From an uncultured Collinsella sp. (GTDB taxonomy: Bacteria; Actinomycetota; Coriobacteriia; Coriobacteriales; Coriobacteriaceae), in the NCBI GenBank assembly GCA_958445065.1, contig CAUCQW010000027.1, positions 1 through 29,458 on the forward strand: a stretch of 29,458 nucleotides of DNA. The letters are read 5' to 3'. How positions within the stretch are numbered: position 1 is the stretch's first letter; each line of letters opens with the position of its first letter. The translations under genes were made by a program, and so were the position numbers. The notes under the pieces are model-generated. The model was not told where the DNA came from, did not search any database, and saw only the letters and a list, made by a program, of their open reading frames with translations. Shown here piece after piece: positions 1-29,458 of the stretch.

Positions 1-269
1 TGCAGACGTTTCTGTATATCGTGATGCCGCAGGTCGCCAAGCGTATTCTGCCGGCGATGGGCAACGAGATCATCACGCTGGTCAAGGACACGTCGCTGGC
101 GTTTGCCATTGGCGTGGGCGAGATGTTCTCGACGGCCAAGGCGCTGGTTGCCTCGCAAGTGAGCATGGTGCCGTTTGCGATTGCGGCGCTGATTTACTGG
201 GTCTTTAACTTTGTGGTCGAGATGCTGCTGGGTGCCGCCGAAAAGAAGCTGGACTATTATCATGACTAA
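1..269 (+). CDS. Polar amino-acid ABC transporter permease, C-terminal part
   Basis: This is the 3' end of a gene that begins before the window; the frame is open from base 3. The visible 88 residues carry the cytoplasmic coupling region of HisM/GlnP-type permeases (around LPAMGNEIITLVKDTSLA) followed by a hydrophobic stretch near the C-terminus. In this family the permease forms the membrane channel that moves glutamine, cystine or another polar amino acid delivered by a binding protein. It overlaps the ATPase gene by 8 bases (262-269), so the two are almost certainly translationally coupled parts of one transporter. The substrate cannot be told from what is visible. Confidence 0.9.
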   Translation, partial: QTFLYIVMPQVAKRILPAMGNEIITLVKDTSLAFAIGVGEMFSTAKALVASQVSMVPFAIAALIYWVFNFVVEMLLGAAEKKLDYYHD

Positions 270-1026
270 CTCAGTGATGAAAATCGAAAGCGCGCGCAAG
301 GCGTTTGGCGGCAATGAGGTGCTCAAGGATATCTCACTCGAGGTAAAGCGTGGCGAGGTCGTGGCGATTATCGGGCCTTCGGGCGGCGGTAAGTCCACGC
401 TGCTGCGCTGTGCCACGCTGCTCGAGACACTCGACGGAGGCTCGCTCTCGTTTGGCGACCTTGCCGTTGCGACGGATGCGGGATCGGGCGCGGTCTATGC
501 GAAGGGCGATGTGCCCAAGCAGGCGCGCTCGCGATTCGGCCTGGTGTTCCAAAATTACAATCTGTTCCCGCACTATACGGTGATGAAAAACATCACCGAT
601 GCCCCGATCCGCGTGCTCAAGCGCCCGCGCGAGCAGGCGGAGGCGCGTGCGCGTGAGTTGATTGTGCAGATGGGGCTTACGGGCAACGAGAACAAGGTGC
701 CGTGTGAGCTTTCCGGCGGTCAGCAGCAGCGCGTGAGTATTGCCCGCGCCCTGGCACTCGATCCGGAAATCTTATTCTTTGACGAGCCGACTTCGGCGCT
801 CGATCCCGAGCTGACGGCCGAGGTGCTGCGTGTCATTAAGGACCTGGCGGCGCAGAATATGACGATGGTAATCGTGACCCACGCAATGCAGTTTGCGCGC
901 GATGTTGCCGACCGCGTGGTCTTTATGGACGGCGGTCGCATTGTCGAGGAGGGACCTGCCGAGCAGGTTATCGACCATCCGCGCGAGCAGCGCACGCGTG
1001 AGTTCTTGAGCCGTATCGAGGGATAG
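262..1026 (+). CDS. Polar amino-acid ABC transporter ATP-binding protein (GlnQ/HisP type)
   Basis: A 254-residue ATPase, the normal length for this family. It should energise uptake of a polar amino acid through the upstream permease. It has Walker A (GPSGGGKST), a Q-loop (FQNYNLFPHYTV), a complete signature (LSGGQQQR), Walker B with catalytic Glu (ILFFDEP) and an H-loop (VTHAM). I chose the ATG at 262 because it gives the family-typical N-terminus (MTNSVMKIESARKAF) and overlaps the permease stop. A longer in-frame reading from 211 would run inside the permease and adds no family sequence. A terminator hairpin follows about 40 bases after the stop, so this is the last gene of the transporter operon. 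Confidence 0.95.
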   Translation: MTNSVMKIESARKAFGGNEVLKDISLEVKRGEVVAIIGPSGGGKSTLLRCATLLETLDGGSLSFGDLAVATDAGSGAVYAKGDVPKQARSRFGLVFQNYNLFPHYTVMKNITDAPIRVLKRPREQAEARARELIVQMGLTGNENKVPCELSGGQQQRVSIARALALDPEILFFDEPTSALDPELTAEVLRVIKDLAAQNMTMVIVTHAMQFARDVADRVVFMDGGRIVEEGPAEQVIDHPREQRTREFLSRIEG

Positions 1027-1068
1027 ACTCAGGTATTTACTCAACTATTAATTGAGGCAATTGAGGCG

Positions 1069-1105
1069 AAGCCGCCACAGGTCTTACGGTCTGTGGCGGC
1101 TTTTT
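1069..1105 (+). terminator. Rho-independent terminator after the amino-acid ABC operon
   Basis: Stem AAGCCGCCACAG (1069-1080) pairs with CTGTGGCGGCTT (1091-1102) around a 10-base loop, and the T-tract runs from 1101. The stem is perfect over 12 pairs. Confidence 0.9.
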
Positions 1106-1345
1106 GTTTACATCGACGGGGTTCAATAATTGCCTCACAAGCTTGTCTCTTCCTCTCGCCGCCTGTATTCATACGTGTGCCGAAAGGTGTGCATGGACGG
1201 TCGCCCGTGAGGGTAGGGTGGTGGCATAGGACATTTGGAGGGTGAGTCGGCTCGGCTGCCGACCATGCTGCTCCCGGGATGGCACCGACCGCGAACTCTC
1301 CCCGTTGGCGTCGCGCATTGCGCGCGGCCCTGCAAGGAGGTCATC
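1106..1345 (+). other. Long leader region before the EF-G-like gene
   Basis: These 240 bases hold no convincing gene. A weak promoter candidate is TTGTCT (1143-1148), 17 bases, TATTCA (1166-1171). The rest is GC-rich with short hairpins, for example GTCGGC-N6-GCCGAC around 1246-1263 and a GCGCGC-type stem just before the ribosome binding site. If the promoter is right, the untranslated leader is about 165 nt, long enough for translational control, but I see no known RNA family. Confidence 0.3.
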
Positions 1346-3421
1346 ATGGGTGCTCCCAAGACCGGTAACGTAAGGAACGTGGTGCTCGTAGGCCAAGGCG
1401 GGGTGGGCAAGACTTCACTCGCCGAAGCCATGCTCCACCTTTCCGGCAAGACCGCCCGCCTGGGCGGCCACGACGGCACCAAGCCCACGCTCGACTATGA
1501 CCCCGAAGAGGTTAAGCGTGCATTTTCCATCTCGACGACCATTGCGCCGATCGACTGGAAGGGCGCGCGCATCAATGTGCTCGATGCCCCGTGCTACCCC
1601 GATTTTATCGGCGACGCCTTTGCCGCGATGAGCGTCTGCGAGACGGCTCTGTTTGTGGTCGACGCCGAGGCCGGCCCGCAGCCTACGACGGTTAAGCTCT
1701 GGTATGCCGCCGAGGACCTGCGCCTGGCGCGTGCGGTGTTCGTAAACCGCCTGTCGCGCTCCGAGGCCAGCTTTGCGACCACAATGGACCTGCTGCAGGA
1801 GCGCTTTGGTACGCGCCTGGGCGCCGTGACTCTTCCCTGGGGCGAGGGCGAGGACTTTGACGGCATCATCGACCTGGTGCGCATGAAGGCGCGCCACTGC
1901 AACGGCGCCGAGGCCGTTGAGTCGGAGATTCCCGAGGAGTATCGTGCCCAGGCCGAGGAGGCCCATGACCATCTGTGCGAGCTGGTGGCCGAGGCCGACG
2001 ACGAACTGATGATGAAGTACTTGGAAGGCGAGGAGACGCTGACGCAGGAGGAGCTTGAAGGCCTGCTGTCGAAGGCGATTGCCGAGCGCATCTTTGTGCC
2101 GGTCTTTGCGGGCGATTGCATTAAGGAGCAGGGCGTCAACTCGCTGATGGACGACATCGCGACGTACTTCCCGGCGCCGACCGACTACGGCGAGATGCCG
2201 CTCATCGACGGCGATTCGCTTAAGATCTCGAGTGACGATGACCGTCCGGTGGCGTTTGTGTTTAAGACGCTGGCCGATCCGCAGCAGGGTCGCATCAGCT
2301 TTATCAAGGTGCTGACGGGTACGCTTGAGCCGGGTCTTGAGCTGATCAACGCGCGCACGCGCAAGGGCGACCGTCTGGCTCACCTGTATGTGATGTGCGG
2401 TCGCGACATGACCGAGGTCGGTCACGCCTATGCCGGCGACATCATCGTGGCGCCCAAGCTGGCGGCCGAGACGGGCGATACGCTCTCCATTACCGGTAAG
2501 GTCGAGGCTGCTGCGTTTAAGTTCCCCAACTCGCAGTATCGCATCGCCATCGAGGCCGAGAATCGCGGCGACGAAGAGAAGCTCTACACGTTTATCGAGA
2601 AGGCCTGCAAGGCAGACCCGACCATGAGCATCGACCGCGACGAGGAGACTGGCCAGACCATTATCTCTGCCGTTGGTGAGGCACAGGTTTCGGTGCTGCT
2701 CAACCGTCTGGAGGACCGCACCAAGGTCGCCGCCAAGAGCGTGCCGATCCGCATTCCGTATCGCGAGACCATCCGCCGCACGGCGAGCGCCCAGGGTCGC
2801 CACAAGAAGCAGACCGGCGGCGCCGGTCAGTACGGCGACTGCTGGCTGCGCGTCGAGCCGCTCATTGGGTCCGACGGCACGAGCGACGGCTATGAGTTCG
2901 TGGACGAGGTCGTGGGCGGTCGCATTCCGCGCTCGCTGATTCCCGCCGTGGACAAGGGCGTCCAGGAGACCATGAAGGACGGTATTATTGCCGGCTACCC
3001 GCTCACGGGCATTCGCGTCGCGGTGTACGACGGTTCGTATCACAGCGTCGACTCCAACGAGATGGCGTTCCGCGCGGCGGCTCGCATCGGCCTGCGCAAG
3101 GCATGCGCCGATGCCGACCCGGTGGTGCTGGAGCCTATCGAGGAAATCACGGTGACGATCCCCGAGAGCTACGCCGGCGCCGTGATGGGCGACATCTCGG
3201 CCTCGCGCGGTCGCGTGACGGGCATGGAGGCCGATGAGCGCGGAGACACCGTGGTCATTGCCCAGGCGCCGCTGGCCGAGCTGACGGATTACTCGACGCG
3301 CCTGCGCTCCATCACGCGCGGCACAGGCGACTTTACCATGAAGCCCGCGGGCTATGAGCAGGTGCCCTATGACGTTCAGGCCAAGCTGGTCGAGCGCTAT
3401 GAGGAGGGCCGCGCCAAGTAG
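1346..3421 (+). CDS. Elongation factor G-like GTPase (EF-G paralogue)
   Basis: A 691-residue protein with the whole EF-G layout: G domain (about 1-270), domain II (about 310-390), then domains III-V ending with the EF-G C-terminal region (GAVMGDISASRGRVTGMEAD). It belongs to the EF-G-like paralogue group rather than to housekeeping FusA. G1 is GQGGVGKT (16-23). G3 is DAPCY (80-84) instead of DTPGH, so Tyr stands where the catalytic His normally is. G4 is NRLS (134-137) instead of NKMD, so the Asp that reads guanine is replaced by Ser. The ATG at 1346 sits 5 bases after a strong AAGGAGG; the longer frame from 1235 has no ribosome site. The role of this group is poorly known (ribosome-associated or stress functions have been suggested), and canonical translocation is unlikely with these changes. 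Confidence 0.88.
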   Translation: MGAPKTGNVRNVVLVGQGGVGKTSLAEAMLHLSGKTARLGGHDGTKPTLDYDPEEVKRAFSISTTIAPIDWKGARINVLDAPCYPDFIGDAFAAMSVCETALFVVDAEAGPQPTTVKLWYAAEDLRLARAVFVNRLSRSEASFATTMDLLQERFGTRLGAVTLPWGEGEDFDGIIDLVRMKARHCNGAEAVESEIPEEYRAQAEEAHDHLCELVAEADDELMMKYLEGEETLTQEELEGLLSKAIAERIFVPVFAGDCIKEQGVNSLMDDIATYFPAPTDYGEMPLIDGDSLKISSDDDRPVAFVFKTLADPQQGRISFIKVLTGTLEPGLELINARTRKGDRLAHLYVMCGRDMTEVGHAYAGDIIVAPKLAAETGDTLSITGKVEAAAFKFPNSQYRIAIEAENRGDEEKLYTFIEKACKADPTMSIDRDEETGQTIISAVGEAQVSVLLNRLEDRTKVAAKSVPIRIPYRETIRRTASAQGRHKKQTGGAGQYGDCWLRVEPLIGSDGTSDGYEFVDEVVGGRIPRSLIPAVDKGVQETMKDGIIAGYPLTGIRVAVYDGSYHSVDSNEMAFRAAARIGLRKACADADPVVLEPIEEITVTIPESYAGAVMGDISASRGRVTGMEADERGDTVVIAQAPLAELTDYSTRLRSITRGTGDFTMKPAGYEQVPYDVQAKLVERYEEGRAK

Positions 3422-3456
3422 CGCGTGGCGTTGCCTGCAACATGAATGCCGGTGCA

Positions 3457-3491
3457 AGGGCCGCTCTGGGCAATCCAGGGCGGCCCTTTTT
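3457..3491 (+). terminator. Rho-independent terminator after the EF-G-like gene
   Basis: AGGGCCGCTCTGG (about 3458-3470) pairs with CCAGGGCGGCCCT (3475-3487) with one G-U pair, followed by a T-run to 3491. Confidence 0.85.
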
Positions 3492-3498
3492 GATCCCT

Positions 3499-3560
3499 GG
3501 GGGACGGAGGAAAACGGATCATTTTAGGTTTTGGGGCAGCTTGGTCGGCCCTAGTCCCCC
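3499..3560. repeat. Imperfect palindrome between converging genes
   Basis: GGGGGAC (3499-3505) is inverted as GTCCCCC (3554-3560). The right arm lies inside the last codons of the minus-strand nuclease, so the element has grown into the 3' end of the coding sequence. It has the same style (GGGAC ends, A/T-rich middle) as other intergenic palindromes in this window. Confidence 0.45.
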
Positions 3561-4528
3561 GAGGCCTGATTGCGGCCGGTGGCGTAGTCGATCTGCACAT
3601 GCGGCTGCAGGTTGTAGCAGTACACGTGGAAGCACAGGGTCTTGCCGTGGTCCTCGACCGATTGCGCCTCAAGTCGCACGCCACGGCAGACAAGTTCCTC
3701 TTCGTTGTACATGGGCGTGACGCGGTAGAGCACATGGTTGCCTGTGTCGTGGATGTAGTCGAGGATCTGCTCTTCAAACGGCAGCATGCCCGTTTCGTTG
3801 AGATAGCGTGTGCCGGTGAGGAGATTCTTGCGGTTGGCGTTTTCGCCGCAGAGCGACCAGGCGATGAGGTGGCAACGGTTGTAGAGGCTTTGACCCGGAA
3901 TAAAGTCGTAGCGCTGCTGGTGCCACCCGGCGGGATGGATGCGCGAGATGTCGCCGCGCTTGCCTTGGCCGAGCGATTCGGGTCCTATGCAGGCGAGCGC
4001 TTTGCGGGTACGGCCCAGGCTGTCGAGTTTAGAGAACTTCTTAAAGCAGCCCTCCTCGGTGGCACGATCGTATTCATCGAGCGTGAACGACGGCGTGCCG
4101 AGCGGATGCGTGCCGTCGGCGCGGAGGGCAACGTAGGGGTTGCCGGCGTAGTCGGGAATGCTGCTGAGATATACGCCGCGGGCGCGGTTGAGGTCGGGGT
4201 TTTCGACCTCGTCGATGGGGGTGACGTTTGAAGAGGCATCGTCAGCGGTGTCGGTCGTGGCGGATTCAGAGCCATCGCCGGAGTCCTGATCATCTTCGGA
4301 GTCCGTGGAGCTCGCTGTTCCCGATTCGAGCCGGGCGACCAAGTCCGCTTCGTCGTCGGTGCGGTTGGGGCTCTCGCTTTGCTTCTCGGCCAGAGCAGCC
4401 GCCTGCTCATCGCTTTGCGGCGAGAGCAGCTTGGGCGCTCCGTCGAGCGACCCTGTGAACAGCGCAAACCCCAGCACCACGGCGGTGCCGATGGAAAGTA
4501 CTTGCTTGTAGGCGGACTTGCGCGACAT
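3551..4528 (-). CDS. Secreted or membrane-tethered DNA/RNA non-specific endonuclease (EndA-like)
   Basis: A 325-residue protein with a basic N-terminus and a hydrophobic segment (about 10-27) that serves as signal peptide or anchor. A long acidic, Ser/Thr-rich linker follows (about 35-110), then a beta-beta-alpha-metal nuclease domain (about 115-325). The active site reads YNRCHLIAWSLCGENANRKNL: His220 would be the general base (the DRGH position of the family) and the Asn cluster at 230-235 the metal ligand region. The family includes the streptococcal nucleases EndA and Spd, which degrade extracellular DNA or process DNA during uptake. Five or more cysteines in the domain fit an extracellular protein with disulfides. 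The start has AGGAGCC just upstream. It appears to be monocistronic. Nutrient scavenging or biofilm DNA degradation is an inference. Confidence 0.85.
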   Translation of the reverse strand: MSRKSAYKQVLSIGTAVVLGFALFTGSLDGAPKLLSPQSDEQAAALAEKQSESPNRTDDEADLVARLESGTASSTDSEDDQDSGDGSESATTDTADDASSNVTPIDEVENPDLNRARGVYLSSIPDYAGNPYVALRADGTHPLGTPSFTLDEYDRATEEGCFKKFSKLDSLGRTRKALACIGPESLGQGKRGDISRIHPAGWHQQRYDFIPGQSLYNRCHLIAWSLCGENANRKNLLTGTRYLNETGMLPFEEQILDYIHDTGNHVLYRVTPMYNEEELVCRGVRLEAQSVEDHGKTLCFHVYCYNLQPHVQIDYATGRNQASGD

Positions 4529-4685
4529 TGAGGCTCCTGGCTAGACGGTTCGGAATCTACCAGTCTAGCAGGTGCCGGCAGGGGTCGCTCTACCGAACAA
4601 ATACTTAAAGATTGGGAGACGCGCTATCGATCCATTTACCCTAGAAGGGGTTGCGATGGTTGGGACGTGTGGGGCTCGACGTTTC

Positions 4686-4718
4686 CCCAGATAAAACCTG
4701 CCAAAATAAATCTGTCCC
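4686..4718 (-). repeat. Dispersed 33-bp intergenic repeat, copy A
   Basis: Reads CCCAGATAAAACCTGCC followed by AAAATAAATCTGTCCC on the plus strand. It matches copies B (7729-7761, opposite orientation) and C (9884-9916). This is the most degraded copy: the flanking inverted arm is only partly kept. Confidence 0.85.
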
Positions 4719-4811
4719 CTTTTAGAAGGTCGGCAACAATTTATGTGGTTCAGGTTGAGCATGCGCGAGCGAGCAGATTGCCGTGCCCGGGGCCTGCGCA
4801 GCGCCGAGCGG

Positions 4812-4836
4812 TTACGCCGTTTGTAAAACGGCGTAA
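4812..4836 (-). terminator. Perfect hairpin at the end of larE, probable terminator
   Basis: Eleven-base arms TTACGCCGTTT and AAACGGCGTAA with a 3-base loop, ending 2 bases from the larE stop. There is no good T-run on the minus strand, so intrinsic termination is uncertain. Confidence 0.5.
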
Positions 4837-4837
4837 T

Positions 4838-5716
4838 TTAAAGATTCATGTTGCCGTGGATGTAGGGGGCGACCTCGGGGGAGATGTGTCCGCAGCCTAG
4901 GTTGCGCAGCACGGACTCGATGGCGGCGGGCAGCGGGGTCTTTCCCTCGTCGTTGACCACGGTACCGCCGAGGGCGGCGATCTTGGCGACATCTGCCGGG
5001 GCGGCTTCGATATGCATGCAGCCGCCGACCAGGCGTGCGCGGACCTGCGCCAGGTCAAGATCGTGCAGATAATCCTCGCAGGCGCGGATTAAATCGACCT
5101 TCTCGCGCGTAAGCTTCTCGCCCGTGGGGACGCGCGTGGCAAGGCAGGCCCCCGCCGGCAGGTTCCAAACGGGATAGCCCCATGCGCGCAGCAGCTCGCG
5201 CTCTTCGTCCTTGGTGAAGCCGACCTCCATAAGGGGTGAGCGCACGCCGAGCTCTTCTGCCGCACGCATGCCGGGGCGGTAGTCACCGCGATCGCTTGCA
5301 TTGCTGCCATCGATGACGGTGGGAAAGCCTAGCGACTTGGCGTGGTTGACGATAGCGGTAAAGCCGGCGCGCTTGCAGTGGTAGCAGCGGTCGGCATCGT
5401 TGCAGGCTACCTGGGGGAGCTGCAGCTGATCGACCGAAAGATTGAGCACGGGGAGCTTAAAATGCGGTCCCTCATTGGTTTGCCCGTCAACGGACCGTTC
5501 AAACGAAGCCTGCTCGGGTGTGCCGATGAGCGGCGTGGTGAGATGGACGAGGAGGGTATTGGTAGGCATGATGCGGGCGCATACGGCGGCCAAAAAGCTG
5601 CTGTCAACGCCGCCGGAAAACCCGATAGCCACGCGCCCGTATGCCAAAAGCAGCTGTTCGAGCGCCGATAGCTTGTCTTGAAGCTCCTCTGCGGGTGCCG
5701 TGGTGTCTAAAATCAT
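4838..5716 (-). CDS. larE: ATP-dependent sacrificial sulfur transferase, LarE family
   Basis: A 292-residue protein of the PP-loop ATP pyrophosphatase superfamily. The PP-loop SGGVDSS is at 34-40. LarE adenylates the carboxyl groups of the biscarboxylated pyridinium precursor and adds sulfur, as a step in making the nickel-pincer nucleotide cofactor of lactate racemase. Cys191 (in GACLATR) aligns with the sacrificial cysteine of the Lactobacillus enzyme. A further CYHC pair is present (Cys111, Cys114); three cysteines of this kind are a mark of the [Fe-S]-cluster subgroup, in which the cluster rather than a sacrificial cysteine may supply sulfur. No larA, larB or larC gene is in the window. 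The start has AAGGAT upstream. The family call is firm; the lactate racemase link is inference. Confidence 0.88.
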   Translation of the reverse strand: MILDTTAPAEELQDKLSALEQLLLAYGRVAIGFSGGVDSSFLAAVCARIMPTNTLLVHLTTPLIGTPEQASFERSVDGQTNEGPHFKLPVLNLSVDQLQLPQVACNDADRCYHCKRAGFTAIVNHAKSLGFPTVIDGSNASDRGDYRPGMRAAEELGVRSPLMEVGFTKDEERELLRAWGYPVWNLPAGACLATRVPTGEKLTREKVDLIRACEDYLHDLDLAQVRARLVGGCMHIEAAPADVAKIAALGGTVVNDEGKTPLPAAIESVLRNLGCGHISPEVAPYIHGNMNL

Positions 5717-5889
5717 GAAACGATCCTTATCGTTGAGTACTCGATCGAAAACTATAATCCTAATGCGTTACTTGCCATAAGACTTCTATCTATGTAACGA
5801 AAGTGCAATATGGTATATACGTTATATACAAGTTGCCAAATGCGGTAGAGTTGCGGCAATGCGACAGCGAGAGTCGATGGGGGACCGAT

Positions 5890-6540
5890 ATGATCAAGGC
5901 TGTTATTTTTGACATGGACGGAACACTGGTCGATACCGAGCGTCTGGGCATCAAGGCATGGAAAGCGCCCGCTGCTGAGCTGGGTGTCGCGATTGATGAC
6001 ACGCTGATTCATCAGTTTATCGGTCGCACGCTGCCCGATGTCATGGACATCCTTGAGGCGCATTGCGGCAGCAGAGAAACCGCTGAGGCGATCTATGCCC
6101 GCCACAAGGAGATTCGCGACGAGATGGTCAAGACCGACCTGGAGCTTAAGGCCGGCGCCGCCGAGTGCATAGACGAGCTGCTGGCTGCGGGCTATCACGT
6201 GGGCCTTGCGACGTCATCGCGCCATGTCACGGCAGAACGCAACCTTAAGATGGTCGGCCTCTTTGACAAGTTTGAAACGGTGACCTGCGGCGAGGACGTC
6301 GTGCACGGCAAGCCCGACCCCGAGATGTATCTGCTTGCCTGCGAGCGCGCGGGCTTTGCTCCCGAGGAATGTGCCGTGGTCGAGGATTCACGCAACGGCT
6401 GCGTCTCGGGCATCACGGCTGGCTGCCACGTCTTTGCCGTCCCCGATATCGTGCCGCTGCCGCAGGACGTGGTGGACGGCTGCGAGGCGGTGCTCGATAC
6501 GTTGTTCGACCTGACGGCCGCGGTCAAGGCCGTGTGCTAA
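5890..6540 (+). CDS. HAD-superfamily phosphatase/phosphoglucomutase-like hydrolase
   Basis: A 216-residue haloacid-dehalogenase hydrolase with a helical cap. Motif I is FDMDGTLVDTE (nucleophile and acid Asp), motif II is ATSS, motif III the Lys in HGKPDPE, and motif IV VVEDSRNG. This layout fits the beta-phosphoglucomutase/phosphoglycolate phosphatase subfamily, which acts on small phosphorylated sugars; the substrate cannot be predicted. I chose the ATG at 5890 because motif I normally begins within 10 residues of the start and GGGGGA precedes it; a longer frame from 5803 adds 29 unrelated residues. It is divergent from larE and converges with the LacI gene so closely that the stop codons overlap. 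Confidence 0.88.
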   Translation: MIKAVIFDMDGTLVDTERLGIKAWKAPAAELGVAIDDTLIHQFIGRTLPDVMDILEAHCGSRETAEAIYARHKEIRDEMVKTDLELKAGAAECIDELLAAGYHVGLATSSRHVTAERNLKMVGLFDKFETVTCGEDVVHGKPDPEMYLLACERAGFAPEECAVVEDSRNGCVSGITAGCHVFAVPDIVPLPQDVVDGCEAVLDTLFDLTAAVKAVC

Positions 6541-7649
6541 AGGTAGGCGCCGAGGTTGATGGCGGTGGCTTCGGTGTGACTGCTTGCCTGGGTGCTGGCG
6601 CGCTCCAGTAAAAACGGGCGTACGAGCTCTTGGCGGTTGATGTCCTCGACGGCCGTGACCGCGGTGACGATGCGTGCGGCGGAACCGATACGGGCGTGCT
6701 TGGTCTTCGCCGGGGCTTTGTTTTCGATTTGCTCCATGAGCAATTGAATGCCCTTGCGGCCAATCTCGTAGCCTGGGGGTGCCACCGTGGTGAGTGGGAC
6801 CGACCCGCTCCAGGCGAGCGGGTTGCCGTCGCAGCCAGCCACGCGGACCTGCTCGGGGACGGAGATGCCTTTATCGACCAGCGCCGAGATGACGCCCGAC
6901 GCCAGTACGTCGGTCAGGCCGATGACAAAATCGGGGCGCTCGTCGCCGGAGCGCCCGGCAATCTGAGCGCCAATGCTGTAGCCGTCGGCTGCGGTATTCC
7001 ACTCTCCGGCGTCAATGACCTCAATTTTGATATCGGGATGCAGGGCGAGGGCCTTGTGGATGCCAAGTACGCGCAAGGTGAGCTGCATAAATGCCGCCCT
7101 TCCCACAACGGTGATATGGCGTGCGCCACGGGCAACGGCGAGCTCGGCGATAATGCGGCCTTGTGCCTCGTTGTCGGCAGCCACGTAGTAGCCGGGCTCG
7201 GAACAGTGGATGTCAAGATGGACGATCGGCACGGGCATCTTGGTCATGGCGGGGTGCCAGTCGGGAGACGCCATGGGCTGAACCATGACGCCGGACATCT
7301 GCGTGCCCATAAAATAGCGCAGGTAATGATCCTCGAGAATATCGTCGTTATCGGCATTGGCGATGAGTAAATCGTAGCCGTGCTTGCGGGCCTCGTTGTG
7401 GGCGCCGCTGGCAATTTGGAGCGAGAAGCCGTGGTCGAGGCGGGGGAGGACTAGGCCAAAGGACTTGGTGGCGCCGCCTGCGAGCTGACGGGCGCTTTGG
7501 TTGGGCAGGTAGCCCAGTCGATTGATGGTTTCGTTGATAAGTTTGAGGGTCTCGGGGCGCAGCTTTTCGGGATGGTTGAGCGCGTTGGAAACCGTGCCCA
7601 GCGAGACTCCCGCCTCGCGCGCGACATCGCTGATTTTTACCTTTGCCAT
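6537..7649 (-). CDS. LacI-family transcriptional regulator
   Basis: A 370-residue repressor-type protein. Residues 1-55 form the LacI helix-turn-helix and hinge (KISDVAREAGVSLGTVSNALNHP, given here in part), then a periplasmic-binding-protein-like effector domain (about 60-335). The roughly 30-residue Ser/Thr/Ala tail after it is unusual. I chose the ATG at 7649 because AAAGGGG lies at proper spacing and the HTH starts at once; an upstream start would add 15 residues. It sits divergent to glmS with 317 bases between them and convergent to the HAD gene. The ligand is probably a sugar or nucleoside, as in the family, but is not identifiable. Confidence 0.9.
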   Translation of the reverse strand: MAKVKISDVAREAGVSLGTVSNALNHPEKLRPETLKLINETINRLGYLPNQSARQLAGGATKSFGLVLPRLDHGFSLQIASGAHNEARKHGYDLLIANADNDDILEDHYLRYFMGTQMSGVMVQPMASPDWHPAMTKMPVPIVHLDIHCSEPGYYVAADNEAQGRIIAELAVARGARHITVVGRAAFMQLTLRVLGIHKALALHPDIKIEVIDAGEWNTAADGYSIGAQIAGRSGDERPDFVIGLTDVLASGVISALVDKGISVPEQVRVAGCDGNPLAWSGSVPLTTVAPPGYEIGRKGIQLLMEQIENKAPAKTKHARIGSAARIVTAVTAVEDINRQELVRPFLLERASTQASSHTEATAINLGAYL

Positions 7650-7715
7650 AGCGGCCCCTTTGATGCGTTTCAAGTACAAGCCAGATTGTAGCATCGCCCG
7701 CCCCTAGGGTGTCAA

Positions 7716-7767
7716 AACCTGCCAATTAGGGACAGGTTTATTTTGGTAGGTTTTATCTGGGCAAACG
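7716..7767 (+). repeat. Dispersed intergenic repeat, copy B (extended 52-bp form)
   Basis: The 33-base core is 7729-7761. The flanks AACCTGCC (7716-7723) and GGTAGGTT (7745-7752) form an inverted pair with one G-U, so the element can fold. The extended unit, including GGGCAAACGC at its end, also matches copy C in reverse orientation. Confidence 0.88.
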
Positions 7768-7772
7768 CTGGA

Positions 7773-7819
7773 GCCCAAACCACCACAAAGGTGCCTGTCC
7801 CCATCGTGGTGGTTTGGGC
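7773..7819. repeat. Perfect 14-bp inverted repeat
   Basis: GCCCAAACCACCAC (7773-7786) and GTGGTGGTTTGGGC (7806-7819) are exact complements around a 19-base loop. No T-run follows, so it is not a standard terminator. Confidence 0.85.
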
Positions 7820-7832
7820 ATGTGTGCATCGG

Positions 7833-7865
7833 GTGGTATCTAAGTTGAGATACCACTTCTGGTAT
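7833..7865. promoter_or_regulatory. Two overlapping dyads upstream of glmS, candidate operator
   Basis: GTGGTATCT (7833-7841) and AGATACCAC (7848-7856) are perfect 9-base arms. The right arm also pairs with a third half-site: ATACCA (7850-7855), CTTC, TGGTAT (7860-7865). The TGGTAT half-site resembles those of amino-sugar-responsive GntR regulators (NagR/DasR sites contain TGGTNT). A link to glmS control is therefore plausible but inferred. Confidence 0.5.
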
Positions 7866-7966
7866 ATCAGCTTGCGCTTGCGTGAGTACAATACTCGAAC
7901 GTTATACGTCTCAGCGCCCCCTGTGCGTGGACGTCTTGCAGTCACGCGAACGAAGGGATTTATCCT

Positions 7967-9814
<1,848 letters not shown>

Positions 9815-9837
9815 TTGGTTCCGCCGTTCTAGCGACT

Positions 9838-9875
9838 AAGGCCCGGCTCCGCATCAAGACGGAGTCGGGCCTTGT
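9838..9875 (+). terminator. Terminator hairpin after glmS
   Basis: AAGGCCCGGCTCCG (9838-9851) pairs with CGGAGTCGGGCCTT (9860-9873) with one G-U pair. The T-tract is short (CTTGTTGCGTTT). Confidence 0.75.
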
Positions 9876-9877
9876 TG

Positions 9878-9929
9878 CGTTTGCCCAGATAAAACCTGCC
9901 ATAATAAACCTGTCCCTTTTTGGCAGGTT
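9878..9929 (-). repeat. Dispersed intergenic repeat, copy C (extended 52-bp form)
   Basis: Core 9884-9916. The arms AACCTGCC (9893-9900) and GGCAGGTT (9922-9929) are perfect complements. The right arm ends inside the stop codon of the minus-strand GntR gene (stop 9928-9930), so the insertion or duplication reached the exact end of that gene. Confidence 0.88.
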
Positions 9930-10659
9930 AGCGGAGCTTGCTGGTCTCGAAGTACTCGGGGAACTGGTCCAGAACCTCGGTTTGGTTGCGGAACATCATG
10001 TGCAGGTGCTTGCTGACCAAAAAGCTCGCTTCGATGGGGTCGCGACCGGCGATAGCGCGGCGAATCTGCTTGTGCTCGTTCACGATGTCCTGATTGTCGA
10101 GAACCTGCGTGGCGGCGCGCAGCCAGCGGAAGCGCTCCAGGTCGGCATTGGTCTCTTCGAGCCACGACCACACGGTGCTGCGACATGCGATGCTAAAAAT
10201 CATGTGATGCATGAGGTTGTCGCTCAAAAAGAAGCCGATGCGATCCTCTTCGGCCATGGCCTTTTCCTGCAGCACGATGGCGCGGTCGAGCTGCTCGATG
10301 CCGGCCGACGTGGCGCGCGCACAGCACTCCACAATCACCTGCTTTTCCAGATGCTCGCGGATGTAACAGGCACTCTCGGCAAGGGTGAGGTTGATGGGTG
10401 AGACGTAGGTGCCGCTCTGGGGCACGGTGCGCACCAGGCCTTCCTGCGCCAAGCGAACCAAAGCCTCGCGCACGGGCGTGCGCCCCATATCCAGGTCGTC
10501 GCAAAGTTGCTTGACGCCCAGCTTTTCGCCCGGCTTGTAGTCCAGGTAGACGATTTTGCGTCGAATGGTGTGGTAGGACTGGTCCTGTAGGCTCGTTTCC
10601 TGCTCGCCGACGTGCATCGATTCTTCCATAGCGCCTCGCAACTGTTCTATCAAACTCAT
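9928..10659 (-). CDS. GntR-family transcriptional regulator, FCD subfamily
   Basis: A 243-residue regulator. A winged helix-turn-helix spans about 30-90 (KQLCDDLDMGRTPVREALVR), followed by an all-helical FCD ligand-binding domain (about 100-235) with His residues typical of the metal site (ENLMHHM-like region at SDNLMHHMIF, and SKHLHMMF). FadR/FCD regulators usually sense small carboxylic acids. The start is uncertain: the ATG at 10659 has no ribosome site, while ATG 10629 has GAGG close by; both keep the DNA-binding domain. It is divergent from the YeiH-type gene, which is its likely target besides itself. Confidence 0.88.
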   Translation of the reverse strand: MSLIEQLRGAMEESMHVGEQETSLQDQSYHTIRRKIVYLDYKPGEKLGVKQLCDDLDMGRTPVREALVRLAQEGLVRTVPQSGTYVSPINLTLAESACYIREHLEKQVIVECCARATSAGIEQLDRAIVLQEKAMAEEDRIGFFLSDNLMHHMIFSIACRSTVWSWLEETNADLERFRWLRAATQVLDNQDIVNEHKQIRRAIAGRDPIEASFLVSKHLHMMFRNQTEVLDQFPEYFETSKLR

Positions 10660-10822
10660 ATGTCAGTTGTTAATTATGCCGCGAATCAGCTTTCCGCGGT
10701 GGGTAGTTCGGCTGTTGCCCAAGAACTATTGCGGCATCTTAGTCTTTGTTTACGCAAGGCTGCGCTCAATGTTGCCGTATCATAAGCCGTCGCAAACGTG
10801 AAAGAGAAAGAAGGAATCCCAT
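10660..10822. promoter_or_regulatory. Divergent promoter region, GntR / YeiH-type gene
   Basis: This 163-base space must hold both start signals. On the minus strand CATAAT (10674-10679) is a possible -10 for the regulator. No clear dyad operator could be fixed by eye. Confidence 0.35.
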
Positions 10823-11857
10823 ATGCAACTGGCGAATATCGTACGCGAGCGCTGGAAGGGTGTCTTGTTCTGCCTGATCATCGCTATCCCCGCAACGCTG
10901 CTCGGCAAACAGATTGAGGTGGTCGGTGGGCCGGTATTCGCCATCCTCTTTGGCATGGTTCTGGCGCTCGTCTTTCCCAAGAATCGCCGCGAACAGCTCG
11001 CCGTCGGTGTCACCTATACGTCTAAAAAAGTCTTGCAGTACGCGGTTATCCTGCTTGGCTTTGGCATGAACCTCTCCCAGATTCTGTCCAAGGGCGCCCA
11101 GTCGCTACCGATTATCGTGGCGACAATCTCGACCTCGCTTGTCATCGCCTTTGTGCTCTGCCGCGTTATGAACGTGCCGAGCAAGATCGCGACGCTTGTG
11201 GGCGTGGGCTCGTCAATTTGCGGCGGTTCTGCCATCGCCGCGACCGCGCCCGTCATCGATGCCGACGATCGCGAGATTGCCCAGGCCATTTCGGTCATCT
11301 TCCTGTTTAACGTTATCGCGGCGCTCGTGTTTCCGACGCTCGGCGGTATGTTCGGGCTGACAGACGAGGGCTTTGGCCTGTTTGCCGGCACCGCCATCAA
11401 CGACACCTCGTCCGTAACGGCTGCGGCGAGCGCCTGGGACAGCATGCATCCCGGCGCCAATGTGCTCGAGAGCGCCACGGTGGTCAAGCTCACCAGGACG
11501 CTGGCCATTATTCCCATCACGTTGGTCCTCGCATGCTGGCAGATGCATCTGGCGCGCAAGGCCGGCGGCGACGCCAAAAGCACGTTCTCGCTTAAACGCG
11601 CGTTTCCCATGTTTGTGCTGTTCTTTGTGCTGGCGAGCGTAATCACCACGGTGCTTCAGCTTCCCGTGTCCATCACGGCGCCCATCAAGGAGCTGTCGAA
11701 GTTCTTTATCGTGATGGCCATGGCGGCTATTGGCTTTAATACCGATATCGTCGAGCTGGTCAAAAAGGGCGGCAAGCCCATCGCGCTGGGCTTTTGCTGC
11801 TGGATTGGCATTGCGTGCATGAGTTTGGGAATGCAGCACGTGCTGGGAATCTGGTAG
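10823..11857 (+). CDS. YeiH/UPF0324-family membrane protein, putative sulfate exporter
   Basis: A 344-residue integral membrane protein with about 9-10 hydrophobic segments. It carries the conserved family motifs GVGSSICGGSAIAA and FAGTAINDTSSVTAA and the C-terminal GFNTDI region. The family (COG2855) is conserved and widely annotated as a putative sulfate exporter, because some members sit in taurine/sulfonate gene sets; direct transport proof is thin. AAGGAAT precedes the ATG. The adjacent divergent GntR/FCD gene suggests an inducible transporter for an organic or inorganic acid. Confidence 0.88.
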   Translation: MQLANIVRERWKGVLFCLIIAIPATLLGKQIEVVGGPVFAILFGMVLALVFPKNRREQLAVGVTYTSKKVLQYAVILLGFGMNLSQILSKGAQSLPIIVATISTSLVIAFVLCRVMNVPSKIATLVGVGSSICGGSAIAATAPVIDADDREIAQAISVIFLFNVIAALVFPTLGGMFGLTDEGFGLFAGTAINDTSSVTAAASAWDSMHPGANVLESATVVKLTRTLAIIPITLVLACWQMHLARKAGGDAKSTFSLKRAFPMFVLFFVLASVITTVLQLPVSITAPIKELSKFFIVMAMAAIGFNTDIVELVKKGGKPIALGFCCWIGIACMSLGMQHVLGIW

Positions 11858-12130
11858 AGAAGTAGCTTATTCGCGTGCTGGTTGCTGGTTGCTGGTGAGC
11901 GCAAGCCTGCGGTGGAGCGATAGGAGCTCTTGCGGGTATGGCTTGTCCGCAGGTTTATAAGTCCCGAAGAGCTCTTATCGCCCCGCCAGGATGGCGATGC
12001 GGGGCAACACCTATACTCGCAGGACGGCGCTTTCTGCCCTATAGTGTTTGGTGAGCAATATCGTTCAATTTTGAAACACTCGGTCGTGCGACCGTCGGCG
12101 GTTGCACGTCGCCGCGGACAGGGGCAAATC
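11858..12130 (+). other. Intergenic region with three consecutive strong hairpins
   Basis: Three stems follow each other. One: GCGATAGGAGCTCTT (11917-11931) with AAGAGCTCTTATCGC (11967-11981), with inner stem TGCGG/CCGCA (11931-11935, 11947-11951). Two: GCCCCGC (11980-11986) with GCGGGGC (11999-12005). Three: AACACCTATA with TATAGTGTT (about 12006-12048), with one bulge. No T-run follows any of them. They lie between the YeiH-type gene and the start of the NtrC-like gene and may be a leader RNA or a small RNA. Confidence 0.6.
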
Positions 12131-13348
12131 ATGGATAGCGATGCCAAGCTAAACATCTTGACCGAGGCCCTGGCTGCTGCCGGGGCCTCGGCATTGGCAA
12201 TCGATGCGCGTGGGGACGTCGTGATCTCGACCATGAATGACGCGGCGCTTGAGCGGGATGTGGCGACTTTTGTCGCTGAGCGCCTCGACCGTATAGGAGA
12301 CGGCGCGCGTCTGGTTATGGGGCGTGCGGGTACGCGCCTAAGCCTGACCGTTCGCCCCACCGACAAAGAGGGCGGGGGCCTTTGGGTCGTCGTGGTCCGC
12401 GAGGTGCGCGGCGCCGCGGCACATGCGGGCATCGAGTGGCTCAACGCCGACGAAGTTGAGGCCCGCTACGAATCGAGCGCGTACGGCATCGTTGAGGGTG
12501 CCGCTGCGGTAGCTGCACCGGTGGCCGAGAGCTATGCGCGCGGCGTGCCCCTTATGCTCGAGGGCGAGCTGGGAGCGGGTCAGGTCGAGATCGCCAAGCG
12601 CCTCTATCTGGACGGTCCTTTTGTCGATCAGCCCTTTGTTGCCGTTGCGCTCGATGAGCTAACGGATCGCGGCTGGCGCCATCTGCTCAAAAGCGCCGAA
12701 TCGCCGTTGTTCCAAACGGGGCTGACACTTTGCATTGCGGGCTGGAATGCGGTTGGCCCCCAGCGCCTTCGCGAGCTCGTTTCCACGATGGCCGACACCG
12801 CGTTGGCGACGCGCTGCCATGTGGTGCTGACGGCGAATGACATGCCGGGCGGCAGCGAAAGTGATCAAGCCGCCTTTGTGACCGAGCGCTTCGCCTGTGC
12901 GGTGAGCGTGGCGCCGGCAATCGTCGAGCAGGGAGCCGCGTCGACGAAGATTGCGCGCTATTTGGAATATCTCGCTGGTGCATTTGGGACGGCAGCGCCC
13001 ACGCTGTCTGCCGCGGCGACGAAGGCGCTCGATGCTTACCGCTGGCCGCGCAATTATCTGCAGCTCCGCGAGGTCTCGGAACGACTGTATATATTGGTGG
13101 GGGCGGGCACGGTGGATCGCGCTGTGGCGGAGGAAGTGCTAGCCCAAGAGGACGTGATTAAGACCGCAACCTTTGGCGCCCCGACACTCGAAAGCGACCT
13201 GTATATCCTGCGACCGCTGGCCGATACCGAGCGAGATATCGCGCATCTGGTTGTAGATCATCTCCACGGCAACCGAACCCGTGCGGCGGAGGTGCTGGGC
13301 ATAAGCCGAACAACGCTGTGGCGCTTACTGAAGGACGATGACCGTTGA
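12131..13348 (+). CDS. Degenerate NtrC-like regulator with Fis-type HTH
   Basis: A 405-residue protein. Residues 1-95 form a small N-terminal sensor-like domain that I cannot name. Residues about 105-330 resemble the AAA+ domain of sigma-54 activators, and 368-403 form a Fis-type helix-turn-helix (NRTRAAEVLGISRTTLWRLL). The AAA+ part is degenerate: the Walker A position reads GELGAGQ (145-151), with Gln instead of the essential Lys, and there is no GAFTGA loop. The WPxN motif of the lid is kept (WPRN at 305-308). It probably binds DNA and acts on ordinary sigma-70-type promoters, as TyrR does, since actinobacteria generally lack sigma-54. AGGGGC precedes ATG 12131; a longer frame from 11930 would translate through the hairpins. 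Confidence 0.75.
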   Translation: MDSDAKLNILTEALAAAGASALAIDARGDVVISTMNDAALERDVATFVAERLDRIGDGARLVMGRAGTRLSLTVRPTDKEGGGLWVVVVREVRGAAAHAGIEWLNADEVEARYESSAYGIVEGAAAVAAPVAESYARGVPLMLEGELGAGQVEIAKRLYLDGPFVDQPFVAVALDELTDRGWRHLLKSAESPLFQTGLTLCIAGWNAVGPQRLRELVSTMADTALATRCHVVLTANDMPGGSESDQAAFVTERFACAVSVAPAIVEQGAASTKIARYLEYLAGAFGTAAPTLSAAATKALDAYRWPRNYLQLREVSERLYILVGAGTVDRAVAEEVLAQEDVIKTATFGAPTLESDLYILRPLADTERDIAHLVVDHLHGNRTRAAEVLGISRTTLWRLLKDDDR

Positions 13349-13359
13349 GCGAGGCGCCC

Positions 13360-13388
13360 GTGACCGCGCGCGACGCGTGTGCTACAGT
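13360..13388 (+). promoter_or_regulatory. Putative promoter of the 191-residue membrane protein gene
   Basis: GTGACC (13360-13365), 17-base spacer, TACAGT (13383-13388). Transcription would begin near 13395, which rules out the GTG at 13379 as a start and favours ATG 13433. Confidence 0.45.
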
Positions 13389-13432
13389 CCAAAGCGTTAT
13401 TGTTTCGATTTGGTTACGGCGTGCGGGGGCGT

Positions 13433-14008
13433 ATGGCTGAGACTACAAAACCGAGCCGCAGAAGGCGGAGCGCCGCGCCGGTTAACCGACGCACAACATC
13501 GGTGACGTGGGGCAAACACGCCTCGGGGTTTGACGGCTCGTTCAAGCGCACTAAATACGGCTATCCTTCGACAGGTGCCCGCTTGGCAATGCAGGCAGAG
13601 TCCTCGCTGTGGGACCGCAAACGCGTGGTGGGCTCAAAGCTCAAGCACGACGGCACGCTCGGCTACATCAGCCGCGGGGCGGCTCGTCGCAGCGGACTCA
13701 ATCCGGCTGGTTGGCATCGTTATGTTCCGATCGCGGTCGTCGTTGCAGTGATCGTCATCGCACTCGCTGCGCTTGGCTACGCCGGCGGTGGCGCCAACTT
13801 GGACGCGGTGTTTAAATCGCCCGAGCTCGCGCATGCAGGCACAGAAGTTGTCGAGGGCGCTCAGACCCAGACGGGCGTCGCACCCCAGCGCGGCATCGTC
13901 GCGGCGGCCTCCACCATCGCCGACGCTCAAAAGGACGAGGGCGAACAGGGCGACGGCGCCGAAACGACCCACACGAACGAAACGACGACAACTCCATCGG
14001 CAAGATAA
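13433..14008 (+). CDS. Single-span membrane protein of unknown function
   Basis: I do not recognise this 191-residue protein. It has a very basic cytoplasmic N-terminus (about 1-95, rich in Arg, Lys and Ser, including SRRRRS), one hydrophobic segment (about 101-124, with AVVVAVIVIALAALGYAGG), then an acidic Thr/Glu-rich tail (about 125-191). By the positive-inside rule the basic half is in the cytoplasm and the acidic tail outside. The basic part might contact nucleic acid or acidic lipid, but nothing proves it. The start was picked from the promoter position upstream. It follows the NtrC-like gene by 84 bases and may be a separate transcript. Confidence 0.6.
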   Translation: MAETTKPSRRRRSAAPVNRRTTSVTWGKHASGFDGSFKRTKYGYPSTGARLAMQAESSLWDRKRVVGSKLKHDGTLGYISRGAARRSGLNPAGWHRYVPIAVVVAVIVIALAALGYAGGGANLDAVFKSPELAHAGTEVVEGAQTQTGVAPQRGIVAAASTIADAQKDEGEQGDGAETTHTNETTTTPSAR

Positions 14009-14017
14009 GTTGCGAGT

Positions 14018-14056
14018 GGGGTGGCTAAAATAGCCCCGTCCCAAATTAGCTACCCC
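14018..14056. repeat. Palindrome carrying a 19-bp motif shared with the SRP RNA upstream region
   Basis: GGGGTGGCTAA (14018-14028) pairs with TTAGCTACCCC (14046-14056) with one G-U. The 19 bases at 14036-14054 (CCGTCCCAAATTAGCTACC) recur exactly at 26588-26606. No T-run follows. It may still insulate the converging genes. Confidence 0.75.
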
Positions 14057-14071
14057 TATGACGCTCCTGGG

Positions 14072-14593
14072 TTACCTTACGTAGACGACGTTGTCGCGGC
14101 GGGGTTTGGGCTCGGGTAGCGTGTCCTCGGCATAGCCCAGAATGCAGTGACCGACGCCGCGTAGGCTTCCGTCGGCGGGCAGGCCCCAGCTTGCCAGCAG
14201 TTCCAAGCCTTCGGGCGAGTCGAAGACCTCGTGCGCGCGATGAATCCAGCACGAATCAACGCCCAGCGCATAGGCAGCATTGAGCAGGTTGCCCATGGCG
14301 AGCGAACCGTCTTCCAGATGCGTTGGCACGCTGCGGTCAACCAGCACCACCACAACGGTCTTGGCGCCATAGAAGGGGTCACCGTTGCTGCCCATGACCT
14401 GGGCGTTGAGCTGTGAGAGACGCTCAACGGTTGCGGGGTCGGTGACGGCGACAAACGTCACCGGCTGGCGGCCCATGCCGCTCGGTGCATATTGGCCGGC
14501 TTCGATAATACGTGCAAGCTTCTCGGCCTCGACGGGACGATCGCTGTATTTGCGGCAGCTGCGGCGGTGAATGAGCGCTTCGATGGTTTCCAT
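14072..14593 (-). CDS. Nitroreductase-family flavoprotein
   Basis: A 173-residue protein, typical of short nitroreductases. It opens with the FMN phosphate-binding motif RRSCRKYSDRPV (about 8-19). The central SGMGRQPVTFVAV and the C-terminal GVGHCILGYAED are also family marks. These enzymes use FMN and NAD(P)H to reduce nitro compounds, quinones or other small electrophiles; the natural substrate is unknown. The start at 14593 has AAGGAG at good spacing; a longer reading from 14689 would add 32 residues. It converges with the membrane protein gene. A symmetrical TTCC-AATTG-GGAA lies about 90 bases upstream (14684-14696) and could be a regulator site. Confidence 0.88.
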   Translation of the reverse strand: METIEALIHRRSCRKYSDRPVEAEKLARIIEAGQYAPSGMGRQPVTFVAVTDPATVERLSQLNAQVMGSNGDPFYGAKTVVVVLVDRSVPTHLEDGSLAMGNLLNAAYALGVDSCWIHRAHEVFDSPEGLELLASWGLPADGSLRGVGHCILGYAEDTLPEPKPRRDNVVYVR

Positions 14594-14887
14594 GGTGTCT
14601 CCTTGTGGTGGCGTTGCAGATGCCACGTTCATACCCGTCGGGCTCAAACGATAGACGGTCAATTGCCCGGCCAAAAGGATAGATTCCAATTGGGAAAGTA
14701 GGTTTGCATAAAAGTACCTTCAGAATGTGACAAACCAATGGGATGGTTAAACGTTTTATCCCGTCTACCCTGCGGTTTTTTACCACTTGCCTAAATGACG
14801 AACGCATAACCTCTGATAAAGGTTTTACTAAAGGAGTACCAACGTTTATCAATGCGCCGTGGTGGCGTCGGGCCAGGAGGTAACATC
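14594..14887. promoter_or_regulatory. Divergent region, nitroreductase / 96-residue gene
   Basis: It contains TTCCAATTGGGAA (14684-14696) and TTAAACGTTTTATCC (14748-14762), a LacI-operator-like palindrome with central CG that has a close match upstream of ilvE. Promoter boxes could not be fixed with confidence. Confidence 0.4.
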
Positions 14888-15178
14888 ATGTTCCAGGCTG
14901 GAGATGTCGTCGAGACCGATTTCGAAGGATTTCTGAAGCTGCTGCGTTCCAAGACGCGCGCTTTCGTGTCGATCAACGATCACGAGTACTACATCACGCA
15001 CACCGATGGCTATTGGCGTGTTCAGGATTGCGAGGCCCTCAACGACAAGGGCCACTTTACTGACTGCTCCGAGCTGGTCAACACGGTCTGCGAGGTCGTC
15101 GAGCTGCCGTGGATCTGTGGCAAGAGCCTGCATGATAGCTTCTCGGGCGCTACGGTCTATGAGGCCGTTGCCGCTTAA
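14888..15178 (+). CDS. Small acidic protein of unknown function (96 aa)
   Basis: I do not recognise this protein. It is 96 residues long, acidic, has no membrane segment and carries four cysteines (in DCEAL, DCSEL, VCEVV, WICGK). AGGAGG at 14875-14880 is a strong ribosome site for ATG 14888, and a good terminator follows, so it is very likely a real, well-translated gene. An upstream ATG at 14852 is in frame but its ribosome site (AAAGGAG near 14830) is too far away. Pairs of nearby cysteines could bind a metal or be redox-active, but their spacing fits no motif I know. Confidence 0.75.
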   Translation: MFQAGDVVETDFEGFLKLLRSKTRAFVSINDHEYYITHTDGYWRVQDCEALNDKGHFTDCSELVNTVCEVVELPWICGKSLHDSFSGATVYEAVAA

Positions 15179-15204
15179 CAGGCAATAAAACCCGATTTTC
15201 ACGC

Positions 15205-15241
15205 GACCGCTGGCGCCGCCCCCGCGCCGGCGGTCTTTTTC
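15205..15241 (+). terminator. Rho-independent terminator after the 96-residue gene
   Basis: GACCGCTGGCGC (15205-15216) pairs with GCGCCGGCGGTC (15224-15235) with one G-U, followed by five T. Confidence 0.92.
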
Positions 15242-15283
15242 TGCCGATAGGCCATAAAAGTGCACGCATTTGCGGAGAGCCTG

Positions 15284-15344
15284 TTGACGATAGTCAAAAC
15301 TCGGACTAATCTAGAGACATAAAATTGGTCAAAAATCGGACAAT
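15284..15344 (+). promoter_or_regulatory. Promoter and paired operators of the MarR-ABC exporter operon
   Basis: TTGACG (15284-15289), 17 bases, TAATCT (15307-15312). A perfect dyad TAGTC-N8-GACTA (15291-15308) lies between the boxes. A second, weaker dyad TTGGTC-N8-GACAAT (about 15325-15344) lies just after the expected transcript start. Both share GTCAAAANTCGGAC as a direct repeat 35 bases apart. This is the standard placement for a self-repressing MarR regulator. Confidence 0.7.
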
Positions 15345-15359
15345 CGAATGGTGGGATAG

Positions 15360-15860
15360 ATGAATAGTGCGGTTACGCTGGTCGATTTCGACCGGATGCT
15401 CAATGGACTCGACCATATCTATTCGGAGTTCTCGCGCGCCTGCGGTCTTTCGGATTGCGCCTATTGGATGCTCGTCGACACCAGCACGGCGGACGGCAGC
15501 ATCGCCGTGAGTCGTCTGACAAGCGAATGGTTCTATAGCAAGCAGACCATCAATTCGGCAATCAAGACGCTTAGGGCGCGAGGGCTTGCGACGTTGGAGT
15601 TTGCCGAGGACAGTCGTAAGAACAAGGTTGTGCGACTGACCGCAGAAGGTATGCAGTTTGCCAAGCGCTACGCGTTGCCGGCGCAAAAGGCCGAGCAGCA
15701 GGCATTCGAGGCGCTCGAGCCGTGGGAACAGCGCGAGATCATGCGCTTGGTCGGTAAGTTCTCCCATGTTCTTAACGAAGAGTGCGAGGCATTTAAACGG
15801 CAAGTTGCCGCCGAGAACGAGGCTGACGATAAGGGCGAGGGGGAGACATGCGACTCTTAA
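15360..15860 (+). CDS. MarR-family transcriptional regulator
   Basis: A 166-residue winged helix-turn-helix protein. The N-terminal helices lead into the HTH and wing (about 45-95, with SRLTSEWFYSKQTINSAIKT and DSRKNKVVRLTAEG), and the C-terminal helix is long and charged. MarR proteins repress exporter genes and are released by small drugs or phenolics. It overlaps the first ABC gene by 13 bases and has a duplicated dyad at its own promoter, so it very likely controls this operon and itself. ATG 15360 is preceded by GGTGGGAT. Confidence 0.9.
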   Translation: MNSAVTLVDFDRMLNGLDHIYSEFSRACGLSDCAYWMLVDTSTADGSIAVSRLTSEWFYSKQTINSAIKTLRARGLATLEFAEDSRKNKVVRLTAEGMQFAKRYALPAQKAEQQAFEALEPWEQREIMRLVGKFSHVLNEECEAFKRQVAAENEADDKGEGETCDS

Positions 15861-17584
15861 TGAGGTTTATGAGGCCGTACCGCGGTCTGATCGCGGTGAC
15901 GCTGCTGGTGCTGCTAATCGACAACGTCGGCACGCTGCTCGTGCCCACGATGTTGGCGAACATGGTCAATACCGGTATCACGACGGGTGATGTCGACTAC
16001 ATCTTGCGCAACGGTCTGTACATGCTCATCGCGACCGGCATGGCCAGCGGCGGTGCGGTGCTGGGCTGCTATCTTTCGGCCCGTCTGGCGGCCAATGTGG
16101 CCTGCGACATCCGCAACGCCGTCTACGATAAGTCGCTCGAGCTGTCCGCCAGCGACTTTGAGCGCTTTGGCACGGGTTCGATGATCACGCGCTCGCTCAA
16201 CGACATCAACGTGATCCAGCAGGCCATTCTGCAGACGATTCAGTTGGTGCTGCCAGTGCCGTTCTTGGCCGTCGCGGGCATCATCTTTGCCTGGTTTATC
16301 GATCCTGCCATGGGCACGCTGCTGGGCGTGGTCGTTGCGATCGTGCTGGTGGCGGCGGTCTTTACGGTGGCTAACGCCGCGCCGATTTTTATGCGCCTTC
16401 AGAGCTTTATCGACCGCATGAACGTGGTGCTGCGCGAGAACATCGTGGGCGTGCGCGTCATCCGCGCATTTAACAAGGAGCGCCACGAGGAGCAGCGCCT
16501 GGACGAGGTGTTTAGCGATTACGCGGCCAATGCCATCAAGGTCAACCACCTGTTTGTGGGTCTCGACAGCTCCAGCTTCTTTTTGATGAACATCGCCGAG
16601 GTGGCGGTGCTGTGGGTGGGCGGCAACCGCGTGGGCGTCCATGCCATGCAAATCGGCAGCATCTCGGCCGTGCTGGAGTACGCGATCCTGATCCTGTTCT
16701 TTGTGATGATGGCGCAGATGGTGGTGCTGACGCTCCCGCGCGCCGCGGCGTGTCTCAACCGCGCGCAGCAGGTGCTCGAAATCGAGCCGAGCATTGTGGA
16801 CGGCAAGGCTACGCTGGGCGACGGGGCGCCTGAGTCCGCAGACGGCGCCGACGCGGTGGCCGTGTTCGACCACATGTCGTTCCGTTTTGACGATGCCGAC
16901 GAGGACACCCTGTGCAACCTGAGTTTTGCCTGCCGCCGTGGACAGACGACCGCGATCGTGGGCTCAACGGGCTCGGGCAAGTCAACGGTGGCCAAACTCT
17001 TGCTTCGCTTCCACGATGCCACGAAGGGCGCCATTCGCCTGAACGGCGTCGATCTGCGCGACCTTTCGCAAGACGACATCCGCGGGCGTATCGCCTATGT
17101 GCCGCAGAAGGCATGGCTGTTCTCGGGTACCGTGGCAAGCAATCTGCGCTTTGGCAACGAAGACGCGACCGAGGCTGACATGCTCCATGCGCTCCAGGTT
17201 GCCCAGAGCACCTTTGTACTCGATCAACCGCAGGGGCTCGACACTCCGGTGGCGCAGGGCGGTACGAACTTTTCGGGCGGCCAGCGCCAGCGTTTGGCAA
17301 TCGCCCGCGCACTCATGAAGCGCGCCGACCTGTATATCTTCGACGACAGTTTTTCGGCCCTGGACTTTAAGACCGATGCGGCACTGCGCCATGCGCTGCA
17401 GGACGAGACGTGCGATGCCGCGGTGCTCATCATCGCCCAGCGCATCTCGACTATTTTGCATGCCGATCAGATCGTGGTGCTCAAGGACGGCGAGATCGTG
17501 GGCCTGGGCACGCACGACGAGCTCATGGAAACCTGCGAGGTGTACCGCGCTATCGCGGAATCGCAGATGAAGGGAGGTGAGTAG
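15848..17584 (+). CDS. ABC exporter half-transporter with degenerate ATP site (subunit A)
   Basis: A 578-residue half-transporter: six membrane helices (about 1-300), then a nucleotide-binding domain (about 340-570). Walker A is GSTGSGKST (about 371-379) and the signature is the canonical NFSGGQRQR. Walker B reads IFDDS (about 497-501), with Asp in place of the catalytic Glu, so this subunit supplies a non-hydrolysing site. This is the hallmark of heterodimeric exporters such as TM287/288, BmrCD and LmrCD. With the partner 1 base downstream it should export hydrophobic drugs, lipids or peptides. The ATG overlaps the MarR end, so the three genes form one operon. Confidence 0.92.
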   Translation: MRLLMRFMRPYRGLIAVTLLVLLIDNVGTLLVPTMLANMVNTGITTGDVDYILRNGLYMLIATGMASGGAVLGCYLSARLAANVACDIRNAVYDKSLELSASDFERFGTGSMITRSLNDINVIQQAILQTIQLVLPVPFLAVAGIIFAWFIDPAMGTLLGVVVAIVLVAAVFTVANAAPIFMRLQSFIDRMNVVLRENIVGVRVIRAFNKERHEEQRLDEVFSDYAANAIKVNHLFVGLDSSSFFLMNIAEVAVLWVGGNRVGVHAMQIGSISAVLEYAILILFFVMMAQMVVLTLPRAAACLNRAQQVLEIEPSIVDGKATLGDGAPESADGADAVAVFDHMSFRFDDADEDTLCNLSFACRRGQTTAIVGSTGSGKSTVAKLLLRFHDATKGAIRLNGVDLRDLSQDDIRGRIAYVPQKAWLFSGTVASNLRFGNEDATEADMLHALQVAQSTFVLDQPQGLDTPVAQGGTNFSGGQRQRLAIARALMKRADLYIFDDSFSALDFKTDAALRHALQDETCDAAVLIIAQRISTILHADQIVVLKDGEIVGLGTHDELMETCEVYRAIAESQMKGGE

Positions 17585-17585
17585 C

Positions 17586-19592
17586 ATGACCGAGGAGCTC
17601 AGGAAGCAGGGCGGCGTTGATGACGCCGTTGCCGCGGGGCTGGTCGAGGAAACGGCTGCCGCGGTACCCGAGCTGGATGACGCCGCCAAGGCAGCGGCGG
17701 AGCGCGAGGCTCGCCGCCAAGCGCTGTACGAGGAAAACGAACGCGCCGAGGACGAGCGTGCCCGCGCCGAGGCAGAGCGCATGCGCGATGTTGACGACGA
17801 GGACGAGGACGAGACGCCCCGCGACACCTGGGCGACGGTGCGCCGCCTGTGGAGCGAGGCCGCCGGCGACCATTGGCGTTTCTATATCGTGTTCGCGAGC
17901 ATCGTGTTCTATGCCATCTTTAACACCGCGGCGCCGGCCTACAGCGCCCGCGTGATCGATGAACTGTGGGGGCACATGAAGGTGGCGTTTGCCAACAACA
18001 CTACCTTCAGCATTACCTGGGAGAACTGCGGCAGGACCATCTTCATCTACTTTATGATCTGGACCGCCGCCGCCTCGTTCTACGCACTCCAGAGCTTTTT
18101 GATGTCGAGCGTTGCCGAGCGTCTCAACCTGCGTCTACGCAACTGCATCGCACAAAAGCTCAACCGTCTGCCGCTTGCCTACTTTGACGCGCATCGTCCC
18201 GGCGAGGTCGTTAGCCGTGCGACCAACGACTTGGACAAGATGTCCGAGAGCATGCAGCGCGGACTGCTGCAGTTGCTGGTGTCGATCGGTACCGTGGTGG
18301 GCGCCGTGAGCGTGATGTTCGTGTTTAGCGTGCCGCTCACGCTCGTCTTTTTGTTCTTTACGACGCTTTCGCTGCTGGTGACGAAGGTCGTGTCGCGCCG
18401 CACGCACGATGTGACGGGCGAGCGCCAGGAGTGGGTGTCCAAGATTACGAGCGCGGTCGAGGAAGGCTACTCGGGCCGTCTGGTGATCCGTGCGTTTAAC
18501 CGCGAGCGCCAGAGCTCTGCCGAGGTACACGAGGCTTCGAAGGAGCTGGCGCGCGTGAGCACCAAGGCCGACTTTATGATTAACGCCGTCGGCCCTGCGG
18601 TGCGCTTTATCGGCCGTTTGGCGCAGATCGTGATTGCGCTGGTGGGCTGCAGCATGCTGGTTGCCGGGCATATGACCGTCGGCGTGTTCCAGGCGTTCTT
18701 CCAGTTTATCTACGAGGCGTCCGAACCCATGACGCAGTTGTCGTTTACCTTTAACTCGCTGCAGAGCGCGCTGGCGAGCGCAGAGCGCGTGTTCGACCTG
18801 CTCGATGAGCCCGAGATGGAGGCCGATCCGCAGCCGGGCGAGGCTGCCAAGCTGCCGGGCAAGGTGGAGGGCCGCGTCGCTTTTGAGCACGTGCGCTTTG
18901 GCTATGCGCCCGACAAGCCGCTCATGCGCGACGTGTCGTTTGCCGCCGAGCCGGGTCAGAAGATCGCCGTGGTGGGAACCACGGGTGCGGGTAAGACCAC
19001 GCTCATCAATCTGCTCATGCGCTTCTACGAGATCGACGGCGGCCGCATTACCCTCGACGGCGTGGATACGAGTCGTATGGATCGCGGCGAGCTGCGCCAG
19101 CAGTTTGGCATGGTGTTGCAGGACGCCTGGCTGTTCGATGGCACCATTGCCGAGAACATCGCCTATGGCTGTCCCGAGGCGACGCGCGAGGAGATTGTCG
19201 CGGCCGCACGTGCCGCTCAGGTCGACTTCTTTGTGCGCACTATGCCGCAGGGCTACGACACACGGGTGGCTAACGATGCCGAGAGCATCAGCCAGGGCCA
19301 ACGTCAGCTGCTGACCATCGCGCGCGTGCTGCTCAACAACCCGGCGATCCTCATCCTGGACGAGGCGACCTCAAGTGTGGACACGCGCACCGAGCTTGCT
19401 ATCGGCCGCGCCATGGACGCGCTCATGCGCGGGCGCACGAGCTTTGTGATCGCGCATCGCCTGTCGACGATCGTGGACGCCGACCTGATCTTGGTCATGG
19501 ACCACGGCAACATTATCGAGCAAGGCACGCATAAGGAACTGCTGGCTGCCGAGGGTGCTTACGCCGACCTCTATCTGAGTCAGTTCGCATAA
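17586..19592 (+). CDS. ABC exporter half-transporter with catalytic ATP site (subunit B)
   Basis: A 668-residue partner of the previous gene. Walker A is GTTGAGKTT (about 464-472) and Walker B LILDEATSSVD has the catalytic Glu, but the signature is ISQGQ instead of LSGGQ. That combination (normal Walker B, altered signature) complements subunit A, so the dimer has one working and one degenerate site. Odd: an N-terminal extension of about 80 residues before the first membrane helix, very rich in Glu, Ala, Arg and Asp, probably a charged helix or coiled coil (ending DDEDEDETPRD). ATG 17586 follows GGGAGGTGA at 7 bases; the GTG at 17577 would overlap that site. The cargo is unknown. Confidence 0.92.
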   Translation: MTEELRKQGGVDDAVAAGLVEETAAAVPELDDAAKAAAEREARRQALYEENERAEDERARAEAERMRDVDDEDEDETPRDTWATVRRLWSEAAGDHWRFYIVFASIVFYAIFNTAAPAYSARVIDELWGHMKVAFANNTTFSITWENCGRTIFIYFMIWTAAASFYALQSFLMSSVAERLNLRLRNCIAQKLNRLPLAYFDAHRPGEVVSRATNDLDKMSESMQRGLLQLLVSIGTVVGAVSVMFVFSVPLTLVFLFFTTLSLLVTKVVSRRTHDVTGERQEWVSKITSAVEEGYSGRLVIRAFNRERQSSAEVHEASKELARVSTKADFMINAVGPAVRFIGRLAQIVIALVGCSMLVAGHMTVGVFQAFFQFIYEASEPMTQLSFTFNSLQSALASAERVFDLLDEPEMEADPQPGEAAKLPGKVEGRVAFEHVRFGYAPDKPLMRDVSFAAEPGQKIAVVGTTGAGKTTLINLLMRFYEIDGGRITLDGVDTSRMDRGELRQQFGMVLQDAWLFDGTIAENIAYGCPEATREEIVAAARAAQVDFFVRTMPQGYDTRVANDAESISQGQRQLLTIARVLLNNPAILILDEATSSVDTRTELAIGRAMDALMRGRTSFVIAHRLSTIVDADLILVMDHGNIIEQGTHKELLAAEGAYADLYLSQFA

Positions 19593-19622
19593 TGTGACAA
19601 AGGGACAGTCCCACATGTCACA
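19593..19622. repeat. Short palindrome at the end of the exporter operon
   Basis: TGTGACA (19593-19599) and TGTCACA (19616-19622), with an inner GGGACAGTCCC. It has the same GGGACA theme as the other intergenic repeats and begins directly after the stop codon. Confidence 0.7.
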
Positions 19623-19624
19623 TC

Positions 19625-19668
19625 AAAAGGAATGGCGCGCCGGGGATTGATTCCCTGGCGCGCCTTTT
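19625..19668. terminator. Bidirectional terminator between the ABC operon and cysE
   Basis: The stem is built from GGCGCGCC (19634-19641) and its copy at 19657-19664, with GGGA/TCCC inside. AAAAGG lies on the left and CCTTTT on the right, so it can end transcripts from both sides. Confidence 0.85.
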
Positions 19669-19705
19669 GCGTCGGTGCCGATATTGTTTTGTGCCGCTTG
19701 CGTTC

Positions 19706-20410
19706 CTAACGTTCGTCCATGAGCTTGGCGACGAGGGCCTTGAGCTCGGCCACCTCTCGCTCGAGTTCTTTGACGCGGCGGGCATTCTCGGTGATGCCCT
19801 GGCGGTTGAGGGCACTCTGCTCGGCGGCGTCATCGGGCATGTACTCGCGATGCTGCTTGGCGTCGAAACTCTCCTCGAACACACGGCAGCCGTTGCGCTT
19901 GATGATGCGTCCTGGCACGCCCACGACGGTGCAGTTGTCGGGCACGTCCTTGACGACAACCGAGTTGCCGCCGATTTTGACGTTGTTGCCGATGCGGATG
20001 TTGCCGAGCACCTTGGCGCCCGTGCCCACGGTGACGTTGTCGCCCAGGGTGGGGTGGCGCTTGCCGGTCTCGTTGCCGGTACCGCCGAGCGTGACGCCCT
20101 GGTAGAGCACGCAGTTGTCGCCCACGATGGTGGTTTCGCCGATGACGACGCCCATGGCGTGGTCGATAAAGAAGTGCTTGCCAATCTGCGCGGCAGGGTG
20201 AATCTCGACGCCGGTGATGTGGCGGGTGATTTGAGATAGCACACGGGCGAGCGAGCGATGACCGTGCTCCCAGAGCCAATGCTCGGGTACGTGGTTCCAC
20301 TTGGCGTGCAGGCCAGGATAGGAAAGGAAGATGACCAGACCGTTTTGCGCGGCGGGGTCCTGCGCTTGGACGGTCTTGATGTCCTCGCGAATGGTATTGA
20401 TAAAGCTCAC
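19706..20410 (-). CDS. cysE: Serine O-acetyltransferase
   Basis: A 234-residue CysE. It acetylates serine with acetyl-CoA to give O-acetylserine for cysteine synthesis. A short helical N-terminal domain precedes a left-handed beta-helix of hexapeptide repeats (about 65-175) with the active-site signatures [11 protein letters not shown] and [21 protein letters not shown] (given in part). The C-terminal 40 residues are a charged coiled coil ([16 protein letters not shown]), longer than the usual tail and likely to help trimerise. The start is a GTG at 20410 with GGGAGGG seven bases upstream; a longer frame to 20485 has no ribosome site. TATACT on the minus strand (20452-20457) is a likely -10. 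Confidence 0.92.
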
Positions 20411-20581
20411 CGGCCGCCCTCCCTTAGCGCCATGGCAATGCGATTCAATAAAGTATAGCGATTCGCTAGGGATTAGGTAGAACAATCTTGGCAGCTTTGC
20501 ACGACAGGTGTCAGTTATGCAAACTTGCTGGTAATGGAGTCATGCTTTTGTGGGGTTGCGCACGAGGGGGCGCCGCAACCG

Positions 20582-20587
20582 TATACT
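20582..20587 (+). promoter_or_regulatory. Putative -10 box of the DedA gene
   Basis: TATACT, 47 bases before the ATG. The only -35-like box, TTGCGC (20556-20561), is 20 bases away, which is too long for a standard spacer. Confidence 0.35.
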
Positions 20588-20633
20588 GGTCAACTTGGAC
20601 GTATCCGCGCCCACAACTGAGAGGTTTTACTTC

Positions 20634-21281
20634 ATGGGTTTCATCAATTTTATCGCCGAGCTGCTTAAGGACCCGCGCACCGCGATCGCCAGCTGGATCG
20701 CCGCCGGCCCGCTTATGGCCTACGGCTGCGTGTTCCTGATCATCTTTATCGAGACGGGCGTGGTGTTCTTCCCGTTCCTTCCCGGTGATTCGCTGCTGTT
20801 CGCCTCGGGTTTCTTCGCCCACAACGGCGGCTTTAACATTGTGGCGCTTCTGGCCACCGCATGGGCCGCTGCCATTTTGGGCGATCAGTGCAACTTTATG
20901 ATCGGCCATTTCTTTGGCAAAAAGATCATTGCCTCGGGCAAGGTCAAGGCCATGACGCCCGAGCGCATCAAAAAGTCCGAGGACTTCTTGGACAAGTGGG
21001 GCCACCTGGCCATCTTCCTGGGCCGCTTCTTTCCGTTTATCCGCACCTTTGTGCCCTTCATCGCTGGCATGGGCGGCATGCACTGGCGCAACTTTGTCAT
21101 CTTTAACGTGCTGGGCGGCATTACCTGGTCGACGGTCTTTACGCTGCTGGGCTACTTCTTTGGCGGCATTCCCTTTGTGCAGGAGCACTTTGAGCTGCTA
21201 ATCGTTGGCATCGTTGCCGTGTCGATTATCCCGACCGTGGTCGGTCTGGTTAAGGCTAAGCTGGGCAAAAAGAACGCTTAG
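20634..21281 (+). CDS. DedA-family membrane protein
   Basis: A 215-residue integral membrane protein. It has the family signatures FIETGVVFFPFLPGDSLLF (about 33-51) and FLGRFFPFIRTFVPFIAG (about 124-141), with the conserved Glu, Asp and Arg residues. Two re-entrant helices and four to five membrane helices are expected. DedA proteins are linked to membrane potential and to undecaprenyl-phosphate or phospholipid flipping (the UptA group); which lipid applies here is unknown. ATG 20634 follows GAGAGG; the upstream frame is not family sequence. It is divergent from cysE. Confidence 0.92.
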   Translation: MGFINFIAELLKDPRTAIASWIAAGPLMAYGCVFLIIFIETGVVFFPFLPGDSLLFASGFFAHNGGFNIVALLATAWAAAILGDQCNFMIGHFFGKKIIASGKVKAMTPERIKKSEDFLDKWGHLAIFLGRFFPFIRTFVPFIAGMGGMHWRNFVIFNVLGGITWSTVFTLLGYFFGGIPFVQEHFELLIVGIVAVSIIPTVVGLVKAKLGKKNA

Positions 21282-21310
21282 CTCGAGCCAGCGCGCAAAC
21301 CGTGCAGTTG

Positions 21311-21345
21311 AGGCCCGTCACCGCTTACGGTGGCGGGCCTTTTTG
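21311..21345 (+). terminator. Rho-independent terminator after the DedA gene
   Basis: AGGCCCGTCACCG (21311-21323) pairs with CGGTGGCGGGCCT (21328-21340), one G-U, then TTTTT. Confidence 0.92.
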
Positions 21346-21569
21346 CTTCGGTCAAATGAAAATACTTTAGTTAGTTAAAGAAAAACGTTTTATCCGATGC
21401 GTGTGCGGAGTACAATCTCGTGCATGCGAATCGACGTGCCATCGGCTTTGATGCTGTCCGCGTGTCCCGTCCGGCTCTACGCTCCGGGCGTGCGATGTTG
21501 CGACGCGGTCGGCCCCGGTCCTTGCGTGCGGGTTCGCGAGTATGCAACTGTGTATGTAAGGAGCGACAT
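21346..21569 (+). promoter_or_regulatory. ilvE upstream region
   Basis: TACAAT (21411-21416) is a good -10; TTTATC (21389-21394) at 16 bases is a weak -35. AAAACGTTTT (21382-21391), a perfect LacI-type palindrome, overlaps that -35 and could serve as an operator. The transcript leader would be about 150 nt. I found no Leu/Ile/Val-rich leader peptide. Confidence 0.45.
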
Positions 21570-22622
21570 ATGACTGTCGAGAAGAAGGATATCGATTGGG
21601 GTAGCCTCGGCTTTGGCTACATGAAGACCGATTACAGCTACGAGGCTCATTGGAAGGATGGCGAGTGGGACGAGGGCGGCCTGACTACCGACCACACCCT
21701 GCATGTCTCCGAGTGCGGCGGCATCTTCCATTACTGCCAGGAGGTCTTTGAGGGCCTGAAGGCCTACACCGCCGAGGACGGTAGCATCGTCTGCTTCCGT
21801 CCCGACATGAACGCCGAGCGTATGTACAACTCTGCGCAGCGCCTCGAGATGCCCCCGTTCCCCAAGGACAAGTTCGTCGAGGCCGTCAAGCAGGTCGTTT
21901 CTGCCAACGCCGCCTGGGTTCCGCCCTTCGGTTCCGGCGCGACCCTGTACGTGCGTCCGTTTATGATCGGCTCCGGTGACGTGATCGGCGTGGCTCCCGC
22001 TCCTGAGTACACGTTCCGCATTCTCGTGACCCCGGTCGGTCCGTACTTTAAGGGTGGCCTTAAGCCCGTCAAGCTGCGCGTTTCCGAGTATGACCGTGCG
22101 GCACCGCACGGCACCGGCAACATCAAGGCCGGCCTCAACTACGCCATGTCCCTCAAGCCCACGATGGAGGCCCATCGCGAGGGCTATGCCGAGAACCTGT
22201 ATCTCGACTCCGAGTCCCGCACCTATGTCGAGGAGACCGGTGGCGCTAACGTCCTGTTCGTGAAGGAGGACGGCACGCTCGTCGTTCCTCAGTCGCACAC
22301 CGACTCCATCCTGCCCTCCATCACCCGCCGTTCGCTCGTTCAGGTTGCTCAGGACCTGGGCATGACCGTTGACCAGCGTCCCGTCGAGTGGGTCGAGGTC
22401 AAGGCCGGTACCTTTGTCGAGTGCGGCCTGTGCGGCACCGCTGCCGTCATCTCTCCGGTTGGCGAGATTGACAACAAGGTCTATGGCGCCGACGAGACCG
22501 TGACCTTCCCGGCTGGCTACACCGAGATCGGCCCTGTGATGAAGAAGCTCCGCGAGACCCTGACTGGTATCCAGTCTGGTGCTGTTGAAGATAAGCACAA
22601 CTGGGTCTATACCGTGGCGTAA
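21570..22622 (+). CDS. ilvE: Branched-chain amino-acid aminotransferase
   Basis: A 350-residue fold-type IV PLP enzyme that interconverts Leu, Ile and Val with their 2-oxo acids, using glutamate/2-oxoglutarate. It is of the longer eukaryote-like type II (BCAT) form. Lys186 in HGTGNIKAGLNYA is the expected Schiff-base lysine, and EETGGANVLFV and GLCGTAAVISPV form the cofactor phosphate and substrate sites. AAGGAG lies 7 bases before ATG 21570. A longer frame from 21420 runs into the leader. Codon use is more biased to common codons than in the neighbours, as in a well-expressed gene. It appears to be monocistronic. Confidence 0.95.
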   Translation: MTVEKKDIDWGSLGFGYMKTDYSYEAHWKDGEWDEGGLTTDHTLHVSECGGIFHYCQEVFEGLKAYTAEDGSIVCFRPDMNAERMYNSAQRLEMPPFPKDKFVEAVKQVVSANAAWVPPFGSGATLYVRPFMIGSGDVIGVAPAPEYTFRILVTPVGPYFKGGLKPVKLRVSEYDRAAPHGTGNIKAGLNYAMSLKPTMEAHREGYAENLYLDSESRTYVEETGGANVLFVKEDGTLVVPQSHTDSILPSITRRSLVQVAQDLGMTVDQRPVEWVEVKAGTFVECGLCGTAAVISPVGEIDNKVYGADETVTFPAGYTEIGPVMKKLRETLTGIQSGAVEDKHNWVYTVA

Positions 22623-22638
22623 GCTGTCTTACCTATCC

Positions 22639-22770
22639 GGGCAGAGAGCAAGTTCCCCCCCGGCGCGTCCTCGGACATGCAAGAAGCCCTCGCTGCGCAC
22701 TTCGTGCGGCGAGGGCTTCTTGCGTCCTGCGGAGTGCGCCGGGGGGGGGGGGGGAACTTGCTCTCTGCCC
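22639..22770. repeat. Large nested inverted repeat with unequal poly-C/poly-G arms
   Basis: Outer arms: GGGCAGAGAGCAAGTT plus C7 plus GGCGC (22639-22666), and GCGCC plus G14 plus AACTTGCTCTCTGCCC (22736-22770). The inner stem GCAAGAAGCCCTCGC (22679-22693) pairs perfectly with 22709-22723 and continues into CGCAC-TTC-GTGCG. It may end the ilvE transcript, but there is no T-run. Confidence 0.85.
22741..22754 (+). repeat. Homopolymer run of 14 G
   Basis: Fourteen G in a row, against seven C in the opposing arm of the same palindrome (22655-22661). The difference points to expansion by slippage. Confidence 0.9.
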
Positions 22771-22856
22771 TGCGGGTTCGGCGATGTCACAACGGGCAAT
22801 GATTAATCTGAAAAAAGATGATGCGCGGTCTATTGGCCGCGCGTTGTGCGTGGATA

Positions 22857-22892
22857 AGAAAAGGGCCCAAGGTTTGTGCCTTGGACCCTAAA
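22857..22892 (-). terminator. Terminator of lemA
   Basis: AGGGCCCAAGG (22862-22872) pairs with CCTTGGACCCT (22879-22889), one mismatched wobble. On the minus strand the stem is followed by TTTTCTT. Confidence 0.8.
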
Positions 22893-22928
22893 GGGTTGAT
22901 GAACTGGCTTAAGACTCGGCCGTGATTG

Positions 22929-23480
22929 TTAGAACTTGACGGTCGGGGCCTGGCGGGCTGCTTCGGCGGCCTCGAAGCCCTGGCGCTCCTTAAACTGGAA
23001 GATGCCGGCAAAGATGACAGCCGGGAACGTCTGGATGGCGTTGTTGTAGCTGAGCACGCAGTCGTTGTAGCTCTGGCGTGCATAGCTAATCTTGTTCTCG
23101 GTATCCTCGAGCGATGCCTGCAGCTGCGTAAAGTTGGTGTTTGCCTTCAGATCGGGGTAGGCCTCGGCCACGGCGAAAAGCTGGCGCAGCGCACCGGTCA
23201 GCACGTTGTCGGCTTCCATCTTGGCCTCGGGCGTGGTGGCCTTGACGGCGGTGTTACGCGCGCTGATCACGGCGGAGAGCGTCTCTTGCTCGTGCTTGGC
23301 GTAGCCCTTGACGGTCTCGACCAGGTTGGGGATCAGGTCGTTGCGGCGCTGCAGCTGCGTATCGATGTTCTGCCAGGCGTTATCGATGCGGTTACGCTTG
23401 GTGACCATGTTGTTGTAGATGCCGGCGATGGCGCAGACAATCACAATGACAACAACGATGCCGATGATGACGGTAATCAT
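22929..23480 (-). CDS. lemA: LemA-family protein
   Basis: A 183-residue LemA protein. An N-terminal hydrophobic helix (about 2-20, IIGIVVVIVIVCAIAG) anchors it, then a long helical bundle carries the family motifs VTKRNRIDNAWQNIDTQLQRR (given in part), DLIPNLVETVKGYA and YNNAIQTFPAVIFA. LemA proteins are membrane-anchored and of unclear role; they have been linked to envelope homeostasis and are often next to TPM/YgcG-type proteins, which are not seen here. GGAG precedes the ATG. It is single, divergent from the TetR gene, with its own terminator. Confidence 0.93.
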   Translation of the reverse strand: MITVIIGIVVVIVIVCAIAGIYNNMVTKRNRIDNAWQNIDTQLQRRNDLIPNLVETVKGYAKHEQETLSAVISARNTAVKATTPEAKMEADNVLTGALRQLFAVAEAYPDLKANTNFTQLQASLEDTENKISYARQSYNDCVLSYNNAIQTFPAVIFAGIFQFKERQGFEAAEAARQAPTVKF

Positions 23481-23679
23481 GATGTCTCCGTTTCGAATGG
23501 CCGCGGCGGCATGCGCCAGCTGCCGTTGGTATAACGCTACTAGTATACCCGCAACGTTTTGTCGTGCCGAACTTTCCGGTAAGCGTTATGTTTTCGGCGG
23601 GGTCGGCACCGGGGTAAAACGCGCGAGGTACAGGTGTAAGATATGCGACAGATTGACGAGTGTTGTCTTTGCCCTGAGG

Positions 23680-24276
23680 ATGGCGATACCAGTGGACCTT
23701 CGCATTAAGAAAACCTACCGTGCCCTGTTCGATGCTTTCACCGAGCTTCTCGAGGAGCATCGTTTTGAGGACCTGACGGTTGCCATGCTGTGCGACCGCG
23801 CCATGATTCGCCGCACGACGTTCTACAAGCACTTTCGCGACAAGAACGATTACTTTGCCTTTTATATCGATGAGCTCATGTCCGGCTTGCCGCAAAAACA
23901 GCCCGATGAGGCCGGCACAGTGTCTGCCGAGGACGTGCGCGCGCTTCGGCACGCGATTTTGGACGATGCCATGGATCTGATTCTGGCGCATGAGCAGCTC
24001 ATGGATAACATTTTGGCGAGCAGTATGTCGGGTATGCTGACCAGCATGATTTGCGACCGCATCGCGCGCTCCATACGCGGGCGCGTGATGAGCGCGCTTG
24101 ACGAGGATGCGCTCGCGCCCGTATCGCTCGAGACAACGTCTGAGTTTGTCGCCGGCGGCATTATTCGGCTCTTTACCATGTGGTGGGAATCGGGCCACGT
24201 ACTAGAGCGCCGATCCGAAATCGCCGACGTGGTCGATGCGTTGTTTGAGCGGACCATGACACCGGTGCATCACTAG
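23680..24276 (+). CDS. TetR/AcrR-family transcriptional regulator
   Basis: A 198-residue regulator. The N-terminal HTH is LTVAMLCDRAMIRRTTFYKHF (about 35-55), the classic TetR recognition region with YKHF, followed by a helical ligand domain. ATG 23680 lies right next to GAGG, so it has no proper spacing; GTG 23692 has the same GAGGA at 11 bases and gives MDLRIKKTYRAL, which is the more family-like start. I keep 23680 but consider 23692 equally likely. TTGACG (23653-23658) may be a -35. Targets are unknown: lemA is divergent, and the gene stops 3 bases before the 3' end of the opposite-strand tRNA-Ser. Confidence 0.85.
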   Translation: MAIPVDLRIKKTYRALFDAFTELLEEHRFEDLTVAMLCDRAMIRRTTFYKHFRDKNDYFAFYIDELMSGLPQKQPDEAGTVSAEDVRALRHAILDDAMDLILAHEQLMDNILASSMSGMLTSMICDRIARSIRGRVMSALDEDALAPVSLETTSEFVAGGIIRLFTMWWESGHVLERRSEIADVVDALFERTMTPVHH

Positions 24277-24279
24277 GAG

Positions 24280-24369
24280 TGGCGGAGAGAGGGGGATTCG
24301 AACCCCCGGAACGCTCTCGCGCTCAACGGTTTTCAAGACCGCCGCATTCAACCGCTCTGCCATCTCTCC
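24280..24369 (-). tRNA. tRNA-Ser (anticodon UGA)
   Basis: Ninety bases including an encoded CCA (24280-24282). The acceptor arm GGAGAGA pairs with TCTCTCC and G is the discriminator base. The anticodon loop reads CTTGAAA with anticodon TGA. The long variable arm (GAGCGCGAGAGCGTTC) and the T-loop GGTTCGAATCC fit tRNA-Ser. It decodes UCA and, by wobble, other UCN codons. Confidence 0.97.
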
Positions 24370-24379
24370 GTGAGTCGTA

Positions 24380-24388
24380 ATGATAGCA
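24380..24388 (-). promoter_or_regulatory. Extended -10 promoter of tRNA-Ser
   Basis: On the minus strand TGC-TATCAT, an extended -10 box, lies 10 bases before the mature tRNA start. TTGCAA further upstream is too close to be a standard -35 (14 bases). Confidence 0.45.
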
Positions 24389-24420
24389 TCGTTTTGAATT
24401 TGCAACAGGGAAGGCGAACG

Positions 24421-26202
24421 ATGACGATCACCGAAATCGACGAGAAGTTCATGCGCGAGGCGTTGGCGGAGGCGCGCGCCGCTGCTGCGGTGGGCGAGGT
24501 GCCCATCGGAGCCGTAGTGGTGCGCGACGGTGAGATCGTCGCGAGGGCGCACAATCGGCGCGAACTCGACCAGGACCCTTCGGCTCATGCCGAGTTTGCG
24601 GCCGTGTGCGCCGCTGCCCAGGCGCTTGGCCGCTGGCGCCTTTTCGACTGTACGGTTTATGTGACGTTGGAACCCTGCTGCATGTGCGCGGGCCTTATGG
24701 TCAACGCGCGCGTGGGGCGCTGCGTGTATGGCGCGAGTGATGCCAAGGCGGGCGCGCTGGGTTCGCTGTATGACCTGAATGCCGACTCGCGCCTGAATCA
24801 TCGGTTTAACGTGACGGCTGGGGTCCTGGCGGATGAATGCCGCGAGCTGCTGAGTAGCTATTTTGGCGGTCTGCGCGGAGCGGGCGGCGCTGATTGCGGT
24901 TGTGGGGCCGATCTTGAAGCACACGCCGCTCACGCCGCAGCGCTTGCAGGTGCCGGTGAGGATGCTGGCACGGCGGTTGACTTTGGTCCTGCGTGCCGCC
25001 GACCCCGCCGTGTGCTGTTGGCGATCGACTCCTTTAAGGGCAGCGTTTCGAGCGCGCAGGCGGAGGCGGCGGTTGCCGAAGGCGTGCGCCGCGTTTGGCC
25101 CGATGCCGAGGTGCGCGCATTGCCGCTGGCAGATGGTGGCGAGGGAACGCTCGATGCCGTTGCCGCCTGCGGTGGCGAGCTCTCAACCTGCGAGGTCGCA
25201 GGGCCCTTGGGCGACCGCGTGTCTGCCCGGATGCTGGTTGATGTCGAGCACAAGTCCGCGGTCATCGAGATGGCCGAGGCGGCCGGCATTGGGTATTCGC
25301 CTTGTACGGAGTCGGCGGTGTTGGCGGCCACAACCTATGGCGTGGGCGAGCTCATGCTTCGCGCGGTTCGCATGGGCGCAAAGACACTCTATATTGGTCT
25401 GGGCGGCAGCGCCACCAACGACGGTGGCGCCGGCATGCTGCAGGCGCTGGGCGCGCGTGTGGTCGATGATCAGGACTGCGATGTCGCCCCCGGTCTTGCC
25501 GGCCTTGAGCAGGTGGCGAGCGTTGATTTGGCGCCCGCGCTGCAGGCTTTGGATGATGCTCGCATCGTTGTGCTTTCGGATGTCGAGAATCCGCTCGTGG
25601 GGCGTCGAGGCGCACTGGCGGTGTTTGGCGGGCAGAAGGGCCTGCCGGCGGATGATGTCGAGGTGCTGCGCAGATACGACGGCTGGATGGTCGGCTACGG
25701 TCGCTTGCTCGATGCGGCGATTGCCAGAGCTCGAGCCCAGGGGTTGTTGCGCACACCCGAGGGCGCACGGACATTTGGCTCGGTGCTCGGTGTACCCGGC
25801 GCGGGCGCTGCCGGTGGCTTGGGCGCGGCGTTGCTGGCGCTCGGCGCGGAGCTACGCTCGGGTGTGGAGACGGTGCTCGACCTCGTGGGGTTTGACGAGC
25901 GCGTGCGCGATGTCGACCTGGTCATAACGGGCGAGGGCAATATGGACGAGCAATCCGCCGCCGGTAAGGCACCGGTGGGTGTGGCTCGTCGTGCGAAGCG
26001 ATATGGCAAGCCGGTGGTCGCCGTCGTGGGCGGTCGCGCCGTCAACCTGGACGCGGTATATGGGCAGGGTATTGACTTGGTTTTGCCGATTTGCCGCAAG
26101 CCCATGGACCTGGAACGGGCACTCGATTCGCAAGAAGCCACAACCAACCTCATCTGTGCCGGCGAGGCAGCCGCCCAATCCTACGACCTCGCTCGCCTCT
26201 AA
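24421..26202 (+). CDS. Fusion: TadA-type tRNA adenosine deaminase + glycerate kinase
   Basis: A continuous 593-residue frame made of two full enzymes. Residues 5-150 are TadA, which converts A34 to inosine in tRNA-Arg(ACG): zinc motif HAE (56-58, Glu58 as proton shuttle) and PCCMC (85-89). Residues 197-593 are a type I glycerate kinase (GarK/GlxK family), phosphorylating D-glycerate with ATP: AIDSFKGSVSS (201-211), GLGGSATNDGGAGMLQALGA (given in part) and ITGEGNMDEQSAAGK. The linker (151-196) is Ala/Gly-rich with a DCGCG stretch. No ribosome site or ATG precedes the kinase part, so separate translation is unlikely. ATG 24421 follows AGGGAAGG. The gene lies 51 bases from the divergent tRNA-Ser. 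A lost stop codon between once-adjacent genes is the likely origin. Confidence 0.9.
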   Translation: MTITEIDEKFMREALAEARAAAAVGEVPIGAVVVRDGEIVARAHNRRELDQDPSAHAEFAAVCAAAQALGRWRLFDCTVYVTLEPCCMCAGLMVNARVGRCVYGASDAKAGALGSLYDLNADSRLNHRFNVTAGVLADECRELLSSYFGGLRGAGGADCGCGADLEAHAAHAAALAGAGEDAGTAVDFGPACRRPRRVLLAIDSFKGSVSSAQAEAAVAEGVRRVWPDAEVRALPLADGGEGTLDAVAACGGELSTCEVAGPLGDRVSARMLVDVEHKSAVIEMAEAAGIGYSPCTESAVLAATTYGVGELMLRAVRMGAKTLYIGLGGSATNDGGAGMLQALGARVVDDQDCDVAPGLAGLEQVASVDLAPALQALDDARIVVLSDVENPLVGRRGALAVFGGQKGLPADDVEVLRRYDGWMVGYGRLLDAAIARARAQGLLRTPEGARTFGSVLGVPGAGAAGGLGAALLALGAELRSGVETVLDLVGFDERVRDVDLVITGEGNMDEQSAAGKAPVGVARRAKRYGKPVVAVVGGRAVNLDAVYGQGIDLVLPICRKPMDLERALDSQEATTNLICAGEAAAQSYDLARL

Positions 26203-26217
26203 GGCCTATCTCCCTAT

Positions 26218-26286
26218 AAGTTGCGGTGAAATACGGAGTGTTTTTGCCTTTAAGGTGCCAATTCAGTCCGTATTCCACCGCAACTT
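26218..26286. repeat. Palindrome 1: 20-bp arms
   Basis: AAGTTGCGGTGAAATACGGA (26218-26237) is the complement of 26267-26286 with one G-U pair, around a 29-base loop. It begins 15 bases after the fusion gene stop and could stop transcription, but no T-run follows the stem. Confidence 0.88.
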
Positions 26287-26349
26287 CGAGAATGTCCATT
26301 CGAGGTTGGCTGCCTTGTGCCTTGGGTCGGACCGCCTGCCACGAAACGT

Positions 26350-26485
26350 GGCCATCTACTACGTTAAACCGGCCACCCTCGACCATTCCGGAATTTGCAA
26401 AACAAAACCGCAGGTAGAAAGCTTGCCGATTTTCGAAAAAGTCGGCTATGGTTGACCTCTGTGGCCTAAACGTAGTAGATGGGCC
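26350..26485. repeat. Palindrome 2: arms of about 25-37 bases
   Basis: GGCCATCTACTACGTT and GGCCAC (26350-26376) are inverted as GTGGCC and AACGTAGTAGATGGGCC (26461-26485). Pairing continues inward as CGACCAT with ATGGTTG. The middle holds a small stem GCCGA/TCGGC. Confidence 0.82.
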
Positions 26486-26514
26486 CTTTCTGTGGTGCGG
26501 CACCAAGCCGGTCA

Positions 26515-26606
26515 TTTTGGGATGGGACTATTTTGACTACTCATTGGCTGCTCTGGCAATCGGGCTGCAAAAGTAGTCAAAAAAGCTCCGTCCCAAATTA
26601 GCTACC
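26515..26606. repeat. Palindrome 3: imperfect 26-bp arms, shares a motif with 14036-14054
   Basis: TTTTGGGATGGGACTATTTT then GACTAC is inverted as GTAGTCAAAA then AAGCTCCGTCCCAAA, with about four mismatches and a 31-base loop. The right arm contains the exact 19-base motif of 14036-14054. Confidence 0.75.
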
Positions 26607-26635
26607 TTGCTCTGGCGGGCGGGAGCAGGTAAGAT
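26607..26635 (+). promoter_or_regulatory. Promoter of the SRP RNA gene
   Basis: TTGCTC (26607-26612), 17 bases, TAAGAT (26630-26635). The transcript should begin near 26642. The -35 box directly abuts palindrome 3. Confidence 0.6.
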
Positions 26636-26641
26636 ATACCG

Positions 26642-26765
26642 AGCGCCTAGCGCGTTCGATGGGTTCGGATGACGACATGTTCCGAATCTGGTCAGGTCCG
26701 GAAGGAAGCAGCCATAAGGAGCCTCTGTCGGGCATCCGAATCCATCGAGCGCACGGGCGTTTTTT
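26642..26765 (+). ncRNA. ffs: Signal recognition particle RNA (4.5S type)
   Basis: The universal SRP core is present: GGTCAGGTCCGG followed by AAGGAAGCAGCC (26690-26713), which is the Ffh-binding loop. The long stem closes with GCGTTCGATGGGTTCGGATG (26652-26671) against CATCCGAATCCATCGAGCGC (26733-26752). A T6 run (26760-26765) ends it. It is about 120 nt, the short bacterial form without an Alu domain. It works with Ffh and FtsY to target membrane proteins. Confidence 0.95.
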
Positions 26766-26772
26766 GGTGCCG

Positions 26773-26879
26773 CGACATGGCCCGGCCGGCGGCGAGGTAT
26801 TTGGTGTCTCGCTGGTCCTCGGCTTCGCCTGCGGGATCGCTCGACTACCAAACACCTCGCCGCCGGTCGGGCCCCGTCG
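26773..26879. repeat. Palindrome 4: arms of about 33-38 bases downstream of SRP RNA
   Basis: GGCCCGGCCGGCGGCGAGGT and on to 26811 is inverted at 26842-26873 (ACCTCGCCGCCGGTCGGGCC), with a few mismatches. CGAC outside both arms extends the pairing. The loop is about 30 bases. The region codes for no credible protein. Confidence 0.82.
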
Positions 26880-27015
26880 TTCAAAAATCACCCGTAAAGG
26901 CGCGTTTATCTAATTAAATCTATCCCTTGCGGAATGCGGCTTGCTGGTGTTGTCTGGGCATTGAAGGCTATGTGGTTCAAGAGGCGGCGGTGCTGTTGCT
27001 TGAATTTTTACAGTT

Positions 27016-27058
27016 AAAGAGGCCCGTTTCCCTGGGTTGGGGAAACGGGCCTCTTTTT
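27016..27058. terminator. Terminator of surface protein copy 1
   Basis: AAAGAGGCCCGTTTCCC (27016-27032) pairs perfectly over 17 bases with 27040-27056; T5 follows on the plus side and three T follow on the minus side, so it can work both ways. Confidence 0.88.
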
Positions 27059-27101
27059 GTCTCTGGGTTTGTGGATTGGCGAAGGTAGTATGCTTTGGCG
27101 G

Positions 27102-28119
27102 CTATTTTGAGTTCTTGAGGCGGCGTGTGGCTGTGGCGGTTATTCCGAGGCCTGCGGCGGCGACTGCTGCGAGTGCGATTGCGCTCGGCGCTGCATCGCC
27201 CGTGTTCGCTAGCTTGCCGGCGGTCGTATCTGCTTGCTTGCCGCTGCTCGAGTTCGCCTGCTTGGTGGAGCTTGGCGGGGTATTTTTGCCGGTCGCGGAC
27301 GAGCCGGTGGGCTGTGTCGTCTCGGTCGGTTGCGCTGAGCCGGAGGGAGGTGTTGTCTCGGTGGGTTTTGTTATCTCGGGTGAGGCGGCCTTATCTGCTG
27401 CGGCTTTTGCCTCTTCGTATGCCTTGCAGGCATCGTCATAGGCCGTTTGCGCCTTTTTCAAATCGTCGAGGAGCGCATCTCGCTTGGCTATGTCCTCATC
27501 GATGTGGGCTTTAGCTTCCTCCGCCTCACTTTCGGAATCCTGAACCTGTCTTTCCTGGCTTTCGAGCCGGCGTCGGTAGGAGTGAAGATCATCTTCACAA
27601 GATTTCTCTCGCCTTTCTGCCGACATGATCTCACGTCGCAACTGCTTAATATGCTCTTTAGTAGCTGTGCTGGGCTCCTCGTCGCCGAGTGCTTCAAGTG
27701 CCTTATCTAATTCTGCCTGAAGGCCGCTTGTCCGGCTGTGGGCCTCATCGTATTTGGCTTGGGCTGCATCGACGTTCGCTTGCATGGCGGGAAGGCGTTC
27801 CCTCCGTTTGGCGGCTTCCGTCACCACCATGTCGTAGATCTCTTGAAAAGCGGCAATGTCATCATCGATTACCGCAAGTTTCTCGAGACTTGCGGCGTCT
27901 TTTGCGGCCTCGAGGTTTTTGAGCGCTTCCTGCATGGCTGCATACGCTTTTTCTTTTGCGGCGGTCGCATCTTCCGTCTGCAAGACAACTGCACCGGTGG
28001 GGGAACTGGTTTCTGCCGCGATCGCCGTTACGGGGGGGGGCGATTCCCGCGACAAGCGCCGCGGAAAGGGCGATGCCCACAGTTGCTCGTCTTGCTCTTC
28101 TTGCGAGAATGTCGTTCAT
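27102..28119 (-). CDS. Phase-variable coiled-coil surface protein with LPxTG-like anchor, copy 1 (frame OFF)
   Basis: The real start is ATG 28119, with GAGGTG upstream. It encodes a signal peptide (basic MNDILARRARR, then a hydrophobic run ending near AGIAP). At a run of nine C (minus strand, 28040-28032) the frame breaks: as sequenced, the product would be only 85 residues. The body (from VTAIAAETS on) lies in the next frame and has no start of its own except a TTG. The whole span is 1018 bases, one more than a multiple of three; with eight C it would be a 338-residue protein. The body has a long charged coiled coil, a Pro/Thr/Ser stalk, the sortase motif LANTG (27198-27212), a membrane helix and a basic tail RRLKNSK. 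A role in adhesion or immune evasion is inferred. Confidence 0.8.
28032..28040 (+). repeat. G9 tract (slippage site) in surface protein copy 1
   Basis: Nine G on the plus strand, inside the signal peptide region. Eight or eleven would join signal and body in one frame (GCC-CCC-CCC-GTA); nine does not. Confidence 0.9.
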
Positions 28120-28332
28120 CTCGGCACCTCATTTCAAGGGTCGGCGACTAACTTGGTAGCACTAATGTAAGTATATCAGGCGGTTTGCCCGCCATTGATC
28201 GGGTGTGCGCGTATACCCCTTGATTAACAGCCATTAAATCTATCCCTTAAGGAACGCGGCTTGCTAGTGTTGTCTGGGCATTGATGGCTGCGTGGTACAA
28301 GAGACGGCGGCATTACCATTTGTTTTTTCAAG
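28120..28332 (-). promoter_or_regulatory. Upstream region of surface protein copy 1 and unit boundary
   Basis: TATACT on the minus strand (28170-28175) is a plausible -10, but no good -35 is visible at 17 bases. GAGGTG just before the ATG is the ribosome site. The duplication boundary lies at 28233. Confidence 0.45.
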
Positions 28333-28333
28333 T

Positions 28334-28378
28334 AAAGAGGTCCGTTTCCCTGGGTTGGGGAAACGGACCTCTTTTTGT
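28334..28378. terminator. Terminator of surface protein copy 2
   Basis: AAAGAGGTCCGTTTCCC (28334-28350) pairs over 17 bases with 28358-28374. Compared with copy 1, a C-G pair has become T-A on both sides of the stem. Confidence 0.88.
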
Positions 28379-28419
28379 CTCTTGGCTTGTGGATTGGCGA
28401 AGACAATAACCGCTGGCAG

Positions 28420-29458
28420 CTATTTTGAGTTCTTGATGCGGCGCGTGGCTGCGGCGGTTATTCCGAGGCCTGCGGCGGCGATTCCTGCGAGCGCGATTGC
28501 GCTCGGCACTGCGTCGCCCGTGTTCGCGAGCTTGCCGGCGGTCGTATCTGCTTGCTTGCCGCTGCTCGAGTTCGCCTGCTTGGTGGAGCTCGGCGGGGTA
28601 TTTTTGCCGGTCGCGGACGAGCCGGTGGGCTGTGTCGCCTCGGCCGGTTGCGCCGAGTTGGAGGGAGGCGTCGTCTCGGTCGGTTGCGTTATCTCGGGCG
28701 AGGTGGCCTTGTCTGCCGCGGCCTTTGCCTCTTCGTATGCCTTGCAGGCGTCGTCATAGGCCGTTTGCGCTTTTTTCAAATTGTCGAGGAGCGCATCTCG
28801 CCAGGCTATGAACTGGTCGATATGGGCTTTATACTTCTCTGCAGCACGCTCACAGTCATTAACTTGTCTTTCCTGCCTTTTGAGGCGGTCCTGGGCCTCG
28901 CGGAGCTCCATTTCGCAAAAGTCAACTCGCGCTTTTGCCGTTACGATCTCTTGGCGCAACGACTTTATTTGCTGTTTAATAGTTTCGGCAAGCTCCTCGT
29001 CGCCGAGTGCTTCGACTGCCTTAAGCTCCTCAAGCTTCATGTCTAATTTTTCCTGGAGCTTGCTTACCCGGTTGATGGCCTCGTCGGTTTTGGCTTGGGC
29101 TGCATCGATGTCCGCTTGCATGGTGGGGAGGGATTCCCTCAATTCGGCGGCTTGCGCCGCCATCTTGTCGCGGAGCTCTTGAAAACGGGCAATGTCATCA
29201 TTGAATCTCGCAATTTTCTCGGGACTTGCGGCGTCTTTTGCGGCCTCGAGGTTTTTGAGCGCTTCCTGCATGGCTGCATACGCTTTTTCCTTTGCGGCGG
29301 CCGCATCTTCCGTCTGCAGGGCGCCCGAATTGCCGTTGGCGGTGCTCGTCTGCGAAACGGCCGCACCGGTGGGGGTGCTGGTTTCTGCCGCGATCGCCGT
29401 TACGGGGGGGGGCGATTCCCGCGACAAGTGCCGCGGAAAGGGCGATGCCCACAGTTGC
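28420..29458 (-). CDS. Phase-variable coiled-coil surface protein with LPxTG-like anchor, copy 2 (frame OFF, 5' end cut)
   Basis: A paralogue of copy 1. The window ends inside its signal peptide (ATVGIALSAALVAGIA is visible in frame up to the tract). Again nine C on the minus strand (29412-29404) put signal and body in different frames, so both copies are OFF in the same way. The body is about 330 residues: a 12-residue insert (SQTSTANGNSGA) near the mature N-terminus that copy 1 lacks, a coiled coil of different sequence, then an almost identical stalk, LANTG (28516-28530), membrane helix and tail RRIKNSK. Start and promoter lie outside the window. Whether one or both copies are ever expressed together cannot be told from here. 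Confidence 0.78.
   Translation of the reverse strand, partial: QLWASPFPRHLSRESPPPVTAIAAETSTPTGAAVSQTSTANGNSGALQTEDAAAAKEKAYAAMQEALKNLEAAKDAASPEKIARFNDDIARFQELRDKMAAQAAELRESLPTMQADIDAAQAKTDEAINRVSKLQEKLDMKLEELKAVEALGDEELAETIKQQIKSLRQEIVTAKARVDFCEMELREAQDRLKRQERQVNDCERAAEKYKAHIDQFIAWRDALLDNLKKAQTAYDDACKAYEEAKAAADKATSPEITQPTETTPPSNSAQPAEATQPTGSSATGKNTPPSSTKQANSSSGKQADTTAGKLANTGDAVPSAIALAGIAAAGLGITAAATRRIKNSK
29404..29412 (+). repeat. G9 tract (slippage site) in surface protein copy 2
   Basis: Nine G at the position equivalent to the tract of copy 1, flanked by the same GTTAC and CGATTCCCGCG. Confidence 0.9.

What the first reader, a model, noticed from the sequence alone, without database searches (positions are those of the whole stretch)
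28000..28119. Poly-G switch separates signal peptide from body in a wall-anchored protein
A good ribosome site and ATG start a textbook signal peptide. Nine C (minus strand) then shift the frame away from a complete coiled-coil/LANTG protein. The gene span is 1018 bases, exactly one too many. Eight C would give GCC-CCC-CCC-GTA and a continuous 338-residue secreted protein whose signal would end near TAIAA. This is the standard design of contingency loci (short homopolymer in the 5' coding region of a surface protein), here seen in what appears to be a gut actinobacterium.
Basis: partly seen in the sequence, partly recalled or inferred. Interest (0 to 1): 0.85.

Follow-up and report, generated by a model that had tools for sequence, protein, structure and literature searches.

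The report
On/off poly-G switch in Collinsella protein
A gut bacterium (Collinsella) carries two neighbouring wall-protein genes whose reading frame depends on the length of a run of nine identical bases, and public data show versions of such genes that are identical except for that length, so the run very probably works as a random on/off switch.

Summary
Nine C (minus strand, 28032-28040) separate a signal-peptide-like start from an open 309-codon coiled-coil/LANTG body in another frame. The organism is a Collinsella near C. aerofaciens. Of 43 genomes of the genus, 9 match the junction: 8 have five C, in frame; only the genome nearest the window has nine. Listed public proteins imply lengths 4 to 11, and four groups have letter-identical bodies with different lengths: 7/8/10, 7/8/10, 7/8 and 8/9. 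The protein nearest copy 1 (3 differences in 309) implies seven. MutS was found in 0 of 13 relatives; NucS over its cut-off in 1 of 13, partially. Two other poly-G loci differ by one base between genomes. Best explanation: slipped-strand phase variation of a sortase-anchored coiled-coil surface protein, as described for Bifidobacterium pili and Gardnerella. Switching within a clone, expression and function are not shown. No Collinsella report turned up in the searched library; the kind is known.

The parts
27102..28119 (-). copy 1: wall-protein gene, out of frame at its tract (ATG to body stop, 1018 bases)
28041..28119 (-). signal-peptide-like start of copy 1, before the tract
   Evidence: same 5' end as in-frame relatives. 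No signal-peptide predictor was run
28032..28040 (-). nine-C tract of copy 1 (G9 on + strand), the proposed switch
   Evidence: lengths in relatives
27105..28031 (-). body of copy 1, 309 codons: coiled coil, proline/serine-rich stalk, LANTG tail
   Evidence: model of the in-frame homolog P0289
27198..27212 (-). LANTG motif (LPXTG-like), followed by a hydrophobic stretch and basic tail
   Evidence: read; NCBIfam LPXTG_anchor over cut-off for copy 2 only
28420..29458 (-). copy 2: tandem paralog, same layout, 5' end beyond the window; 327-codon body
29404..29412 (-). nine-C tract of copy 2, also out of frame
27016..27056 (.). 19-pair terminator-like palindrome after copy 1
   Evidence: listed on + strand; number of such sites in the region is near the shuffled mean
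28334..28374 (.). 19-pair terminator-like palindrome between copy 2 and copy 1
   Evidence: same caveat

Best explanation
The tract is a slipped-strand (replication slippage) phase switch. Gain or loss of a base in the C:G run between the signal peptide and the body changes the reading frame. Natural alleles with 5, 8 or 11 C read through into a continuous secreted protein that a sortase would anchor through LANTG; alleles of other lengths give a short peptide and, most likely, no wall protein. Both copies in the window are in the out-of-frame state. Shown: the anatomy; different lengths on otherwise identical alleles; in-frame relatives; sortase genes and no detectable MutS in relatives. Inferred: replication slippage as the cause, reversibility within a clone, expression, anchoring, and the benefit (surface heterogeneity towards antibodies, phages or binding partners).
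For: Four groups of proteins with letter-identical bodies and different tract lengths (P0262/P0289/P0253 = 7/8/10; P0249/P0264/P0246 = 7/8/10; P0257/P0287 = 7/8; P0243/P0274 = 9/8). The protein nearest copy 1, P0245, differs at 3 of 309 residues and implies seven. Of pairs with at least 99% body identity, 13 differ in length, each with a tract of seven or more on at least one side; 0 such pairs among five-C alleles. Out-of-frame to in-frame 29:29 for lengths of seven or more against 3:38 for shorter ones, p = 7e-6. In-frame five-C relatives in 8 genomes. Intact bodies in both window copies. No MutS in 0 of 13 relatives against 11 of 14 control genomes, weak NucS only. Sortase in 13 of 13 relatives. 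Two further poly-G loci with one-base differences. Same arrangement published in Bifidobacterium breve (PMC9187656).
Against: All three tracts read as DNA in the window and the nearest genome are nine, all out of frame. No read data, no single-clone comparison. Most identical-body variants are single sequences on single assembled contigs, where homopolymer length can be wrong. Two five-C relatives (G007, G018) carry breaks elsewhere and G001 an apparent insertion, so loss of this gene is tolerated. dN/dS of the window bodies, 0.54-1.05, is not clearly purifying, though in-frame relatives give the same, 0.46-1.18. The search with the 85-residue out-of-frame peptide listed no protein with that reading. 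MutL was not searched for.
Confidence: 0.82

Rival explanations
1. In this lineage both copies are dead genes: the tract grew, the frame broke, and nothing selects for switching back.
For: Both window copies and the G001 copy are out of frame; G001 also runs into unrelated sequence; breaks at other places in G007 and G018; 10 of the 356 listed proteins end in a common KALLD-type truncation.
Against: Bodies of 309 and 327 codons without a stop; an almost identical allele with another length (P0245); identical alleles in and out of frame elsewhere.
Confidence: 0.09
2. The nine-C length is a sequencing or assembly error.
For: Homopolymers are error-prone; PMC9187656 reports that the annotated G-tract length in B. 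breve differs from the main population length (passage).
Against: Nine appears in two window copies and independently in the MAG G001; lengths 7, 8, 9, 10 and 11 occur in many records from several sources, while five-C alleles show no such scatter.
Confidence: 0.05
3. The frame is corrected at the RNA or ribosome level (transcriptional slippage or programmed frameshifting), so the protein is made all the time.
For: Homopolymers can make RNA polymerase or ribosomes slip (general knowledge, no call).
Against: Length differs at the sequence level between identical alleles, and the commonest alleles have only five C, in frame, which such a mechanism does not need.
Confidence: 0.02

Closest known systems
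G-tract switch of sortase-dependent pili in Bifidobacterium breve UCC2003 (bbr_0113, bbr_1889) and other bifidobacteria (PMC9187656; abstract and passages seen)
   Same: Gut actinobacterium; G/C homopolymer near the start of a sortase-dependent surface-protein gene; length decides whether two reading-frame halves fuse; range of lengths in the population
   Different: There the switch controls pilus operons with their own sortase, and slippage was measured and selected in mice; here single coiled-coil genes in tandem, no pilin domain found, evidence from public assemblies only
Variable homopolymer tracts in Gardnerella (PMC11287997; abstract and one results section read)
   Same: Actinobacterium; tracts of 8 or more bases linked to surface proteins including LPXTG types; one tract Sanger-sequenced at 9 or 10 in single colonies
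   Different: Most G/C tracts there lie upstream of the gene; different protein families; another class of Actinobacteria
Translational contingency loci of Neisseria, Campylobacter and Helicobacter (listings seen; otherwise recalled)
   Same: Slippage in coding homopolymers switches surface-related genes on and off
   Different: Gram-negative hosts, unrelated proteins, many cases shown by experiment

Membership tests
Simple-sequence contingency locus (translational phase variation) | Long homopolymer inside the 5' coding region | tested here: met
   Nine C at bases 80-88 of the gene, twice
Simple-sequence contingency locus (translational phase variation) | Tract length sets the frame of an otherwise intact gene | tested here: met
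   Open bodies of 309 and 327 codons in another frame; relatives in frame
Simple-sequence contingency locus (translational phase variation) | Length varies among otherwise identical alleles | tested here: met
   Four groups with letter-identical bodies; as protein predictions from assemblies, not reads
Simple-sequence contingency locus (translational phase variation) | Reversible switching within a clone | not testable with these tools
   No reads or cultures
Simple-sequence contingency locus (translational phase variation) | Phenotypic heterogeneity of the product | not testable with these tools
   No proteomics or assay
LPXTG-type sortase-anchored wall protein | Signal peptide, sorting motif, hydrophobic stretch, basic tail | tested here: inconclusive
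   All read by eye, motif LANTG; LPXTG_anchor 16.7 bits over cut-off 15.9 for copy 2, not listed for copy 1; no signal-peptide predictor run
LPXTG-type sortase-anchored wall protein | A sortase in the cell | tested here: met
   PF04203 in 13 of 13 relatives; the window's own genome is not held
Bifidobacterial sortase-dependent pilus gene with G-tract | Pilin domains | tested here: not met
   No pilin family in Pfam or NCBIfam for P0001 and P0002 up to E 0.1 except HmpF-like coiled-coil matches far below cut-off
Bifidobacterial sortase-dependent pilus gene with G-tract | Dedicated sortase in the same operon | not tested
   Neighbouring ORFs were listed but not scanned for sortase

The most novel reading that the evidence does not exclude
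Collinsella, in which neither MutS nor a convincing NucS was found, runs a genome-wide set of poly-G switches in wall proteins, pilin-like proteins, sugar transferases and at a BREX defence gene. The family described here shows such a switch being born: a stable five-C form and a variable form of seven or more coexist in one gene family, and tandem copies multiply the states.
Probability: 0.45. Interest if true: 0.7.

Novelty: new member of a known kind. Interest (0 to 1): 0.55.

Why it matters
If true, a common human gut actinobacterium makes mixed populations that differ in a surface protein without any regulator. That matters for strain comparison, antibody and phage recognition, and annotation: out-of-frame alleles stand in databases with wrong N-termini. 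The family also offers a natural comparison of locked (five) and switchable (seven or more) alleles of one gene, so the tract length at which switching starts can be measured directly.

Tried and rejected
The 85-residue out-of-frame peptide as a query listed no protein with that reading among the best 120 of 123; gene callers report the body from other starts, which the third search caught. A scan of viral contigs for the junction found 0. A profile search of solved structures found 0; the fold comparison gave coiled coils, best E 8e-4 for an SMC5/6 arm, the only hit below 0.001, so no function is drawn from it. dN/dS does not separate live from dead. Weak profile matches (SMC, tropomyosin, HBL and others) lie below their cut-offs and reflect coiled coil. 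An apparent link between long tracts and GTA rather than GCA after the tract was dropped, because the query carries GTA and the lists are ranked by score.

Rows dropped before counts: 3 of 356 proteins unclassified (P0124, P0258, P0275); 2 of 120 unclassified, whose tests used only proteins of 280 residues or more; bodies under 150 residues and pairs under 95% coverage; the class called long includes one pair with lengths 6 and 8. One search left out tracts near contig ends; one search lists all 29. Of these 29, 11 were looked at by eye and 9 proteins scanned; no enrichment test was made. For one search, 40 of the listed proteins were chosen by hand.

Full report
What is there. On the minus strand, copy 1 runs from ATG at 28119 to the stop at 27102: 1018 bases, one more than a multiple of three. 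The first 79 bases encode a signal-peptide-like start. Bases 80-88 are nine C (28032-28040). Read from the ATG, the frame stops after 85 codons. From the tract on, another frame is open for 309 codons and ends in LANTG, a hydrophobic stretch and a basic tail. Upstream, copy 2 (28420 to beyond 29458) has the same layout and its own nine C at 29404-29412; 98 of 106 bases around the two tracts are identical. A 19-pair palindrome follows each copy, so each looks like a separate unit, although the scan found no sigma-70-type promoter and no more terminator-like sites (5) than shuffles give on average (4.2). Long G/C runs are rare by chance: 3 runs of nine or more against 0.20 expected.

Whose it is. 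The window's own assembly is not held; the nearest genome, G001, shares 46% of its sampled words. Named relatives are Collinsella aerofaciens and Collinsella sp.; G001 has two contigs of the same lengths (46398 and 7464) as a MAG called uncultured Collinsella sp.. The protein matched 14 of 58 related genomes: 8 strongly, 6 weakly (E above 1e-5).

Tract length in genomes. A pattern across the tract, allowing 5 to 19 bases, matched 9 of 43 genomes of the genus. Eight genomes (nine tracts, two of them the tandem pair of G059) have five C and are in frame across the tract. Of these nine genes, five run through to the tail, two (G007, G018) break further down, and two (G009, G019) run off their contig. 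Only G001 has nine C. The G001 copy then runs into unrelated sequence after the codons for KEKA, so it looks interrupted as well.

Tract length in public proteins. The family is large: 3630 proteins at E up to 0.001 among 7989 scored candidates, 120 listed. Because the residues before the tract differ in each frame, the predicted protein tells the length. In-frame products read GIA-P(n)-V/A. One out-of-frame class reads SRES-P(n), the other RGNR-P(n), from other start codons. Of the 356 proteins listed could be sorted: length 4 (2), 5 (289), 6 (1), 7 (20), 8 (29), 9 (2), 10 (7), 11 (3). These are not population frequencies, since each list is the top 120 by score. The decisive result: bodies identical letter for letter occur with different lengths, P0262/P0289/P0253 with 7/8/10, P0249/P0264/P0246 with 7/8/10, P0257/P0287 with 7/8, and P0243/P0274 with 9/8. 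The protein nearest copy 1 is P0245, 3 differences in 309, with seven. Copy 2 has no such close partner (best 91%, five C). Among pairs of at least 99% body identity, 13 differ in length, each with a tract of seven or more on at least one side, and 1 long pair has the same length; among five-C alleles 15 pairs have the same length and 0 differ. The database is clustered at 90%, which removes same-length pairs, so I rest only on 0 against 13. In the third search, proteins of 280 residues or more split 29 out of frame to 29 in frame for tracts of seven or more, and 3 to 38 for shorter ones (p = 7e-6); score ranking biases these lists, in both classes. Most of the variant proteins are single sequences on single contigs, so single lengths can be wrong; the pattern as a whole is hard to get from error.

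Mechanism. The MutS family PF00488 was found in 0 of 13 relatives and in 11 of 14 control genomes. NucS (PF01939) matched 2 of 13, one of them over the cut-off, each over less than half of the profile; 7 of 14 controls. MutL was not tested. This fits unstable homopolymers. Sortase was found in 13 of 13. A model of the in-frame homolog P0289 has three helices (41-75, 78-143, 147-238), confident from about residue 50, then a stretch without confident structure to the end (mean pLDDT 70.5, pTM 0.51). The in-frame product is most simply a wall-anchored coiled-coil protein on a flexible stalk. The out-of-frame product lacks cleavage site, body and anchor. Replication slippage is the likely cause, by analogy with the published cases. 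With two copies a cell has four possible states. The function of the protein is open; variation towards antibodies, phages or binding partners is a guess.

Other loci. In G001 and G014, 16 and 13 distinct tracts of eight or more were listed; 11 of the 29 were inspected. Some lie at the start of genes for BrxA (PF08849, 112.6 bits, cut-off 23), sugar transferases (PF02397, 198.8 and 203.9 bits), pilin-like proteins (Flp_Fap, 20.0 bits, below the cut-off of 32.2) and large secreted-looking proteins without a family. Two were measured across the genus, 43 genomes each: the tract beside brxA is nine in 4 and ten in 2 of the 6 genomes that match; a secreted-protein tract is nine in 4 and eight in 1 of the 5 that match, nine being in frame. 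The start codon of brxA relative to its tract is not settled. No enrichment test was made, so the genome-wide reading is a lead.

Against known systems. Replication slippage at intragenic G-tracts of sortase-dependent pili, with enrichment in mice, is published for Bifidobacterium breve (PMC9187656; abstract and passages seen). Variable homopolymers near LPXTG and other surface genes are published for Gardnerella (PMC11287997; abstract and one section read). Searches for Collinsella with phase variation (7 papers, 7 listed), with homopolymer, LPXTG and related terms (96, 20 listed), with surface protein (46, 20 listed) and with poly-G, slippage and frameshift (178, 10 listed), and for Coriobacteriia or Eggerthella with phase variable or homopolymeric (1,058, 20 listed), listed no paper whose title or shown abstract describes this; one search listed a preprint on capsule inversions in Eggerthella lenta. 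Most listings were capped and the library lacks most subscription journals, so a report elsewhere is possible. I call it a new member of a known kind.

What stays open. No read data were seen; clonal switching, expression and wall location are inferred. All three tracts read as DNA in the window and its nearest genome are nine, so a locally dead lineage remains possible, at about 0.09.

Noticed in passing
window 22636-22780 (G14 at 22741-22754, C7 at 22655-22661): An intergenic hairpin element whose arms hold C7 and G14. In three relatives (L126-L128) the same arms read CCCTCCC and GGGAGGG. Like elements match 10 to 14 times per genome in 9 of 21 relatives (some are the two strands of one palindrome). 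Looks like a run that grew by slippage after both arms lost the interrupting base.
   Followed up: partly
L079 (G001), L113 (G014): A poly-G tract at the 5' end of a BREX brxA gene: nine in 4 genomes, ten in 2 of the 6 that match of 43. A possible phase-variable phage defence; the start codon is not settled.
   Followed up: partly
L089/L122, L116, L118, L105, L108, L101, L103: Further G8-G11 tracts at the start of secreted-looking, pilin-like and sugar-transferase genes in G001 and G014; the L089 locus has eight instead of nine in G019.
   Followed up: partly
L018 after position 1645; proteins P0131, P0134, P0135, P0141, P0148, P0150, P0160, P0186, P0188, P0241: 10 of 356 listed family proteins end at the same point in a KALLDQ/KALLDH-type tail, and the G001 copy runs into the same kind of sequence at its contig end. 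Perhaps a mobile element with a fixed target in this gene.
   Followed up: no
family alignment A3: The family is mosaic: start (to about residue 75) and tail nearly invariant, middle of the coiled coil variable; dN/dS among copies 0.46 to 1.18. Suggests diversifying or recombining surface antigens.
   Followed up: partly
window 26656-26751 (+) and 24283-24369 (-): Small SRP RNA gene and a tRNA gene, the ordinary chromosomal neighbourhood of the pair.
   Followed up: no
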